Shown piece by piece: positions 1 to 64,000 of a stretch of 64,000 nt of DNA. Origin of the DNA: Solirubrobacterales bacterium 67-14 (lineage in GTDB: Bacteria > Actinomycetota > Thermoleophilia > Solirubrobacterales > 70-9); NCBI GenBank assembly GCA_001897355.1, contig MKST01000011.1:359466-423465 (forward strand), given 5' to 3'. The position numbers and the translations under genes were made by a program. Under the pieces are notes generated by a model. The model was not told the origin of the DNA, searched no databases, and saw only the letters and a program-made list of their open reading frames with translations. How positions within the stretch are numbered: the stretch's first letter is position 1; every line of letters begins with the position of its first letter.

Positions 1-1
1 C

Positions 2-214
2 GCCCACAACTTCGTCGACTTCGGCGGCGCCCAGGCGATGGTCTTCGGGCCCGGTTCGATCGAGACCGCCCACACCCCGGCCGAACACATCGAGATCAGC
101 CAAGTGGTGAGTTGCGCGAAGATCTTCATGGAGCTGCTCAGCCCCCACAGCCTGGAGAAGCTGACAGCCGCCGACCCCCGCCCCGACCAACCGCGTTACC
201 GGAGAGCCAGATGA
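2..214 (+). CDS. M20-family metallopeptidase, C-terminal end (partial)
   Basis: Only the last 70 codons are in the window; the 5' end lies upstream. The visible part contains FGPG and then AHTPAEHIEIS, which matches the C-terminal catalytic-domain signature of M20 peptidases (DapE/ArgE/carboxypeptidase G2 group), where the His lies near the dinuclear zinc site and the substrate carboxylate. The exact substrate cannot be told from this fragment. The stop codon (212-214) overlaps the ATG of the next gene at 211 in an ATGA arrangement, so the two are probably translationally coupled. The arginine-rich tail after the last conserved helix is likely unconserved. Confidence 0.7.
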   Translation, partial: AHNFVDFGGAQAMVFGPGSIETAHTPAEHIEISQVVSCAKIFMELLSPHSLEKLTAADPRPDQPRYRRAR

Positions 215-534
215 ACCATGAGATCCTCGAACAGCTCGAACCCGAAGAACTCGACCCCGGCCAGGTCATCCTCGGCAATCCCGAGGTCTCCAGCCTGACC
301 CTCTACGAGCAGGACGGGGTCGAGGCCGGCCTATGGCAGATAACCCCGGGTGAGGTGACCGACGTCGAGGCGACCGAGACCTTCATGGTGATCAAGGGCC
401 GGGCCGTGATCGAGTACTCGGACGGTCGCGCCTTCACGGTCGGCCCCGGCAATTCCCACCACTTCGAAGGCGGCGAAGAGACCACCTGGAAGGTCGAAGA
501 GACCCTGCTCAAGGCCTACTGGATCAAGAGCTGA
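211..534 (+). CDS. Small cupin-domain protein
   Basis: A 107-residue single-domain protein of the small cupin type (DUF861/EutQ-like group). The core runs from about residue 35 to 95: an ETFMVIKGRAVIEY strand pair, then a GPGNSHHFEGG turn and a W-K-V-EE closing strand, as in cupins that act as sugar- or amino-acid-linked isomerases or ligand binders. The usual metal-binding His set is only partly visible (two His in the SHHF turn), so metal dependence is unclear. The ATG at 211 is preferred to the further upstream in-frame start at 112 because it overlaps the stop of the M20 peptidase and because residues before it have no cupin character. Function unknown; possibly coupled to the peptidase. 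Confidence 0.7.
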   Translation: MNHEILEQLEPEELDPGQVILGNPEVSSLTLYEQDGVEAGLWQITPGEVTDVEATETFMVIKGRAVIEYSDGRAFTVGPGNSHHFEGGEETTWKVEETLLKAYWIKS

Positions 535-540
535 GTCCGC

Positions 541-546
541 TAGGGT
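541..546 (+). promoter_or_regulatory. -10 hexamer TAGGGT of a leaderless promoter
   Basis: TAGGGT lies exactly six bases before the ATG at 553, which places the expected transcription start at the A of the start codon. No ribosome binding site is present. The same spacing recurs before five other genes in this window. Inferred from position only. Confidence 0.5.
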
Positions 547-552
547 CGCGGC

Positions 553-1116
553 ATGACCCGTTTCATCTACGCGACCTCCACCACCCTCGACGGATACCTC
601 GCCGACGAGGACGATTCGCTCGACTGGCTTTTCGTCGTCGAAGGGGGCGACGAAGCGCTGAAGGAGATCGAGGAGTTCAACCAAGGGGTTGCCGTGATGG
701 TCGAGGGATCGACCACATACGAGTGGGTGATCGAACATGAAGACCTGGTCGCGAACCCGGAGAAATGGCAGCGTTTCTACGGGGATCGCAAGACCTTCGT
801 CTTCACCTCTCGGCCCGACCTGCCCAGGGTCGCCGGCGCCGATGTCGAGTTCGTGAGCGGCCCCGTCACCGGGCATGAGGCGGCGATCAGGGAGGCCGCC
901 GGCGAGAAGGATGTCTGGCTGGTCGGTGGCGGCGAGCTGGTTGGCCAGTTCGCCGCGGCGGGCATGCTGGACGAGATCTGGCTTTCGGTCGCCCCGGTCA
1001 CGCTGGGATCGGGCGCCCCGCTGCTGCCGCGGCGCTTCGAATCGGACCGCCTGCTTCTGGAGGAAGTCGGCCAGGCCGGACAGTTCGTCCAGCTCAAGTA
1101 TCAGTTCAAGAAGTAG
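553..1116 (+). CDS. RibD C-terminal/dihydrofolate reductase-like protein
   Basis: A 187-residue protein of the RibD_C (COG0262) dihydrofolate reductase-like fold. The N-terminus has the typical T-x-DGYLA strand-loop (ATSTTLDGYLA), followed by SLDWLF, an EGSTTYEWV helix, a TFVFTSRPD strand and a VWLVGGGELVGQF nucleotide-binding segment around residues 120-135. These are the NADPH-contact motifs of this family, whose members reduce deazaflavin- or pterin-type substrates; most genomic copies have no assigned substrate. The gene appears leaderless (TAGGGT six bases before ATG). Its 3' end overlaps the converging kbl-like gene by 11 bases. Confidence 0.8.
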   Translation: MTRFIYATSTTLDGYLADEDDSLDWLFVVEGGDEALKEIEEFNQGVAVMVEGSTTYEWVIEHEDLVANPEKWQRFYGDRKTFVFTSRPDLPRVAGADVEFVSGPVTGHEAAIREAAGEKDVWLVGGGELVGQFAAAGMLDEIWLSVAPVTLGSGAPLLPRRFESDRLLLEEVGQAGQFVQLKYQFKK

Positions 1117-2302
1117 TCGCGCTCTTCATCGCGGCGGACATCGCCGCGACCGCCCGCTCCAGATGTTCCGGACGCATCACGGCTGAAACCTGCGAGCGGA
1201 TCCGGGCGGCCCCCTCCGGGACCACCGGATATCCGAATCCGGTCACGAAAACCCCCTGGCTGAGCATCTGCTTCGAGATCGATATCGCCAGGGAAGTCTC
1301 GCCGACGATCACCGGGACGATCGGGCTTTCTCCCGGGATCGGATCGAAGCCCGCTTCGCTCAGCATGTCCCGGTAGGCGGCGGTGTTGTCTCGAAGCCGC
1401 GCGACCAGGCCCGGATCCTCGCTCAGCAGGTTCAGGGATTTGCGGGCGCTGGCCGCCACGGTCGGCGGCAGGCCGTTGGAGAAGAGCTGCGGCCGAGAGC
1501 GTTGTTCGAGGATCCGGCAGAGCTCTCCGGACCCGGCCACGAATCCACCCGCTGCCCCGCCCAGTGCCTTGCCCAGGGTGCCGGTGATGATGTCCACCTT
1601 GCCGTGCAGGCCGAAATGCTCGGCCGTGCCCCGGCCGGTCTCGCCCATCACGCCAAGACCATGGGAGTCGTCGACGATCAGCACCGCCTCATGTTCCTCG
1701 CAGAGCTCGACCAGGCGCGGCAGGGGCGCCAGGTCGCCTTCCATGCTGAAGACGCCGTCGGTGACCACCAGCTTCCGCTTCACGTCGGCATGCTCGTTCA
1801 GGGCCGCTTCGAGCGCGTCCATGTCCGAATGCGGGTAGATGCTCTTGCCGCCGGGCCGGGCCAGCTTCATCGCGTCGATGATCGAGGCGTGATTGAGCTC
1901 GTCGGAGAAGATGTGGGTCTCCCCGTCGCTGAGCGCGTCGAGGATCGCGTGGTTGGCGGTCCAGCAGGAGACGTAGGTGAGGGCGGACCCGGTGCCGAGG
2001 AAGGCGGCCAGATCCCGTTCCAGCTCCAGGTGCGGCTCGAAGAGGCCGCAGATGAAGCGGACCGAGGCGGTGCCCGCCCCGTACTCCTTGAGCGCCTCCA
2101 CCCCGGCCTCGATCACGGCCGGGTTGTCGGCCATTCCGAGGTAGTCGTTCGAGGAGAGCACGACCACCTCACCCAGACCCTTCAGGCGGACCTCCGGACC
2201 CTGCGGCGACTCGTAGACCCGCAGGTCCTTGAGCGTTCCCTTCGAGGCCATCTCGTCCAGCTCCGCCGCCAGTTCGGCGGTGAGCTTCTCGGCGGCGGTC
2301 AT
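1106..2302 (-). CDS. kbl: Glycine C-acetyltransferase (2-amino-3-ketobutyrate CoA ligase)
   Basis: A 398-residue alpha-oxoamine synthase, the usual length for Kbl. The enzyme cleaves 2-amino-3-ketobutyrate with CoA to glycine and acetyl-CoA in threonine breakdown, using PLP. Family motifs seen in order are SSNDYLGMA (about 50-58), GTASVRFICGLFEPH (about 75-90, typical of Kbl), DELNHASIID, VDDSHGLGVMG (PLP-ring contact) and the Schiff-base lysine in TLGKALGGAAGG (about 243). The related KAPA and 5-aminolevulinate synthases share these motifs, but ASVRFICG favours Kbl. The ATG overlaps the stop of the upstream aminotransferase gene (ATGA), so the two form an operon. No threonine dehydrogenase gene is adjacent. 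Confidence 0.85.
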   Translation of the reverse strand: MTAAEKLTAELAAELDEMASKGTLKDLRVYESPQGPEVRLKGLGEVVVLSSNDYLGMADNPAVIEAGVEALKEYGAGTASVRFICGLFEPHLELERDLAAFLGTGSALTYVSCWTANHAILDALSDGETHIFSDELNHASIIDAMKLARPGGKSIYPHSDMDALEAALNEHADVKRKLVVTDGVFSMEGDLAPLPRLVELCEEHEAVLIVDDSHGLGVMGETGRGTAEHFGLHGKVDIITGTLGKALGGAAGGFVAGSGELCRILEQRSRPQLFSNGLPPTVAASARKSLNLLSEDPGLVARLRDNTAAYRDMLSEAGFDPIPGESPIVPVIVGETSLAISISKQMLSQGVFVTGFGYPVVPEGAARIRSQVSAVMRPEHLERAVAAMSAAMKSATTS

Positions 2303-3696
2303 CGGCCCAGGTCCGTCACGGCCTGGTCCACCGCGGCGGCGATCCGGTCGAGCGCGGCGGCGAAGGCTTCGGGCGGCATCGAAAGCGAGGGCTGGATGTT
2401 GAGCGAGGTCGAGCTGGAGTCGGTGAGGATGCCGAGCGCCGCCGCCTTCGCTCCGGCCAGGTGCTGGAGCTCCGGGTCCCGCTCCCGGCTCTCCCGGTCG
2501 CGGACGAACTCGAGCGCCTGGAAGCCACCGAAGGCACGGGCCTCGCCGACCTGCGGATGCCGGTCACGGATCGCGCCGAGCTTGTCCCGGCCGATCGCCT
2601 CCAGCGCCCGCACGTTCTCGAGGATCGGCTCGTTCTCGAAGGCCTCGATCACCGCCAGCGAGGCCGCACAGGCCCAGGGCAGCCAGGACCAGGTCGAGCC
2701 GGTCGGCACGTCGTCGTAGCCGCCCATCGCCCGCTCGCTGCCGAGCACCGCGCCGATCGGGGCAACGCCGCCGCCCATCGCCTTGCCGAGACACATCAGG
2801 TCGGGCCGGATGCCCCACTTCTCGACCGCGAACATCTCACCGGAGCGGCCGAAGCCGGTCTTCACCTCGTCGACCGCCAGCAGCCAGCCGTACTCCTCGC
2901 AGAGCGCGACCAGCGCATCCCAGAACTCCTGCGAAGGGGCGACGCAGCCGCCGGAACCGAGGATCGGCTCGATCAGCACCCCGGCCACTTCTTCCGGGTC
3001 GACCGCGTGGAAGAGCAGGTGGTCGCGGATGAAATCCACGGTCGAGTCGCCGCTGCCGCCCGCCCTGGGCGGAGCGAAGGGGCTGCGATAAGGATTCGGG
3101 TAGGGCGCGTGGAAAAAGCCGCTGGCCATCGACCGTATGCCCTTGCTGATCTCGGTTTCCTCCGCCCCCAGGACGGCAGTCAGCGAGGTCTCGCCGTGGT
3201 AGCCGCCGAGGAAGCCGAGCACCATCGGCCTGCCCGTCGCCCGGCGCATCAGCTTGACCGCGGTCTCGACCACCTCGGTCCCGTTCAGGCCGAGGTCGAT
3301 CCGGGTCAGCGATTCCGGGGTGATCTCGAGCAGCTTCTCGGCCAGGGCGACCATCGGCTCCGAGGCGACCCCGTGGCTGTCCTCGTTGCCGATCCGACGC
3401 ATCGCCTCGACCAGCGGATCGATCAGGTCCTCGCGACCGGCACCGAGCGGCACAGAGGCCGAGGAGGAGACCAGGTCCACGAAAGTGTTGCCGTCGAGGT
3501 CATCGACCAGGTAGCCGCGCTTGGCGGCGATCACCAACGGGGCCAGGTGGTTGGCGGTGCCCGGGTAGACCAGCTCGCGGAGCCGGGCCAGCTTGGCCGC
3601 ACTGCGGGGTCCGGGCAGCGGGCCCGGGACCGGCGGCAGCAGGCCGCCCCCCTCGGAAGAGTCGATTGCCAGGGTCATTTCTCCATTCTCAATCAT
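2299..3696 (-). CDS. Class III (subgroup II) PLP-dependent aminotransferase
   Basis: About 465 residues, the normal size for class III aminotransferases (GABA, ornithine and acetylornithine aminotransferases and glutamate-1-semialdehyde aminomutase). Motifs: FVDLVSSSASVPLG near the N-terminus, a NGTEVVETAVKLMRRATGRP segment contacting the PLP phosphate, LAVDEVKTGFGRSG (Asp holding the PLP nitrogen), and the Schiff-base lysine in CLGKAMGGG (about residue 300). A second in-frame ATG at 3678 follows a GGAGAA stretch and could be the true start; the choice shifts the N-terminus by only six residues. Coupled to kbl by a four-base overlap, which suggests joint amino acid catabolism. The amino donor and acceptor cannot be named from sequence alone. 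Confidence 0.85.
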   Translation of the reverse strand: MIENGEMTLAIDSSEGGGLLPPVPGPLPGPRSAAKLARLRELVYPGTANHLAPLVIAAKRGYLVDDLDGNTFVDLVSSSASVPLGAGREDLIDPLVEAMRRIGNEDSHGVASEPMVALAEKLLEITPESLTRIDLGLNGTEVVETAVKLMRRATGRPMVLGFLGGYHGETSLTAVLGAEETEISKGIRSMASGFFHAPYPNPYRSPFAPPRAGGSGDSTVDFIRDHLLFHAVDPEEVAGVLIEPILGSGGCVAPSQEFWDALVALCEEYGWLLAVDEVKTGFGRSGEMFAVEKWGIRPDLMCLGKAMGGGVAPIGAVLGSERAMGGYDDVPTGSTWSWLPWACAASLAVIEAFENEPILENVRALEAIGRDKLGAIRDRHPQVGEARAFGGFQALEFVRDRESRERDPELQHLAGAKAAALGILTDSSSTSLNIQPSLSMPPEAFAAALDRIAAAVDQAVTDLGR

Positions 3697-3733
3697 TCGC
3701 CGTCCGATCTGGTCGGTTGCCAGGAAACGAAAC

Positions 3734-3761
3734 GGGGGACCCGGGCGAGCCCGGGTCCCCC
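3734..3761 (-). terminator. Intrinsic terminator of the alkaline phosphatase gene
   Basis: A perfect 12-bp stem (3734-3745 with 3750-3761) closes a four-base CGAG loop. It lies 22 bases beyond the phosphatase stop codon. Reading the minus strand, the stem is followed by GTTTCGTTTC, a short T-rich run. Confidence 0.75.
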
Positions 3762-3782
3762 GCTCACGCGCTTGCTTACCGG

Positions 3783-5114
3783 CTACTCCTCACCAAGGAG
3801 TGCGCGCTTGGCGACGTTGTGTACCCAGGTATTGGGGTGAACGCCGACCAATTCTTCGGCCAGCGGGCCGACCGCGGTCACCGGAACCATGCCGCCGGTG
3901 TGCTCCGGGGTGGTCCAGTCGACCTTGAACTTGCGGTGCGTGCCCTTGATCGTGACCGGACCGCTGCGGATCGGGACCTGGCCCTTGGGACCGGCGTTGT
4001 TCAGCGCCTTCTTGCCCCAGTACGGGATCGGGTCGTCCCCGTCCGAGTTGGTGTTGGTCTCGCCCATCGGCTCGATCGCCATGCCGCCGGTCTCATGGTC
4101 GGCGAGCACGATCAGGAGGACGTTCGGGTTGGTCTTCCGGTACTCCTGGATCGCCTTGACGACCTGGTTCAGGGTCCGGCCCGACTGGATCACGTTGCGC
4201 ACGTCGTGTTCATGCCCGGCCGAGTCCAGGTCGTCGCTTTCCATCGCGAAGAAGAACCCGTTCGGGTTGTCGTCGGCGATGTCGAGTGCCTTCTTGACCA
4301 GGTCGACCATCGGCACGTAGTACGGATCCTTCTTGTACTTGTAGCCCTTCTCGTCTTCCCACTTGCGCTTGGCGCTGTCCTGGACCAGGGCGAGCACCTT
4401 CGGGCCGGTCAGCTTGGCGACCGTCTTCCGGTTGTAGGCGTACTGGTAGCCCTCGCCGATCGCCTTCTTGACCAAGTTGCCCTTGGTGCCTTCGCTGGCA
4501 TCCTCCTCGGGCTGGGTGTTCGGGATCTTGCCCTCGTTGCCCTTCGGGTACCAGTAGGCCTCGTTACCACCCATCAGGATGTCCACCTTGCCGTTGTGGA
4601 TCTCCTTCGACGCGATCAACGACTTGTTGTCGCGGTTCAGGACCGGACCACCAAAGGCGGCGAGCGTCGCGTTGGTCACGTCGTGGTCGTTGATCAGGGC
4701 GGTCGTCTTGCCCTGGTCCTTGGCCAGGTCGAGCAGGGTCGGGACCCGCTTCTTGCTCGGGGGCAGGCCCGTGTAGCCGTTGATCGTCTTCTTGCCGATC
4801 GACCAGGCGGTCGCGCCGGCCGACGAGTCGGTCACGGTGACCGGACCGGCCGAGATCGTGTCGAGGAAACCGGTGTACGGAAGCGCATCCATCGGCTGCC
4901 GCTTCTTCAGACCGTAAAGCGCATACTGAATCGCTGTTCGCTGCTGGATTCCCATGCCGTCGCCGCTGAGGATGATCACACTGGTGGCTTGGGTCGGCGC
5001 TTCAGCCTTGGACGAGCCACCCCTGCCAATCAGCATCACCAGCGCGAAGACCAGGACCATCGCGGCCAACGCCACAACGGACTTCCTGGTCGGGATTCGC
5101 TGAATCACTGACAT
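3783..5114 (-). CDS. Secreted alkaline phosphatase, PhoA family
   Basis: A 443-residue exported phosphomonoesterase. An N-terminal membrane/signal segment (about residues 12-28) is followed by the mature enzyme. Family motifs: SGDGMG (first metal ligand Asp), VTDSSAGATAWS with the phosphorylated Ser after Asp, TALINDHDVTNAT, MESDDLDSAGHEHD (Mg/Zn ligands), LADHETGG (Zn ligands) and EHTGGMVP with the last Zn-ligand His. All expected catalytic residues are visible, so the enzyme is probably active and scavenges phosphate outside the membrane. No lipobox is seen, so it is either cleaved by signal peptidase I or stays anchored. A sigma70-like promoter and a 17-bp palindrome lie just upstream and an intrinsic terminator just downstream, so it is monocistronic. 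Confidence 0.93.
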   Translation of the reverse strand: MSVIQRIPTRKSVVALAAMVLVFALVMLIGRGGSSKAEAPTQATSVIILSGDGMGIQQRTAIQYALYGLKKRQPMDALPYTGFLDTISAGPVTVTDSSAGATAWSIGKKTINGYTGLPPSKKRVPTLLDLAKDQGKTTALINDHDVTNATLAAFGGPVLNRDNKSLIASKEIHNGKVDILMGGNEAYWYPKGNEGKIPNTQPEEDASEGTKGNLVKKAIGEGYQYAYNRKTVAKLTGPKVLALVQDSAKRKWEDEKGYKYKKDPYYVPMVDLVKKALDIADDNPNGFFFAMESDDLDSAGHEHDVRNVIQSGRTLNQVVKAIQEYRKTNPNVLLIVLADHETGGMAIEPMGETNTNSDGDDPIPYWGKKALNNAGPKGQVPIRSGPVTIKGTHRKFKVDWTTPEHTGGMVPVTAVGPLAEELVGVHPNTWVHNVAKRALLGEE

Positions 5115-5140
5115 CTCACGTACCTACTCCCATGTTGGAG

Positions 5141-5157
5141 GAATTGTTCAACAATTC
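5141..5157. promoter_or_regulatory. 17-bp perfect palindrome, probable repressor operator
   Basis: GAATTGTTCAACAATTC is an 8-1-8 perfect inverted repeat. It lies 27 bp before the phosphatase ATG and covers the expected transcription start of the promoter at 5162-5189, the usual place for a repressor site. The binding protein is unknown; the TTGT-N-ACAA core resembles sites of GntR/FadR-type dimers, but that is only resemblance. Confidence 0.6.
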
Positions 5158-5161
5158 GTTC

Positions 5162-5189
5162 ATCCTACAGACTGGCACGGCTCTGTCAA
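5162..5189 (-). promoter_or_regulatory. Sigma70-type promoter of the alkaline phosphatase gene
   Basis: On the minus strand, TTGACA (5189-5184) and TAGGAT (5167-5162) are separated by 16 bases, predicting a start near 5155, about 40 bases before the ATG. This is one of the best -35/-10 matches in the window. Confidence 0.7.
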
Positions 5190-5314
5190 GCCCTTTCAGC
5201 GAAAAAACGACGAATTCACCCCTCCCTCGAGACCTCCCACCCCCAACTGGGGGCGTTTACCCACCGAATCCGTGGCCGAACGCCCCCAGAACGGTGGTGA
5301 TCGGAGAAGCCGGG

Positions 5315-5608
5315 CTACTCGTCGTCGTCGGGGCTGCCCAGCTGGTGAACCAGGCCGCGGAAGATCGGGACGCTGACGATGCCCAGCAGGATGACCACCC
5401 AGATCACCGCGGCGAGGGGCGAGACCAGCTTGCCGACCAGCCCGACCGAAATCGCGGCGATGATCACCACGATCAGCCAGCTGAAGGCCGCGCTCTCCCG
5501 TTCGATCGGGTTGCCCAGGTCAAAGCCGAACCGCTGCCCCTTGGCCGGCACGGGCGACTCGTCCGTGGGGTTTTCCTCGTCATTCGGCTTCTCGGTCATC
5601 TCAGCCAT
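5315..5608 (-). CDS. Small two-helix membrane protein of the oxidase operon
   Basis: About 97 residues from the ATG at 5608 (alternative ATG at 5599). A charged, Pro/Glu-rich cytoplasmic N-terminus of about 45 residues precedes two hydrophobic helices (WLIVVIIAAISVGLVGKLV and AAVIWVVILLGIVSVPIF) and an acidic tail ending DDDE. No known domain is recognised. It overlaps the upstream lipoprotein stop by eight bases and is the last gene of the cytochrome oxidase operon, so an accessory or assembly role there is likely but inferred only from position. Confidence 0.7.
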   Translation of the reverse strand: MAEMTEKPNDEENPTDESPVPAKGQRFGFDLGNPIERESAAFSWLIVVIIAAISVGLVGKLVSPLAAVIWVVILLGIVSVPIFRGLVHQLGSPDDDE

Positions 5609-6038
5609 CGGAACTCTCACACTTTTTGCCGGCCGCCGCCTCGCAGGCCGCATCCTGAAGCATCAGCTCTAGGTCGAAACGCTTGTTCTGGTCGGCGAGC
5701 CTCAGCCCGGCGGGCGCGTTGCTCATCGACGAGTAGAACTCATCGCCATCGTCGAAATGAACCGTCTCGTCCCGGTTCGGGAAGTCGTCGGAGATGTCGA
5801 CCGGGTCCGGCCCAAAGGAGAAGGTGAACTCCAGTCCCCCACCGGGCGCGGTCGGGATCGAGCCGCCCACGATCCCGGGCGAGTCCGCGTCTTCGGGATC
5901 GAGCCTGGCCCCGGCTCCCAGCGCCGCCACGTTGTCGCGGAACTGGCCGGCATTGTCGTCGCTGCGATCGCCGCGACAGCCAGCGAGGGCCAGCGTGGCG
6001 ACGAAAAGACACACCACGGCAGATGCCCTCAAACCCAT
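5601..6038 (-). CDS. Lipoprotein in the cytochrome oxidase operon
   Basis: A 145-residue lipoprotein. The start at 6038 is chosen because it gives a clean signal peptide, a short arginine-containing n-region and a hydrophobic core ending in the lipobox LALAGC, and lies seven bases after the subunit III stop. The longer open frame to 6125 would run back into subunit III. The mature part is acidic with two conserved-looking strands (LEFTFSFG, ETVHFDDGDEF) and ends with a Cys pair (DAACEAAAGKKC). It has no recognised domain; the SCO/CcdA thioredoxin motif CxxxC is absent in that form. Its place in the operon suggests an extracytoplasmic oxidase-assembly or accessory role. Confidence 0.75.
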   Translation of the reverse strand: MGLRASAVVCLFVATLALAGCRGDRSDDNAGQFRDNVAALGAGARLDPEDADSPGIVGGSIPTAPGGGLEFTFSFGPDPVDISDDFPNRDETVHFDDGDEFYSSMSNAPAGLRLADQNKRFDLELMLQDAACEAAAGKKCESSDG

Positions 6039-6045
6039 CTGCGGG

Positions 6046-6672
6046 TCAGATGATGTAGACGGCCAGGAACACGATGATCCACATGATGTCGACGAAGTGC
6101 CAGTAGATGCCTGGCACCTCGACACCGAGGTGATCCTTCTGCTCCGGCCCGAAGTGGCCGCGATAGGCGCGGATGTTGGCGAAGGTCAGCAGCAGCAGGC
6201 CGACGAAGACGTGCGCGCCGTGGAGGCCGGTGAGGCTGAAGAAGATCGAACCGAAGGCACCGTCACGCGGCGTGAAGCCGATGTGGATGTACTCGTTGAT
6301 CTGGATGAAGAGGAAGGTCGCGCCCAGCAGCCAGGTCGTGGTCAGGCCGAGCTTGAGGCCGCGGTGGTTGTTGTGCTTGATCGCCTCGAGCGCGTAATGG
6401 ATCGTGAACGACGAGGAAACCAGGATGCAGGTGTTGATCCCGGCGATCAGGACCGGCAGCTCGACCCCCTCGGGCGGCCAGGAACTCGGCTCGGCAACCA
6501 CCCGGAGGAAGAAGTAAGCGGCGAAGAAGGCGCCGAACAGCATCACCTCGGAGAGGATGAAAAGCAGGATCCCGAGGATCGTGCGGTCGATCCGGGCGCT
6601 CTGGTGCGCCTCGGGCGGGCCGTGATGGTGATCGTCGACGTGACCGTGGGCAGCGATGCTTGCGCTTTCCAT
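6046..6672 (-). CDS. ctaE: Cytochrome c oxidase subunit III
   Basis: A 208-residue heme-copper oxidase subunit III of the five-helix type. Recognisable pieces are GILLFILSEVMLFGAFFAAYF (helix with the conserved SE-x-x-LFG), WPPEGVELPVLIAGINT, an INEYIHIGFTP loop, the signature LTGLHGAHVFVGLL (His pair) and the C-terminal YWHFVDIMWIIVFLAVY. Subunit III stabilises the proton-pumping core and helps proton uptake. It has a His-rich N-terminal stretch (HGHVDDHHHGPPEAH) that could bind metal. It starts two bases after the stress-protein-like gene ends, within the ctaC-ctaD-(USP-like)-ctaE operon. Confidence 0.95.
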   Translation of the reverse strand: MESASIAAHGHVDDHHHGPPEAHQSARIDRTILGILLFILSEVMLFGAFFAAYFFLRVVAEPSSWPPEGVELPVLIAGINTCILVSSSFTIHYALEAIKHNNHRGLKLGLTTTWLLGATFLFIQINEYIHIGFTPRDGAFGSIFFSLTGLHGAHVFVGLLLLTFANIRAYRGHFGPEQKDHLGVEVPGIYWHFVDIMWIIVFLAVYII

Positions 6673-6674
6673 CC

Positions 6675-7580
6675 CTATGCCTCGCTCTTCTCTTCAGCGG
6701 TTGAATCTTCGGCTTCCGCCGCGGGGGACTCGCCTTCGGCGACGACGGCGGCCACCGCTTCCGGCGGACGGCCGGCCTCGTGGTGGATCACCGCCTTGTC
6801 GGTGATCTCGCGCACCCGGCCGACCAGATCCTGCTTCAGCCAATGCGACTCCTCGCCGCTCAGGGTGGAAATCAAGATCTCGTCGACCCGGTAGTGCTCG
6901 ATCGCGTTCTTGACGGCATCGAATGGGTCGGGGCTCATCGGCTGGCCGGTGGCGTCGATGTCCGCGTGGTACAGCTTGGCCAGCACACTGGCCAGGTTGC
7001 GGGCCACGGTGGCCTCGGAGACGTCGTCGGCCGCCGGGGCGATGATCGTGTACCGGTGCGGACGATCGCCGGAGCGGTCGAGCAGGCGTTCCTGCAGGTC
7101 CTCGCTGGTCAGGGTCCGGTTGGCCACGACCAGGGTGTGGGTCACGTTCAGGCTGACCGAGTCGTCCTCGATCCGGACCGGAATGTGGGTGATCTTCGTG
7201 ACGTCGCCGTAGGTGAGCTCGGCCCAGGACAGAAGATCACGGCGGGTCAGGCCAAAACGGAAATCGTAGGTGCATGAGAGCAGCACCTCGGAGGGCCGGT
7301 GGCTACGGATCGCGTCGCCGAGCGCCAGGTCGTACTCGGGGTCGAGTACCTCGCCGATCGCCTCGATGCCGAACTCGTCGAGCACGGCCAGGGTCACGTC
7401 GACCCGGGCCCGGGCGGCTTCCGCCCGCTCTTCCGGGTCGAAGAGCTGGCCGACCGAAGGCTGGTTCTGCGGGGCGACCACGACGACGTAGGACGCGTCG
7501 GCAGCCTTCTCGCGGGCCGCCTCGAGCAGCAGGCGCCCGCCGGCCACCTCGTTCAGGAAAATGAGAAGGGGCTGGCTCAT
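6675..7580 (-). CDS. Tandem universal-stress-like protein inserted in the oxidase operon
   Basis: A 301-residue protein built from two related halves of roughly 130 residues. Each half has a hydrophobic first strand (LLIFLNEVAGG; YTIIAPAADD), an acidic helix, and a later matching block: HRPSEVLLSCTYDFRFGLTRRDLLSWA in the first half and YRVDEILISTLSGEESHWLKQDLVG in the second. This pattern resembles a duplicated UspA fold, but the G-x2-G-x9-G(S/T) ATP loop is not obvious. The tail is low-complexity, Ala/Glu-rich. The ATG overlaps the subunit I stop (ATGA) and the stop is two bases before subunit III, so it is tightly co-translated with the oxidase. Role unknown; sensing or assembly is possible. 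Confidence 0.7.
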   Translation of the reverse strand: MSQPLLIFLNEVAGGRLLLEAAREKAADASYVVVVAPQNQPSVGQLFDPEERAEAARARVDVTLAVLDEFGIEAIGEVLDPEYDLALGDAIRSHRPSEVLLSCTYDFRFGLTRRDLLSWAELTYGDVTKITHIPVRIEDDSVSLNVTHTLVVANRTLTSEDLQERLLDRSGDRPHRYTIIAPAADDVSEATVARNLASVLAKLYHADIDATGQPMSPDPFDAVKNAIEHYRVDEILISTLSGEESHWLKQDLVGRVREITDKAVIHHEAGRPPEAVAAVVAEGESPAAEAEDSTAEEKSEA

Positions 7581-9490
7581 GAGGGCGCAGCCACCGTGCT
7601 CGGCTTGGTCTTGGGCACCTCGGCACCCTCGTCTTCACCACCCATGATGGCGTGACGCGCACCGGGGGTGCCGTACTCGTAAGGACCGCCGACGACCCGC
7701 GGGATCTCGTCGAAGTTGAAGACCGGCGGCGGCGAGGAGACCAGCCACTCGATCGAGTTTGCCCGCCACGGGTTGTCGCCCGCCTTCGGGCCGAAGCGCC
7801 AGCTGACGATCATGTTGTAGAGGAAGACCAGCTGGACCGCACCGAGCACGAAGGCCGAAACGGAGATCAGCAGGTTCCAGTCGCCGTACTGGGTCGCGTA
7901 GTCGGCGACCCGGCGGGGCATGCCGTCCATGCCGATCCAGTGCATCGGGATGAAGGTGAACCAGGTACCGACCACGGTGCCCCAGAAATGAACCCGCCCG
8001 AGGCGCTCGTCGTACATGCGTCCGGTCATCTTCGGGAACCAGTGGTAGATCCCGGCGAAGATCGTGAAGACCGAGCCGCCGAACAGCACGAAGTGGATGT
8101 GGGCGACCACGAAGTAGGTATCCGAGACGTGGATGTCGATCGGGATCATGCCCAGCATGACGCCGGAGATGCCGCCGATCGTGAAGGTCACGATGAAGGC
8201 GAGCGCGAACAGCATCGCGGTCGAATAGGTGTGGATCTTGCCGTAGAACAGGGTTCCCAGCCAGGAGAACACCTTGATGCCGGTCGGTACCGCGATCAGC
8301 ATGGTGGTGATCATGATCGGCACCCGCAGCCAACTGAACATGCCGGCGACGAACATGTGGTGGGCCCAGACCGAGTAGCTGAGCACCACGATGCCGATCA
8401 GGGCGAGCGCCATGAGCCGGTAGCCGAAAACGGGTTTCCGGGCATGGGTCGAAATGATCTCGGAAATGATCCCGAAGCCGGGCAACATCATGATGTAGAC
8501 CGCTGGGTGCGAGTAGAACCAGAAGATGTGCTGGTAGGAGATGACGTCGCCGCCCTGGAGGAAGTTGAAGAAGTTCATCCCGAGGATGCGGTCGAAGAAG
8601 ACCATGAACTGGGCGCCGGCGATGAACGGGGTCGCGCCGACGACCAGCAGCGAGGTCGAGAGGTTGGCCCAGACCAGCAGCGGCATGCGCCAGAGGTTCA
8701 TGCCCGGCGCCCGCATGGTGATGATCGTGACCAGGAAGTTCAGCGCGGTCGCGATCGATGACGCACCGGCGAACTGCACGCCGATGTTGAAGAAGGACTG
8801 GCCCAGCGGGGCACCGGTCGAGAGTGGCGCGTAACCGGTCCAGCCGGCGTCGAAGGAGCCGCCCGGGGCGAGGAAGCTGGCCAGGAAGATGATGCCGGCC
8901 ATCGGCAGCAGCCAGAAGGAAAGCGCGTTGAGGCGCGGGAAGGCCATGTCCGGGGCACCGATCATCAGCGGCAGCACGTAGTTGGCGAGGCCGGCGAAGA
9001 CCGGGATGATGAAGAGGAAGATCATCACCACGGCATGCGTCGAGAAAAGACCGTTGAAGGTGTTGGCGGCGACGATCTGGTCGCCCGGCTGGGCCAACTC
9101 GGCCCGCATCAGCAGGGCCAGCAGGCCGCCGATCAGGAAGAAGAAGAGGGTGGTCACCACATACTGGGTGCCGATCACCTTGTGGTCGGTGTTGAACCGG
9201 AAATAGTCCTGCCACTTGGTCGCGCCGTGACCGGAGTGATCTTCCGGAACCGTCGGCTTGCCGGCGGCCCAGCGGAACCAGTAGTCGAAGGCGCCGAAGC
9301 CGAAGAGGAAGCCGAACGGCGTGGTGATCAGCGGAACGATCACATGCGGGTAGCCGGTCTGCTCGGTCTGGAAGACGTCGAGGCCGGAAATCGCGCGCAG
9401 GGCGACGACGAGACCGAAGCCGAACGCGGCGCCAAGCAGGGCGCCGAGCGCCCCGCGATACCAACCCGGTTGCCTGATTGCCGCTGCCAT
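7577..9490 (-). CDS. ctaD: Cytochrome c oxidase subunit I, A2-type heme-copper oxidase
   Basis: About 637 residues. It reduces O2 to water and pumps protons. Low-spin heme ligand His lies in LFSTHAVVMIF, the CuB/Tyr cross-link motif is FYSHPAVY, the CuB His pair is WAHHMF, heme ligands are in VAHIHFVLFGG, and the K-channel Lys lies in PTGIKVFSW. The D-channel Asp is in GAPDMAFPR. YSHPxVY replaces the GHPEVY of A1 enzymes, so this is an A2-type oxidase using Tyr-Ser in place of the channel Glu. An extra N-terminal part of about 100 residues with two helices precedes the usual start (DHKVIGTQY). ATG 9490 is chosen over GTG 9493 because GGAGG lies seven bases upstream. Confidence 0.95.
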   Translation of the reverse strand: MAAAIRQPGWYRGALGALLGAAFGFGLVVALRAISGLDVFQTEQTGYPHVIVPLITTPFGFLFGFGAFDYWFRWAAGKPTVPEDHSGHGATKWQDYFRFNTDHKVIGTQYVVTTLFFFLIGGLLALLMRAELAQPGDQIVAANTFNGLFSTHAVVMIFLFIIPVFAGLANYVLPLMIGAPDMAFPRLNALSFWLLPMAGIIFLASFLAPGGSFDAGWTGYAPLSTGAPLGQSFFNIGVQFAGASSIATALNFLVTIITMRAPGMNLWRMPLLVWANLSTSLLVVGATPFIAGAQFMVFFDRILGMNFFNFLQGGDVISYQHIFWFYSHPAVYIMMLPGFGIISEIISTHARKPVFGYRLMALALIGIVVLSYSVWAHHMFVAGMFSWLRVPIMITTMLIAVPTGIKVFSWLGTLFYGKIHTYSTAMLFALAFIVTFTIGGISGVMLGMIPIDIHVSDTYFVVAHIHFVLFGGSVFTIFAGIYHWFPKMTGRMYDERLGRVHFWGTVVGTWFTFIPMHWIGMDGMPRRVADYATQYGDWNLLISVSAFVLGAVQLVFLYNMIVSWRFGPKAGDNPWRANSIEWLVSSPPPVFNFDEIPRVVGGPYEYGTPGARHAIMGGEDEGAEVPKTKPSTVAAPS

Positions 9491-9527
9491 CACTTGACCT
9501 CCATCATCGGGTTACGGAACGCGGCCT

Positions 9528-10340
9528 TCACTGTTCGACGACCCCGCTTCCTTCAATGCCCCCGGACTGCTCTTCTTTCTTCAATTGTTCCTGCTTGAAC
9601 TGGTCGGTGGTCAGCAGGAGCTCGGGTACCTTCGTGGTCTGCTTCTTGACCCAGGCGTCGTAATCAGCCTGGGATTCGACGACCACCTTCGCGCGCATGG
9701 TCGTGTGGCCGATTCCACACAGCTCGGCACAGATCAACTGGTAGGTGCCGACCTTGTCCGGCGTGACGACCACGTCGGTCTTCAAACCGGGCACCGCGTC
9801 CTTCTTGATCCGCCACTCAGGCACCCAGAAGGAGTGGATCACGTCCTGGGCCTGGAGGTCGAAGATGACCTGGCGGTCTACGGGCACGTGGAGCTCTCCC
9901 TCGGACCACTTGTTCCCGTCCTCCGGGTAACCGAAGGTCCAGGCGAACTGCTGTGCGTAAGCGTTCACGTGAAGCGCGTTGCTGTCGGTCTTCTCGATGT
10001 CGTCGAGCACGGCCCAGGAGTAGCCGGCGAGGGCGAGCACGATGATGACCGGGATGATCGTCCAGACGATCTCCAGCCTCGTATTGCCGTGGATCGGCAG
10101 GCCGTCACCCTCGTCGCCGGGCTTGGCGCGCCACTTGATCAGCGCGTAGCCGAGCGCGACGCAGACGATCGCGAAGATGAAGGACGAAAGCACGATGGTG
10201 ACATCCATCAGCGTGTCGATCGGGCCCGCTGCCGTGGAGGCAGCGTCGCCGAACCAGTCGAATTGGAGCAGGACCACTGACTGGATAGCGCCGAGCACGA
10301 TTACGGCGAGCACCATTTTCAAAATCGGGAGACGAGTCAT
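9528..10340 (-). CDS. ctaC: Cytochrome c oxidase subunit II
   Basis: A 270-residue protein with two N-terminal transmembrane helices (a signal-like first one and VLSSFIFAIVCVALGYALI) plus a hydrophobic pre-cupredoxin helix (IVWTIIPVIIVLALAGY). The CuA domain follows: QFAWTFGYP, IHSFWVPE (CuA His) and CAELCGIGHTTMR with the two Cys, His and Met CuA ligands. It takes electrons from cytochrome c on the outer face. No fused cytochrome c domain is present, so the electron donor must be separate. It is the first gene of the oxidase operon and is followed by ctaD after 37 bases. Confidence 0.95.
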   Translation of the reverse strand: MTRLPILKMVLAVIVLGAIQSVVLLQFDWFGDAASTAAGPIDTLMDVTIVLSSFIFAIVCVALGYALIKWRAKPGDEGDGLPIHGNTRLEIVWTIIPVIIVLALAGYSWAVLDDIEKTDSNALHVNAYAQQFAWTFGYPEDGNKWSEGELHVPVDRQVIFDLQAQDVIHSFWVPEWRIKKDAVPGLKTDVVVTPDKVGTYQLICAELCGIGHTTMRAKVVVESQADYDAWVKKQTTKVPELLLTTDQFKQEQLKKEEQSGGIEGSGVVEQ

Positions 10341-10392
10341 GAGGCGACCGCCATTCTATTGGAGCCGCAGACGAATGCTTTGTGACCCCTCG

Positions 10393-11943
10393 TCAACTTT
10401 TCTCGACCCTGCGAACTTGGCCTGCTGATGCGGAAATCACGTCCCTGGCGACACCCTGCCAACTCCAATTCCTATCGGCCGACTCGGCAATGTTTCGACC
10501 GATTTCGAGTCGCTCCGGCTGGTCCAGGGCCAGCCACCGGTTGACCTTGCCCGCGAGTTCGGCCACCGCCCCGGGCCCAAGCGGCAAGCCGATCATCGAT
10601 TTGACCTCTGGCACCTCCGCCGTCAGGGTCGCCGTCACCTCGGCCAGGCCGGAGTGGTCGGCGCAGACCGGAAGCACCCCTGAGGCCGCGGCTTCGGCGG
10701 CGACCATGCCGAAGGCCTCGGGGAAAGTCGAGGGCACGATCATCGAATCCGCGGCCGGCACGACCCGCGCGACTTCGGCGTGTTCAAGCCGGCCGGCGAA
10801 GGAGATCGAGCCCGCGGCTTCGATGCCTGCTTCCTCGTAGCCGACCGGGGTCCGGGCGAAGAACGAGGAAAGGTAGGTCAGGGGCTCTTGCTCCCCGCCT
10901 TCGAGGCCGCGGCCGACCGTGGCGATCTCGCGGGCCGACTCCAGGTCACCGGTGGTGACCGCTGTGACCAGAGCCCGCAGGCCCATCTCGTAGGCGCCGA
11001 AACCGACCAGCATCAGCTTCGCCCCCGGGTTCTGGCGATGGATCAGCGGCCAGGCGGCGACGATCAGGTCGACCCCCTTGGAGACGATCAGCTTGCCGAC
11101 GAAGATCACCCGCGGCCCTCCGGCGGCCTCGAACTCGTCCAGCGCGGCGACCGCCTCGTCGGCGTCGCGGCCGAAAGTGGCCGACGGCAGCTCGCCTGCG
11201 ATCTCGTCACGCAGGGCGGCGATCCGCGCTTCGTGCTCACCAGGGGCCAAAGGCGCGAAGGCCTTGGTGTCGACACCGGGCGGGCCGAAGCCGGTCTTCT
11301 CTTCGAGCCCGAGGCCAGGCAGCGCTTCCCACATCGAAGCGGCCGTGTGGTGCGAGCCGACCAGGACGGCGGCGGCGGGCTCCACCCCTTCGGCCGCCCA
11401 GGGCACGAACCGAGGGTTCGGCTTGATCGTGTACTCGAGGTCGGAGCCGTGGTTCTTGACCGCGTAGGGCCGCACCCCGGACCGGGCCAGGATCACCGGC
11501 CCCATGATCAGGTGGTTGGCCAAGGCGGCCTCGAACCCGCCCGCCCGGTCGCTGACCGCCTTGACCGCGGCCACGTTGGTGCCGACGTAGAAGTCGAGTT
11601 CCTCCTCACTCAGCCGGGGATAGGACCTCGCTTCGAAACCTTCATAGGGATCCTCGACATACACCGGGAGCAGGTTGCCGATCGGCGGGCGGTAGACGGT
11701 GATCGAACCTTCGCCCCAGGCGGGCCGCAGCTGCTCGACCGAAAGCTCGCCGATCGAATCGGGCCCGGTCGAGTCGGGCCAGGTGCCGACCGCGTTCACC
11801 CACTCGATCCCCTCGGCCTCGCGATCCTGACAGAGCAGATGGACTTCGTGGCCGAGACCGGCGAGCGCCTGGACCAGGTTGGCGTTGTAGATGTTGCTTC
11901 CGGTCCCGCGCAGCAGGTAGCCGTGAAAGATGAGGATCTTCAT
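10393..11943 (-). CDS. Glycosyltransferase family 4 protein
   Basis: A 516-residue GT-B fold transferase. The N-terminal domain opens with KILIFHGYLLRGTGSNIYN and LAGLGHEVHLLCQD, the acceptor-side fold of GT4 enzymes; the nucleotide-sugar half contains VIFVGKLIVSKGVDLIVAAW, VGFGAYE and the PSTFPEAFGMVAAEAAASG segment, which includes the E-x7-E-like donor-binding motif. It is longer than a typical 380-residue GT4 owing to an insert of about 100 residues between the halves (around 220-320). Sugar and acceptor cannot be assigned. It lies upstream of ctaC on the same strand but 52 bases away, and diverges from the zinc-ribbon gene. Confidence 0.85.
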   Translation of the reverse strand: MKILIFHGYLLRGTGSNIYNANLVQALAGLGHEVHLLCQDREAEGIEWVNAVGTWPDSTGPDSIGELSVEQLRPAWGEGSITVYRPPIGNLLPVYVEDPYEGFEARSYPRLSEEELDFYVGTNVAAVKAVSDRAGGFEAALANHLIMGPVILARSGVRPYAVKNHGSDLEYTIKPNPRFVPWAAEGVEPAAAVLVGSHHTAASMWEALPGLGLEEKTGFGPPGVDTKAFAPLAPGEHEARIAALRDEIAGELPSATFGRDADEAVAALDEFEAAGGPRVIFVGKLIVSKGVDLIVAAWPLIHRQNPGAKLMLVGFGAYEMGLRALVTAVTTGDLESAREIATVGRGLEGGEQEPLTYLSSFFARTPVGYEEAGIEAAGSISFAGRLEHAEVARVVPAADSMIVPSTFPEAFGMVAAEAAASGVLPVCADHSGLAEVTATLTAEVPEVKSMIGLPLGPGAVAELAGKVNRWLALDQPERLEIGRNIAESADRNWSWQGVARDVISASAGQVRRVEKS

Positions 11944-11966
11944 GTGAATGGATATTCTCCACGCTG

Positions 11967-12236
11967 ATGACGACTGAAAACGTGAACCACGATCCGATCT
12001 ACCGTCTACGCGCCGCTGCTTCCGGGCGTGAAGCCATCGCCCCCGTTCGCGATGGTGTCGTCTACCGGGACGCCGAGACCGGCGAGGAACTCGAGCCCGT
12101 GGCCGCCGTACTGCCCCGGGACGGAGCCGGCTCGGCCCTGCCGCGGACCCCGGTCAACCTGCGAGTCTGCCGCCGTTGCGAGCAGCTCACCCCCCGCGAC
12201 CTCGAAACCTGCGAGTTCTGCGGCCTCCCCGCATAG
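11967..12236 (+). CDS. Small zinc-ribbon protein
   Basis: An 89-residue soluble protein whose C-terminus holds two Cys pairs 13 residues apart (CRRCEQ and CEFCGLPA), the pattern of a zinc ribbon. The first 60 residues contain a DGVVYRDAETGEELEPV strand pair with no known match. A TATTCT hexamer lies eight bases before the ATG with no clear ribosome binding site, so it may be nearly leaderless. It is divergent from the glycosyltransferase gene. Function unknown; nucleic-acid or protein binding is possible. Confidence 0.65.
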   Translation: MTTENVNHDPIYRLRAAASGREAIAPVRDGVVYRDAETGEELEPVAAVLPRDGAGSALPRTPVNLRVCRRCEQLTPRDLETCEFCGLPA

Positions 12237-12275
12237 CCACCAGACTCCAGGCCAGCCCGGACTACTTCGGGCAGA

Positions 12276-12347
12276 GCCCCTCCCAACCATCAATTACTTC
12301 GAATGGGAGGGGCGGGTGTCTCGTGGAGGGCGGGCCGGACCCCGCCC
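12276..12347 (+). terminator. Two GC-rich hairpins after the zinc-ribbon gene
   Basis: A 10-bp perfect stem (12276-12285 with 12304-12313, 18-base loop) is followed by a 7-bp stem (12328-12334 with 12341-12347, 6-base loop). They lie between two converging genes and could terminate transcription from both sides; neither has a long T-run. Confidence 0.5.
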
Positions 12348-12360
12348 GACTACTTATGCA

Positions 12361-12402
12361 GGCTTCTTTATCGAGCGACGACAGTCGCGGTATAAAGAAG
12401 CC
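12361..12402 (-). terminator. Extended hairpin spanning the stop codon of the secreted paralog
   Basis: An 11-bp perfect inverted repeat (12361-12371 with 12392-12402, GGCTTCTTTAT/ATAAAGAAGCC) encloses a second stem GCGAC/GTCGC with a TGTC loop. The TAA stop of the minus-strand gene is inside the arm, so the last codons and the hairpin share the same bases. Probably a terminator or mRNA 3'-end stabiliser. Confidence 0.5.
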
Positions 12403-13228
12403 TCGCGGCTTTGTAGTAGCAGCCGTACTGTCGGCGGGAGTTGAGTTTTTGCTGGGGGCGTGACTCCTGCAAGGCCTTGTTGGGCCGGTCGAAGTCGTCG
12501 GTGCCGATCGAGCAACGGCCGCTCTGACGACTGGCCCGCCAGGTGTTGTTGCGGGAAGCCGTCTCGCACCGGGCCGGGTTGACCACGTCGCCCGACCGCG
12601 AAGCCGCGCAGGCATATGGCGTCCAGAAGGCGGGTGCCCAGGTCGGGATGGTCAGGGCGACGACATCACCGCGGATCACGTTCAGCGGCTTGACCAGGGC
12701 GAAGTGGACCGTCGTGCCGAAGTAGGGGTTCAGGGTCTGGAGCGCGCTGCGGCGGATCAGCCTGAAGACCGGATTGCCCTTCTTGTTGGTTTGGCGCAGG
12801 ACCGAGATCCCGGCTCGCGAGGGCGAGCCGAAGAGCTTGTTGAAGTAAGGCTGCTGGGCCGGCCCGAAGCTCTGTGAGTCACGCCGGGTCGGGTTCGAGA
12901 GCGAGATCGACCAGGTGACCACCTTGCCCCGCCGGTAGGGCACCACGAAGTTCCTGCCGGTGGTTCCGCGCTGCAGCGACTGGTAGCCGGTGATCTTGCC
13001 TTCGACGAAGCAGCTGCGGGAACCGGCCTTGGTGCCGCAGTTCGGGGTCACCCGGACCTTCGAGGCACCGAGCACCGCCCGGCGGTTGCTCTTGCCGTCC
13101 GCCTCGCCGGCGGCGCCGGTCAGGGCGGCCAGGGCAAGGCAGGCGAGCAGTCCCAGGATGGCAGCGATGAGCGCGCCGACTTTGAGGGCCGGGCGGCTCA
13201 CATTCAGTTGTGAACTTGATTCGGCCAT
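12368..13228 (-). CDS. Secreted/anchored protein, paralog of the 13309-14202 product
   Basis: A 286-residue protein with a hydrophobic segment at about 17-40 (signal anchor or signal peptide) after a short cytoplasmic part. The rest is basic and probably extracytoplasmic. Shared blocks with the neighbouring gene, in order: TPNCGTKAGSRSCFVEGKITGYQSL, GRNFVVPYRRGKVVTWSISLSNPTR, FNKLFGSPSRAGISVLR, LNPYFGTTVHFALVKPLNVIRGDVVALTIPTWAPAFW and C-terminal YGCYYKAARLLYTATVV. Several Cys are conserved between the pair, suggesting disulfides. The long VVALTIPTWAPA strand region is beta-rich. No catalytic motif is recognised; a lineage-specific surface protein is likely. GC-rich codon use resembles its neighbours. 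Confidence 0.75.
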   Translation of the reverse strand: MAESSSQLNVSRPALKVGALIAAILGLLACLALAALTGAAGEADGKSNRRAVLGASKVRVTPNCGTKAGSRSCFVEGKITGYQSLQRGTTGRNFVVPYRRGKVVTWSISLSNPTRRDSQSFGPAQQPYFNKLFGSPSRAGISVLRQTNKKGNPVFRLIRRSALQTLNPYFGTTVHFALVKPLNVIRGDVVALTIPTWAPAFWTPYACAASRSGDVVNPARCETASRNNTWRASRQSGRCSIGTDDFDRPNKALQESRPQQKLNSRRQYGCYYKAARLLYTATVVAR

Positions 13229-13284
13229 ACAAGAAGCAACACCGAGGCTACGCCCCTGTTGCGGAAGTTCAAATCATCACGAGA

Positions 13285-13304
13285 GGCGGGAAATCCTTCC
13301 CGCC
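13285..13304 (-). terminator. Hairpin terminator between the two secreted paralogs
   Basis: A perfect 8-bp stem GGCGGGAA/TTCCCGCC with a four-base loop sits four bases past the stop codon of the gene ending at 13309. The sequence beyond it on the minus strand is only weakly T-rich. Confidence 0.55.
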
Positions 13305-13308
13305 AGGC

Positions 13309-14202
13309 TCAGCGCCCGACGATCAGGGCCGAGTACAGCAGCACGTTGCCGCCGTAGTAGCAACCGTACCTACGGGTCGAGTCGACCCGGGTCTGAGGTG
13401 CGGTCTTCTCGAGCTGTTCGGTCGGATTGCCGTCCGCGTCGGCGAGATTGCAAGTGGCGGGATCATCCTGCGGCACCCGGCTGCCCCGCCAGGTGTAGCT
13501 CTCGCGGGCCCGGTTGCAGGCGTCTGGATTGAGATCACCGTAGACCGTGCCGTTGCAGGCTTTCGGCTTCCACAGGGCCGGCACCCAAGTCGGGATGACC
13601 AGGGCGACGACGTTGCCCTCGTAGACGTTGAGCGGCTTCTCGAGCGCGAAGGTGACCTTGGTCCCGAAGTAGGGGTTGAGGATCTCGACCGGGCTCTTGC
13701 GGACCAGCTTGAAACGGGGTCCGTTCTTCTTCCTCTTCTCGACCTGGCGCAGGATCGCGATGCCGGCCTTGGAAGGAGCCCCGAAGAAGCCGTTGAAAGC
13801 CGGGAGCTGGGCCGGATAGTCGGTTTCCCCGTCCTTGTCCGTATCGATGTCGACCCGGGTCGGGTTGGCCAGCGAGATCGACCAGGTGACCAGCTTGCCG
13901 TTGAAGGGCACCACGAAGTTACGTCCCGGCGAGAGGGGGGAAAGCGACTGGAAGGCGGTGACCTTGCCTTCGACCGTGCAATCGCGGCTGAAGTCCTTGC
14001 CGCAATTCGGCTTGAGCGTTTCGATGTTCTTGGCGCCAAGCTCGACCAACTGGGTCGATTTGGCCTCGGCATGCGAAACCAGGCCGGCCGAGAGCAGGCC
14101 CGCGAGACCGATCAGGAGCGACAGAATCCGGGCGGCCCGGGGGCCGCTTGTGGTGAGAGGGGAGCGAAGCATCGAATACTGGAACACGGTTGGGTGCCTC
14201 AA
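13309..14202 (-). CDS. Secreted protein, paralog of the 12368-13228 product
   Basis: Up to 297 residues; an internal ATG at 14172 (residue 11) is an equally good start. A signal peptide (LLIGLAGLLSAGLVSHAEA) is followed by a mature protein with the same blocks as its downstream neighbour: LKPNCGKDFSRDCTVEGKVTAFQSL, GRNFVVPFNGKLVTWSISLANPTRVD, FNGFFGAPSKAGIAILRQV, LNPYFGTKVTFALEKPLNVYEGNVVALVIPTWVPALW and YGCYYGGNVLLYSALIV. It carries an acidic D-T-D-K-D-G-E-T-D insert (about residue 122-132) absent from the paralog and reminiscent of a calcium loop. The pair arose by tandem duplication. Function unknown. Confidence 0.75.
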   Translation of the reverse strand: MRHPTVFQYSMLRSPLTTSGPRAARILSLLIGLAGLLSAGLVSHAEAKSTQLVELGAKNIETLKPNCGKDFSRDCTVEGKVTAFQSLSPLSPGRNFVVPFNGKLVTWSISLANPTRVDIDTDKDGETDYPAQLPAFNGFFGAPSKAGIAILRQVEKRKKNGPRFKLVRKSPVEILNPYFGTKVTFALEKPLNVYEGNVVALVIPTWVPALWKPKACNGTVYGDLNPDACNRARESYTWRGSRVPQDDPATCNLADADGNPTEQLEKTAPQTRVDSTRRYGCYYGGNVLLYSALIVGR

Positions 14203-14213
14203 TGTTGCGCTCC

Positions 14214-14230
14214 GGGGCCGGTTCGGCCCC
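14214..14230 (-). terminator. Hairpin terminator after infA
   Basis: A 7-bp GGGGCCG/CGGCCCC stem with a GTT loop begins 14 bases beyond the infA stop codon on the minus strand. No T-run follows. Confidence 0.5.
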
Positions 14231-14244
14231 TTCGCGTACGACGG

Positions 14245-14463
14245 TTACTTGTACCGATAGGTGATGCGGCCGCGGGTCAGGTCATAGGGCGAAAGCTCGA
14301 TCTTGACCCTGTCCCCGGGCAGGATGCGGATGTAGTGGCGGCGCATCTTGCCGGAGATGTGGCCAAGGACCTCGTGGTCGTTGTCCAGCTTGACCCGGAA
14401 CATCGTATTCGGGAGGGCTTCGGTGATTTCACCCTCCATCTCGATCTTTTCTTCTTTAGCCAT
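14245..14463 (-). CDS. infA: Translation initiation factor IF-1
   Basis: A 72-residue S1/OB-fold protein matching IF-1 along its whole length: [19 protein letters not shown], a [21 protein letters not shown] core and the [26 protein letters not shown] end. It binds the ribosomal A site during initiation. In most bacteria infA lies in the ribosomal-protein/adk-map region beside rpmJ; here it stands alone, 19 bases after the CCA-adding enzyme gene and before a secreted protein gene. It may be the sole copy or a second one; the window cannot tell. Confidence 0.95.
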
Positions 14464-14482
14464 GCGGAGACGAGGCTACTAC

Positions 14483-15928
14483 TCACCCGGCTTCGAGGAA
14501 GCCACGGGCATGCTCTACAGCTTCGTTTGCATCATTGATCTCACCGGCGAAGCGGGCCGCAGCCAGCTCATCCATCACCTTGCCCAGCTCCGGCCCGGGC
14601 TTTATCCCCAGCGCGTCGGCCAACTCGTTCCCGGGCAGGAACTGCTTCGGGGGGCCGTTTTGCTCCCAGTCCAAGGCGTGCCCGATCATCTGACGAGCCA
14701 GCTCCAGGTGGTCGGCGACCATTTTCTGGCTCGCGATCGAGGCGGTCCCGCGGGCGGCCAGCCGGTCGGCCACCGTGAGCAACGTCACATCGATCGAGAC
14801 CGGGTCGGTGTGGTCCAGATAGGCGTATATCTGGCGACGGTCGAGCGGCATCGAGGTGACCATGAAGCCGAGGATCAGGTGGTGGCGGGCCAGATCGGCC
14901 AGGTAGCCGGAGAGCTTCCGGCTCGACTTGAGCCGGCGGAAACGGTCGCCGATCCGCTCGGCTCCGAGCTGGTCATGCCCGCGGAAGGAGATGAACCCTC
15001 CCTCCTCGCTCCGGGTCTGGGGCTTGGCGCAGTCGTGGAAGAGCGCGCCGAGCCGGAGTGCCGCGCCGCGGGTGGCCCCGTCGGCCAGCGGCCGCGCCAG
15101 GTATTCCGAGACCTCGTCGGCCCGCTCGCCGGTGAAAGCCTCCAGTTCGGACTCGATCCTGAGGATCCCCTCCACCACCTCCATCGTGTGGCCGTAGACG
15201 TCGAGATGATGGTTCGGCCCCTGGACCACGTCGTGGAGGTCGCCGATCTCCGGCAGCAGCCAGTCGAAGAGGCCGATCCGGTCCATCGCCGCCAGACCGG
15301 CCAGCGGGTCGCGGGCGCCGATCAGCAGGACCAGCTCGGCCAGGCTGCGCTCCCCGGCCGGGTCATCCGCGTGTGGCGACGTGGCCCGGGCCAGGCCGGC
15401 CGTCTCGGTTTCGATCTCCCAGCCGAACTGGGCGACCAGCCGCGCCGCCCGCATCAGACGCAGCGGGTCGTCGCTGAACGAGGCCGGGCCGCAGGCCCGG
15501 ATCAGGCCGGCCCCGAGGTCGGGCAGGCCGCCCAGCGGGTCCAGCGCCTCTCCACCCTCGAGTTCGACCGCGATCGCGCCGACCGTGAAATCGCGCAGCC
15601 CCAGATCCCCCTCGATCGTCTCCGCCCGGAGTTCGGCCACGTCGACCTGCCAACCGTCTTCCCGGTCCTTGACCCGCCAGGCGGGGAATTCCTCAGAGAG
15701 CTCGAAGGCAACGCCGTCCAGTGCCTTCGCGATCGCCCGGGCCGGGGCTTCGGGAGGACCGGCCACGGCGATGTCGAGGTCGTTCACCTCGCGGCCCAGG
15801 GCGATGTCGCGGACGGCGCCACCGACCAGCCAGGCCGGGATCCCCGCCAGCGTTTCCCGGACCCGGTCGACCCGGGGCGCGGCCATCGCCCGACGGCCCA
15901 GCTCCTCCAGGCCGGGGACTTCGCTCAC
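14483..15928 (-). CDS. cca: CCA tRNA nucleotidyltransferase with HD domain
   Basis: A 481-residue class II nucleotidyltransferase that adds or repairs the tRNA 3' CCA end. The catalytic head has WLVGGAVRDIALG and then NDLDIAV (metal-binding D-x-D), followed by RDFTVGAIAVEL and DPLRLMRAARLVAQFG of the polyA_pol head and RNA-binding region. The C-terminal half has an HD phosphohydrolase domain: HHLDVYGHTMEVV, LFHDCAKP and FRGHDQLGAE. Length and domain order match actinobacterial PcnA/Cca. Its ATG overlaps the alr stop by four bases (ATGA), and infA follows closely. Confidence 0.92.
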   Translation of the reverse strand: MSEVPGLEELGRRAMAAPRVDRVRETLAGIPAWLVGGAVRDIALGREVNDLDIAVAGPPEAPARAIAKALDGVAFELSEEFPAWRVKDREDGWQVDVAELRAETIEGDLGLRDFTVGAIAVELEGGEALDPLGGLPDLGAGLIRACGPASFSDDPLRLMRAARLVAQFGWEIETETAGLARATSPHADDPAGERSLAELVLLIGARDPLAGLAAMDRIGLFDWLLPEIGDLHDVVQGPNHHLDVYGHTMEVVEGILRIESELEAFTGERADEVSEYLARPLADGATRGAALRLGALFHDCAKPQTRSEEGGFISFRGHDQLGAERIGDRFRRLKSSRKLSGYLADLARHHLILGFMVTSMPLDRRQIYAYLDHTDPVSIDVTLLTVADRLAARGTASIASQKMVADHLELARQMIGHALDWEQNGPPKQFLPGNELADALGIKPGPELGKVMDELAAARFAGEINDANEAVEHARGFLEAG

Positions 15929-17082
15929 CGCGACCCGCTGCCTGGCCGAGGCTCCTTGGCGGCCCCTTCGTCGCGGCCCACCCGGGGCACCCGGGGCGAG
16001 ATGCCGCAGGTCACCTCGTAGTTGATCGTGCCCAGCGGCACCGCGACCTGCTCGGCGAGGATCGTCTCCCCGCCCTGGCTGCCGATCAGCGTCACCTCGT
16101 CCCCGACCCGGACTTTCGAGCCCGGCCCGAGGTCGGCGGTGATGTTGTCCATCGAGACGGTGCCGGAGATCGGGTGGCGCCGCCCGCCGATCAGCACCTC
16201 GCCCTTGTTCGACAGCCCCCGCCGGACGCCGTCGCCGTAGCCGATCGGGATTGCCGCGACCCGGGTCGCATGCTCGGCCTGCCAGGTACGGCCGTAGCCG
16301 GCGCTCATGCCCGGCGCGAAGTCCTTGACCGAGGCGACCCAGGAGTGGAGGGAAAGCACCGGGCGCAGGTTGTGGTCGGCGGGATCCTCGCCGAAGGGGT
16401 CCATGCCGTAGATCGCGACCCCGGGCCGGACCATGTCGAAGTGGCTGGCCGGGTCGGCGATCAGGCCGGCGCTGTTGGCGGCGTGGAGCTTTACTTCGGG
16501 GAACTCGCGGCGGGCCCGCTCGCCCAGTTCGGCCAGGCGGTCCCGCTGCAGGTCGCGGAAGGTCGTGTCTTCCTCGTCCGCCGTGGCGAAGTGGGTCCAG
16601 ATCGCGGCTAGCCTCAGGTTGGGGTGGGCCGCGGCGGTCCGGGCCAGCTCCAGCACCAGTTCGGGGTCGGTCGTGCCGAGCCGGCCCATGCCGGTGTCGT
16701 ACTTCACGTGGACCCCGACCACCAGCCCCGCGGCGGCGGCCTGGTCGGCCAGGGTGGCGATGAAGCCCGGCTCCCAGGCGGCGACGTCGGCCCGGGCCGA
16801 GATCGCCATCTCGATTTCAGCCGGGGCCAGTGCGCCGAGCACCAGCAGCGGAACGTCCGGGACCACGCTGCGGGCCAGAACCGCTTCCGATGCGGTCGCG
16901 AAGGCGATCCGGTCGGCTCCCGCCTCGGCCACCGCACTGACGCAGTGGAGCGCCCCGTGGCCGTAGGCATCGGCTTTCAGCACCGGACAGAGCTCGACCC
17001 CTCCGGCCAGGCGTGACTTCAGCTCACGGCAGTTGTGCCGCAGCGCGCCAAGGTCGATCCGGGCCTCTGCCCGCTCGTACAT
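15925..17082 (-). CDS. alr: Alanine racemase
   Basis: A 385-residue fold-type III PLP enzyme that makes D-alanine for peptidoglycan. The Schiff-base lysine is in CPVLKADAYGHG (about residue 37), followed by the AAIWTHFATADE strand, HAANSAGL, VRPGVAIYGMDP and the catalytic-tyrosine region MSAGYGRTW. The C-terminal beta domain ends GTINYEVTCGISPRVPRV, normal for the family. The start overlaps the stop of the CBS-domain gene by one base (TGATG). A short basic tail of about 20 residues follows the conserved end. It fits with the neighbouring acpS and nnr genes, an arrangement common in Gram-positive bacteria. Confidence 0.95.
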   Translation of the reverse strand: MYERAEARIDLGALRHNCRELKSRLAGGVELCPVLKADAYGHGALHCVSAVAEAGADRIAFATASEAVLARSVVPDVPLLVLGALAPAEIEMAISARADVAAWEPGFIATLADQAAAAGLVVGVHVKYDTGMGRLGTTDPELVLELARTAAAHPNLRLAAIWTHFATADEEDTTFRDLQRDRLAELGERARREFPEVKLHAANSAGLIADPASHFDMVRPGVAIYGMDPFGEDPADHNLRPVLSLHSWVASVKDFAPGMSAGYGRTWQAEHATRVAAIPIGYGDGVRRGLSNKGEVLIGGRRHPISGTVSMDNITADLGPGSKVRVGDEVTLIGSQGGETILAEQVAVPLGTINYEVTCGISPRVPRVGRDEGAAKEPRPGSGSR

Positions 17083-17552
17083 CAGGCCCCGGTGAGGGCG
17101 GCCAGGACATCGACCCGGGTGACCACGCCGACCAGTCGGCCCTCGTCATCGACTACCGGCAGGCGGTTGTGCTTCTTCTCGGAGATCAGGCGGCCGGCAT
17201 GTTCGGCCGGCTCGTCCGGGGTGACCGTGATCGGGTCCGCGGTCATCATGTCGGCGGCGGTGGCGGCGAAGGCCTTCTTGGCCCGTTCCTCCCAGTGCTT
17301 GGTCGACTCGAGAAAGACGATGCCGCCCATGATGTTCACGTAGTGCGGCAGGTGGAAATCCGAGTCCTCGTTCGAGATCACGAGGTCCGAATCGGTGATG
17401 ATCCCGACCACTTTCTTCGTCTCGTCGACGACCGGGACGCCCGGCAGGTCATTCGTCTGCAGGAGATCGATCACGTCCTGGATCGAAGCGTCCGGAGAGG
17501 TGGAAACGGGCTCGCGGTCCATGATTTCGGCAACGGTCGGCATCGGCGGCAA
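17082..17552 (-). CDS. Two-CBS-domain protein
   Basis: A 156-residue protein made of a CBS pair and little else. Each half has the V-x-x-IM start, the LPGVPVVDETKKVVGIITDSDLV or HNRLPVVDDEGRLVGVVTRVDVL core, and a linker between them with SDFHLPHYVNIMGGIVFL. Such stand-alone pairs usually bind adenine nucleotides or c-di-AMP and regulate an enzyme or transporter. The target is unknown. A start at the second Met (MPTVAEI, 17543) is also possible. It sits between nnr and alr in the operon with only seven bases to nnr. Confidence 0.88.
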   Translation of the reverse strand: MPPMPTVAEIMDREPVSTSPDASIQDVIDLLQTNDLPGVPVVDETKKVVGIITDSDLVISNEDSDFHLPHYVNIMGGIVFLESTKHWEERAKKAFAATAADMMTADPITVTPDEPAEHAGRLISEKKHNRLPVVDDEGRLVGVVTRVDVLAALTGA

Positions 17553-17559
17553 GCTTATT

Positions 17560-19104
17560 TCATCCGGCCGGAGGAATCATCGCCCGCGGGATGGAACCGA
17601 TCACGTCGGAGGCGATCACCCCATCCCGGTTGCCCACCTCGATCGCCGCGATCTCCCCCGCCGCCGCGTGGGCGAAGACGGCCGCCGAGGCCGCTTCGAA
17701 AGCGTCCAGACCGCGGGCGAGGAAGCCGCCGAGGATCCCGGCCAGCACGTCACCGGTGCCGGCCGTGGCGAGCGCCGGAGAGGGCAGTGTGTTGACCGCG
17801 ACTCGCTCGCCGTCGGTGACGATCGTGTCGTCACCTTTGAGCACTACCACGGCCTTCGAGCGCTCGGCCAGTTCCCGGGCCGATGCGAGCCGGCGGGCGG
17901 TGACCTCGGCGGACCCACGGCCCAGCAGCCGGCCGGCCTCGCCGGGGTGAGGGGTGAGCACGGTCGCAGCCTGCCGTGCGGCGAGTGCGGTGAGATCGGT
18001 GCCGAAGGTCGAGAGCCCGTCGGCGTCGAGCACGAGCGGAGCCTCACAGGCAGCTGCGACGTCCTTGGTGAATGCCGCGGTCGATTCATCCCGCCCGATC
18101 CCAGAACCCAGCACCACGGCGGCTGCCCCGTCGAGGTGCCGGATCACCGCCTCGGCCTGTTCCCCCTCCAGGCGGTCGGCGTCCGGGCCAAAGCCCTTGG
18201 TCATGACTTCGGTCAGCTTCGCTTCGAAGATGTCCTCCAGGCCGCCCGGGACTGCCGCAGTCGCGTAGCCGGCCCCGGCCCGGACCGAGGCCTCCGCCGC
18301 CAGGCAGACGGCGCCGGTCAGGCCGCGCGAGCCGCCGACGATCGAAACCCGGCCCGAAGTGAACTTGTTCGAGCTGGCGGCCCGCCGCGGCAACAGACCG
18401 AGCACGCCGGCCCGGATCGCCCCGCCTGCCTCCGGTGGCGGTGCGCCCTCGGGGATCCCGATCGGCACCACCTCGACCGGTCCGCATAGATGCTTGGCCG
18501 GGGCGATCAGGTGGCCCAGCTTGCGCTGATGGAAGGTGACCGTGCGGGTGGCCCGCACCACGGTTTCCGCGGATTCGCCGGTCGAGGAGTTGACCCCGGA
18601 GGGCACGTCACAGGCGATCACCGGCAGGCCCGACTCGTTGATCGCGGCGATCGCCGAAGCGAGCGGTTCGCGCGGTTCGCCTTCGAAGCCGGTGCCGAGC
18701 ATCGCGTCGATCACGACACCTTTCAGAGCCAGCTTGGAAAAGCCGTCGGCGACCACGATCTGGAGGACCGTGTCAGGCAGCCGGTCCAGGTTGGCTTGGG
18801 CGTCGGGGCTGAGGGTCTCCCGAGAGCCGAACAGGATCACCACGGCCTCGAATCCGGATTCGACCAGGTGGCGTGCCGCGACCAGACCGTCGCCACCGTT
18901 GTTGCCCTTACCGCAGACCACCGTCACCGCGCGACTGGCGGCGATCGGCGATCCTTCCCCGGCCACCTCGGCGGCCACTCGGGCCAGTCCCCTCCCCGCC
19001 GCTTCCATCAGTTCCAGCGAGGGCACCCCGGCCCGCTCGATCGCCCAGCGGTCCGCCGCCCCCATCCCGGCGGCGTCATAGACCGGATCGAGCCAATCTT
19101 CCAT
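17560..19104 (-). CDS. nnr: Bifunctional NAD(P)H-hydrate epimerase/dehydratase
   Basis: A 514-residue fusion of the two metabolite-repair activities that restore hydrated NAD(P)H. The N-terminal YjeF_N epimerase domain (about 1-225) has VTVVCGKGNNGGDGLVAARHL and DAMLGTGFEG; the C-terminal ADP-dependent dehydratase domain (about 240-510) has KFTSGRVSIVGGSRGLTGAVCLAA, VLDADGLSTF, TVLTPHPGEAGRLLG and the GTGDVLAGILGGFLARG anion-hole motif. Both halves look intact. The start is directly adjacent to the acpS stop, so the two are co-translated. Confidence 0.95.
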   Translation of the reverse strand: MEDWLDPVYDAAGMGAADRWAIERAGVPSLELMEAAGRGLARVAAEVAGEGSPIAASRAVTVVCGKGNNGGDGLVAARHLVESGFEAVVILFGSRETLSPDAQANLDRLPDTVLQIVVADGFSKLALKGVVIDAMLGTGFEGEPREPLASAIAAINESGLPVIACDVPSGVNSSTGESAETVVRATRTVTFHQRKLGHLIAPAKHLCGPVEVVPIGIPEGAPPPEAGGAIRAGVLGLLPRRAASSNKFTSGRVSIVGGSRGLTGAVCLAAEASVRAGAGYATAAVPGGLEDIFEAKLTEVMTKGFGPDADRLEGEQAEAVIRHLDGAAAVVLGSGIGRDESTAAFTKDVAAACEAPLVLDADGLSTFGTDLTALAARQAATVLTPHPGEAGRLLGRGSAEVTARRLASARELAERSKAVVVLKGDDTIVTDGERVAVNTLPSPALATAGTGDVLAGILGGFLARGLDAFEAASAAVFAHAAAGEIAAIEVGNRDGVIASDVIGSIPRAMIPPAG

Positions 19105-19479
19105 TCAGGCACTTTCCGCGATCGCCACGGCGCCGGCCATCTCCCGAGCGTGGGTCAGGCTCACCTGAACGCTCAGGCCGCGGGAGTCCGCTTGATCGCG
19201 GACCCGTCCGCTGAGCCGGATCTGAGGTGCCGGGTCGCGCTCGTCGCCGGCCACCACCTCGATCTCCCGCAGGCTGGTCCCGGGCCCGAGTCGCAAGGCC
19301 TTGACGACCGCTTCTTTGGCAGCAAAACGGGCCGCCAGGTGGCGGCCCGGGCGGCCCTTCGAGGCCGCGTACTGAAGCTCTCCTTCGGTGAAGAGCCGGT
19401 CGGCGAGGCGGGGATGCCGATCGAGAGCCCGCTCGATGCGGGCCACTTCGATCAGGTCCATCCCCACCCCGTCAGCCAT
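19105..19479 (-). CDS. acpS: Holo-[acyl-carrier-protein] synthase
   Basis: A 124-residue AcpS that transfers the phosphopantetheine arm of CoA to ACP. The Mg-binding motif GMDLIEVARIERAL is at the N-terminus and the second motif RFAAKEAVVKAL at about residue 52-63; the C-terminal VQVSLTHAREMAGAVAIA is the expected strand and loop. Length is normal. It is the first of the acpS-nnr-CBS-alr-cca run on the minus strand and lies 22 bases after the DUF3352 gene. Confidence 0.93.
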   Translation of the reverse strand: MADGVGMDLIEVARIERALDRHPRLADRLFTEGELQYAASKGRPGRHLAARFAAKEAVVKALRLGPGTSLREIEVVAGDERDPAPQIRLSGRVRDQADSRGLSVQVSLTHAREMAGAVAIAESA

Positions 19480-19500
19480 GGTGTCCTTTCCTAACCCCCG

Positions 19501-21117
19501 TTACTCCTGAAGGCCGAGGTTGAACTCGAAGGTCTGGTCACCGTCGCCGGATCCGGCTGCGATGTACTGGAACTTGCGGATCATGTCGGCGACCTGCTTG
19601 CCATCCGGGTCACCGGCCGAAGCGTTGGTGACCAGGCGGGCGATGTTGGCCGGGTCGGCGAACATGTCGAGACCCTCACCCGGGATCGACTCGTCGGCTG
19701 CCTTGTAGGCCTCGGAGTCGGCCAGGGTCTGGCCGCTGCCGGTCAGGGCGGTCCGTGCGGCCCGCATGCCGATTGCGATCACCAGGCGGTCATCCTTGAC
19801 TCCGATCACGACCGGGCGGCCCGGAAGCTCATCGGTCCGGACCTGGAAGCCGGTGATCCCGCCACCGAGCGGCCGGACCGAAGCGTCGTCGGCCAGGGCG
19901 ATCAGTGAGGAGATCCCCTTCAGGGAGCTCTCGATCGGCTCGATGTCCGAGCTGGTCGCGACCAGGGCGCCGCCGATCGTCGGCTCCGAGACGCCATTGA
20001 CGAAGAAGGCGACGGTGTCGAGTGATTCGACGATCCCCTTCACGTCGATCTGGCCGGAGGCCTCGTTGATGAACTTGTCGACGTCACCGGGCTTGAGGAC
20101 GCCGGGGATGCCTTCCTTGTTGAGGGCATCGATGACCTTGCTCGCGTTGGTGCCGACGTCACCGGATCCGGCGGCGAAGATCGAGTTGGCCGGGAAGGTC
20201 TCGATCACCGAGGACGGGTCGCCACTCTCGAGGTCGGAGCTGGCGCTCGAGTAACCCTTGACGGCGATCTCGTTCGGTTCCGGCACCAGGCTGATCACCG
20301 TGCCGCTGCCTTCGAGGTCGATCCCCAGGGCTGAGTAGAGGCCGCCGAGGTCGAATCCCGACTCCTTCAGGGCGTCGAGGTACGGGTCGTTGGCGGTGTA
20401 GACGGTGGCCAGGGCGCCGTCGGCAGCGTGGCCGGAGAGGTCGGAGAAGGTGTCGGTGTCGGCCAGGTTGTCGCCCTTGGAGGCGTCGACCGCGGCCTTG
20501 AACTCGTCTTCGGTCGAACCGACCACCAGGTTGTCGTCGACGATCCCGACGGTCGAGCCGTCATCGGCGGCCACCTTGTACGAGAAACCTTCGTACTCGC
20601 CGTCCTTGGCACCGCCTTCGCTCTCGGACTGCTTGTCGATGAAGGCCTGGGCGGCGTCGGTGTCAGTGGTCTGGACGACCAGGCCGAAGGACTGCTCGTC
20701 GTCGGCGTTCATGGTCCCGTCGTCCGAGACATCGGCGGTGAGCGAGGAAAGGCTGTCGCCTCCGACCGAGTCGGTCAGCGAGGAGGGATCGAACTGGGCG
20801 AATATCCCGGCGCTCTCGCCGAGCCAGGGCTTGACGTCGGCGTCGAAGTCGACATCGCCATCGCTCTCGATCTGAGTCTTGATCAGATCGCCGATGTTGA
20901 CGCCGGCGATCTTGTCGGAGATCGCATCGATGTTCGCGGCGACATCACCCGAGGGCTGAACGGCGCCTTCGACGTAGACGGGGGAGTCGGCCGGAGCGAA
21001 CTTGGCGAGCTCGGAGCTGGAGTCATCCGAGGAGCTCCCGCAGGCGCTCAGCGCAAAGGCCGCGAGACCGACGGCAAGAATTGACGGTATTGAGTATTTC
21101 CTGAATTGACTGGGCAT
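19501..21117 (-). CDS. DUF3352 lipoprotein
   Basis: A 538-residue exported protein. The ATG at 21117 is preferred to a longer frame (to 21177) because it gives a signal peptide (KYSIPSILAVGLAAFALSAC) ending in a lipobox, whereas the extra 20 residues lack signal character. After a Ser-rich linker comes a long acidic beta-rich region typical of DUF3352: FAPADSPVYVEGAVQPSGD at the N-terminus, LVVGSTEDEFKAAVDASKG, ALATVYTANDPYLDAL and a C-terminal GDGDQTFEFNLGLQ. The family is common in actinobacteria and without known function. The left copy of the 54-bp inverted repeat lies 112 bases upstream, so its promoter region borders the inserted cassette. Confidence 0.85.
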   Translation of the reverse strand: MPSQFRKYSIPSILAVGLAAFALSACGSSSDDSSSELAKFAPADSPVYVEGAVQPSGDVAANIDAISDKIAGVNIGDLIKTQIESDGDVDFDADVKPWLGESAGIFAQFDPSSLTDSVGGDSLSSLTADVSDDGTMNADDEQSFGLVVQTTDTDAAQAFIDKQSESEGGAKDGEYEGFSYKVAADDGSTVGIVDDNLVVGSTEDEFKAAVDASKGDNLADTDTFSDLSGHAADGALATVYTANDPYLDALKESGFDLGGLYSALGIDLEGSGTVISLVPEPNEIAVKGYSSASSDLESGDPSSVIETFPANSIFAAGSGDVGTNASKVIDALNKEGIPGVLKPGDVDKFINEASGQIDVKGIVESLDTVAFFVNGVSEPTIGGALVATSSDIEPIESSLKGISSLIALADDASVRPLGGGITGFQVRTDELPGRPVVIGVKDDRLVIAIGMRAARTALTGSGQTLADSEAYKAADESIPGEGLDMFADPANIARLVTNASAGDPDGKQVADMIRKFQYIAAGSGDGDQTFEFNLGLQE

Positions 21118-21228
21118 GGCCAGGATCCTAACGCCCACCCTTGCGAAGATCTTGCGAGCACCAACCCGCCCTCGCACCCATCCCAGACATCAACCAAACC
21201 CCAACCCGATCGCAACCCCCCCAAAATT

Positions 21229-21282
21229 CGCGACCTTGAGTTTTTGGTCATATACGGACCACTAACTCAACCTCACTGATTC
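21229..21282 (+). repeat. 54-bp terminal inverted repeat, left copy
   Basis: Identical over 54 bases to the reverse complement of 22385-22438; homology stops sharply at both edges. It contains an imperfect dyad: arms 21232-21249 and 21257-21274 match at 14 of 18 positions around the loop ATATACG. It begins 27 bases past the stop of the AbiEi-DUF559 gene. Confidence 0.92.
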
Positions 21283-21308
21283 CGAGAACTAGCCAGCCCA
21301 CTCCCCAC

Positions 21309-22268
21309 TCACATGAATCCCAGCTCGAGGGCGATCCGGTCAAGGCTCCCGACCGGATCTGCGTCGTACTCGCCATAGGTAAGCCGCCTCACAGTCTTCC
21401 CCCTTGCCATGAGAAATCGCGACTTCTCGAGATCGATCGCCCGCTGAACGGGATCGCTGTGGTAGGCGCCACCATCCAGTTCGAGCACAAAGTCCTTCTT
21501 CGGCCAGTGTTGGTCGACCTCCCGGCCGTAGACCTTCACGTTGATTTCCGGCAACGGGTACTTACGGTCGATCCAATCGAGCAGAACCCGACCTTCGAAC
21601 ACCGACTTGATCCGGTTCAGACCGGGAACCCACATCGTCAAAAGCGGCCTGAGCTTCTTCGCTCCCGGACGCCCATGAAGCGCCCGGAAGCATTCCATGG
21701 CTTCGCGTTTCTTGATGAATCCGAGCCGGCAGGCCTCAAGAAATGCGAATCGGACTTCCCGCTCAGAAGCATCAGCAGCGAACTCGATCAGCGCATGAAC
21801 CGGGCTCACCGCTTCGAGGCGGTCGACTCTCCTGATAGAGGCCGGATCCAGCTGCCGCCGCACCACGTCGACGCGGCAATTTCTCATCGCCTTCGATTGA
21901 CCGTCGTAGATCGAGGCCTGTCCGTACGGCCTGGCCACCTGGATCACCCCAGGCAGGGTTCCGCTCGGCTTGACCAACCCCCACTTTTCACAGGCACTTC
22001 GCCCGGTCAAGGCCGAACCCGGGCCCGCTGCCACGAGCGCGGCTTTGAAGGCCGCGTTCCTCGATTCGATGTCGCGCCCGTAGGAGTAGACCCCGCGGAG
22101 CACCGGCGTGAGTCGTCCGGACTTCAGCCAGCTTCGGATCTGGGTTGGGCTGAAACCCGACTCGATCAGTTCTGCACGACCCGCGATCGACCACCGGTAC
22201 GCCACGAAGCGAGCCAGTGGCTCCCACCTCGGCGAGGATCTTTCGCTTGTCCGGACGGTCGGCTCCAC
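21309..22268 (-). CDS. AbiEi-like winged-helix / DUF559 (Vsr-like) nuclease-fold protein
   Basis: A 319-residue protein. The N-terminal part (about 25-100) resembles the AbiEi_4 winged-helix domain of type IV antitoxins (GFSPTQIRSWLKSGRLTPVLRGVYSYG, GPGSALTGRSACEKWGL). The C-terminal 100 residues resemble DUF559, a Vsr/PD-(D/E)XK-like nuclease fold: a Glu in KSVFEGRVLLDW, Asp in GREVDQHWP and the E-x-D of FVLELDGGAYHSD, then LEKSRFLMARGKTVRRLTYGE. The catalytic acidic residues appear present. It starts at GTG 22268 with no obvious ribosome binding site. No partner toxin gene is adjacent. Proteins of this architecture are common in actinobacteria; function is unproven, with antiphage or selfish-nuclease roles possible. 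Confidence 0.75.
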   Translation of the reverse strand: MEPTVRTSERSSPRWEPLARFVAYRWSIAGRAELIESGFSPTQIRSWLKSGRLTPVLRGVYSYGRDIESRNAAFKAALVAAGPGSALTGRSACEKWGLVKPSGTLPGVIQVARPYGQASIYDGQSKAMRNCRVDVVRRQLDPASIRRVDRLEAVSPVHALIEFAADASEREVRFAFLEACRLGFIKKREAMECFRALHGRPGAKKLRPLLTMWVPGLNRIKSVFEGRVLLDWIDRKYPLPEINVKVYGREVDQHWPKKDFVLELDGGAYHSDPVQRAIDLEKSRFLMARGKTVRRLTYGEYDADPVGSLDRIALELGFM

Positions 22269-22384
22269 ACCGGGAGCCTGACCTGAAAAAGCTCACATGT
22301 GTTGCGACGGGTGTGACAAGTGTGCAACGCGTCGGGGATGAGCCGCGCGGGAGATGCTCGCTGCCCTCCGCTAGTCCTCTCGCC

Positions 22385-22438
22385 GAATCAGTGAGGTTGA
22401 GTTAGTGGTCCGTATATGACCAAAAACTCAAGGTCGCG
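22385..22438 (-). repeat. 54-bp terminal inverted repeat, right copy
   Basis: Perfect reverse complement of 21229-21282. It lies 116 bases upstream of the AbiEi-DUF559 start and ends 17 bases before the glmS stop codon, so the insertion point would be right after glmS. Confidence 0.92.
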
Positions 22439-22455
22439 GAGTCCGATCGGGTCGG

Positions 22456-24315
22456 TTACTCGACGGTTACGGTTTTGGCGAGGTTTCGGGGTTGGTCTAC
22501 GTTGAGGCCGTTGAGGCGGGCTACGTGGTAGGCGAGAAGTTGGAGGGGGAGGATCGCGAGGAGGGGTTGGAGGACCCAGTCGGTGCGGGGCACCTGGATC
22601 GTCTCCTCAGAGACCTTGCTGACCCGGTCGTCGCCCTCGGTGGCGACCGCGATCACGTCGGCGCCGCGGGCCTTGACCTCTTCCATGTTGGAGAGCACCT
22701 TGTCGAGGATCGGACTGTCGGTCGCCACGCAGACCACCGGGGTCGACTCGTCGAGCAAGGCGATCGGGCCGTGCTTCATCTCGCCGGCCGCGTAGGCGTC
22801 GGTCGGGATGTAGGAGACCTCTTTCAGTTTCAGGGCGCCCTCGAGGCAGACCGGCAGGCCGATGTGACGGCCCAGGTAGAGGAAGAACTTCTGCTGGTAG
22901 TGGCGCTTGGCGATCTCCAGCATGCGCTCGGACTCGGAGTCGATCGTCGCCTCCATTTTCTCCGGGATCGCCCGCAGTTCGTTGATCAGGCCCTTGACCT
23001 CGGAGAAGCCGATCGTGTCGCGCAGCTCGGCCAGCCGCAGGGCGACCAGGTACATCGCGGCGACCTGGGCGACGAAGGTCTTGGTTGCGGCGACCCCGAT
23101 CTCGAGGCCGGCCCGGGTGAACAGGACCGCGTCGGAATCGCGGGTCGCCTGGCTGCCCATGATGTTGGTGATCGCCAGCACCTTGGCGCCGCGGTCACGG
23201 GCCAGGCGCATCGCGGCCAGGGTGTCCGCCGTCTCGCCGGACTGGGTGATGCCGATGACCAGGTCGTTCTCGCCGATCACCGGGTCGCGGTAGCGGTACT
23301 CGGAGGCGATGTCCATCTCGACCGGCACCCGGGCCCAGCGCTCGATCGCGTAGCGGCCGACCAGGCCGGCGTGGTAGCTGGTGCCACAGGCGACGATCAC
23401 GATCCGCGAGGCGTTCTTCAGGACCTCATCGCCGAAGCCGATGTCGGAGAGGTCGACGCTGTCGTCGTCGGTCAGCCGATCGAGGATGGTCTCGGCGATC
23501 GCTTCCGGCTGCTCGTGGATCTCCTTCATCATGAAGGTGTCGTACCCCCCCTTCTCGGCCGTCTCTGCGTCGCCCTGGAACTCCTCGGGATCGCGCTCGA
23601 CCGGCTCGCCGTCGGCCTTCGTCACGGTCACGCCATCGGCGGTCAGGGTGACGATCTCGCCGTCGTCGATGGTCAGGGCGAGGCGGGTCTCGTTGAGGAA
23701 GGCGGGGATCGCCGAAGCGATGAAGTTCTCCCGCTCGCTGACCCCGACGATCAGCGGGGTTTCCTTGCGGGCTCCGACCAGGACGCCCGGCGCGTCGGAA
23801 TGCATGGCGACGATCGAGTAGTGGCCGCGCAGGTCGGCGTAGGCCCGGCGCACCGCCTCGGTCAGGTCGCCTTCGTAGTAGCGCTCGATCAGGTGGGCGA
23901 CCACCTCGGCGTCGGTCTCGGAGGTGAAGGTGACGCCTTCGTCCTGCAGCTTGCCCTTCAGGCGGACGTAGTTCTCGACGATGCCGTTGAGGACGATCTG
24001 GACCTTGCCGGACTCGTCCCCGTGCGGGTGGGCGTTGGCCTCGGTCACCCGGCCGTGGGTGGCCCACCGGGTGTGGGCGATGCCGGTGAAGTGGCCTTCC
24101 TCATCGGGTTCGGTGGTCGCCGAAAGATCGGTTCCCTCCAGCGCGCTCCGCAGCCCGTCGAGGTTCCCGACCGCACGCACCTTCTTGACCCCCTCCTCGG
24201 GGGCGAGGATCGCAACCCCGGCCGAGTCGTACCCCCGGTACTCGAGCTTCTGCAGCCCGGCCACGAGAATCTCCTCGGCGGGACGGTTGCCGACGTATCC
24301 GATGATTCCGCACAT
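22456..24315 (-). CDS. glmS: Glutamine-fructose-6-phosphate aminotransferase (isomerizing)
   Basis: A 619-residue GlmS that makes glucosamine-6-phosphate for peptidoglycan. The N-terminal glutaminase has the nucleophile Cys2 in MCGIIGYVG, HTRWATHGRVTEANAHPH and a NGIVENYV loop. Two SIS domains follow with IVACGTSYHAGLVG, DLVIGITQSGETADTLAAM, RAGLEIGVAATKTFVAQVA and the C-terminal YHVARLNGLNVDQPRNLAKTVTVE tail, which is intact. It follows glmM on the same strand with an 82-base gap. Its stop codon lies beside the right end of the inverted-repeat cassette. Confidence 0.96.
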   Translation of the reverse strand: MCGIIGYVGNRPAEEILVAGLQKLEYRGYDSAGVAILAPEEGVKKVRAVGNLDGLRSALEGTDLSATTEPDEEGHFTGIAHTRWATHGRVTEANAHPHGDESGKVQIVLNGIVENYVRLKGKLQDEGVTFTSETDAEVVAHLIERYYEGDLTEAVRRAYADLRGHYSIVAMHSDAPGVLVGARKETPLIVGVSERENFIASAIPAFLNETRLALTIDDGEIVTLTADGVTVTKADGEPVERDPEEFQGDAETAEKGGYDTFMMKEIHEQPEAIAETILDRLTDDDSVDLSDIGFGDEVLKNASRIVIVACGTSYHAGLVGRYAIERWARVPVEMDIASEYRYRDPVIGENDLVIGITQSGETADTLAAMRLARDRGAKVLAITNIMGSQATRDSDAVLFTRAGLEIGVAATKTFVAQVAAMYLVALRLAELRDTIGFSEVKGLINELRAIPEKMEATIDSESERMLEIAKRHYQQKFFLYLGRHIGLPVCLEGALKLKEVSYIPTDAYAAGEMKHGPIALLDESTPVVCVATDSPILDKVLSNMEEVKARGADVIAVATEGDDRVSKVSEETIQVPRTDWVLQPLLAILPLQLLAYHVARLNGLNVDQPRNLAKTVTVE

Positions 24316-24397
24316 GAGCGCTAAAGCCTAGCCGGGTAGTCCCCCGGCCGGAGAGACAGTGGTCACGCAGGGACCGATCGACCGGTCGGGCAGGAGC

Positions 24398-25729
24398 TCA
24401 GCCGAGTTCCCGGCGGACCAGCTCGGCCAGCGAGTCGCAGATCTCCTGCGCCTGCTCTTGGCGCGGCGCCTCGGCCATCACCCGCACCAGGGGCTCCGTG
24501 CCGGAGGGCCTGAGCAAGACTCGTCCCTGGCCTTCGAGCTCGGAGTTCAACCGGTCGACCTCGGTCCAAACCGAGTCGGCGCCGGCGATCTGCTCGCGGT
24601 CGGCCACCTCGACGTTGACGAGCACCTGCGGCAGCTTCTCCATCACGCGCGCCTCGGCCAGATCCTCGCCGTCCAGCACCTGCAGCAACATCAGGGCGGC
24701 CGCGATGCCGTCCCCGGTCGGCGCGTAATCGGTCGAGATGATGTGCCCGGACTGCTCGCCGCCCAGCACCCAGTCCCGCTTGCGCAGGCCTTCGAGCACG
24801 TAGCGGTCACCGACACTCGTCACTTCCACCTCGACCCCGGCCTCCTTCATCGCCTGATGGAAGCCGTAGTTGCTCATCACGGTCACCGCCACCCCGCCGC
24901 CGAGGGTGCCGGCCGCCGCCCGCCGGGCCGCGACCAGGGCGATCATCTCGTCCCCGTCGAAGGGGTTGCCCGCGCCGTCGACGGTCAGCACCCGGTCACC
25001 GTCGCCGTCGAAGGCGAAGCCGAGCCGGGAATCAGAGCCGGCGACGCTGGCCGCGAGCAGGCCAAGGTCGGTCGAGCCACAGCCGTCGTTGATGTTGCGA
25101 CCGTCGGGCTCGGTGGCGAGCAGCTCGACCTCGGCCCCGAGCCGGCGAAAGATCTCCCCGGCGACCCGGTAGGTCGCCCCGTTGGCGCAGTCCAGCGTCA
25201 CCTTGAGCCCGCTCAGGTCGAGCCGGAAATGGCTCTCCAGAGCCCTCAGGTAATCCTGTTCGGCGCCGCTCAACTCGACGATCCGACCCGGTTCGGAGGC
25301 CGGCGCCGGCGGCTCGTGGATCAGCGCTTCGACCCCGGCCTCGGTCTCGTCGTCGAGCTTGCCGCCGTCGCCGCCGAAGAGCTTGATGCCGTTGTCGTAA
25401 AAAGGGTTGTGTGAGGCCGAGACCACGGCCGCCAGGTCAAAACCGTGATGCCCCGAGATCAGGGCCGCCGCGGGGGTCGGCAGGACGCCGCCGAGATAGA
25501 CCTCCCCACCGGACTCGGCGATACCGGCCGCCAGGGCCGCTTCCAGCATCGGACCGGACTCGCGGGTATCGCGGATGATCAGGACTCGCGGCCGCTCGAT
25601 CGCCTTGGCCCGGCGCAGCGACTCGGTGCCGGCCCGGCCGATCGACAAGGCCAGCTCTGTGGTCAGCTTGTCGCCGACCCGGCCGCGTACTCCGTCGGTG
25701 CCGAAAAGAGTGCGGGTCGGAGTCGACAC
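24398..25729 (-). CDS. glmM: Phosphoglucosamine mutase
   Basis: A 443-residue GlmM that interconverts glucosamine-6- and glucosamine-1-phosphate, the step after GlmS. Motifs: FGTDGVRGRVG at the N-terminus, the phosphoserine loop SASHNPFYDNGIK (about residue 105), the Mg-binding DGDGDRVLTVD, GGEQSGHI sugar-binding loop and the C-terminal RPSGTEPLVRVM phosphate-binding loop. All are intact. It lies 17 bases after rpsI, as in many actinobacteria where glmM follows rplM-rpsI. Confidence 0.96.
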   Translation of the reverse strand: MSTPTRTLFGTDGVRGRVGDKLTTELALSIGRAGTESLRRAKAIERPRVLIIRDTRESGPMLEAALAAGIAESGGEVYLGGVLPTPAAALISGHHGFDLAAVVSASHNPFYDNGIKLFGGDGGKLDDETEAGVEALIHEPPAPASEPGRIVELSGAEQDYLRALESHFRLDLSGLKVTLDCANGATYRVAGEIFRRLGAEVELLATEPDGRNINDGCGSTDLGLLAASVAGSDSRLGFAFDGDGDRVLTVDGAGNPFDGDEMIALVAARRAAAGTLGGGVAVTVMSNYGFHQAMKEAGVEVEVTSVGDRYVLEGLRKRDWVLGGEQSGHIISTDYAPTGDGIAAALMLLQVLDGEDLAEARVMEKLPQVLVNVEVADREQIAGADSVWTEVDRLNSELEGQGRVLLRPSGTEPLVRVMAEAPRQEQAQEICDSLAELVRRELG

Positions 25730-25746
25730 GCTTTCTCTTTCGAGTC

Positions 25747-26583
25747 CTAGCGCTTCGAGAACTGCGGCCGCTTACGGGCCTTCTTGAGGCCGGCCTTGCG
25801 ACGTTCCTTGGCCCGTGCGTCACGGGTCAGGAAGCCACGCCGCTTGAGCTCGGGACGAAGCTCGGGGTCGACTTCGGTCAGCGCCCGGGCGATGCCGTGG
25901 CGGACCGCTCCGGCCTGGCCGGAGATGCCGCCGCCGTGGACGCGGATCTTGATGTTCACGTTCGACTCGTAACCGGTCGCGACCAGCGGCGAGTTGACGA
26001 TCGTGCGGTGGCGGGCCCGCGGGAAGTATTCGTCGATCTCACGATCGTTGATCGTGATCGTGCCGTCGCCCGGCAGGACGATCACACGGGCGACCGAGCG
26101 CTTGCGCTTGCCGGTCGCGATGAAGCGGGCATCCTTGGCGAGGGTGACGGGGGCCGGCTTGGCTACGGGTGCGTCCTCGTCCTCTTCCTCGGCGGCTTCG
26201 CGAGCGGCTCGCTCTTCCTCCTCGGCCTCGCGGGCGGCGAGTTCCTCGGCACTGAGGTTTTCCTCCGGCTCCGGCTCGGTCAGCGGCTCGAGGTCGGCGC
26301 CCGGGGGCAGGTCCGACTTCTTCTCGGTGGCCGGGGCAGCCTGGGTTTCCTCTTCGGCCACGACCTCCTCGGCAACCTCCGTAGCGGCCTCCTCGACCTC
26401 TACTTCGCCTTCGCCTTCGGCACCTTCGACTTCACCCTCGACCACCTCTTCGGTCTCGGCGGTCTCTTCGACCTCGACCTCGGCGGTCTCCTCGACCACT
26501 TCTTCGGCGGCCGGAGTCTCCTCCGCGGCAGCCTCGGGGGCCTCTTCGGGGGTCACGTCTTCGGTGTTCTCTTCTTCGCTCAA
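25747..26583 (-). CDS. rpsI: Ribosomal protein S9 with a long acidic N-terminal extension
   Basis: A 278-residue protein in which only the last 130 or so residues are S9 ([55 protein letters not shown]-terminal [12 protein letters not shown]). The first 150 residues are low-complexity and very rich in Glu, Ala and Val, with short E-E-x repeats. Actinobacterial S9 often has an acidic extension of about 40 residues, but this one is much longer. No internal start with a good ribosome binding site is obvious at the domain boundary, and GC-rich codon use is continuous. It lies 11 bases after rplM. Confidence 0.93.
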
Positions 26584-26594
26584 GTTCGTCTAGC

Positions 26595-27029
26595 TCAGTT
26601 CTGGATTTCCAAGGGCTTCGGCTGCTGGGCCTGATGGGGGTGCTCCGGGCCGGCGCAGACCTTCAGTTTCAGCAGCTGCTGCCGGGAGAGCTTGTTGCGG
26701 GGCATCATTCCCTTGACTGCCTTGCGGATCACCTCTTCCGGCTGCTTCTCGAGCATCTCGGCGAGGGTGCGGGACTTGATGCCGCCCGGGTAGCCGCTGT
26801 GCCGCCAGTAGGTCTTCTGATTCAGCTTGTCGCCGGTCACCTTGATCTTCTCGGCGTTGACAACGACCACGAAATCACCGGTATCGATGTGCGGCGTGTA
26901 GTCGGGCTTGCGCTTGCCGCGCAGCGTGTCGGCGAGCTGGGTCGCGAGGCGGCCGAGGGTCTGGCCTTCGGCGTCGACGATGTACCAGTCTCTCTGGCGA
27001 TTGGCGGGGGTGGCTACGTGAGTCTTCAT
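26595..27029 (-). CDS. rplM: Ribosomal protein L13
   Basis: A 144-residue uL13, standard length. Conserved segments: [57 protein letters not shown] and [33 protein letters not shown]. First gene of the rplM-rpsI-glmM-glmS run. It is divergent from the c-di-AMP-riboswitch/M23 peptidase unit and its promoter must lie in the 260-base region shared with that leader. Confidence 0.97.
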
Positions 27030-27123
27030 GGCAAAAGGTAGCGAGGCGACAGTCGGTCGCCGACGCGGACGGGGAATAATACGGAAATCGGCGGCCGAGT
27101 GGCTCTTCGTCGTCGCGACGACC

Positions 27124-27129
27124 TATACT
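27124..27129 (+). promoter_or_regulatory. -10 hexamer of the riboswitch-M23 transcript
   Basis: TATACT lies about seven bases before the start of the riboswitch-like sequence and about 160 bases before the proposed start codon. No convincing -35 box is seen at the right distance. Confidence 0.5.
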
Positions 27130-27135
27130 CACCAA

Positions 27136-27282
27136 ATCGATAGCCGAACCCTTCCTTCCATCGGAAGGGGCGGAGGAACCAACGGGAGATTCTTCTCCCC
27201 CGGGGCGAATCGGAGGCAAGTACAGCTCCGTAGCGCAACTCTTTCAGCGCGAGCCCGCCAGCTAACTCCGCAGGCGCCTGGA
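27136..27282 (+). ncRNA. Cyclic di-AMP (ydaO/yuaA) riboswitch
   Basis: The leader carries the conserved elements of the ydaO class in order: an early CCGAACCC segment, GGAGGAACCAACGGG, GGGGCGAATCGG, and the 3' block GAGCCCGCCAGCTAACTCCGCAGGCG. In actinobacteria this riboswitch commonly precedes cell-wall hydrolase genes and shuts them off when c-di-AMP is high. It sits directly upstream of an M23 peptidase, which fits. Boundaries are approximate. Identified by eye from the consensus, not by a covariance search. Confidence 0.85.
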
Positions 27283-27288
27283 AAGAGA

Positions 27289-28512
27289 TTGAAGCCGAGA
27301 CGATCAAAGCCATTCTCGCTAACCGCCTTCGCGGCCATGCTGGCCTGCCTGGTTACGGTGGCATTCGGCTCGGCAACTGCGACGGGCGCGGTCACCTCGG
27401 GCGGCGGCGGCCTGCTGCTCCCGAAGCTCCCGAAGATCTCGAACGTGATCTGCCTGACCGGCTGCGCCAAGATCCGCGAGGTCTCGGTCGGCGGCTCGGT
27501 CCAGATCACCGGCACCGACATGGACTCGGTCGCCTCCGTCGCCTTCCGCGGCCAGGACAAGAACATCCGGGTCGAACCTGACCTGGTCACCTCGACCCGG
27601 GTCGAAGCGACCGTGCCGGAGAACGCGATTTCCGGACGAGTCCGAGTCGTCTCGACGACCGGGTCGGCTTCCGGCCCCTCCAGCCAGACCCTGACCATCG
27701 GTGAGAAGTCCTTCTCCCGGACCGGCAAGCTGACCATCACCGACGCCAGCACCACCCCTCGCAAGGCTTTCCAGTACGGCTTCCGGCGGCCGGCCCTGAA
27801 CTTCATCGTCAACGGCGGGGCGGCCACGGTCGACCTCCGGGTCGATGTGGTCAACGCTAGCGGCGACGTGGTCCGCAGCCGCTTCCTGACCGGGGTCAAG
27901 ACCGGCTCGAGCCAGAAGGTGGCCTGGGGCGGCCTGGTCGCCAAGGGCAAGACCGCCCCCAACGGCGCCTACCACTTCGTGGTCCGCGGCAACGACGGCA
28001 CGGCCGCTTCGCTTTCGACCCGGCTCAAGCAACGGCGCCGCCGGGCCGTCCACTCGGCCAAGGTCGCAGACCCGTTCAGCTTCCGCATGTACGGCTTCAT
28101 GTTCCCGCTGCGCGGCCCCCACACCTACGGCGACGGGATCGGCGCCGCCCGCTCCGGCCACACCCACCAGGGCCAGGACGTGCTCGCCAAGTGCGGTCTG
28201 CCGCTCCGCGCCGCCCGCGCCGGAGTCGTCTACTACAACGACTACCAGGCGGGCGGGGCCGGCAACTACATCGTGATCAACACGATCGGCACGGGCGGCA
28301 AGAGCCACGCCTACATGCACATGACCGCCCGTTCGCCGCTCAAGGTCGGCGCCCACGTCAAGACCGGCCAGCTGGTCGGCCGGGTCGGCACGACCGGGGC
28401 CAGCAGCGCCTGCCACCTCCACTTCGAGATCTGGTCCGGCCCCGGCTGGTACCAGGGCGGCACCTTCCTCAACCCCACGCCTTCGCTCAAGGCCTGGGAC
28501 CGCTACAGCTGA
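27289..28512 (+). CDS. Secreted M23 family (LytM-type) peptidase
   Basis: A 407-residue exported peptidoglycan endopeptidase. The start is taken as TTG 27289, just past the riboswitch and a GGAAAGAGA stretch, because this gives a proper signal peptide (KPRRSKPF then a hydrophobic core); the open frame continues back to 27028 only through the riboswitch. After the signal come an IPT/TIG-like domain (VSVGGSVQITGTDM, VAFRG), a linker with a FlgD-like strand set (GAYHFVVRG) and the C-terminal M23 domain with RSGHTHQGQDVLA and CHLHFEIW, which supply the zinc ligands. The catalytic set looks complete. Expression is probably turned off by c-di-AMP. Confidence 0.9.
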   Translation: MKPRRSKPFSLTAFAAMLACLVTVAFGSATATGAVTSGGGGLLLPKLPKISNVICLTGCAKIREVSVGGSVQITGTDMDSVASVAFRGQDKNIRVEPDLVTSTRVEATVPENAISGRVRVVSTTGSASGPSSQTLTIGEKSFSRTGKLTITDASTTPRKAFQYGFRRPALNFIVNGGAATVDLRVDVVNASGDVVRSRFLTGVKTGSSQKVAWGGLVAKGKTAPNGAYHFVVRGNDGTAASLSTRLKQRRRRAVHSAKVADPFSFRMYGFMFPLRGPHTYGDGIGAARSGHTHQGQDVLAKCGLPLRAARAGVVYYNDYQAGGAGNYIVINTIGTGGKSHAYMHMTARSPLKVGAHVKTGQLVGRVGTTGASSACHLHFEIWSGPGWYQGGTFLNPTPSLKAWDRYS

Positions 28513-28535
28513 GCCACCACGCCGCGCGGTAGCGC

Positions 28536-28541
28536 TATCCT
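28536..28541 (+). promoter_or_regulatory. -10 hexamer TATCCT of a leaderless promoter
   Basis: TATCCT ends six bases before the ATG at 28548, so transcription should begin at or next to the start codon. No ribosome binding site is present. Confidence 0.5.
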
Positions 28542-28547
28542 CAGCTC

Positions 28548-28781
28548 ATGTGCATGCAGTGCGTCACCACCGGGGTCGTAGCGGCGGGCGCAACCGCCAC
28601 CGGCCTCCGGGCCTGGCTCAACACCCACAAGCCGGCCTGGGCGACGCCACCCCGGATGAAGGCGATGACCGCGGCGATCCTCACTCTCGGCGTGCTCGCG
28701 GCGGGGGTTTCTACTTCACCGGCATCGAGCGCCCAGCCCGACTCCTCGGCTGCCGCAACCACCCGTCAAGCCACCCGCTGA
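28548..28781 (+). CDS. Small Cys-containing membrane protein
   Basis: A 77-residue protein with an N-terminal MCMQC motif, a short hydrophobic stretch (VTTGVVAAGATATG), a basic loop and one stronger membrane helix (MTAAILTLGVLAAGV), followed by a Ser/Ala-rich tail. A reverse-strand frame over the same region exists, but the forward one has a leaderless promoter with the spacing used elsewhere in the window. The Cys pair near the start could bind metal or a heme-like group. No known family is assigned. It sits between the M23 gene and the YibE/F gene. Confidence 0.55.
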   Translation: MCMQCVTTGVVAAGATATGLRAWLNTHKPAWATPPRMKAMTAAILTLGVLAAGVSTSPASSAQPDSSAAATTRQATR

Positions 28782-28798
28782 ACGGGTCCGTCCCGGCT

Positions 28799-29974
28799 TC
28801 AGTGATGGTGGTGACCGCCACCCGAGGCGGCCACCAGCAGCTCCCCACGATGAAGTGAGCCGGCCAGCAACGCGGCCAGGATCGTGGTGATCGGAACGGC
28901 GGCGATCAGGCCGATCGACCCGACCAGGGTGGCGACGATCTCCTTCGCCACCACCTCCATGTTCACCGCGTCCGTGAAGCCGAGTTGCCCGGACCCGAGG
29001 ATCAGCAGCAGGGGGAGCGACGAACCCACGTAGGCCAGGACCAGGGTGTTGACGGTGGCGCTGACGTGGTCCCGGCCGACATCGATGGCCCGCCGGTAGA
29101 GCTCGCGCGTACCCAGCCTGGGATTGGCTGCGCGCAGCGCGATCACCGTCGACGCCTGACTGACGGTGACATCGTCGAGGACGCCGAGCGCCCCGATCAC
29201 GATCCCAGCCACGACCAGCCCGCTGATCGAGATGTTCGCGTCCCCGGCGGAGAGCAGCGAAGCCTCTTCCGAGCTGTATCCTGTGAGGTTCGCCGCGTGG
29301 GTGAACGCCACCGCGAGGAGGCAGACCAGCAGCAGGCTGAGCGAAGTACCGAGGATGGCCGCGATGCTCTTCGGCCCGACCCCGTGGGCGAGCGCGATGG
29401 TGACCAGCATCACCGCCATCGCGCCGGCCAGCGCCACCGCCAGCGGCGGCTTGTGGTCGAGGATCGCGGGAATGACGAAGACCAGGACGATGCCCAGGCT
29501 GAGCGCCAGCCCGACCAGCGACATCGCGCCACGAAGCCGCCCGAACACGATCACCAGCAGGCAGAAGGCGACCGCGAGCAGGAGCATCGGCGGCTTCCGT
29601 TCGAAGTCGATGATCGAGTGGACCTCCGGGCCTCCGGCGTTGGAGAAAGAGGCGACCTTGACCGTGTCACCGACCCCGAACACGGAATTGTCGCCCCGGT
29701 TGGTCACGTCGACCGAGACCAGGTCGCCCTCCTCCGGCCCCGATTTCATGCGGACATACGCCTTCTGGCACTCGGCGTTCTCGAGGGCCATCGTGCAGTC
29801 AACGGCTTCGATCTTCTCGATCTTGCCCTTCTCGGTGTGGGTTGCCGCACCGAGCTTGAGCTCGGATCCGCCGCTGCCGTCGGGCCACAGGACGACGAGC
29901 GCGATCAGGGTCGCGACGGAGATCGCGATCACGATCCCCACGTAAGTCCTGAACGTATTCGTCGCCCTGGGCAC
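28799..29974 (-). CDS. YibE/F family multipass membrane protein
   Basis: A 391-residue membrane protein of the YibE/F family (COG5438). An N-terminal anchor and an exported beta domain with a Cys pair (DCTMALENAEC) are followed by about seven helices, including FGRLRGAMSLVGLALSLGIVLVFVIPAIL, GALGVLDDVTVSQASTVIAL and a C-terminal helix pair. LGVLDDVTVSQA is typical of the family. The protein ends with four histidines. Molecular function is not established for the family. It follows the CobW-family GTPase gene by 28 bases and so is probably in the same Zur-controlled operon, which suggests a zinc-related role (inference). Confidence 0.85.
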   Translation of the reverse strand: MPRATNTFRTYVGIVIAISVATLIALVVLWPDGSGGSELKLGAATHTEKGKIEKIEAVDCTMALENAECQKAYVRMKSGPEEGDLVSVDVTNRGDNSVFGVGDTVKVASFSNAGGPEVHSIIDFERKPPMLLLAVAFCLLVIVFGRLRGAMSLVGLALSLGIVLVFVIPAILDHKPPLAVALAGAMAVMLVTIALAHGVGPKSIAAILGTSLSLLLVCLLAVAFTHAANLTGYSSEEASLLSAGDANISISGLVVAGIVIGALGVLDDVTVSQASTVIALRAANPRLGTRELYRRAIDVGRDHVSATVNTLVLAYVGSSLPLLLILGSGQLGFTDAVNMEVVAKEIVATLVGSIGLIAAVPITTILAALLAGSLHRGELLVAASGGGHHHH

Positions 29975-30002
29975 GGGCGGAACTATTCCAACCCGATCGG
30001 CG

Positions 30003-31229
<1,227 letters not shown>

Positions 31230-31251
31230 TTCAAGCGTTCCTTCCTTATAC

Positions 31252-31266
31252 TGAGATTGAATCTCA
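31252..31266. promoter_or_regulatory. Zur-type operator of the GTPase gene
   Basis: TGAGATTGAATCTCA is a perfect 7-1-7 palindrome matching the Fur/Zur box shape. A TGATAATAATGAGATT half-site pattern overlaps it on the minus strand. It lies just upstream of the GTPase -10 box, in the position of a repressor site. Confidence 0.7.
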
Positions 31267-31295
31267 TTATTATCAAAGTCACAGTCGACTAGAAC

Positions 31296-31310
31296 TGAGA
31301 ACGATTCCCA
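31296..31310. promoter_or_regulatory. Second Zur-type operator, before the zinc transporter
   Basis: TGAGAACGATTCCCA is an imperfect 7-1-7 box. It lies over the expected -35 and spacer of the transporter promoter (TAGCCT -10 at 31319-31324), so Zur binding would block transcription of the znu genes. Confidence 0.6.
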
Positions 31311-31349
31311 GTCCCTGGTAGCCTGCGACGCGGAACGACTGGAGCCATC

Positions 31350-33137
31350 TTGTTAGAGACTTTTTCCCTCCCCTTCGTGCAGAAAGGACTGATCGAGGTC
31401 CTTCTGCTCGCCATACCGGCCGGCCTGATCGGCAGCTGGGTGGTCCTTCGCGGACTAGCCTTCTTCTCCCATGCGATCGGCACCGCGGCCTTCCCCGGGC
31501 TCGTTCTCGCTGACGGGATCGGCTTCTCCCCCGCCCTCGGGGCGTTCGGAGCGGCCGGCGTCTTCGCCGGCCTGACCGCCCTGCTCGGCCGGGTGAAGCG
31601 CTCCTCGACCGACAGCATCACGGCGACCGTCCTGGTCGGCTGCCTGGCCACCGGGGTGCTGCTGGCGAGCGACGTCTTCGGATCGAGCTCCTCGGTCGAC
31701 AACCTGCTCTTCGGGTCGCTGCTCTCGATCGGCGGCAACGACATCCTGCTGGCGGCCGTCGCCGCGGTGCTGGCGATCGCCACCACCGTCCTCTTCGGCC
31801 ACCGCTGGCTGGCCCGGGGCTTCGACGAAACGGGTTCGGCCCAGGTCGGCAACCGGCACCTGCTCGATGGCGCGCTGCTGGTCGTGGTGGCGCTGACCGT
31901 GACCGCGAGCCTCAACGCGATCGGCGCCCTGCTGATCTCGGCCCTGATCGTGATCCCGGCCGCCACGATCAGGCTGGTGACCAAGAGGGTCGGCCTTCAA
32001 TTGGCCGGTTCGGTCGCTCTGGTTGCGCTCGAGGGCACCTTCGGCCTCTGGCTTTCGGTGGAGACCAACGCCCCTCCCGGCGCGACCATCGCCGTCGCCA
32101 GCGGCGTGCTCTTCGCGCTCACCCTGGCCGTGACCCGGCTCGGCCGTCGTCGCTCGCGCGCCGCTCTCGCGGTCGCCCTGATCGCCGGCGGCGGGGTGAT
32201 CGCCGGCTGCGGCGGCACCGGATCGGATTCAGGCCAGCTCAAGGTGGTCGCCACGACCACCCAGGCCGGTGACCTGGCCGCCCAGGTCGGCGGCGACAAG
32301 ATCGACCTGACCACCATCCTCAAGCCGAACACCGACCCCCACGAGTACGAGCCGAGGCCGTCAGACGTCACGGCGGTCGCCGACGCCGACCTGGTCTTCC
32401 GCAGCGGCGGCCATCTCGACGAGTGGACCGAGCAGATCATCTCCGACAGTGGCAGCGACGCCAAGGTGGTCGACCTGAGCCAAGGGATCCCGGTCAAGCT
32501 CGAAGGCGAAGAGGAGCACGAACACGCCGAGGAAGGCCACTCCGAGGAAGAGCATGCCGAGGAGCCGGGCGAGGAACTCGACCCGCACTGGTGGCATGAC
32601 CCGGTCAACGTGAAGGCGGCGGTCGGAGAAATCGAGGAGAGCCTGGCCGAGGCCGAACCGGACGACGCCGGCTACTTCCGCGAGCGCGCCACCGCCTACG
32701 AGGCCCGGGTGGCCGAGCTCAACCGGCAGATCGCCAAGTGCATCGACGCCGTTCCCCCCGCCGAGCGGAAGATCGTGACCGACCACGATGCCTTCGGCTA
32801 CTACACGAAGCGATACGGAATCGAGACGGTCGGCACGGTGATCCCCGCTCTGACCACCCAGGCACAGCCGTCGGCGGGTGACCTGGCCGAGCTGGAAGAC
32901 ACGATCCGCAAGGAGAACGTCAAGGCGGTCTTCCCCGAAGAATCGGTGCCGCCCGCGCTCTCGAACGCGGTCGCCCGCGACACTGGCGCCAGCACCGACT
33001 ACACGCTGTACGGCGACACGCTCGGCCCGGAGGGTTCACCGGGTGAAACCTGGCTGGGAATGATGAAGTCGAACACCGACAACATCATGCTCGGCATGAC
33101 CGACGGCAGGAAGGACTGCTTCGGCACTTCCGGATGA
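31350..33137 (+). CDS. Zinc ABC transporter permease fused to its substrate-binding protein
   Basis: A 595-residue fusion. Residues 1-270 are an ABC-3 permease (ZnuB) with eight or so helices, including [24 protein letters not shown] and [24 protein letters not shown] further helix ending [12 protein letters not shown] (lipobox-like) joins it to residues 290-595, a ZnuA-type binding protein with zinc-ligand motifs [15 protein letters not shown] and [13 protein letters not shown] and an acidic His-rich loop ([16 protein letters not shown]). The frame is continuous, without a stop between the parts. It starts at TTG 31350 with GGAG five bases upstream. If the lipobox is cleaved, the protein could be processed into two. 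Confidence 0.9.
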
Positions 33138-33919
33138 GCGGTAACGCCGACAGCCCGGTCGTGATCACTCGCCACGCCGCCCTCGGATACGAGGGCGGCG
33201 TGGTGCTGGGCAACCTCGAGTTCGAGATCCCGGCCGGCGCCCGGGTGGGCGTGCTCGGACCCAACGGCGGCGGCAAGACGACCCTGTTCCGGGCCCTCCA
33301 AGGCGAGATCGAGCCGCTCGCGGGGAAACTCGAAGTGAACGCGAGCTGCGCCACGGTCCAGCAGACCGACCGCTCGCGGCTCGACTACCCCGTGTCGGCC
33401 CTCGACGTCGCCACGATGGGCACCCTGGCCGGCCTGCCGTGGTGGAAACGCCCCGGCCGGGCCGAGAAACGGAAGGCCCGCGAAGCCCTGGCGATGGTCG
33501 GCCTCGAGGAGCACGCCCGGGACCACTTCGGCAGCCTTTCCGGCGGCCAGCGCCAGCGGGTGCTGATCGCCCGGACCCTGACCTCCGGAGCGAACCTGCT
33601 CCTCATGGACGAGCCCTTCACCGGCCTCGACGCGCCCAGCGAAGCACTCCTCGAATCGCTGATCGACCGGCTGGCCGGGGACGGGAAGACGATCATGATC
33701 GCCACCCACGAGGTCGAGCAGGCCTCGCGCTGGGACCTGGTGCTCTGCCTCAACAAGACCCAGATCTCGTTCGGGCGCCCGGCCGAGGCGCTCAGCCGGC
33801 CGGTCCTCGAGGCGACCTACGGCGGGCACATCGTCGAGATCCCGGGGCAGCCGGAGCTGGGCGTGCTGCCGGCTCACCATCACCATCACGACGGCGAGCC
33901 CGAGGAGGCGAACCGGTGA
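33134..33919 (+). CDS. znuC: Zinc ABC transporter ATP-binding protein
   Basis: A 261-residue ABC ATPase. Walker A is GPNGGGKTT (about residue 43), the signature LSGGQRQRVLIARTL, Walker B LLLMDEPFTGLD, and the switch His in ATHEVEQ. The C-terminus has a five-His run followed by acidic residues, likely to sense or hold zinc. The start overlaps the upstream fusion gene by four bases (ATGA) and the stop overlaps the next permease start (GTGA), so all three are co-translated. Confidence 0.94.
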   Translation: MSGNADSPVVITRHAALGYEGGVVLGNLEFEIPAGARVGVLGPNGGGKTTLFRALQGEIEPLAGKLEVNASCATVQQTDRSRLDYPVSALDVATMGTLAGLPWWKRPGRAEKRKAREALAMVGLEEHARDHFGSLSGGQRQRVLIARTLTSGANLLLMDEPFTGLDAPSEALLESLIDRLAGDGKTIMIATHEVEQASRWDLVLCLNKTQISFGRPAEALSRPVLEATYGGHIVEIPGQPELGVLPAHHHHHDGEPEEANR

Positions 33920-34758
33920 TCGACTGGCTGCTCGAGCCGCTCCGGTTCGGCGCCTCGCTGAGGGCGCTGATCGAGGTGACCCTGATCGGCGTGGCCGGGG
34001 GCGTGGTCGGATGCTGGGTGATCCTCTACCGGGTTTCCTACAGCGCCGAGTCGCTCGCCCACGGGCTGCTGCCCGGACTGGTCGCCGCCACGCTGCTGGG
34101 CCTCCCGATCCTGCTCGGGGGAGCGGTGGGGATCGTCGCCGCGGCGATCCTGATCGCCCTGGTCAACCGCTTTGCCCGCGAAAGCGCCGACACCGCGATC
34201 GCGGTCGTGATCACCGGCCTCTTCGGCTTCGGCGTGCTGCTCGCGCTCTCGCCGGACACTCCGCCGGGAACCGCGGAACTCCTTTTCGGTGACCTGCTCG
34301 GCGTTTCCGACACCGAGCTCCTCACCTCGGCCGGCATCCTGCTGGCCGTCATCGCCTCCGTCTGGCTGATGCACGACCGCCTGCTCGCCGCCGGGTTCGA
34401 CGCCGGAGCGGGTCCCTCCCTCGGCCTCTCCCCTTCGGTCATGTCGGGCGTGGTGCTGGTCCTGGTCGCGCTCACGGTCCTGGTCGGCGTGCAGGGGCTC
34501 GGCAACCTGCTCGTCGCCGCGGTCCTGGTCACCCCGGCCGCGGCCGCCCGCCTGCTGACCGACCGCTTCCGCCCGATGCTCATCCTGGCCGTCGCGACCG
34601 CGCTCCTCGCCGGGGTCGCCGGGGTTTACCTCTCCTACTATCTGAAGGTGGCAGCGGGCGCCTCGGTGGTCGCCGTCCTCGTTCTGGCCTATCTCGCAGC
34701 CGCGGCCGCCGCGACCCTGCTGCCCCGCGCCATCCGACCGACTAGCCTGAACACATGA
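33916..34758 (+). CDS. znuB: Second ABC-3 family zinc/metal permease
   Basis: A 280-residue integral membrane permease starting at GTG 33916, inside the znuC stop. ABC-3 features include VVGCWVILYRVSYSAESLAHGLLPGLVAA, the FGDLLGVSDTELL loop and the GLGNLLVAAVLVTPAAAARLL helix that contacts the ATPase. It pairs with the permease half of the upstream fusion, so the transporter may work as a heterodimer of two different permeases. The longer open frame to the left is an overlap of znuC in another frame. The stop overlaps the Zur gene start by four bases. Confidence 0.92.
   Translation: MIDWLLEPLRFGASLRALIEVTLIGVAGGVVGCWVILYRVSYSAESLAHGLLPGLVAATLLGLPILLGGAVGIVAAAILIALVNRFARESADTAIAVVITGLFGFGVLLALSPDTPPGTAELLFGDLLGVSDTELLTSAGILLAVIASVWLMHDRLLAAGFDAGAGPSLGLSPSVMSGVVLVLVALTVLVGVQGLGNLLVAAVLVTPAAAARLLTDRFRPMLILAVATALLAGVAGVYLSYYLKVAAGASVVAVLVLAYLAAAAAATLLPRAIRPTSLNT
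34743..34748 (+). promoter_or_regulatory. -10 hexamer TAGCCT of a leaderless promoter for zur
   Basis: TAGCCT ends six bases before the ATG at 34755, inside the 3' end of the permease gene. It would let zur be transcribed separately from the zinc transporter genes. Confidence 0.5.
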
Positions 34759-35192
34759 CCCCGACCAGCACCGAAGAAACCGGGACCTGGGCCGAATCGG
34801 CCCGTGAGCGGATCTCCGAGGCCGGCCTCAGGCGAAGCACGCCCAGGCAGCGCGTGGTCGACCTGCTGGACCAGCAGGACTGTGCGATCACGGCGCTGGA
34901 AATCGACGCGCGGCTGGACCGGGTCGGCCGGGCCACCGTCTACCGGGCGATCGAGCAGCTCGAGGAACTGGGTCTGGTCCGCAAGGTCGACCTCGGCGGT
35001 TCGGCCTTCGGCTACGAAAAGGTCGAACCTTCCGGGCACCACCATCACCACATCGTCTGCGACGAATGCGGCAAGGTCGAACCGTTCGAAGACGACGCTC
35101 TCGAAGAAGCAATCCACGAGATCCACCGCAAGGGCTTCAAGCTCGAATCGCACGAAGTGACCTTGCACGGCCACTGCTCGGATTGCGACTAG
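34755..35192 (+). CDS. zur: Fur-family zinc uptake regulator
   Basis: A 145-residue Fur-family repressor. The winged helix spans about 20-85 (RRSTPRQRVVDLL, RVGRATVYRAIEQLEELGLVRKV). The dimerisation and metal part has HHHHHIVCDECGKVEPF and C-terminal HGHCSDCD; the CDEC and CSDC pairs form the structural zinc site and the His run and following acidic residues the sensing site. The location at the end of the znu genes and two Fur-type boxes upstream of the operon make Zur much more likely than Fur. It may be autoregulated and may also use its own leaderless promoter. Confidence 0.92.
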   Translation: MTPTSTEETGTWAESARERISEAGLRRSTPRQRVVDLLDQQDCAITALEIDARLDRVGRATVYRAIEQLEELGLVRKVDLGGSAFGYEKVEPSGHHHHHIVCDECGKVEPFEDDALEEAIHEIHRKGFKLESHEVTLHGHCSDCD

Positions 35193-35204
35193 ACAAGTCC
35201 GCTC

Positions 35205-35924
35205 CTACTTGAAGGAGAGATACGGGTCGCTCGGCTGGGCGACCGGGGTGATCTTGCTGGCTTCCAACCGGTAGCCGTCCTTGCCCGATTGGAGATAGCC
35301 GACGACCGCCAGCCACTGGTCCGCGCGGTACGGACCACCGCCGGCCTTGTTGGCATCGACGGTCACCGAAACCGGGACCGCATCCGCGATGCAGCAGGTG
35401 ATGTAGAAGCGGCCGAAGTCGAATCTTCCCCGTGGCGTGGTCGATGGTTTCATGACCAGGCCGGTCAACGAGACGAGGGTGCCGTCACTGATTCCGTACT
35501 CGTCACTAAGCGATTCGTCATCCGACACCGCCGCGATCTGGAGAAACGAGACCTGGTCGGAATCCGAGGCCAGCGATTGCGCGAGCTCGGCCATGTCCAC
35601 GCCGCGAGAGGTCAATTTGTTGGAGGCGGCCAGGGCACCCAGCGAGACGTTGGTCATCATGAAGCCGATCGCCACCGGCAGCAGCACCGCCAGCAGGCCG
35701 GCAACCTGCGAGCGGCTGACCCCGGTCCGCTCGTCTGCCCCGCCCTGGCTCACCCAGGCGTAGGCGATCGTGGCCAGTCCGAGCGCGACGCCCCCGAACT
35801 TGACGACCCAGACGGTGTGCGGGCCCAGATACCTGAGCACGTTGTCGCTCAGCCAGAGCCAGAGCAGGAAGGCGCTCCAGGTGCCCATCACGAGCAGACG
35901 CAGATTGCGGACGCTGAGGCTCAT
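35205..35924 (-). CDS. TIGR03943/YcgQ-like membrane subunit with exported domain
   Basis: About 239 residues. Two or three N-terminal helices (LRLLVMGTWSAFLLWLWL, VKFGGVALGLATIAYAWV, VAGLLAVLLPVAIGFMM) are followed by an extracytoplasmic domain with VSLTGLVMKPSTTPRGRFDFGRFYITCCIADAVPVSV; the Cys-Cys-x-x-Asp is typical of the YcgQ/TIGR03943 family. These proteins pair with DUF318 permeases; the upstream gene is exactly that, overlapping by four bases. Start at ATG 35924 is chosen because of this overlap. Converges with zur. Likely part of the zinc/metal island, substrate unproven. Confidence 0.85.
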   Translation of the reverse strand: MSLSVRNLRLLVMGTWSAFLLWLWLSDNVLRYLGPHTVWVVKFGGVALGLATIAYAWVSQGGADERTGVSRSQVAGLLAVLLPVAIGFMMTNVSLGALAASNKLTSRGVDMAELAQSLASDSDQVSFLQIAAVSDDESLSDEYGISDGTLVSLTGLVMKPSTTPRGRFDFGRFYITCCIADAVPVSVTVDANKAGGGPYRADQWLAVVGYLQSGKDGYRLEASKITPVAQPSDPYLSFK

Positions 35925-36973
35925 CCGGTCACCAGCCCGAAGATCGCCGTACCGACCAGGATCATCGGCACGGTCACGACCAGCAGCCGGGGCACGAAGC
36001 TGGACCGGAATGTCGCCCCGTAGAGCGCGGCCAGCTTGGTGTCGAGGATCGGGCCGAAGACCAGGAAGGCGAGCTGTGACGAGCGGGGAAAGGCCGTGAA
36101 CGAGACGGCGACGAAGGCGTCGGCCTCCGAGCAGAGGGAAAGGATGAAGGCCATGCCCATCAGGGTCAGACTGCCGAGCAGGAATGTCCCGGCGACGGTC
36201 CCGATGGCCTGTTGCGGGATGAAGGTCTGCATCAGGGCGGAGACCGCAGCCCCCAGGACCAGGAACCGCGCCATGAAGAGCAGATCCGTCGCCACATGCC
36301 CGAGGTAGTCGCCGAACCGGATCCGCCACGGTGTTCCCTCCAGGGCGGGTGCGTGGGAGTGGTCGTGGTGATGGTCGTGGACGCCGGCGGCTCCGGCGTC
36401 ATCGACGCGCAGGACGTTGCCGCCACCGCGTGAGACCGCGAGCCCGGCTGCCATCGCGACGAGGAAGCCGAGTCCGGCCCGGCCGGCGGTCATCTCGAGT
36501 CCGTTGATCCCCCCTCCGAACGCGACCCAGGTCGAGGCGAGCACCACCGGGTTCAGCACTGGCGCGGCAAACATGAATCCGAGTGCGGCCGCCGGCGTGA
36601 GCCCGTTCATGACCAACCGCCGGCCGACCGGCACGGACCCGCATTCACAGACCGGGAAGGCAAAGCCGGCCAGGGCCGCGCCGGGCACCTGGACGGCCTG
36701 CGGCAGCTTCGACATGCGTGAGAAGAACCGGTCGGGAACGTAGACGGCCATGGCCGCCGAGACGAGCGACCCGATCAGGATGAACGGCAACGCCTCGATG
36801 ACGATCGAGGCGAAGGTGATGCCGAAAGTGGCGACCCGATCGAAGTTCTGGAAGTCGACTCGCTTGACCAGCGCCGCCGCCAGCACGATGGTCCAGAACC
36901 CGGCGGCGAGCACCCAGAGCGGGATCCGCCCCGGAGACTGCGCTGCCTTGGCTTTCGCAGGTATCCCGGCCAA
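35921..36973 (-). CDS. DUF318/YcgR-like permease
   Basis: A 350-residue permease of the UPF0718 (YcgR) family. Paired repeats contain FAFPVCECGSVPVGRRLVMNGLTP and LILSLCSEADAFVAVSF, each with a Cys/Glu motif in the membrane. Between them lies a His-rich cytoplasmic loop HDHHHDHSHA (about residue 200), suited to metal binding. It starts at TTG 36973. Homologues of YcgR/YcgQ are found near zinc and copper homeostasis genes; the substrate is unknown. It overlaps the following YcgQ-like gene by four bases, so the two act together. Confidence 0.85.
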   Translation of the reverse strand: MAGIPAKAKAAQSPGRIPLWVLAAGFWTIVLAAALVKRVDFQNFDRVATFGITFASIVIEALPFILIGSLVSAAMAVYVPDRFFSRMSKLPQAVQVPGAALAGFAFPVCECGSVPVGRRLVMNGLTPAAALGFMFAAPVLNPVVLASTWVAFGGGINGLEMTAGRAGLGFLVAMAAGLAVSRGGGNVLRVDDAGAAGVHDHHHDHSHAPALEGTPWRIRFGDYLGHVATDLLFMARFLVLGAAVSALMQTFIPQQAIGTVAGTFLLGSLTLMGMAFILSLCSEADAFVAVSFTAFPRSSQLAFLVFGPILDTKLAALYGATFRSSFVPRLLVVTVPMILVGTAIFGLVTG

Positions 36974-37003
36974 CCGGGAAACCTTACTCCAGCGTCAGCT
37001 GCG

Positions 37004-39427
37004 TCAGGGCGAGTAGGACGGCGGCGCCTGGCCGGGATCGGAGCCCCAGGCGGTTGGCGCGTCGGTCATCTGCCAGGCGATCCGTCCGCCACCGGCCAGG
37101 TCCGCGAACCTGAGCCAGGGAGCGGTCTGCGGTTTCCCGTCGACCGTCATTCCGGCAACGTAAGGTCGCTCCCGGGCAGCTTCCGGCGCACTCAGTTCGA
37201 GTTCGCCCCCGGCCAGGCGGAGCCGGGCGTCCGGGAAGAGCGGGCTTCCGGTCGCCAGGACGTCGGTGCCGGGCACCGCCGGGTACAGACCGAGGGCCGA
37301 GAGCACGTACCAGGCGCTGGTCGTGCCGCCGTCGTCGTTTCCGGGCAGCCCGGCCGGGGTCGGCGCGAAATGCCCGACCAGCATGTCCCGCACCACCTTC
37401 TGCGCGCGGGAAGGCAGCCCGAGCCAGTCATACAGCCACGGTGTGAGCATGGTCGGCTCGTTGCCGACGTAGGCGAAAGGAGATCCCTGCCCGGCGTTGA
37501 GCTGGGTGAAGAACTGGTCGAGGCGCGCGGTCGCCTGCTCCCGGCCGCCCATCGACTCGAACAAGCCGTCCGGATCCTGGGGCACGAACCAGTTGTACTG
37601 AGCGGAGTTGCCCTCGACCCATCCATCCTTGCTGGCCGGCGTGAAGTCGGGGATGAAGGATCCGGTGCCCAGCCGGGGCTTCATTTCACCGGTCGCCGGG
37701 TCGACCAAGTTGCGCCAGTTGCCGGATCGGGTCGCGAACTCGGCGGCGATGTCATCCCGGCCCAGGGCCGCGGCCAGCCGAGAGATCGTGAAGTCCGCCA
37801 GCGCGTACTCGAGGGTGGTCGAAGCGGTGCCCCAGGGCTCGTCCCGCTTCAACTGGGAATGGATCATGTCGTCGACGTTGCGCTCCTGCGGGACATACCC
37901 CAGGCGGAGGTAGTCGTCGAGAGCCTCCCGCTCGGTGTAGTCGCCGTTGTCCGAGTGGCAGCGCTCGCTTCCGCCCTTGACCATCGCCGCGAGGGCCGCC
38001 TCGGCATCGAAGTCCCGCACCCCGAGCGCGTGGATCGTGGCGATCATCTGATCAGACGGATCCCCGACCATGACGTTCGTGTTCTGATTGGCGTAGGGCC
38101 AGCGCGGCAGGCAGCCGCCCTGCCGGGCATCGTCGACCAGCGACTCCGCGATGTCGGCCGCGACCTTGGGCTTGATCATCGCCAGCAGCGGGAACTGGCT
38201 CCGGTATACGTCCCAGCCGGAGATGTCGGTGTAATGGAGCCGGTCCTTCGAACGGTGGACCTTGCCGTCCATGCCGAGGTAGCGACCGTCGAGATCGGAG
38301 GCGATACTGGGTTCGAGCAACGAGTGGTAGAGGGCCGAGGCGAAGGTGCGACGATCGTCGTCTTTCCCGCCGCTGACCCGGATCGCGCCCATCTCTTTTT
38401 GCCAGGCCTGACGTGCCCGCGACCGCAATTTCGCGAAGCTCGGCCCGCGGCTCTCGCGCAGGTTCGCCCGGGCGCCGGCGAGGCTGACGAAGGAGAGCCC
38501 GATCCGGACCTTCACCGATCGCCGCCGACGGGTGTCGAAGGTGACGTAGGCGCCGGCTCGCGCGTAGCCCCCCGACGAATGCTCGGCGGCCCGCTTCGAA
38601 CCCCGGCGGAGCTTCGTCCTGCGCCAGGTCCCGTAGCGGCCCAAGGGACGGTCGAACTTGATCACGTAATGGATCCGGTAGGTCGAAGTCGGCTCGAAGC
38701 AGAAGTGACCGCTGACCGAGGTGCCGCTGATTTCCCGCCGCTTCGGGTTGATCCTGACCCGGGCGTCGTGGTTGCCCATGCGGCTCCCGCCGGCATCGAA
38801 GGTGAGAGTTCCGGCCCGACTCCCCTTGAACGTGAACCGGCCGATCGCGTTGCGTCGGGTGGCGGTTAGATCCGCCCGGACTTGCCGCTTGCGTCCAGGG
38901 TTGAGCGTCACTCCGTAGTAGCCGGGTGAAGCCTGTTCATGCTTGTGGTCGAACCGCTGCAGGTACCGGGGGCGCCAGTCGTTGGCGTCGACCTCGGGCC
39001 CGTTCAGCGTCCCCGGCCGGGCCACGATCGGCAGATCCTGGTAGATCGCACAACCGGCCCCGCTGAACTGGGTGATCGTGAAGTCCTTGATCTGCTTCTC
39101 GTAGTAGGTGTAGCCGCCGCGCAGATTGGTTCGGTGCGACCAGGTGTCGGGACTGAACCCGACCATGCCGAACGGCATCGTCGCGCCGGGGAAGGTGCCG
39201 CCGGGATCGGGGTCACCGGCGTGGTCGGTCGCCGACCCGGCGGTTCCGACCAGAGGGCTGGCCAGGTCGACCAGATCCGCCGCACCGGCCGGGGCCGAAG
39301 GCAGCAAGAAGACGAAGCAGCTCGCCGCGGCTGCGCCAAGGGCAGCGAGGCCTCCGCCTCGACGGGAACGCTTACACGACTTCGATCGCAACTCACTCCC
39401 TCCTTGCCGGATGCCCTTCCGCGACAC
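37004..39427 (-). CDS. Secreted GH92 family glycosidase (alpha-mannosidase type)
   Basis: An 807-residue exported enzyme. A basic n-region and hydrophobic core (LGAAAASCFVFLLPSAPAGA) form the signal peptide. GH92 motifs: LVGTAGSATDHAGDPDPGGTFPGATMPFGMV at the N-terminus, RGGYTYYEKQIKDFTITQFSGAGC, SGWDVYRSQFPLLAMI, the catalytic-domain GNDDGGTTSAWYVLSALGLYP and a SPLFPDARL end. These are calcium-dependent exo-alpha-mannosidases acting on glycans. It begins at GTG 39427; a TATAAA sits 12 bases upstream. An arginine-rich insert in the N-terminal beta-domain (about 225-300) is unusual. Only 30 bases separate its stop from the YcgR-like gene. Confidence 0.88.
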   Translation of the reverse strand: MSRKGIRQGGSELRSKSCKRSRRGGGLAALGAAAASCFVFLLPSAPAGAADLVDLASPLVGTAGSATDHAGDPDPGGTFPGATMPFGMVGFSPDTWSHRTNLRGGYTYYEKQIKDFTITQFSGAGCAIYQDLPIVARPGTLNGPEVDANDWRPRYLQRFDHKHEQASPGYYGVTLNPGRKRQVRADLTATRRNAIGRFTFKGSRAGTLTFDAGGSRMGNHDARVRINPKRREISGTSVSGHFCFEPTSTYRIHYVIKFDRPLGRYGTWRRTKLRRGSKRAAEHSSGGYARAGAYVTFDTRRRRSVKVRIGLSFVSLAGARANLRESRGPSFAKLRSRARQAWQKEMGAIRVSGGKDDDRRTFASALYHSLLEPSIASDLDGRYLGMDGKVHRSKDRLHYTDISGWDVYRSQFPLLAMIKPKVAADIAESLVDDARQGGCLPRWPYANQNTNVMVGDPSDQMIATIHALGVRDFDAEAALAAMVKGGSERCHSDNGDYTEREALDDYLRLGYVPQERNVDDMIHSQLKRDEPWGTASTTLEYALADFTISRLAAALGRDDIAAEFATRSGNWRNLVDPATGEMKPRLGTGSFIPDFTPASKDGWVEGNSAQYNWFVPQDPDGLFESMGGREQATARLDQFFTQLNAGQGSPFAYVGNEPTMLTPWLYDWLGLPSRAQKVVRDMLVGHFAPTPAGLPGNDDGGTTSAWYVLSALGLYPAVPGTDVLATGSPLFPDARLRLAGGELELSAPEAARERPYVAGMTVDGKPQTAPWLRFADLAGGGRIAWQMTDAPTAWGSDPGQAPPSYSP

Positions 39428-39465
39428 CCATGAACATGTTTATACACAATCCGGCGGACAACCGG

Positions 39466-39471
39466 TACTGT
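39466..39471 (+). promoter_or_regulatory. -10 hexamer TACTGT of a leaderless promoter
   Basis: TACTGT ends six bases before the ATG at 39478. It decides the start, because the open frame itself continues back to 39430. Confidence 0.5.
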
Positions 39472-39477
39472 CTCGGT

Positions 39478-40431
39478 ATGGGAACGACACGAAGTCTTTC
39501 GGGAGCATTGTTGGCGACACTCGCTCTGCTGCTCGTTACGGCGGTACCGGCGAAGGCGGCCGGCTTCAACCTGGCGATCGACCACGCCAGCCAGCCGCCG
39601 GACCCGCCGGCGACCTTGACCGGGACCATGAAGAACGGGCAGGTCAAGGTGCCGCGAGCCAACTTCGTCTTTCCGACCAAGACCACCGAGGTCACCAACG
39701 GCCTCGAGGCGACGGTCGACCTGAGCGCGAACAAGGACATCACCGGCCGGTTCAACGAGGCCACCGGTGAGCTCACCCTGGGCTTCGACCTCAAGGCCAC
39801 CGTGCAGGCACTCGACCAGACCTGCGTGATCGATCCGATCAGAGCCAGCCTTTCGACCCGCTACGGCAAGCCCTACCTCGGCGTGCCCTTCTCCGACGGC
39901 ACCGGCGGCCAGGGCGCGCTGAGCGGCCACTGGGAGGACCTGCCGGCCCCGACCGGTGGCATGGTCTGCCAGATCGTCGGCCAGCTCACCACCGGCCCCG
40001 GCGGCATCTGGATGGCCCACGGGCTCTCCGAGCCGCGCAAGTGCGAGGACGACCCGACCCACCCGGGCTGCGACGAGTCGAATCCCTGCGCCAACTCCCC
40101 CTGCGATCCGAAGTTGTCGATCTCGGTCAGCCCAAAGTCGAAGGCGGTCAAGGCCGGCAAGTCCGCCGTGCTGAAGGTGATGGTCAAGAACAGCGGCGAC
40201 GGCGCGGCCTCGGGCGCCCGGATCTGCGCCAAGGTCCCGCGGAAGAAGGCCCAGACCCCGAAGTGCTTCAAAGTCTCCGTCCCGGCACATAAGTCACTCA
40301 CCCGGAAGTTCCGGATCAAGGTCAAGAAGAAGGCCAGCGGCAGCTTCAAGGCCACCTTCAAGGTGACGACCCCCGGCTTCCCCCCGAAGGCCGCCAAGGC
40401 AACGATCAAGGTCCTCCGCAAGAAAACCTGA
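39478..40431 (+). CDS. Secreted protein with C-terminal DUF11/CARDB-like domain
   Basis: A 317-residue exported protein. The signal peptide (LLATLALLLVTAVPAKAAG) is followed by a beta-rich domain (about 25-180) with FNLAIDHASQPPDPPATLTG and VDLSANKDITGRF, then a short linker with several Cys (CEDDPTHPGC, PCANSPC) and a C-terminal Ig-like domain of about 100 residues: ISVSPKSKAVKAGKSAVLKVMVKNSGDGAASGARICAKVP, which matches the DUF11/CARDB fold. The tail is Lys-rich. Function unknown; a surface-associated or wall-bound protein is likely. ATG 39478 is chosen from the leaderless promoter and signal peptide. Confidence 0.78.
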   Translation: MGTTRSLSGALLATLALLLVTAVPAKAAGFNLAIDHASQPPDPPATLTGTMKNGQVKVPRANFVFPTKTTEVTNGLEATVDLSANKDITGRFNEATGELTLGFDLKATVQALDQTCVIDPIRASLSTRYGKPYLGVPFSDGTGGQGALSGHWEDLPAPTGGMVCQIVGQLTTGPGGIWMAHGLSEPRKCEDDPTHPGCDESNPCANSPCDPKLSISVSPKSKAVKAGKSAVLKVMVKNSGDGAASGARICAKVPRKKAQTPKCFKVSVPAHKSLTRKFRIKVKKKASGSFKATFKVTTPGFPPKAAKATIKVLRKKT

Positions 40432-40455
40432 CCGGAAGGCCAGGCGCCGCCCGGG

Positions 40456-42003
<1,548 letters not shown>

Positions 42004-42047
42004 CAGGTGATCGAAACCCGGATTGGACGAGACAGGCGATCGACCAT

Positions 42048-43253
42048 TTAGTCGTCAGCGACCCCGACGCCGGCCGACACCGCGGCGCGGCCGTTCGAGC
42101 CCATGCCGACGGCCTGCTCGGTCTGGAGCTTCTTGCCTTCGGTCATCAGGGCCGGGGCGATCATCATCTCGGCTCGCTGGAAGGAGCGGATGTCCTCGTA
42201 GCCGGTGGTCGCCATCGAGGTCCGGAGGGCACCCATCAGGTTGAAGGTGCCGTCATTCTCGTGGGCCGGGCCGAGCAGGATCTCCTCCATCGTGCCGTCC
42301 TGGACGGTGGTCACGCGGGTACCGCGCGGCAGCGACGAGTGGAAGGTCGCCATGCCCCAGTGGTAGCCGCGGCCGGGAGCTTCCTTGGCGCGGGCCAGGG
42401 GCGAACCGATCATCACGGCATCGGCGCCACAGGCGATCGCCTTCGAGATGTCGCCACCGGTGCGCATGCCGCCGTCACCGATCACGTTGACGTACTCGCC
42501 GGTCTCCAGCATGTGCTGCGAGCGGGCGGCCGCCACGTCGGCGATCGCGGTCGCCTGCGGCACGCCGATGCCGAGCACGCCGCGGGTGGTGCAGGCAGCG
42601 CCCGGGCCGACGCCGACCAGGACGCCGACCGCGCCGGTCCGCATCAGGTGCAGGCCGGTCGAGTAGGAGGCGCAGCCGCCGACCACGGTCGGGACCGGAA
42701 CCTCGGCGATGAACTCCTTCAGGTTGAGCGGCTCGACCGTGGTCGAGACATGCTCGGCCGAGATCACGGTGCCCTGGATGACCAGGATGTCGAGACCGGC
42801 TTCGATCGCCACCTCGTAGTACTCCTGGACCGACTGGGGAGTGAACGAGCCGCAGACCACGGCGCCTTCGGCCTTGATCTCGGCTACCCGCTGGGCGATC
42901 AGTTCCTTCTGGACCGGGGTCTCGTAGATCTCCTGCATGAGGGCGGTCGCCTGGTCCTTGGGGACCCGTGCGATCTCCTCGAGCTTCTCTTCGGCGTTCT
43001 CGAAACGGGTCCAGATGCCTTCGAGGTTGAGCACCCCGAGGCCGCCGAGCTTGTGGACGAGCACCGCGGTCTCCGGGCTGACGACGCCGTCCATCGCGGA
43101 AGCGACCAGGGGCAGGTCGAACCGGTACGGGCCGAGCGTCCAGCTGATGTCGATGTCATCAGGGTCTCGGGTCCGTCGTGAAGGAACGATGGCTACATCG
43201 TCGAATCCGTAAGCGCGTCGGCCTTTCTTGCCTCGGCCGATCTCAATTTCCAA
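42048..43253 (-). CDS. guaB3: GuaB3-family IMP dehydrogenase-related protein
   Basis: A 401-residue IMPDH/GMPR-barrel protein without CBS domains. The N-terminus [29 protein letters not shown] and [17 protein letters not shown] match the GuaB3 subfamily of actinobacteria and cyanobacteria. The active loop has [18 protein letters not shown] with the Cys nucleophile, and [23 protein letters not shown] forms the phosphate site. Whether it is a full IMP dehydrogenase or a regulator is debated for this subfamily; the classic GuaB is not in the window. It starts at TTG 43253 with GGAGG eight bases upstream. It is followed by guaA, consistent with GMP synthesis. Confidence 0.92.
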
Positions 43254-43350
43254 TTAGGTCCTCCAGGGCTTCAGGGTGAAGAGGGGCAGATTACGCGCCC
43301 CTGCGGACGTTTGACCAGAGACTACGCCCCTGGGCACCTCGGCGTTCCAT

Positions 43351-43441
43351 GACAAGGCGCACGTAGATCCCCCGCCTTGCCAGGCGGGGGATTACGACAA
43401 GGCGCACGTAGATCCCCCGCCTTGCCAGGCGGGGGATCTAC
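43351..43441. repeat. Two tandem 45-bp palindromic repeats
   Basis: 43351-43395 and 43396-43441 are head-to-tail copies that differ only near the right end (ATTAC versus ATCTAC). Each has a 10-bp perfect stem with a 6-base TTGCCA loop; in the second copy the stem extends to 14 bp, GTAGATCCCCCGCC with its complement. No T-run follows, so they look more like REP-type palindromes than terminators. Confidence 0.85.
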
Positions 43442-43558
43442 AGGGAGGGAGTGAGTTCTGGCTTCCGTGCCGAACCCACCATTACTGCCACATGACCGGG
43501 GAGGAGAAACCCCGTATCGCAGGGATAAATCTAAGTGGCGCAACGCCGCGCGCCGATC

Positions 43559-43600
43559 GACCGGGGTACAGAAACAGGAACCGAGCCCTGTCCCCCGGTC
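43559..43600. other. Long hairpin downstream of the pfkB-like gene
   Basis: Arms 43559-43571 and 43588-43600 pair over 12 of 13 positions around a 16-base loop. It lies 50 bases past the pfkB-like stop on the minus strand. It may be a terminator of the lysM-dacA-pfkB operon, although no T-run follows. Confidence 0.45.
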
Positions 43601-43649
43601 CCACCGCCGCTCATTCCCCGGAAGTCAGGGGCGGAACGAGAGAGATTCT

Positions 43650-44606
43650 TCAGACTTCGGCCGGGAGCTGGAGCTGGCGGACCTCGACGTTGCCGAGCAG
43701 GCTTTCGGCCCGGCCGCGGTCGATACGCCCCGCCCCCAGGTGCTGGGTCGACTCGGCGCCGCAGGCGACCCCGTAGGCGAGGCACTCCTCGGCGCTGCCG
43801 CCGTCGTATCGGGCGGCGATGTACCCGGCGACGAAGGCATCCCCGGACCCGACGGTCGAGATCGGCTCCAACGGTTCGATCACCGCTTCGAGGATGCGCT
43901 GGTTGGCGCCTTCGCCGACGATCGCGACACAACCCTCGGGCAGGGTGATCGCCGCCTCGGCCGGGCCCATCTCGACCAGCTCGGAGAGCACCCCGAACAT
44001 CTCCGCCCGCGATTCGAACTCGTGGCCGACCAGCTCCTCGGCCTCCAGCTTGTTGGGGGTGATCATGTCCGGTCCGGCCCGCATCCCGGCTGACATCGCT
44101 TCGCCCTCCGAGTCGAGCAGCACCGGCATCCCGACCCGCTTCATCGCCTCGACCAGGCGGGCGTAGAACTCGCCGTCGACCCCGGGGGGCAGGCTGCCGG
44201 CCAGCACGCAGAGCTTGGCGCCGCCGGCCAGGTAGTCGAGGCGCTCGATGAAGGCGTCGAGCTCCTCCGGGCTGACCCGGGGGCCGCGCTCGTTGACCTC
44301 GGTCTGTTCGCCGGTGGTCGGATCGACCAGAGCGAGGTTGAACCGGGTTTCCTCGGCGATCTTGATGAAGTCGGTCAGCAGGCCCTCCTCGCCGAGCTGC
44401 TTCAACACCCGGTCGCCGTTGCCGCCACCGACCAGTCCGGTCGCGATCACCGGCCGGCCGAGCAGGCCCAGTGCCCGGGCCACGTTGATGCCCTTGCCGC
44501 CCGGCACCGTCCGGGTCTCAACCGAGCGATGCCGGTGGCCGAGCCGGAAGTTGGGCACGGCAACGGTGCGGTCGATCGCCGCATTCAGGGTCACGGAGAT
44601 GATCAT
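43650..44606 (-). CDS. PfkB-family hexose/1-phosphofructokinase-type kinase
   Basis: A 318-residue PfkB/ribokinase-fold kinase of the FruK/LacC group. The N-terminus is VTLNAAIDRTVAVPNF, then the sugar-binding GGKGINVARALGLLG, the ADGS-like LAGSLPPGVDGEFYARLVEA and the catalytic GSGDAFVAGYIAARYDG (Asp base). Likely phosphorylates fructose-1-phosphate, tagatose-6-phosphate or fructose-6-phosphate; no PTS or regulator gene is adjacent to narrow it. Its start overlaps the stop of the D-Ala carboxypeptidase gene by four bases, an odd pairing for a sugar kinase. Confidence 0.88.
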   Translation of the reverse strand: MIISVTLNAAIDRTVAVPNFRLGHRHRSVETRTVPGGKGINVARALGLLGRPVIATGLVGGGNGDRVLKQLGEEGLLTDFIKIAEETRFNLALVDPTTGEQTEVNERGPRVSPEELDAFIERLDYLAGGAKLCVLAGSLPPGVDGEFYARLVEAMKRVGMPVLLDSEGEAMSAGMRAGPDMITPNKLEAEELVGHEFESRAEMFGVLSELVEMGPAEAAITLPEGCVAIVGEGANQRILEAVIEPLEPISTVGSGDAFVAGYIAARYDGGSAEECLAYGVACGAESTQHLGAGRIDRGRAESLLGNVEVRQLQLPAEV

Positions 44607-45847
44607 CGTCTCTTCCTGAGCACTCGCTGAAGCCTCTTCCTCGCGTTTCGTTCCCGGCGTCGGCGCACCAGAAGCAACACAGCAAGTATGGCGAAGACGG
44701 CGAGCACGAGCAGAACCGCGATCCAGAGCGGGTTGCCGAGCAGCTTCCGGACCAGGCTCGGCTTCTCGACCTGGTGGCCGGCGAACAGCGGCACCGTCGC
44801 CAGCGGGTCGCCGTTGAGCCGTACGGTCGCGGTGCCCAGCTTCTGGCCGGCGTCGATCGGGCCCTCGACCTCGCCGGGCAGGTCGGTTTCGACGGTCAGG
44901 CTTTCCCCCTCGCGCACCCCGATCCGCACCCGGCGCTTGGCGCGGACCGGCAGATCCTCATCCTCGTAGCGGACCGGCAGGACCGCGACCGGCTTCTCGA
45001 CCCTGATCGGAACCTTCTTGTCGTAGAGCGAAAAGCCCCAGTCGAGCAGGCGTACCGTCTCGCCGTTGCGGGCTCCCTCGGTCGGGGTGCCGATCACCGC
45101 CCCGATCAACTCGGTCGCCTTGCGGCGCCCGTCCGAGGCGAGCGTGTAACCGGTACCGAGCGTGTGGCCGGTCTTGATCCCCTGGGCCCAGGGGGTGTCG
45201 CGCAGGAAGCTGTCGGTGGTCTCGATCGTGAGCGGGGGCCGGTAGCTGGTCAGCGTCGCCTCGCGGGTTCCGACGATCTTCCTCAGGCGCGGCAGGCCCA
45301 TCACGATCCGCCCCAGCTTGGCCAGGTCGGCCGCCGAGGTGTAGTGGCTGGGACCGTCGAGGCCGACCGGGTTGTCGTAATGCGTGTCATCCAGCCCGAG
45401 TCGGTTCGCGGTCTGGTTCATCAGCTTCACGAACCGTTTCTGGGTGCCCGAAACGGCCTTGGCCAGCGTCACCGCCGCGTCGTTGCCACTGAGCATGAAC
45501 AGTCCGTAGAGCAGGTCGCGAACCGACACCACCTGGCCGGGCTGGAGGCCCATCAGGGATTCGGCCGGGTCTGGGTGGTACTTGCCGGCGGTCACCTTCT
45601 CCCGCAGCGGCAAGTTCTCGATCGCGAGATAGCCGGTCATCATCTTGGTGGTCGAGGCCATGCCGAGATGGCGATTGACCGCGTGCCCCGCAAGCGGCTC
45701 CCCGGTGCGGGCATCGATCAAGACCCAGGATTTGGCATTCAGCTTCGGACCCCGGTCCGGTGCCGTGGCGCCTTCCACGGAGGTCGCCGCGCCGCCCCAG
45801 AGGGCGAGGATCAGGAGGGCTACTGCCGGCCAGGACCTTCGCGTCAA
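44603..45847 (-). CDS. D-alanyl-D-alanine carboxypeptidase (S11, PBP5-like)
   Basis: A 414-residue low-molecular-weight penicillin-binding protein. It has a signal peptide, then SxxK as MASTTKMMTGYL (about residue 64), SxN as LSGNDAAVTLAK and the KTG as GIKTGHTLGTGYTLA (about residue 224), all in the right order. The C-terminus carries a membrane helix (LWIAVLLVLAVFAILAVLLLV) and a highly basic cytoplasmic tail rather than the usual amphipathic helix. It trims the terminal D-Ala from peptidoglycan stem peptides. It overlaps the LysM gene stop upstream and the PfkB start downstream, each by four bases. Confidence 0.93.
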   Translation of the reverse strand: MTRRSWPAVALLILALWGGAATSVEGATAPDRGPKLNAKSWVLIDARTGEPLAGHAVNRHLGMASTTKMMTGYLAIENLPLREKVTAGKYHPDPAESLMGLQPGQVVSVRDLLYGLFMLSGNDAAVTLAKAVSGTQKRFVKLMNQTANRLGLDDTHYDNPVGLDGPSHYTSAADLAKLGRIVMGLPRLRKIVGTREATLTSYRPPLTIETTDSFLRDTPWAQGIKTGHTLGTGYTLASDGRRKATELIGAVIGTPTEGARNGETVRLLDWGFSLYDKKVPIRVEKPVAVLPVRYEDEDLPVRAKRRVRIGVREGESLTVETDLPGEVEGPIDAGQKLGTATVRLNGDPLATVPLFAGHQVEKPSLVRKLLGNPLWIAVLLVLAVFAILAVLLLVRRRRERNARKRLQRVLRKRR

Positions 45848-46167
45848 CGCAGCTTGAGCTCTTGACCGACCTGAAGCGCTTGCGGATCCAGGTCCGGGTT
45901 CAGCTTTTCGAGCCGCTCGACGGAGATGCCGGTCTTGTTCGAGATCGTGGTGAGCGTGTCACCTTCCGCCACCTCGTATTTCTTCTTCTTCGTCTTCGGC
46001 TTGTTCTGGGCCTGCTGCTTGGCCGGGTTGGCCTTCTTGCCGGAACCGTCGTCGTCGCCTCCGGTCGCCCCGGAAATCGCGACGATCACGATCAGGATGG
46101 TCCCGATCAGGGCCAGAACGGCAAGGATCCGGGCGATCTGCGAATTCTTGTTCTTCGTTTCTTCCAT
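45844..46167 (-). CDS. Membrane-anchored LysM protein
   Basis: A 107-residue protein with a single N-terminal membrane helix (ILAVLALIGTILIVIVAIS), a Gly/Asp/Lys-rich linker and a C-terminal LysM domain (YEVAEGDTLTTISNKTGISVERLEKLNPDLDPQALQVGQELKL) that binds peptidoglycan glycans. There is no catalytic domain. It is co-translated with the following D-Ala carboxypeptidase and may recruit or localise it; this partnership is inferred from the overlap. Confidence 0.88.
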   Translation of the reverse strand: MEETKNKNSQIARILAVLALIGTILIVIVAISGATGGDDDGSGKKANPAKQQAQNKPKTKKKKYEVAEGDTLTTISNKTGISVERLEKLNPDLDPQALQVGQELKLR

Positions 46168-46269
46168 GGGGGCCGGTAGGTCGTGGCCTCGAGGCCGGAG
46201 GGGTGACTAGCGCGGCAAAGTTACCGGTACCGCACACATGCGTGCGTATCCGGTCCCGGCCGGGCGTGA

Positions 46270-47118
46270 TCAACCGGAGACGGCCCAGACCGCGGATCGC
46301 AGTTCTTCGGCCGCTGTGGCCGGGTCTTCGGCGCCGGCTATCGACCGGGAAGCGGCGATGATCGCCGCCGCCCGACCGGGGGCGAAAGCGGCCCCGAGGT
46401 CCTCCGGGCGCCCACCCTGGGCGCCGACGCCGGGGATCAGGAATACGGCTCGTGGCATCAGTTCCCGCAGGCGGGCAATGTGCTCCGGCGCGGTCGCGCC
46501 GACCACCGCACCCATCCCTGAGAGTCCGCTGTCCGTGACGGCCAGGCGCTGGCCGAACCGATCGACGAGACCGGCCAGGTGCTCATGCACCGGCCCTTCC
46601 GGAGTGGGCAGGTCTTCGACGTCGGCGGCGCCCGGGTTGCTGGTTCTCACCAGGGCGAAGACGCCGGCCCCCGCCGCCTCGGCTGCGGCCACCATCGGCT
46701 CCAGCGCATCCTCACCAAGTAACGGATTGGCGGTGAACGCATCTGCCCCCAGCCCCTGGACCGGGCCGAAGGGTGAATCGGTCACCCCCACCATGGCCTG
46801 GCCGTAAGCCCTGGCGGTCACCGGGACATCGCCCCGCTTGCCGTCGGCGATGACCAGCAGTCCAGCTTCGCGGGCTGCCGCACATACTTCTTCCAATGCC
46901 TTCCAGCCGGGCCAGCCGAGCCGCTCGAAGCAGGCGAGCTGGGGCTTGACCGCGATGCAGAAGGGACCGGCCAGTTCGATCAGCCGGCGGCAGTGGGCCG
47001 ACACCGCGGCGCCCGCGGCTTCGGCCGGGGACCCCTCGGTCGAATCGGTGATCGAGCCACCGAGCCCGGCCGGATCGGGATCCAGGCCGAGGCAGATCTG
47101 GCTGCGGCGCTCGTCCAC
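46270..47118 (-). CDS. pyrF: Orotidine-5'-phosphate decarboxylase (type 2)
   Basis: A 282-residue OMP decarboxylase of the longer type 2 family. Motifs: ICLGLDPDPAGLGG, VKPQLACFERLGWPGWKAL and the catalytic ADGKRGDVPVTARAY (Lys-Asp array), followed by VRTSNPGAADVED and FLIPGVGAQGG. It completes UMP synthesis. It starts at GTG 47118, 29 bases after the HU gene on the same strand. No other pyr gene is near. Confidence 0.94.
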   Translation of the reverse strand: MDERRSQICLGLDPDPAGLGGSITDSTEGSPAEAAGAAVSAHCRRLIELAGPFCIAVKPQLACFERLGWPGWKALEEVCAAAREAGLLVIADGKRGDVPVTARAYGQAMVGVTDSPFGPVQGLGADAFTANPLLGEDALEPMVAAAEAAGAGVFALVRTSNPGAADVEDLPTPEGPVHEHLAGLVDRFGQRLAVTDSGLSGMGAVVGATAPEHIARLRELMPRAVFLIPGVGAQGGRPEDLGAAFAPGRAAAIIAASRSIAGAEDPATAAEELRSAVWAVSG

Positions 47119-47147
47119 AAGCGCCGCAGCCCGATCAATGAAGAGGC

Positions 47148-47426
47148 TCAGCCCTTGACCTGCTTCTTCAGAGCGGATCCGGCCGAGAAGCGCGGAACCT
47201 TGCCACCGGCGATGGTGATGCGCTCACCGGTACGGGGGTTGACGCCCTGACGGGCGCTGCGCTCGGCAACGTGGAACTTGCCGAAGCCGGTGAAGTTGAC
47301 CTCGCCACCCGCGGTCAGGGTGTCGGTGATCGCGTCCAGCACGGCGTCGACGGCGTCGGCCGCGGCCTTCTTGCTTCCGATGCGCTCGTCACCGGCGACC
47401 TTCTCAAGAAACTCTGCTTTGGTCAC
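47148..47426 (-). CDS. hup: HU-family DNA-binding protein
   Basis: A 92-residue histone-like protein. The start is GTG 47426, chosen because GAGGAGGA lies eight to nine bases before it and because the sequence from VTKAEFLEKVAG onward is HU; the longer open frame (to 47636) is Pro/Arg-rich and unrelated. HU motifs: KKAAADAVDAVLDAITDTLTAGGEVNFTGFGKFHVAERSARQGVNPRTGERITIAGGKVPRFSAGSALKKQV. It binds and bends DNA as a dimer. It has no long basic C-terminal tail of the mycobacterial type. Confidence 0.95.
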   Translation of the reverse strand: MTKAEFLEKVAGDERIGSKKAAADAVDAVLDAITDTLTAGGEVNFTGFGKFHVAERSARQGVNPRTGERITIAGGKVPRFSAGSALKKQVKG

Positions 47427-47523
47427 GTCAGTAATCCTCCTCGGTTTAGGGAATGGCAGAACCGTAACACCGCATTCGGATGCCATTTCTGCCGCCTCCG
47501 GCGGCGATACCGGAGTGCAGGAA

Positions 47524-47727
47524 TCAACCGAGTTCGATAAGGCGCCGCGCGGCGGCGGCGATCCGGTCGGCCTCGGGGGTTCCCGCCGGCAGGTCGGCCT
47601 CGGCTCCGCTCTGGAAGCGGATTCGCACGAATTCACGCCGGTGATGGCGGCGCCGGCGCATGAAAGCGGCGGCCTCCTCGGTGTAAGAACTGAACTTGTC
47701 GAGCACCACCCGATGCGGCTTAAGCAT
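47524..47727 (-). CDS. Small basic protein coupled to the roadblock-like gene
   Basis: A 67-residue protein from ATG 47727. The middle is Arg/His-rich (FMRRRRHHRREFVRIRF) and the end is helical (EADRIAAAARRLIELG). The open frame continues upstream to 47844 but lies there over the preceding gene; the chosen start overlaps that gene's stop by eight bases. No family recognised. It is probably a partner of the roadblock-like protein upstream. Confidence 0.6.
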   Translation of the reverse strand: MLKPHRVVLDKFSSYTEEAAAFMRRRRHHRREFVRIRFQSGAEADLPAGTPEADRIAAAARRLIELG

Positions 47728-48181
47728 TGTCTGGCTCTCCGTTTTCGGCTTCAGGAGTGACTTTCCGGATTCCGGTCCAGGTTCCGCCCCCGGTCTGACC
47801 CGAGCCCGCCCGGGCGACGTCACGAAGCGCCATGCGCATGTCATATGAGGTCAGTGAGGCCAGCACGTACCGCCCGGTCACCGCGACCAAGGAAAGCCCC
47901 GACTCACTGACTACGAAGACCTCGCCCGCGGTGGAGGCGACATGTGCCGAATCGAGGTCTTCGTCGGCCGAACCGGCCTCCAGGGCTTCCAGCAGCGCAG
48001 CGGCTTCCCCTGGCCAAGAAGCGTTTTCCGAACTGGTCGCGACCGGTCGGCGGTCACCGTCGAAGATCCCGGCGTTGACCAGTTCGGGTTCGAGTTCGGC
48101 CAGGTTTTCGAGCACCCGGCCAGCCGCCGCGGCGAGGGCGTTTTCGCTCATTTCGTTGGCTTTGCCGTTCTCATCCGCCAC
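47720..48181 (-). CDS. Roadblock/LC7-like protein
   Basis: Up to 153 residues; a second Met at residue 11 (MSENALA) is an alternative start. After an acidic helical N-terminus it has a profilin-like alternation of strands and helices with EVFVVSESGLSLVAVTGRYVLASLTSYDMRMALRDVARAG, which resembles the C-terminal half of Roadblock/LC7 domains. Bacterial members usually act with small GTPases or in polarity and motility, but no GTPase gene is near. The fold assignment is by pattern only. Next to a small basic protein gene with which it overlaps by eight bases. Confidence 0.55.
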   Translation of the reverse strand: MADENGKANEMSENALAAAAGRVLENLAELEPELVNAGIFDGDRRPVATSSENASWPGEAAALLEALEAGSADEDLDSAHVASTAGEVFVVSESGLSLVAVTGRYVLASLTSYDMRMALRDVARAGSGQTGGGTWTGIRKVTPEAENGEPDNA

Positions 48182-48201
48182 GGTGTAGCAACATACCGGC
48201 C

Positions 48202-48372
48202 ATGTCCCTTGCCCAGGCCTCTTGGATCACCGTGGTGGTGATCTGCGCCATCGCCACCGCGGTCACCGCGATCGCGGGCTACGCCGGCTACGCCGCGACG
48301 ATCGCCGCGGTCGGGGTCGCCGCATCGGTCAATCTCATCCCCCGCCAGGGCGGCCAGCCCACCGAAGACTGA
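48202..48372 (+). CDS. Short membrane protein (56 residues)
   Basis: A short open frame beginning MSLAQASWITVVVICAIA, followed by an Ala/Gly/Thr-rich second hydrophobic stretch and a polar tail ending GGQPTED. Nearly all codons end in G or C, as in neighbouring genes, so it is probably real. No family recognised. It lies divergent from the roadblock-like gene and converges with rdgB. Confidence 0.5.
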   Translation: MSLAQASWITVVVICAIATAVTAIAGYAGYAATIAAVGVAASVNLIPRQGGQPTED

Positions 48373-48406
48373 CGCCGGAGGAAGGCCCGGCCGGTGCCGG
48401 ACCGCC

Positions 48407-48991
48407 TCAGGCGGAGAGGTGCTCGGCCAGCAGCTGCGCCGCGGCCCCGCGGTGGCTGATCGCGTGCTTCTCGGCTGGGGTCAGCTCGGCCATGGTCCGC
48501 TGGTCTCCGGGTCCGGTCGCCTCGGGGACGAAGGCCGGGTCGTAGCCAAAGCCGCCCTCGCCGCGGGGCTCCTGGATCAACCGGCCCTCGCAGGTTCCCC
48601 GGAAGAGGTGTTCTCCGGAATCGTCGATCAGGGCGATCACGCAGACGTAGCGGGCCGAGTCGGAGCCGTCAGCCTGGCCGCTGGCTCCGGCCAGGTCGGC
48701 CAGCGCCTTGTCCAGGTTCTCGGCGTCGGTGGCGCCTTCACCGGCGTAGCGGGCCGAATAGACCCCGGGCCGGCCATCGAGCTCGTCGACCTCGAGGCCG
48801 GAATCGTCGGCGATCACCGTCTCTCCGGTCGCCGCCCGGGCCGAGCGCGCCTTGATCAGGGCGTTCGCTTCGAAGGTGGCGCCGGTCTCCGGCGGCGACT
48901 CGATCTCATCCGGCAGCCCCCGCAACTCGACCCCGGTGAGGATTTCCCCCAGCTCCCGGACCTTGTGGTCGTTGCGGCTGGCGAGGATCAC
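48407..48991 (-). CDS. rdgB: Non-canonical purine NTP pyrophosphatase (RdgB/HAM1)
   Basis: A 194-residue ITPase-type housecleaning enzyme that removes dITP and XTP. Motifs: ILASRNDHKVRELGEIL, GATFEANALIKARSA, the VIADDSGLEVDELDGRPGVYSARYAG region and GGFGYDPAFVPE with the catalytic acidic residues, ending SHRGAAAQLLAEHL. Length is normal. It lies seven bases after rph, the usual rph-rdgB pairing. Confidence 0.95.
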   Translation of the reverse strand: MILASRNDHKVRELGEILTGVELRGLPDEIESPPETGATFEANALIKARSARAATGETVIADDSGLEVDELDGRPGVYSARYAGEGATDAENLDKALADLAGASGQADGSDSARYVCVIALIDDSGEHLFRGTCEGRLIQEPRGEGGFGYDPAFVPEATGPGDQRTMAELTPAEKHAISHRGAAAQLLAEHLSA

Positions 48992-48998
48992 CGGCGGG

Positions 48999-49730
48999 TC
49001 ATTCCCCGACCGCGGCCATCTGGAATCCCCGCAACCGCTCGATCCCGGCCTCGGCCAAGGCCAGCATCTCGTCGAGCGAAGTGCGGGAGAGCGGCGTGCG
49101 TTCGGCCGTCGCCTGCACCTCGACCAGGCCGCCTTCGCCGGTCATCACCACGTTGGCGTCGACCTCGGCGTTCGAATCCTCGGGGTAGTCCAGGTCGCAG
49201 AGCGGCCGGCCATCAACCATGCCGACGCTGACCGCGGCGACCGAGGTGGTCAGTGGCATCCGCTCGATCTCACCCGCGTCTAGCAGGGCGCCGAGCGCCA
49301 GCCGGAGCGCGACCCAGCCGCCGGTGATCGAGGCGCAGCGGGTGCCGCCGTCCGCCTCGAGCACGTCGCAGTCGACGTAGACGCTGCGCTCGCCGAGCGC
49401 CTCGAAATCGACCCCGACCCGGAGCGAACGCCCGATCAGGCGCTGGATCTCGACCCCACGGCCGTCCTGCTTGCCCTTGCTGATGTCGCGCTGTTTACGC
49501 TCACCGGTCGAGGCGGGCAGCATCGCGTACTCGGAAGTCACCCAGCCGCGGCCGCGGCCTTCCATCCACTTCGGCACCCGGTCCTGGACCGAGGCGGTGC
49601 AGATCACCCGGGTGCCGCCGCAGGAGATCAGGGCGGACCCGTCGGCGCTGCCGACGAAACCGGGTTCGATGGTGACGGGACGAAGGTCGGCGGCCGAACG
49701 GCCGCCGCTGCGGGAAAGGGTTTCGCTCAT
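48999..49730 (-). CDS. rph: Ribonuclease PH
   Basis: A 243-residue 3'-5' phosphorolytic exoribonuclease that trims tRNA 3' ends. Conserved segments: GSALISCGGTRVICTASVQDRVPKW, GWVTSEYAMLPASTGERKQRD, the IQRLIGRSLR helix, VDCDVLEADGGTRCASITGGWVAL (phosphate and catalytic Asp) and the C-terminal GGLVEVQATAERTPLSR. Complete. The nested inverted repeat at 49804 lies 73 bases upstream of its start. Confidence 0.96.
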   Translation of the reverse strand: MSETLSRSGGRSAADLRPVTIEPGFVGSADGSALISCGGTRVICTASVQDRVPKWMEGRGRGWVTSEYAMLPASTGERKQRDISKGKQDGRGVEIQRLIGRSLRVGVDFEALGERSVYVDCDVLEADGGTRCASITGGWVALRLALGALLDAGEIERMPLTTSVAAVSVGMVDGRPLCDLDYPEDSNAEVDANVVMTGEGGLVEVQATAERTPLSRTSLDEMLALAEAGIERLRGFQMAAVGE

Positions 49731-49803
49731 TGCCTTGAGTCTTCCAGACCGGCTACGGTCGCAGCAGGAATGTTTCGCACCTGGAGGGGCGGTCCGGTTG
49801 AGT

Positions 49804-49964
49804 AGAACCCATGGTCAAGACTCTGTCCTCGGTCTGGAGCCCTGTGCCGGCGGGAATGCTTCGTCGGCGGACAACGCCGGGCCACCAGCCCGTCTTGTGC
49901 CCTTCTCCTCGCCTCCCACCGGCACAGGGCTCCACACCTTCGGGACGTCTTGACCATGGGTTCT
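49804..49964. repeat. Nested inverted repeat, 161 bp
   Basis: Two pairs of perfect arms are nested: outer 49804-49821 with 49947-49964 (18 bp, AGAACCCATGGTCAAGAC and complement) and inner 49836-49850 with 49919-49933 (15 bp). They are separated by unpaired gaps of 14 and 13 bases and enclose a 68-base centre. The right outer arm contains the ATG at 49956 of the next gene. No flanking direct repeat is seen. It could fold as one long hairpin. Confidence 0.85.
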
Positions 49965-50867
49965 GGACAAACTGAGCAATGGGCCTGGCCCGATTTCGGC
50001 GAGCCCGAGTTGGTCGAGCGTCTGCTCCTGCCCGAACCCGACTTCCATGAGCTTTGGCTGAACATGATGGGCCAGGTGCCGCCCCGCGAGTACAGCGCCG
50101 AGGTGTTCGCGACCGGCACGGGTTATCCGTGGCCCCGGCCGGATGGCTCCTATGTCCTGAGCGAGGGCGAAGGAAAGTTGCTGGCCGACCTCGAGCCGGA
50201 AGCCAGGGCGGCGCTGGTCGAGGAGTTCACCGGCCCGGAAAGCGGCCGCACCCCGATGCTGGCGATCGGATCGAACGGGTCGCCCGAAGGCCTCTGGCGC
50301 AAGTTCGGCCATTTCGAGGATCCGGCCGATCGGACCCTGCTGGCCGTGGCCGGCCAGATCCACGATTTCGACATCGGGGCGACGGCCGAGCTGGCCCTCT
50401 ACGGCGCCCTGCCCGCGACGATCTTTCCCAGTCCCGGTACCCGGGCCAGCGCGATGGCCGTCTGGCTTACCGATGCTCAGCTCACCCAGCTGGCCTGGGC
50501 CGAGATCCCCTACTGGATCGGCCGGCTCGACGCCCGTTTCGAGTTCGAACCGGCGGTCGCGGAAACCGGGTGGTCGGGATTCGACCGGGCGCTGGTCTTC
50601 GTCAATCGCTTCGGCGCCTTCGGGCCGGAGGGCCATCCGCTCGCCCTGGCCGCGGTACGGGCCGAGGGCCGGACCGTGCCCGCCCTGGGTCAGGTGGAGC
50701 TGCTCGCGCTGGCGGCGGAACTGACCTACGGCGCAGGGGTCGGCCCCGAGGAGCTGGTCCGGCGGGCCTTCGAGCATCCGGAACGAACCGGCCCAGAGGT
50801 GACCACGGTCATGCGCTCGAACTCGATCCCCTTCGAATCCGATGCCTGGACCCCGTTCCCGGGCTAG
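49956..50867 (+). CDS. Unrecognised protein, possibly cyclotransferase-like
   Basis: About 303 residues. No confident family. The middle (about 95-210) contains MLAIGSNGSPEGLWRKFGHF, VAGQIHDFDIGATAELALYGALPATIFPSPG and AMAVWLTDAQLTQLA, which recalls gamma-glutamylcyclotransferase-like proteins (GSN loop, YGALPAT), but that link is weak. ATG 49956 lies inside the right arm of a nested inverted repeat, so initiation could be influenced by mRNA structure; a TTG two codons earlier is also possible. No ribosome binding site is clear. Codon use is normal for the window. Confidence 0.65.
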   Translation: MGSGQTEQWAWPDFGEPELVERLLLPEPDFHELWLNMMGQVPPREYSAEVFATGTGYPWPRPDGSYVLSEGEGKLLADLEPEARAALVEEFTGPESGRTPMLAIGSNGSPEGLWRKFGHFEDPADRTLLAVAGQIHDFDIGATAELALYGALPATIFPSPGTRASAMAVWLTDAQLTQLAWAEIPYWIGRLDARFEFEPAVAETGWSGFDRALVFVNRFGAFGPEGHPLALAAVRAEGRTVPALGQVELLALAAELTYGAGVGPEELVRRAFEHPERTGPEVTTVMRSNSIPFESDAWTPFPG

Positions 50868-50883
50868 GTCGCGACCCGGGCTT

Positions 50884-50922
50884 GGTTCGATCTGCAGGCG
50901 CTATACACCCGCAAATCGAACC
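50884..50922. terminator. Hairpin between two converging genes
   Basis: GGTTCGAT (50884-50891) pairs with ATCGAACC (50915-50922) across a 23-base loop with a further GC-rich pairing inside. It lies 16 bases after the stop of the 49956 gene and before the converging pilin gene. Possible bidirectional terminator. Confidence 0.4.
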
Positions 50923-50966
50923 TGGCCCCGCTATGCCGACCCGCCCGGCGTCGCCGGCCAGGCCGG

Positions 50967-51215
50967 CTAGCGGAAGGCGATCTTGTCGACCGCCGATTGG
51001 ATCTTGTCCACGATCAGTTCGGCCAGCTCGGTGCCCTGGCGGCCGCTGAACCCCTTCATCGCGGCGACCATGCCGAGCATCAGCAGCGAGACGAGCAGGA
51101 TCAGGCCGACGTACTCGACCGTCCCCTGCCCCGTCTTCTCGACCGCCGCCCGCCGAACCAGATCACCTTTCGAAACGGCCATCGCGTGTGCGTTTCCCAT
51201 CGCCTTGTAGAACAT
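50967..51215 (-). CDS. Flp-like pilin
   Basis: An 82-residue protein with a type IVb/Flp prepilin pattern: a hydrophilic leader ending KTGQGTVEYVGLILLVSLLMLGMVAA, in which the Gly before QGTVE is the peptidase site and Glu5 of the mature protein is conserved. The mature pilin has a hydrophobic helix and an amphipathic tail (AELIVDKIQSAVDKI). The leader is longer than usual (about 28 residues). No prepilin peptidase, ATPase or Tad gene lies in the window, so assembly must depend on a distant locus. Confidence 0.78.
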   Translation of the reverse strand: MFYKAMGNAHAMAVSKGDLVRRAAVEKTGQGTVEYVGLILLVSLLMLGMVAAMKGFSGRQGTELAELIVDKIQSAVDKIAFR

Positions 51216-51334
51216 CTTTTTCCTCCTCCATCGAGTGGGTATTTACGCCATGAATCGTCGGCGAGAAGATGTGACGGAACAAGACGAAAGAGCAACAATT
51301 GGCTGAATAAACGGTCACGAATGCGCACGCCGGA

Positions 51335-51340
51335 TAACCT
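51335..51340 (+). promoter_or_regulatory. -10 hexamer TAACCT of a leaderless promoter
   Basis: TAACCT ends six bases before the ATG at 51347 and should place the start of transcription at the A of ATG. It drives the glycosyltransferase/coiled-coil operon. Confidence 0.5.
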
Positions 51341-51346
51341 GCCCGG

Positions 51347-52372
51347 ATGCGGGTTCTGGTCGTCATGAACTTCGGGGCCGATCCGGCCACTCCCCAGCGC
51401 GGCCGCTGGGTGGTCGACCAGGTCGAAGCGCTGCGCGACGGCGGACTCGACGTGGACCTGTTCAGCTTCCGGCCCGGCAAGGACCAATACCTGCCCGCGA
51501 CCCGCAAGATCCGCCGGCTCCTCAAGCGAACGAGCTACGACCTGGTGCACGCCCACTACGGGCTGGCCGGCTGGTGCGCCCAGCTGGCCGGCGCCGACCC
51601 GCTGGTGGTCACCTTTCACGGAACCGACGTCCGGCACCGGGTCGTCGGCCGGATGTCCCGGGCCCTGACCCGGAAGATCGCCCTGGTCGCCGGCGCCTCG
51701 AAGGCCCTGTTCGAAGAGGAAGCCGGGCGGCCCGGCCTGCCGCTGCCCGAAGGCCGCAGCGCCGTCCTGCCCTGTGGCGCCGACCTCTCCCGGTTCGGGC
51801 CGCTCGACCGGGGGGAGGCGAAGCGGGAGCTCGGTCTCGACCCCGCGGTCCGTTACCTCTTCTTCCCCGCCGATCCCGAGCGGCCCGAAAAGCGCTCCGA
51901 CCGCGCCCGGGAGGTGGCCGAAAGGTCCGGCGCCGAGCTCCTGACCGGCGGCGGGATCGAGCCGGAGGAGATGCCGCTCTGGATGAACGCCGCCCACGCG
52001 GTGCTCGTCACGTCGGAGTACGAGGGCTTCGGGCTGGCCTGCCTCGAAGCACTGGCCTGTGACGTGCCGGTGCTCTCGACCCCGGTCGGGATCGCGCCCC
52101 ATGCCTTGCGTGGCCTCGAGCGCAGCCTCTGCCTCGGCTTCGACCCGGAGGCCTGGTCCGATTTCGCTTCCAGCCTGCTCTCGCAGCCGGATCCGCGCAC
52201 CGAAGGGCGCCCCCGTGCGGAGGCGCTTTCGGCCCGTAGGATGGCCGACCGGGTGGCCCTCGCCTACCGAGATCTTCTCCCCGAGGCGGACGAAACGGCC
52301 CTCTCGAATTCCGCAAATTCCGGAGGCGCACGTGTTTCCGGCGGCGACTTAGGTAATGATTGGGTCAACTGA
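51347..52372 (+). CDS. Glycosyltransferase family 4 protein
   Basis: A 341-residue GT-B transferase. N-terminal half: VLVVMNFGADPATPQRGRWV, DLVHAHYGLAGWCAQL and VVTFHGTDVRH; C-terminal half: LFFPADPERPEKRSDRA and the E-x7-E-type donor loop SEYEGFGLACLEALACDVPVLSTPVG. It appears leaderless. The donor sugar is unknown. The stop overlaps the start of the coiled-coil gene by one base (TGATG), so it is functionally tied to two unknown downstream proteins. The last 30 residues are Ser/Asn-rich and probably unstructured. Confidence 0.85.
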   Translation: MRVLVVMNFGADPATPQRGRWVVDQVEALRDGGLDVDLFSFRPGKDQYLPATRKIRRLLKRTSYDLVHAHYGLAGWCAQLAGADPLVVTFHGTDVRHRVVGRMSRALTRKIALVAGASKALFEEEAGRPGLPLPEGRSAVLPCGADLSRFGPLDRGEAKRELGLDPAVRYLFFPADPERPEKRSDRAREVAERSGAELLTGGGIEPEEMPLWMNAAHAVLVTSEYEGFGLACLEALACDVPVLSTPVGIAPHALRGLERSLCLGFDPEAWSDFASSLLSQPDPRTEGRPRAEALSARRMADRVALAYRDLLPEADETALSNSANSGGARVSGGDLGNDWVN

Positions 52373-53880
52373 TGAGGAAGGGTGCCCTCAAGAAGAAGCA
52401 GAGGCAACTCGAGGAGCTTCATCTCGACCGTCGCGAGGCGCTCGGGGAACTGGTTCTCGGGATGTACGTCCAAAACAACTGGGACGACGACCTGCTGGCC
52501 CGCGGTTCGGCCGAGGTGGTCGAGGTCGAAACCGAGCTGAACGAGTTGATCGCCGGCAACGAGCCCCAGGGTCCTTCGGCCACCGAGAAGGACTTCCCGG
52601 TAACCGGCGAGCATCGCCTGCCGACCGCGGGGCAGGACTACCCGGCGACCGGTGAGTACACGGCCGAGCACGCGGTCCCGGTCACCGGTGAACACACCAC
52701 CGAACAGCCGCTGCCGCAGCCGGGCGAACACGACTACCCGGCGACCGGCGAGTACACGGCTGAGCATTCCCTCCCCGAGTCGGCCGAGCACACCGCCGAG
52801 CATGCGGTGCCCGCCGAACCCAAACTGAGCCGGGCGGAGAAGAAGGCCGCCAAGAAGGAGCAGAAGGAGCGCGAGCGCCAGGCCAAGGAGGCCGCGGAGG
52901 CGACCGCCGTCGAGCCGGGCCCGGAAACTGCCGAGGCGAAGACGGTCGTCGCCGAGCCGGGGCAGCCGGACACCTCGCCGCCGTCGACCGCTGCTCCGAC
53001 GCCGTCGGCTACGGCCCCCACCCCCTCGGCCACGGCGCCGACGCCTTCTGCCCCGGCTCCGGCAACCCCGGCGGCCGAGCCTGCGAAGCCCTCCACACCC
53101 GAGGGGCAGGCCACCGACCGGCCGGATGCCAAGAAGCCACTCGAGGTGCCGCCGCCTCCCGCCGCGCCGGAACCCGAGCCGACCGACCCGCTCGATGTGC
53201 TCGAAAAGCAGATCACCGACAGCGAAGCGAAGGCGAAGACGGCCCTGGAGGCCGCCAAGGCATCTCGACAGGCCGACGCCCAGACCGAACTCACGGCGAT
53301 CACCCGGGAAGTCGAATCGGGCCGCAGCGAGCTCGATGAATCCCTGAAGCGAGCCGCCGCCGCGATCGCCGCCGCCGAAGAGAAGGCAGTACAAGCCGAG
53401 GCCCGTCTCACCCGCGAGACCGCGGCCGGCCGGGAAGCCGCCGCCGAATGGGTCCGTGGCCAGGCGGCCGAGATAGAAGCCGACGCGGCCCTTGCCGCCG
53501 AGATGTCCGGCGAGCAGGAGGCCAAGCCTTCAACCGGTGAACCCGACCCGGTGCTGAGCGCCAGGGTGACCTCGCTGGAAGCCGAACTCGCCGCCGAGAA
53601 GGCAGCCAAGGAAGAGGCGCTGACCAAGGCGGCCGCCCGTCTTCAGGAGATCGAGCAGAGCGCGAAACTGGCCGAGGCAAGGGTCGAGGCCGCCGAGGCG
53701 GCAGCGACCGAGGCACAGTCCAAGGCCCAAGCCGCAGCGGCCCCGGCCGCCGATGGCACCGGCGCCGGTGAGGCGGAGGCACGCGAGGCCGCCGTCAATT
53801 GGCTGCGTGGACAGATTTCGGCGCTCCGCCAGGAGATCGCCAAGTCCGACGAGTCGGGCAAGCAGGAGGGAAGCAGCTGA
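52372..53880 (+). CDS. Repeat-rich coiled-coil protein
   Basis: A 502-residue cytoplasmic-looking protein without signal or membrane helix. Residues 1-60 are helical and basic. About 70-145 are degenerate repeats of the type PATGEYTAEHAVPVTGEHT. About 150-185 are Lys/Glu-rich. About 200-255 are Pro/Ala/Thr low-complexity with repeated APTPSAT. From 275 to the end lies a long Ala/Glu-rich coiled coil. A scaffold or filament role is plausible, but no family is recognised. It starts at ATG 52372 inside the glycosyltransferase stop and its own stop overlaps the next ATG (TGATG). Confidence 0.75.
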   Translation: MRKGALKKKQRQLEELHLDRREALGELVLGMYVQNNWDDDLLARGSAEVVEVETELNELIAGNEPQGPSATEKDFPVTGEHRLPTAGQDYPATGEYTAEHAVPVTGEHTTEQPLPQPGEHDYPATGEYTAEHSLPESAEHTAEHAVPAEPKLSRAEKKAAKKEQKERERQAKEAAEATAVEPGPETAEAKTVVAEPGQPDTSPPSTAAPTPSATAPTPSATAPTPSAPAPATPAAEPAKPSTPEGQATDRPDAKKPLEVPPPPAAPEPEPTDPLDVLEKQITDSEAKAKTALEAAKASRQADAQTELTAITREVESGRSELDESLKRAAAAIAAAEEKAVQAEARLTRETAAGREAAAEWVRGQAAEIEADAALAAEMSGEQEAKPSTGEPDPVLSARVTSLEAELAAEKAAKEEALTKAAARLQEIEQSAKLAEARVEAAEAAATEAQSKAQAAAAPAADGTGAGEAEAREAAVNWLRGQISALRQEIAKSDESGKQEGSS

Positions 53881-54176
53881 TGGCCCTTTTCAGCCGTGGT
53901 GGACAGACCGGCCGCGAACGTCGCGCCATGCAGGACCACCTTGGTGAGCTCGATGACATGCGCCGCAGCAACCTCAGCGATCTCGGCCAGATGACCGTCG
54001 AGATGGCGGCTCAGGGCAACTTCAACCGGCAACGGCTCTCCGAGCAGGCGGCCGAGGTCGTGAAGATCGACCGTGAAGCAGACCTGATCGCCCGCGGGCT
54101 CGAAGAAGGACTCACCCTCCAGGAGCTGGAAGACCTGGCTCGCGGGGGCGACGGATCCGGGTCTCCGGCCCGCTAG
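53880..54176 (+). CDS. Small helical protein coupled to the coiled-coil gene
   Basis: A 98-residue protein that starts within the stop of the upstream gene. It is predicted mostly helical: RERRAMQDHLGELDDMRRSNLSDLGQMTVEMAAQGN, then RLSEQAAEVVKIDREADLIARGLEEGLTLQELEDLARG. No known domain. It probably associates with the coiled-coil partner. Confidence 0.7.
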   Translation: MALFSRGGQTGRERRAMQDHLGELDDMRRSNLSDLGQMTVEMAAQGNFNRQRLSEQAAEVVKIDREADLIARGLEEGLTLQELEDLARGGDGSGSPAR

Positions 54177-54203
54177 ATCCAGATGCAAAGCAGGGTCTGA
54201 CGC

Positions 54204-55664
54204 TTGCCCGCCAACTCCGAAGAGCGGGATCTCGGGGCCTACGATCTGGTCGTGGTCGGCGGTGGCGCCGCGGGCCTCTGGGCTGCGCTCTGCGCGGCCG
54301 AAGCAGGCGGCTCCGTCTGCCTGGTCTCCCGCAAGCCGCTAGCCGAGAGCGCCAGCTTCCACGCCCAAGGTGGATTGGCCGCCTCACTCGACCAAGCCGA
54401 CTCCCCGGACCAGCATTTCGAGGACACGATGAAAGCCGGCCGGAACCTCTGCCGGGCCTCGGCCGTGCGGGTGCTGGTCGACGAAGGCCCGGGCATCGTC
54501 GACGACCTGATCCGGCGCGGCATGAACTTCGACCGCGAAGGGGACGGTTCGCTTTCGCTCGCTCTGGAAGGCGGCCACAGCCACCGCCGGATCATCCACG
54601 CCGGGGGCAGCCAGACCGGACGGGAGATCACCTCCGCCCTGGCCCAGATGGTCGCCGACATGGACCGGATCGAGGTGATGGAGGAAACCTCTGCCGTGGC
54701 CCTGGTCAGCGACGGCCGGCGCTGCCACGGGGTGATCACCGAAGACGGGACGATCCGCAGCCCGGCAACGCTGATGGCCAGTGGCGGAGCCGCGGCCCTT
54801 TGGCGCCGCACCTCCAACCCCTGGGGCGCGATCGGGGCCGGGCCGGTCCTGGCCAGCGCCGCCGGCGCCGAGCTGGCCGACCTCGAGTTCTGCCAGTTCC
54901 ACCCGACCTGCCTTTCGGTGCCGGGAACCGCCTTCGACGGTGCCTTGATCACCGAGGCGGTCCGGGGCGAAGGCGCCACCCTGCTCGACCTCGAAGGGGA
55001 ACGTTTCACCGACGAGCTGGCCCCACGCGACGACGTGACCGCGGCGATCCTCGCCCAGATCGAAAAACAGGGCGGCCGCGAGGTCCGGCTCGATCTCACC
55101 GCGATCGACCCGGCCCGTTTCCCCAGCGTCTTCGAGCTGCTCGAGACGGCCGGGTTCGACGGAACCCGGGAACCCGTCCCGGTCTCCCCGGGAGCCCATT
55201 ACATGATGGGTGGCGTCGCGGTCGACCTCGATGGGAAGACCTCGATCGAAGGCCTCTACGCCGCCGGCGAATGCGCCTGCACCGGGCTTCACGGCGCCAA
55301 CCGGCTCGCCTCGAACTCACTGACCGAGTGTTTCGTCTTCGGACGCCGGGCCGCCACGGCCGGGCTCGAGGAAGAGCCCGGCCCGATGCCCGACTTGCCG
55401 GAATGGCGTTTCGACCCACCGCAGCCGCCGACCCGCGAGGCCGTCTGGCAGTTCGCCGGGCCGCAGCGTGAAGCCGCCGGCCTGGCCCGCCTGGCCGACG
55501 ATCCCTACCTGCTCGCCCGGGCGATCGGCAGTGCCGCCCTGAACCGCGAGGAGTCCCGTGGCGGGCACCGCCGCACGGACTTCCCCGAGACCGACCCCGG
55601 CCTCGATTTCACCCATCTGATCTACCGGCCCGACGGAGAGATCGCCCTCCGTCGCTGGGACTGA
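54204..55664 (+). CDS. nadB: L-aspartate oxidase
   Basis: A 486-residue flavoprotein that oxidises L-aspartate to iminoaspartate, the first step of NAD synthesis. FAD-binding DLVVVGGGAAGLWAALCAAEAGG, SFHAQGGLAASL, HSHRRIIHAGGSQTGREIT, EFCQFHPTCL and the GEGATLLDLEGERFTDELAPRD active-site segment, then LYAAGECACTGLHGANRLASNSLTECFVFGRRAA. The C-terminal helical domain is shorter than usual (total about 530 in many species). It starts at TTG 54204. NadA and NadC are not adjacent; two hydantoinase-type genes follow directly. Confidence 0.93.
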   Translation: MPANSEERDLGAYDLVVVGGGAAGLWAALCAAEAGGSVCLVSRKPLAESASFHAQGGLAASLDQADSPDQHFEDTMKAGRNLCRASAVRVLVDEGPGIVDDLIRRGMNFDREGDGSLSLALEGGHSHRRIIHAGGSQTGREITSALAQMVADMDRIEVMEETSAVALVSDGRRCHGVITEDGTIRSPATLMASGGAAALWRRTSNPWGAIGAGPVLASAAGAELADLEFCQFHPTCLSVPGTAFDGALITEAVRGEGATLLDLEGERFTDELAPRDDVTAAILAQIEKQGGREVRLDLTAIDPARFPSVFELLETAGFDGTREPVPVSPGAHYMMGGVAVDLDGKTSIEGLYAAGECACTGLHGANRLASNSLTECFVFGRRAATAGLEEEPGPMPDLPEWRFDPPQPPTREAVWQFAGPQREAAGLARLADDPYLLARAIGSAALNREESRGGHRRTDFPETDPGLDFTHLIYRPDGEIALRRWD

Positions 55665-55681
55665 ACCCGGTCGGCATCGCC

Positions 55682-57220
55682 GTGACGGCTGGATCCGACC
55701 AGGCACGGGAACCGGACCGGGCAAAGGGGCCGGACCCGATCGAGGTCCAGGTCACCGCCGGCGCCCTCGCCTCGGCCTGCGAGGAGATGGGCGCGGTCCT
55801 GATCCGCTCTGCCCATTCGGCCAACATCAAGGAGCGCCGCGACTGTTCGGCCGCGATCTTCGGGCCAGACGGCGAGATGGTCATGCAGGCCGAGCACATC
55901 CCGGTGCACCTCGGTTCGATGCCCGCCTCGGTCCGGGCGGTAGCCGACAAGCCACACCTGCCCGGGATCTCCTGGTTCCTCAACGACCCTTACTCGGGCG
56001 GTACCCACCTGCCCGACATCACCGTAGTGACCCCGGCCTTCGCCGCAGGCGAGCTGATCGGCTTCGCCGCCAACCGGGCCCACCACGCCGACGTCGGCGG
56101 CAGCGTCCCCGGCTCTATGCCGGCCGACTCGCGGACCATCGACGAGGAAGGCGTGATCATCCCGCCCCGCATCCTCGACGAGGAGTCGATCCTCGAGGTC
56201 GTCACCCTGATGCGCCAGCCCGACCAGCGGCGGGCCGACCTGCGGGCCCAGATCGCGGCCAACCGGGCCGGCGTGCAGCGCTTGGAGACGATGGCCGCCG
56301 ATCGCGGGGCCGCGGCGCTGGCCGAGGCGATGACCGACGTAATCACCTACGCCGAACACCGCACCCGGGCGGAGATCGAGCGGATCCCCGACGGCACCTA
56401 CCTCGCCGGCGACCTGCTCGAAGGCCGCGAAGGCGACATCGAGTTGCGGCTCGAGGCCACGGTCAGCGGCAGCGACATCCGCTTCGACTTCAGTGGGACC
56501 GCCGACCCGGACCGGGGCAACCTCAACTGCCCGCGGGCGGTGACCGAATCGGCCTGCCTTTTCGCGGTCCGGGTGCTGACCGACCCGGACATCCCGGCCA
56601 GCGCCGGCGCCTGGCGGCCGGTCGAGACCGTGATCCCCGAAGGTTGCCTGCTCGATGCGCAGCCACCGAGCGCGGTCGTCGCCGGCAACGTCGAGACCTC
56701 CTCGCGGGTGGCCGACCTCTGCCTCAGCGCCTTCGGCCTGGCCCAGGGCCAGGGCACGATGAACAACCTCACCCTCGGCAACGAGGTTTTCACCTATTAC
56801 GAGACGCTCGGTGGCGGCCAGGCCGCGGCCGCGGATGCCGACGGCCCCTCGGCCGTCCACGTAGCGATGTCGAACACGCTGAACACCCCGATCGAGGCGA
56901 TGGAAACCGAGTTCCCGCTGCGGGCCGGCGAGTACTCGATCCGGCGGGGCAGCGGCGGCGAAGGCGCCCACCGGGGCGGCGACGGGCTGGTCCGCGAGAT
57001 CATCGCGACCGAGCCGATGGGCTTCGCCCTGCTGACCGAACGACGCCGGCACGCGCCGGCCGGCGCCGAAGGGGCCGCGCCCGGCACCCGAGGCAGGAAC
57101 CTGCTGATCCGGGAAGACGGGACGACCGAGGAACTCGAGCCGAAAGCAGCCGGTGAACTCGGCCCGGGCGACCGCCTGCGGATCGAAACCCCCGGCGGGG
57201 GCGGCTTTGGCCGCGCTTGA
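55682..57220 (+). CDS. hyuB: Hydantoinase B/oxoprolinase family protein
   Basis: A 512-residue HyuB-type subunit. Typical motifs: VTAGALASACEEMGAVLIRSAHSANIKERRDCSAAIF near the start, HIPVHLGSMPASV, DPYSGGTHLPDITVVTPAF, the RAHHADVGGSVPGSMPADS metal-binding region, and C-terminal GGEGAHRGGDGLVREI with TPGGGGFG. It works with HyuA (next gene) in ATP-dependent ring opening of hydantoins or 5-oxoproline, or in acetone/acetophenone-type carboxylation; the substrate cannot be told. It starts at GTG 55682, 17 bases after nadB. HyuB-then-HyuA order is less common than the reverse. Confidence 0.9.
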   Translation: MTAGSDQAREPDRAKGPDPIEVQVTAGALASACEEMGAVLIRSAHSANIKERRDCSAAIFGPDGEMVMQAEHIPVHLGSMPASVRAVADKPHLPGISWFLNDPYSGGTHLPDITVVTPAFAAGELIGFAANRAHHADVGGSVPGSMPADSRTIDEEGVIIPPRILDEESILEVVTLMRQPDQRRADLRAQIAANRAGVQRLETMAADRGAAALAEAMTDVITYAEHRTRAEIERIPDGTYLAGDLLEGREGDIELRLEATVSGSDIRFDFSGTADPDRGNLNCPRAVTESACLFAVRVLTDPDIPASAGAWRPVETVIPEGCLLDAQPPSAVVAGNVETSSRVADLCLSAFGLAQGQGTMNNLTLGNEVFTYYETLGGGQAAAADADGPSAVHVAMSNTLNTPIEAMETEFPLRAGEYSIRRGSGGEGAHRGGDGLVREIIATEPMGFALLTERRRHAPAGAEGAAPGTRGRNLLIREDGTTEELEPKAAGELGPGDRLRIETPGGGGFGRA

Positions 57221-57248
57221 CCAGTCCCCGGCCGCGGATCCGGCCCCG

Positions 57249-59123
57249 GTGGCCGACGCGATCCTCGGGGTCGACGTCGGCGGCACCTTCACCGACGCGG
57301 TGCTGATCACCGCCGGCGGGATCTTCACCGGCAAGTCGCCCTCGACCCCGGATGACCAATCGACCGGCGTGGTCGAGGCAACCCGTCAGGTGCTGGCCAA
57401 GGCCGGGATCGGTGCCGGCGAGGTCGGGCACTTCGCCCACGGCATGACCGTCGCCACCAACGCCCTGCTCGAATCGAAGGGCGCCGAGACCGCCTTCGTC
57501 GCCACCCGCGGCTTCACCGACCTGGTCGAGATCGGACGTCAGGACCGGGCCTCGCTCTATCGGCTGCAGGCCGCCCACCCGCCGCCGCTGGCGCCGCCCG
57601 AACGCCGGGTCGCGGTCGATCAGCGGCACGGCCCCGATGGCGTGATCGAAGAACTCACCAGCGAGGAAGCCGACCGAGTCGCCGCCGAGCTGGCCTCGCT
57701 GGAGGTCGAATCGGTCGCGGTATGCCTGCTCCACTCCTACCGCTTTCCCGAGCACGAGGTGGCGATCGGGGAAGCCGTCCGCCGGTGGCTCGGCCCCGGG
57801 GTGCATGTGTCCCTCTCGCATGAGGTGGTCGGCACTTTCCGTGAGTTCGAGCGGGCGGCGACGACCGAGATCGATGCCGCCCTCTCCCCCTTGCTGACCG
57901 GCTACCTGGACCGGCTCGCGGCCCGGACCGAAGAGGAAGGGCTGCCCGAGCCGAAGATCATGCAGTCGAGCGGCGGGGTCGCCGAACTCGGCGAGGTCGC
58001 CGCCCACGCCGCTGTCGCGGTGCTCTCCGGCCCGGCCGGCGGGGCCGCCGCGGCGGCCATGGTCGCCCGGCAGGCCGGCGAGGAGAACCTGCTCTGCTTC
58101 GACATGGGTGGCACCTCCTGCGACGTCTGCGTGGTCGAGGCCGGCAGGGTCCACGAGACAGCCGCGAAGAAGATCGCCGGCCATCCGCTCGCCCTGCCGA
58201 TGGTCGACATCGACACGGTCGGCGCCGGCGGCGGCTCGATCGCCTGGCGCGACAGCGGCGGCGCTCTGCGGGTCGGCCCCGAATCGGCCGGTGCCCGGCC
58301 CGGACCGGCCTGCTACGGCCTCGGCGGCACCCGCCCGACCGTGACCGACGCCAACCTGACCCTCGGCCGCCTGGCTGCCGACGACGAGCTGGCCGGCGGC
58401 ATCGTGCTCGACCTCGACCTGGCCCGGCAGGCGATCGGCGAACTGGCCGGCCGGCTCGGCCTCACGATCGAGGAATGCGCCGAGGGCATCGTCCGGGTGG
58501 CGAACTCGGAGATGATCCGGGCCCTCAGGGTGGTGACCGTCCAGCGCGGGCTCGATCCTCGGCGCTTCACCCTGCTGGCCTACGGCGGGGCCGGGCCGCT
58601 CCACGCCGCCGGCGTCGCCGAGGAACTCGGCATCCGGTCGGTCCTGGTGCCGATGACCGGCGGCGTCTTCAGCGCGCTCGGCCTGGCCGCGGCAGATCGC
58701 CGTCGCGACGAGGTGCAGACCGTGCTCGCCGCCGAGGCGGACCTCGACGCCGCGACCCTGGCCGGGTTGGCCGGCGAGGCCGACCAGGCCAGTTGGGACG
58801 TCCGCTACCGCGGCCAGTCTTTCGAGCTGACCGTCAGCGACTCGCCCGGTGCCCGAATCGACCCGGCCCGGCTGCGTGAACTCTTCGAACGGGCCCATGA
58901 AGAGCGTTACGGCTACGCCGACCCCACGGCCCCGATCGAGCTGGTCACGGTGCGCCGCCGCTTCGTCGAGCCCGGCCCCAGCTTCGCCCCGATACCGTCC
59001 CCGGAGAGCGACCTCGCCGGCCCCGCCACGGTCGACCTGGGCGAGGCCACGCTCCACGTCCCGGACGGCTGGAAAGTCCGTGGCGAAGCCGGTGGACTCA
59101 TCCGTATGATTCATGAACTGTGA
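57249..59123 (+). CDS. hyuA: Hydantoinase A/oxoprolinase family protein
   Basis: About 624 residues. The ASKHA ATPase fold starts with ILGVDVGGTFTDAVLITAGG, then GMTVATNALLESKGAETAFVATRGFTDLVEIGRQ, a IMQSSGGVAEL strand, VLSGPAGGAAAAAMVA, DMGGTSCDVCVVE and the GAGGGSIAW/GPESAGARPGPACYGLGG region, ending with the ROK-like C-terminal domain. It supplies the ATP-dependent half to HyuB. GTG 57249 is chosen because it lies just before the first strand; the open frame extends back to GTG 57153, which would overlap hyuB by 68 bases. Neither start has a clear ribosome binding site. Confidence 0.88.
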   Translation: MADAILGVDVGGTFTDAVLITAGGIFTGKSPSTPDDQSTGVVEATRQVLAKAGIGAGEVGHFAHGMTVATNALLESKGAETAFVATRGFTDLVEIGRQDRASLYRLQAAHPPPLAPPERRVAVDQRHGPDGVIEELTSEEADRVAAELASLEVESVAVCLLHSYRFPEHEVAIGEAVRRWLGPGVHVSLSHEVVGTFREFERAATTEIDAALSPLLTGYLDRLAARTEEEGLPEPKIMQSSGGVAELGEVAAHAAVAVLSGPAGGAAAAAMVARQAGEENLLCFDMGGTSCDVCVVEAGRVHETAAKKIAGHPLALPMVDIDTVGAGGGSIAWRDSGGALRVGPESAGARPGPACYGLGGTRPTVTDANLTLGRLAADDELAGGIVLDLDLARQAIGELAGRLGLTIEECAEGIVRVANSEMIRALRVVTVQRGLDPRRFTLLAYGGAGPLHAAGVAEELGIRSVLVPMTGGVFSALGLAAADRRRDEVQTVLAAEADLDAATLAGLAGEADQASWDVRYRGQSFELTVSDSPGARIDPARLRELFERAHEERYGYADPTAPIELVTVRRRFVEPGPSFAPIPSPESDLAGPATVDLGEATLHVPDGWKVRGEAGGLIRMIHEL

Positions 59124-59164
59124 GTACACGTTTCGGGTAAGTACGTGATTCTCGGCACAATGAC

Positions 59165-59193
59165 TTGAATTTCGCGGATTCGCTCTGTAAAGT
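59165..59193 (+). promoter_or_regulatory. Sigma70-type promoter of the DUF1802 gene
   Basis: TTGAAT (59165-59170) and TAAAGT (59188-59193) are separated by 17 bases. A start near 59200 gives a leader of about 100 bases before ATG 59301, unlike the leaderless genes nearby. The leader has several short complementary pairs (59204-59209 with 59268-59273; 59222-59227 with 59288-59293; 59247-59252 with 59263-59268). Confidence 0.6.
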
Positions 59194-59300
59194 GGCAGAC
59201 CCTTACGGAGCCCGCGGCAGCCAGTCAATGCCTCCACTCGCCCCGTACAGGTTCTGAGCAGCACCTGTCCGTAGCAACCTCAACCCCTGACTGAATACCT

Positions 59301-59933
59301 ATGCCAATTGCGTTCAAGGAATGGGCCGTTACCGTGCGAGCCCTCGCCGAAGGTGAACAGCTTCTCACGCTCCGCAAGGGCGGAATCCGCGAGGAGAACA
59401 AGCACTTCGAGCTCGAGCACGAGCGATTCTTCCTCTACCCCACATTCGACCACCAGCAGAACGACCTGGTGCGTGCCTCTCATCACCCAGAGCTGGACCG
59501 TGCCCTCGAGGAGGGCGTCTGGCCCGACGAGGAGCCACCGGCCCGTGCCCTGCTTCAGGACGGCGGGATCCCTCAGCCCGACCGCGTCCGTATCCGTGCC
59601 TGGGCCGAAGTAGCCGAGGACATCACGATCGAGGACCCGCGGGTCGTCGACGCGTTGTCGCCGTTCTACATCTGGACCACGGACTACGCCCACAAGCGTC
59701 TCAGCTGGAAGCCGCGCCATCCGCTGCACCTCGTGCTGCTGCGGGTCCACCGCATCCCGCGCCCGGTGACCGTCCGGGTCCGCGAGGAGTACCACGGCTG
59801 TCGCTCCTGGGTCGAGATCGACCGGGACCTGCCCTTCGAGGGCACGCCGGTCATGTCGGACGAAGAGTTCGAGTTCGCCTCGAACGAGATCCGCTCGATC
59901 TGTCAAGGAGACCGCGAACCAGCCCTGGTCTGA
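59301..59933 (+). CDS. DUF1802 family protein
   Basis: A 210-residue protein matching DUF1802: FKEWAVTVRALAEGEQLLTLRKGGIREENKHFELEHERFFLYPTFDHQQ at the N-terminus, VAEDITIEDPRVVDALSPFYIWTTDYAHKRLSWKPRHPLHLVLLRVHRI in the middle. The family is found in diverse bacteria and has no proven function; nuclease-like or restriction-linked roles have not been established. It has its own promoter and a strong terminator, so it is monocistronic. Confidence 0.88.
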   Translation: MPIAFKEWAVTVRALAEGEQLLTLRKGGIREENKHFELEHERFFLYPTFDHQQNDLVRASHHPELDRALEEGVWPDEEPPARALLQDGGIPQPDRVRIRAWAEVAEDITIEDPRVVDALSPFYIWTTDYAHKRLSWKPRHPLHLVLLRVHRIPRPVTVRVREEYHGCRSWVEIDRDLPFEGTPVMSDEEFEFASNEIRSICQGDREPALV

Positions 59934-59950
59934 GATATCTCAGATTCACG

Positions 59951-59982
59951 AAAAAGGCCCGCTGCGGCGGGCCTTTTTCTTT
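59951..59982 (+). terminator. Rho-independent terminator of the DUF1802 gene
   Basis: A GGCCCGC/GCGGGCC stem flanked by AAAAA and TTTTTCTTT, with a four-base loop, starts 18 bases past the stop codon. The A-run and T-run make it bidirectional. It is the clearest terminator in the window. Confidence 0.95.
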
Positions 59983-59986
59983 GCAA

Positions 59987-59992
59987 TAGGCT
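59987..59992 (+). promoter_or_regulatory. -10 hexamer TAGGCT of a leaderless promoter
   Basis: TAGGCT ends six bases before the GTG at 59999, five bases past the preceding terminator. It supports a leaderless GTG start. Confidence 0.5.
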
Positions 59993-59998
59993 GCCCGG

Positions 59999-60808
59999 GT
60001 GACGTGGATCGAAACCACATCGCTGACCTTCACCGCCCGGCACGAGGACGGTGATCGCAGCTACGCCGAGGATCTCCTCGACCGGCTCGAGGATCTCAGC
60101 CTGAAGCTCGAAGACCGCTTCGAGGTGGTACCCGGCGACATCGGGGTCGTGATCCACCCCTCCCCGGCCTGGCTGAACGCGGCCCATCCCTTCTTGCCCT
60201 TCGTCAGGTACGCGGCGGCACCGGCCGGACGCCGCTACCTGGCCGGCTGGCCGATGGCGACCGAGGTCCACGTGCTGGGGGAAAGGGCGATGGAGAAGCG
60301 GGCCGCGGGCGAAGCATCCTTCGAGGCTCTGCGCGGCACGGCGGAGCGGCTCTACACCCAGATCGTCCTGGCCGCCAACAACGAGCGGATCCCCCCGCCC
60401 TGGACCCCGATGCGGTTCTTCAGGTACCTGAGCTGGGCCTGGCTGGTCGAGGGTGGGGCGCAGCACTTCGCCCGCCAGGTCGACCTGTTCCGCGCCGCGG
60501 TGATCCGCCGCCTGCGTGAAGGCTCCCGCCCCAGCTTCCCGCCTTCGCGCCGCGACGCGATCATCCTCGGCGGCACGATCTTCGACCTGCTCGAGGACTA
60601 TCGCGGCGGTGGCGCCTGTGAGCTCTTGATCGGCCGTCTGCGCCGCGACGGCCCGATCGCCAACCTCGAGGTGGCCTTCGACCTCAGGATCCGGGAGGTC
60701 GAGGAGATGTGGCGCGACTATCTGAGGGACCTGGTCCGTCCCCAGCCCGACTCGACTTCCCTGCCCTCGCCAGAGGAGCTGCTCGGGCCCACCCAGCCAG
60801 AGCCCTAA
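59999..60808 (+). CDS. Peptidase-MA-like protein lacking HExxH (unrecognised)
   Basis: A 269-residue soluble protein starting at a leaderless GTG. The N-terminal half has TARHEDGDRSYAEDLLDRLEDLSLKLEDRF and VVIHPSPAWLNAAHP, and the centre WLVEGGAQHFARQVDLFRAAVIRRL. The last block recalls the W-L-x-EG-x-A-x-(Y/F) helix of peptidase MA-type gluzincins, but the preceding HExxH motif is missing: the matching region reads QIVLAANNERIPPP. If related, it would be an inactive member. It ends four bases into the converging secreted-protein gene. Function unknown. Confidence 0.6.
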   Translation: MTWIETTSLTFTARHEDGDRSYAEDLLDRLEDLSLKLEDRFEVVPGDIGVVIHPSPAWLNAAHPFLPFVRYAAAPAGRRYLAGWPMATEVHVLGERAMEKRAAGEASFEALRGTAERLYTQIVLAANNERIPPPWTPMRFFRYLSWAWLVEGGAQHFARQVDLFRAAVIRRLREGSRPSFPPSRRDAIILGGTIFDLLEDYRGGGACELLIGRLRRDGPIANLEVAFDLRIREVEEMWRDYLRDLVRPQPDSTSLPSPEELLGPTQPEP

Positions 60809-61950
60809 CGGCGCTTCTTCGCCTTCTTCTTGATCACCTTCGGCAGGTTCGCCTTCTTGACGGTGGTGAACGAAACCCCGGATGCGTCGGCCAGCTTGAC
60901 CGTGACCTTGGCCCGCTTCGCCTTGATCTTGGCCCCGAAGGCAAAGGTCAGTTTCTTCGTACCCGGAGCCAGCTTCGGGGAGCGTTTGATCAGCTTCGAG
61001 CCCGCCTTGACGGTGACCGTCGCGTCGATCGCCTCGCCGGACTTGAGTGAGACGGCCAGAACCCGCTTGGTCTTCGACTTGCGGACGGCCTTGGCCGAGA
61101 CGACGCCGGCGGCCACGTTGCTGGCGGCCAGCGGCTTTTCGTCGCCGGTCAGTTCGTAGGCACCCCAGGGCGGGTTGGCGTTGACCACGCGGCCCGGCGC
61201 GCAGGTCGCGAGGAAGCTGGCGAAACGGGCGTCGGGCGAGGCGGTGACGACCCGGTAGGTGCCGGCCGGGACGATCGGCCAGATGATGCCGCCATCCTTG
61301 GAAGAGTACGGCTGGTTCGGATCGGGGATCACGTTGTGGTTGAAATAGGTCGGGGCGCCGATGTCCGGGAACGCATGCGAGGTCGCGCCCTCGACCCCAT
61401 GCGGAGTGTTCAGCCAGTAAGTGCGGAAGTCGACGCCACGCACGTCACGCGCCGATGAGGTGGTGACGATCACGCACTGCTCGGGGCGGCCATCCGGCCC
61501 GGACGGCACCTTCAAGAGCGCTTTGAGGCCCTTGTACTCGATGTCCTGCGGGGTCTGGAAGTTCGCGTTCTCGATGTCCTGCCCGCGGGTGTGGAAGGTC
61601 TGGAGGTCGATCTCGTTCCAGTGGACGTCCGGACTCGTGCCGGTGACTTCGCCGTCGATGTTCCGGGTGGTCAGGTCGGCCGGGCCCCCACTCTCGATGT
61701 ACGGGGTGACGTTGGCGTCGTCCGGCACCTTCAGGCTGTAGTCGCCGAGTTCGTTGGTGGTCGCGGAGAGCTTCGGGAACTCGCGAACCTTGATCGTGGC
61801 GTTCGAGATCCCGGTATCCATGTGGTTGAAGACGAAGGCACGACCGCTGATCGTCACGGTCTTGCCGGCAGCCGAAGCTCCCGGAGCGCCGATCAACAGG
61901 AACGCGGAGGCCAGGGCAGCGAAGATTCCGAGGATTCTCTTCATGTTCAT
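60805..61950 (-). CDS. Secreted protein with carboxypeptidase-regulatory-like domain
   Basis: A 381-residue exported protein. The signal peptide (RILGIFAALASAFLLIGAPGASAAG) is followed by a transthyretin-like beta domain (VTISGRAFVFNHMDTGISNATIKVREFPKLSATTNELGDYSLKVPDD), a central part of about 180 residues with no known match (WLNTPHGVEGATSHAFPDIGAPTYFNHNVIPDPNQPYSS, two Cys) and a Lys-rich Ig-like C-terminal domain (about 275-375) ending KKKAKKRR. The basic tail resembles that of the secreted protein at 39478. Two close ATG codons (61950, 61944) are possible starts. Function unknown. Confidence 0.75.
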   Translation of the reverse strand: MNMKRILGIFAALASAFLLIGAPGASAAGKTVTISGRAFVFNHMDTGISNATIKVREFPKLSATTNELGDYSLKVPDDANVTPYIESGGPADLTTRNIDGEVTGTSPDVHWNEIDLQTFHTRGQDIENANFQTPQDIEYKGLKALLKVPSGPDGRPEQCVIVTTSSARDVRGVDFRTYWLNTPHGVEGATSHAFPDIGAPTYFNHNVIPDPNQPYSSKDGGIIWPIVPAGTYRVVTASPDARFASFLATCAPGRVVNANPPWGAYELTGDEKPLAASNVAAGVVSAKAVRKSKTKRVLAVSLKSGEAIDATVTVKAGSKLIKRSPKLAPGTKKLTFAFGAKIKAKRAKVTVKLADASGVSFTTVKKANLPKVIKKKAKKRR

Positions 61951-62008
61951 CGGAACCTACAACAGGTTGGACCACACCGAAGTTGCGGTTGTGGCAGACG
62001 TCTCGCCC

Positions 62009-62025
62009 GCGGGCCGTGCGCCCGC
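62009..62025 (-). terminator. Hairpin after the amino acid ABC operon
   Basis: A 6-bp GCGGGC/GCCCGC stem with a 5-base loop begins seven bases past the glnQ-like stop on the minus strand. No T-run follows. Confidence 0.4.
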
Positions 62026-62031
62026 CCCGGC

Positions 62032-62811
62032 TCAGTGGTCGAGCACGAGGCCGAGGAACTTCTGGGTGCGCTCTTCCTTCGGATCCCCCAGCACCTCGGC
62101 CGGTGGACCCTGCTCGACGATGTAGCCGCCGTCCATGAAGATCACCCGGTCGGCGACCTCGCGGGCGAAGCCGATCTCGTGGGTGACGCAGATCATCGTC
62201 ATGCCGGAATCGGCCAGTTCGCGCATCACGTCGAGCACGCCCTTGACCAGCTCCGGGTCGAGCGCGCTGGTCACCTCGTCGAAGAGCATGATCTCCGGAT
62301 CCATCGCCAACGCCCGGGCGATCGCCACCCGCTGCTGCTGGCCGCCGGAAAGCCGGTCCGGGTACTCGTCGACCTTCTCGGCCAGGCCGACCTTGGTCAA
62401 CTCATCGATCGAGCGCTGGTCCGCGTCGTCCTTCTTGCGGCCCCGCACCCGGATCTGCGCGATCGAGACGTTGCCCTTCGCGGTCATGTTGGGGAACAGG
62501 TTGAACGACTGGAAGACCATGCCGGTCTCGCGACGGAGGTCATCGAGGTTCTTCGGCTTGTCGCCTTCGAAGACGACATCGCCCTTCAGCTCGATCGTGC
62601 CGCCGGTCGGCAGCTCGAGCAGGTTGAGGCAGCGCAGCATCGTGCTCTTGCCCGAGCCGCTCGGCCCGAGCACGCAGATCACCTCGCCCTTCTTGATGTC
62701 GAGGTCGATGTCGCGCAGTACTTCGAGCTTGTCGTAGCTCTTCTTCAGGTTGTGAACCCGCAGGATCGTCTCGCCGCGGGCGACTTCGGGCATTTCGACG
62801 GTTTGGCTCAC
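62032..62811 (-). CDS. glnQ: Polar amino acid ABC transporter ATP-binding protein
   Basis: A 259-residue ABC ATPase of the polar amino acid uptake (PAAT) class. Walker [17 protein letters not shown]-loop [14 protein letters not shown], signature [15 protein letters not shown], Walker [15 protein letters not shown] and H-loop VTHEIGFA are all present. The start overlaps the permease stop by four bases. Likely substrate is glutamine, glutamate or a similar polar amino acid. Confidence 0.94.
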
Positions 62812-63548
62812 GGGAGCCCCCTCTGGAACTTCTCGTTCTGGTTCTTGATCAGGCGGTCAACGAACCGGGCCAGCGGGATGGTCACGATCAGGAACATGAA
62901 CGCACCCAGGGTGAAACCGGAAGGGTTATAGAACTCAGAGTAGAGGTCGCGGCCGGCCTGGACCGCCTCGACCAGTCCGATCACGCTGACCAGGGCAGTG
63001 TCCTTCATCAGGGCGATGAAGTCGTTGAGCAGGGGCGGGATCACCTTGCGCACGGCCTGCGGCACGATGATGAACCGCATCGCCTGGCCGTGTGACATGC
63101 CCAGCGAGCGGGCGGCCTCGGTCTGGCCGCGTGGCACCGCTTCGATGCCGGCCCTGTAAACCTCTGCCATGTAGGCACCGTAAGTGAGCGTTAGGGCCAT
63201 TACGCCGTACCAAAACGGGTCTGGCTGACCAAACCACTGAGGAATGCCGATATCTCGCGGTATCAACCCCTGGGTCGCCAGGGTTGCCAGACCGCTGTAG
63301 AGCAACATGATGACCAGCAGCAGTGGCAAGCCGCGCAAGCAATCGATATAAGCGATCACGAGCCATCGAACCGGAGCCAGCCACTTGCCCGGGACCTGTC
63401 GTAGCACGGCAAGGATCAGGCCCCATACGAGGGCCAAGGCACCTCCGACGGCCGACAGTTTCAGGGTTACGAGGAATCCCTGGAAGACCACATCGAAGTG
63501 GTCCGCCATGAACTGGAAGTTGAAGAAAATGTCGAAAAAGTCGCCCAT
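62808..63548 (-). CDS. glnP: Polar amino acid ABC transporter permease
   Basis: A 246-residue permease of the HisM/GlnP type. It has about five helices, including [24 protein letters not shown], a conserved [21 protein letters not shown], and the EAA loop [48 protein letters not shown] that contacts GlnQ. It is separated from the upstream binding-protein gene by a perfect 32-bp palindrome, so transcription may partly stop between them. Confidence 0.94.
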
Positions 63549-63593
63549 GGCTTCCCTTATTCATACCGGCAAGAGATGACGCCGGGTAAATCA

Positions 63594-63625
63594 ACAGAGA
63601 GGGCGCCTGCAGGCGCCCTCTCTGT
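63594..63625 (-). terminator. 32-bp perfect palindrome between binding protein and permease
   Basis: 63594-63607 pairs completely with 63612-63625 around a TGCA centre, a 14-bp stem. It lies 15 bases past the binding-protein stop. On the minus strand it is followed by TGATTTACC, only weakly T-rich, so it may be a partial terminator or an mRNA 3'-end protector that favours binding-protein expression. Confidence 0.6.
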
Positions 63626-63639
63626 AAATCGTTCGGAAC

Positions 63640-64000
63640 CTACCCTTCGTCGGTGGTCCCGGTGTCCTCGGCGGCAGTGCCGCTGGTGATGCTCTTCGGC
63701 GGCGTCGCGTTGAAGTACTTCCTGAACAGCTTCTCGTAGGTGCCGTCGTCGATCAGGTCGGCGAGAGCGCCGTTGACGGCCTTGAGCAGCTCCGGCGTGT
63801 TCTTCGCGAAGGCGAAGCCGTAGTACTCACCGGTCGGGATGTTGGTCGCGATCTCGAAACCGGACTGGCCCTTGGACGCGGCATCCTCGACCACCGGGGC
63901 ATCGACGATGCCCGCATCGGCCTGGCCGTTGACCACGGAGGCGATCGCCGCGGCACCGGTCGGGAAGCCCCGGACCTGACCGGCGTCGGTCTCGTCGTTG
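63640..64000 (-). CDS. glnH: Amino acid ABC transporter substrate-binding protein (partial)
   Basis: The 5' end lies beyond the window; 119 codons of the C-terminus are seen. The part GAAAIASVVNGQADAGIVDAPV, FEIATNIPTGEYYGFAFAKNTPELLKAVNGALADLIDDGTYEKLFRKYF is the C-terminal lobe of a PBP2/SBP_bac_3 protein of the glutamine/lysine-arginine-ornithine type. A Thr/Ser/Asp-rich tail follows the fold. It is the first gene of the glnH-glnP-glnQ operon. Confidence 0.9.
   Translation of the reverse strand, partial: NDETDAGQVRGFPTGAAAIASVVNGQADAGIVDAPVVEDAASKGQSGFEIATNIPTGEYYGFAFAKNTPELLKAVNGALADLIDDGTYEKLFRKYFNATPPKSITSGTAAEDTGTTDEG

What the first reader, a model, noticed from the sequence alone, without database searches (positions are those of the whole stretch)
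21229..22438. Single-gene AbiEi-DUF559 nuclease cassette bounded by a perfect 54-bp inverted repeat
Two exact 54-bp reverse-complement copies flank a lone gene whose product joins an AbiEi-type winged helix to a Vsr/DUF559-type nuclease fold with the acidic active-site residues present. The unit breaks a housekeeping run (glmS / DUF3352-acpS-nnr-alr), looks less GC-rich, and has no transposase. Repeats this long and identical imply recent movement or gene conversion. One reading is a selfish element moved by its own nuclease; another is a defence gene carried in a mobile shell.
Basis: partly seen in the sequence, partly recalled or inferred. Interest (0 to 1): 0.78.

Follow-up and report, generated by a model that had tools for sequence, protein, structure and literature searches.

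The report
Nuclease gene with its own palindromes
A single bacterial nuclease gene sits between two copies of a DNA palindrome that is also scattered, without the gene, through the same genome, and the same gene-plus-private-palindrome arrangement recurs in many relatives, which suggests an undescribed way for short repeats to spread that does not use the enzyme known to be tied to such repeats.

Summary
The 54-bp exact inverted repeat and the lone AbiEi-Vsr/DUF559 gene are real. Each arm is itself a hairpin. The hairpin core occurs four more times in this genome as solo copies without the gene, and in none of 100 related genomes. All 16 close homologues (46-55% identity, including this one) are bounded on both sides by a hairpin private to that locus; 1 of 106 neighbouring control ORFs shows this. 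Most of these hairpins are dispersed as solo copies in their own genome (up to 16), and the pattern recurs in several distant actinobacterial families. Cassettes at the same chromosomal site in different species carry different hairpins, yet both ends of each cassette match. The genomes checked hold no Y1 (RAYT/IS200) transposase. AlphaFold plus structure comparison gives a complete AbiEi fold joined to a Vsr / I-Bth0305I-type nuclease. Best reading: a REPtron-like system in which an AbiEi-Vsr nuclease, instead of a RAYT, is bound to and spreads or maintains its own palindrome family. The association, dispersal and end-matching are shown. Cleavage of the repeat by the protein, and the copying route, are inferred. 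I found no description of it in the open-access papers searched.

The parts
21229..21282 (+). left arm of the exact 54-bp inverted repeat; hairpin core 21236-21270 (TTGAGTTTTTGGTCATATACGGACCACTAACTCAA)
22385..22438 (-). right arm of the 54-bp inverted repeat; hairpin core 22397-22431
21309..22268 (-). single gene, 319 aa, AbiEi-type N-terminal part plus Vsr/DUF559-type nuclease
21627..22232 (-). codons for residues 13-214: AbiEi antitoxin fold (winged helix plus C-terminal domain)
   Evidence: VIA-align Z 12.2 to 6y8q, 182 residues, rmsd 4.7; AlphaFold pLDDT 89.8
21315..21608 (-). codons for residues 221-318: Vsr / I-Bth0305I type nuclease fold
   Evidence: Z 11.8 to 3hrl, 11.4 to 3r3p, 10.9 to 1cw0; invariant E225, D252, E263, D265, H270, D279
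22291..22327 (-). promoter-proximal motif TTGCAC..TCACA..TGTGAGC at a fixed distance (60 nt upstream of the assigned start) in most close homologues; likely own promoter/operator
   Evidence: window coordinates

Best explanation
It is a REPtron-like unit built on an unrelated enzyme. One gene encodes a DNA-binding winged-helix/AbiEi module joined to a Vsr-type (PD-(D/E)XK) nuclease and lies between two copies of the palindrome it is matched to; more copies of that palindrome are scattered, gene-free, through the same genome. Most likely the protein recognises its palindrome (as a cruciform or hairpin, or as duplex) and nicks or cuts it, and host repair or replication then copies palindromes to new intergenic sites and homogenises existing ones; the gene persists because it sits inside the repeats it maintains and is occasionally carried along. 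SHOWN: gene-palindrome association, private palindrome per gene, dispersal as solo copies, presence/absence at matching sites, palindromes differing at the same site between species while both ends of a cassette match, absence of Y1 transposases. INFERRED: that the protein binds and cuts the palindrome, and the copying route.
For: (1) 16 of 16 close homologues have matching up- and downstream repeats at or above the 99th percentile of mismatched-locus pairs, against 1 of 106 neighbouring ORFs; also 10 of 26 distant homologues and 11 of 20 from other genera, families and classes of the phylum plus own-genome paralogues. (2) Solo copies: window core 4 solo plus 2 flanking copies in G000, 0 in 100 relatives; G011 17 copies, 0 in 8 congeners; dispersed copies in G012, G007, G001, G009 and in G116, G196, G169, G195. 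No DUF559 gene near any of the 24 solo regions tested. (3) Matching sites: the G000:C7:38103 solo hairpin is absent in G007, G010, G013, G015, and G001 has a different hairpin; at the G000:C11:741385 site G000, G011, G012, G015 and G010 each carry a different hairpin and G001 and G013 none. (4) At the glmS site ends match within a locus (scores 20-57) far better than between loci (8-22.5). One origin of the four glmS-site cassettes is rejected (AU p = 0.0016); the window's protein groups with another cassette of its own genome (89/88). (5) Stems change in a compensatory way: 8 of 18 pairs with double changes, 95.6% paired. (6) Nuclease fold with conserved site. (7) No Y1_Tnp in 10 of these genomes, while the control rings. 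(8) The known REP/RAYT literature shows the same 'orthoswitch' pattern (PMC3686654).
Against: No biochemical evidence that the protein touches the palindrome. No strain-level pair was available, so no insertion was seen with exact junctions, and a target duplication could not be tested. Some cassettes (L083, L101, L106, those of G138 and G180) have few or no solo copies found. About half of the more distant homologues show no flanking repeat in the range tested. The flanking repeats may be inverted or direct, which a simple transposon would not do. One transposase family was ruled out, not all of them.
Confidence: 0.6

Rival explanations
1. The palindromes are operators: the AbiEi winged helix binds them as a dispersed regulon and at its own gene, and the nuclease domain has another role.
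For: AbiEi of Streptococcus agalactiae represses its own promoter by binding two inverted repeats (PMC3985639). The winged helix is predicted with confidence. Solo copies looked at lie between genes.
Against: A separate motif with its own TCACA..TGTGA inverted repeat at a fixed distance from the start is the better operator candidate. Regulation does not explain a copy downstream of the gene, up to 16 solo copies within one genome, private sequences in each genome, or different hairpins at the same site in related species.
Confidence: 0.15
2. The cassette moves as a unit (single-gene transposon or homing element), and solo palindromes are scars of excision or unoccupied targets.
For: One origin of the four glmS-site cassettes is rejected, and the window protein's nearest relative is in the same genome. 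The nuclease fold is close to the homing endonuclease I-Bth0305I. The cassette carries its own promoter-like motif.
Against: Solo copies outnumber cassettes greatly and are nearly identical within a genome. The siteB cassette is inherited in place by four species while its hairpins differ. Empty glmS junctions read here show no hairpin left behind.
Confidence: 0.15
3. The palindromes are miniature elements (MITE- or REP-like) moved by an ordinary transposase; the DUF559 gene is a passenger.
For: Dispersed small palindromes with species-specific families are typical of MITEs and REPs (PMC3733652).
Against: No Y1 transposase in ten genomes. The flanking link is to this one gene family across the phylum. 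Other transposase families were not searched.
Confidence: 0.05
4. An anti-phage or toxin-type gene insulated by terminator hairpins.
For: PADLOC AbiEi profiles match.
Against: No AbiEii partner gene in the cassette; no match in phage or plasmid collections; the hairpins have no T run and are not called as terminators; terminators need not match at the two ends.
Confidence: 0.05

Closest known systems
REP/RAYT systems (REPtrons), GTAG REPs with IS200/IS605-like Y1 transposases
   Same: single gene between inverted copies of a palindrome; private palindrome class per gene; gene-free copies dispersed between genes; species-specific; orthologous genes at one site flanked by different classes ('orthoswitch', PMC3686654)
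   Different: enzyme is an AbiEi-Vsr (PD-(D/E)XK) fusion, not an HUH tyrosine transposase; no Y1_Tnp in the genomes tested; repeats are longer (about 43-60 nt), mostly single hairpins, no GTAG tag; flanking copies may be direct
CGTC-tagged REPs (no dedicated transposase known, PMC3733652)
   Same: dispersed small palindromes without an assigned mover
   Different: no CGTC tag noted here; here a gene is attached to the palindromes
Vsr-like (EDxHD) homing endonucleases such as I-Bth0305I (3r3p)
   Same: nuclease fold (Z 11.4); stand-alone gene in an intergenic place
   Different: fused to a whole AbiEi fold; bounded by palindromes that are dispersed in the genome; not in phages here
AbiEi type IV antitoxins (6y8q) and Rv2827c (1zel)
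   Same: residues 13-214 match the complete AbiEi antitoxin fold (Z 12.2)
   Different: no AbiEii toxin gene; C-terminal nuclease added

Membership tests
REP/RAYT REPtron | gene flanked on both sides by copies of a palindromic repeat | tested here: met
   16 of 16 close homologues, 1 of 106 controls
REP/RAYT REPtron | same palindrome dispersed gene-free in the genome | tested here: met
REP/RAYT REPtron | encoded protein is a Y1 (HUH) tyrosine transposase | tested here: not met
   Pfam/AlphaFold/VIA-align give AbiEi plus Vsr-type nuclease; no Y1_Tnp in 10 genomes
REP/RAYT REPtron | GTAG tetranucleotide at the repeat end | tested here: not met
   window and solo hairpin sequences read directly
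AbiE type IV toxin-antitoxin system | AbiEi fold | tested here: met
AbiE type IV toxin-antitoxin system | operon with an AbiEii nucleotidyltransferase toxin | tested here: not met
   single-gene unit; neighbouring ORFs are glmS and DUF3352-like
Vsr-like homing endonuclease | Vsr-type nuclease fold with conserved acidic/His residues | tested here: met
Vsr-like homing endonuclease | cleaves an empty target allele and is copied into it | not testable with these tools
   needs a cleavage assay and strain pairs
Insertion sequence / transposon | target-site duplication or precise empty site at nucleotide level | tested here: inconclusive
   empty junctions found in relatives but intergenic DNA too diverged to place the ends
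Insertion sequence / transposon | recognised transposase gene inside the unit | tested here: not met
   only the AbiEi-Vsr gene is recognised in the unit; no transposase family hit for its product

The most novel reading that the evidence does not exclude
A phylum-wide class of dispersed palindromes propagated and homogenised by AbiEi-Vsr (PD-(D/E)XK) nucleases, that is, a repeat-spreading chemistry outside the HUH and DDE transposases, with enzyme and palindrome changing together in each species.
Probability: 0.45. Interest if true: 0.9.

Novelty: categorically new. Interest (0 to 1): 0.8.

Why it matters
RAYTs are, in the REP papers read here, the only enzymes tied to dispersed bacterial palindromes, and one large REP group (CGTC) has no known mover (PMC3733652). 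A second, unrelated enzyme family with the same architecture would show convergent evolution of repeat-spreading, give a testable role to the many DUF559 / AbiEi-DUF559 genes of actinobacteria that are now of unknown function, and offer many natural enzyme-palindrome pairs for studying how a nuclease and its target change together.

Tried and rejected
Rfam search of the cassette: nothing up to E 1. Literature: DUF559 with AbiEi, DUF559 with inverted repeat, and REPIN/RAYT in Actinobacteria returned nothing; the 14 papers that mention DUF559 describe no such system in title or abstract; subscription journals are not covered. phmmer of the nuclease domain alone gave only chance hits; the family profile found 3hrl and, weakly (E 0.39), 3r3p. 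Chance pairing of common hairpins rejected by mismatched-locus and neighbour controls. Ordinary terminator rejected for lack of T tracts and no terminator call at the arms. Plasmid or phage cargo: no match. Strict pattern search (up to 3 mismatches) in G116 finds only the cassette copies, because its solo copies differ by 10-17%. Integrons (attC) considered only from memory and not tested.

Full report
OBSERVATION. The window (a Solirubrobacterales-type actinobacterium; relatives are named so) has an exact 54-nt inverted repeat at 21229-21282 and 22385-22438 around one 319-aa gene on the minus strand. Each arm is a hairpin of its own: TTGAGTT-(2)-TGGTC-loop-GACCA-(2)-AACTCAA. The unit is poorer in GC (60.9% against 67.6%).

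PROTEIN. Pfam gives AbiEi_4 above its cut-off and MTES_1575/DUF559 below; across 15 aligned homologues all hit MTES_1575 and 14 DUF559. AlphaFold from an alignment of 11 gives pLDDT 89.8. Residues 13-214 match the complete AbiEi antitoxin (6y8q, Z 12.2, 182 residues, rmsd 4.7), and 221-318 match a DUF559-type protein (3hrl, Z 11.8), the homing endonuclease I-Bth0305I (3r3p, Z 11.4) and Vsr (1cw0, Z 10.9). E225, D252, E263, D265, H270 and D279 are invariant in the family. Shared fold is not shared function.

THE REPEAT ELSEWHERE. The 35-nt hairpin is found in three further places of the genome with 2-3 mismatches, all solo; a 22-nt core finds a fourth. None of 100 relatives, 17 of them in the same genus, has the core. 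Solo places lie between genes, and no DUF559-like gene is near any of the 24 solo regions fetched for this and related hairpins.

A FAMILY OF UNITS. Fifteen more genes of the genus with 46-55% identity to this one were fetched. All 16 have up- and downstream flanks sharing a hairpin private to the locus, with scores at or above the 99th percentile of mismatched-locus pairs. Of 106 neighbouring ORFs one reaches that level; of 45 other ORFs in the window none. Orientation is inverted at some loci (as here) and direct at others; at several loci the stop codon lies in the downstream hairpin. Most share a promoter-proximal motif at a fixed 60 nt from the assigned start, TTGCAC..TCACA..TGTGAGC. Ten of 26 more distant homologues (26-33% identity) also have paired flanks, and so do 11 of 20 loci drawn mainly from across the phylum, with two own-genome paralogues.

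DISPERSAL. One search with all hairpins showed that most cassettes have solo copies in their own genome, and that none of eight genomes from other families of the order holds any. The G011 cassette hairpin has 17 copies with up to 3 mismatches, none in 8 congeners. In other families of the phylum, G116, G196, G169 and G195 have many dispersed copies, G140 a few, G138 and G180 none beyond the cassette region. Central CGC-(TATA)-GCG-like loops recur between distant families.

SITES COMPARED. With the hairpin removed and its flanks joined, matching regions were found in all genomes of the genus. The C7:38103 hairpin of G000 is missing in G007, G010, G013 and G015, and G001 has another hairpin there. 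At C11:741385, G000, G011, G012, G015 and G010 carry five different hairpins and G001 and G013 none. So hairpins come and go, or change, at fixed sites. The intergenic DNA is too diverged to fix insertion ends.

CASSETTES COMPARED. Four genomes (G000, G007, G011, G012) have a cassette between glmS and DUF3352; G015, G010, G013 and G001 have none. The four proteins do not form one clade (AU p = 0.0016), and the window's protein groups with another cassette of the same genome (89/88). siteB is inherited by four species (100/98). At the glmS site the two ends match each other (20-57) far better than those of the same site elsewhere (8-22.5); siteB shows the same trend, weaker between close species. 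A hairpin alignment of siteB relatives and solos gives 95.6% pairing and 8 of 18 pairs with double changes.

MECHANISM. The architecture equals that of REP/RAYT units, down to orthologous genes with different repeat classes (PMC3686654), but no Y1 transposase is found in ten of these genomes, with the control search positive. I take the AbiEi-Vsr protein to recognise and nick or cut its own palindrome, and host repair or replication to copy and homogenise it. Recognition, cutting and copying are inferences. Rivals: a dispersed operator set (AbiEi is known to bind inverted repeats, PMC3985639), a cassette that moves as a unit, passenger status, or defence (not in phages or plasmids).

NOVELTY. 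It fails the defining enzyme test of REPtrons and the operon test of AbiE, and has no recognised transposase. I found no report of it in the open-access library, which does not hold most subscription papers. I therefore call it categorically new by component, analogous to REPtrons by architecture; if a reader counts any gene-plus-dispersed-palindrome unit as one kind, it is a new variant.

Noticed in passing
L046 and L047 (solo loci of G000), L214 (G012), L118 and L117: A second palindrome family, GGTGGGTCGGATTTCCGG...GGAAATCCGACCC, stands beside the window-family solo hairpins and also lies about 200 bp upstream and 430 bp downstream of another DUF559 gene (L118, L117), so several families may share intergenic sites.
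   Followed up: partly
G196, e.g. C23:123773-123963, C7:14036-14225 and C25:20-299: Solo palindromes occur in tandem with spacing of about 62-72 bp.
   Followed up: no
L214 (G012) and L215 (G015), upstream of the gap gene: A further hairpin (GGTGCCTATGGATT..AATCCATAGGCACC) sits at the same site in both genomes with different, still complementary, inner stems.
   Followed up: no
G000:C3:337838 and G000:C7:96809 (L044, L045): Similarity between these two solo copies extends beyond the hairpin on both sides (about 85 bp), so the repeated unit of this family may be longer than the hairpin.
   Followed up: no
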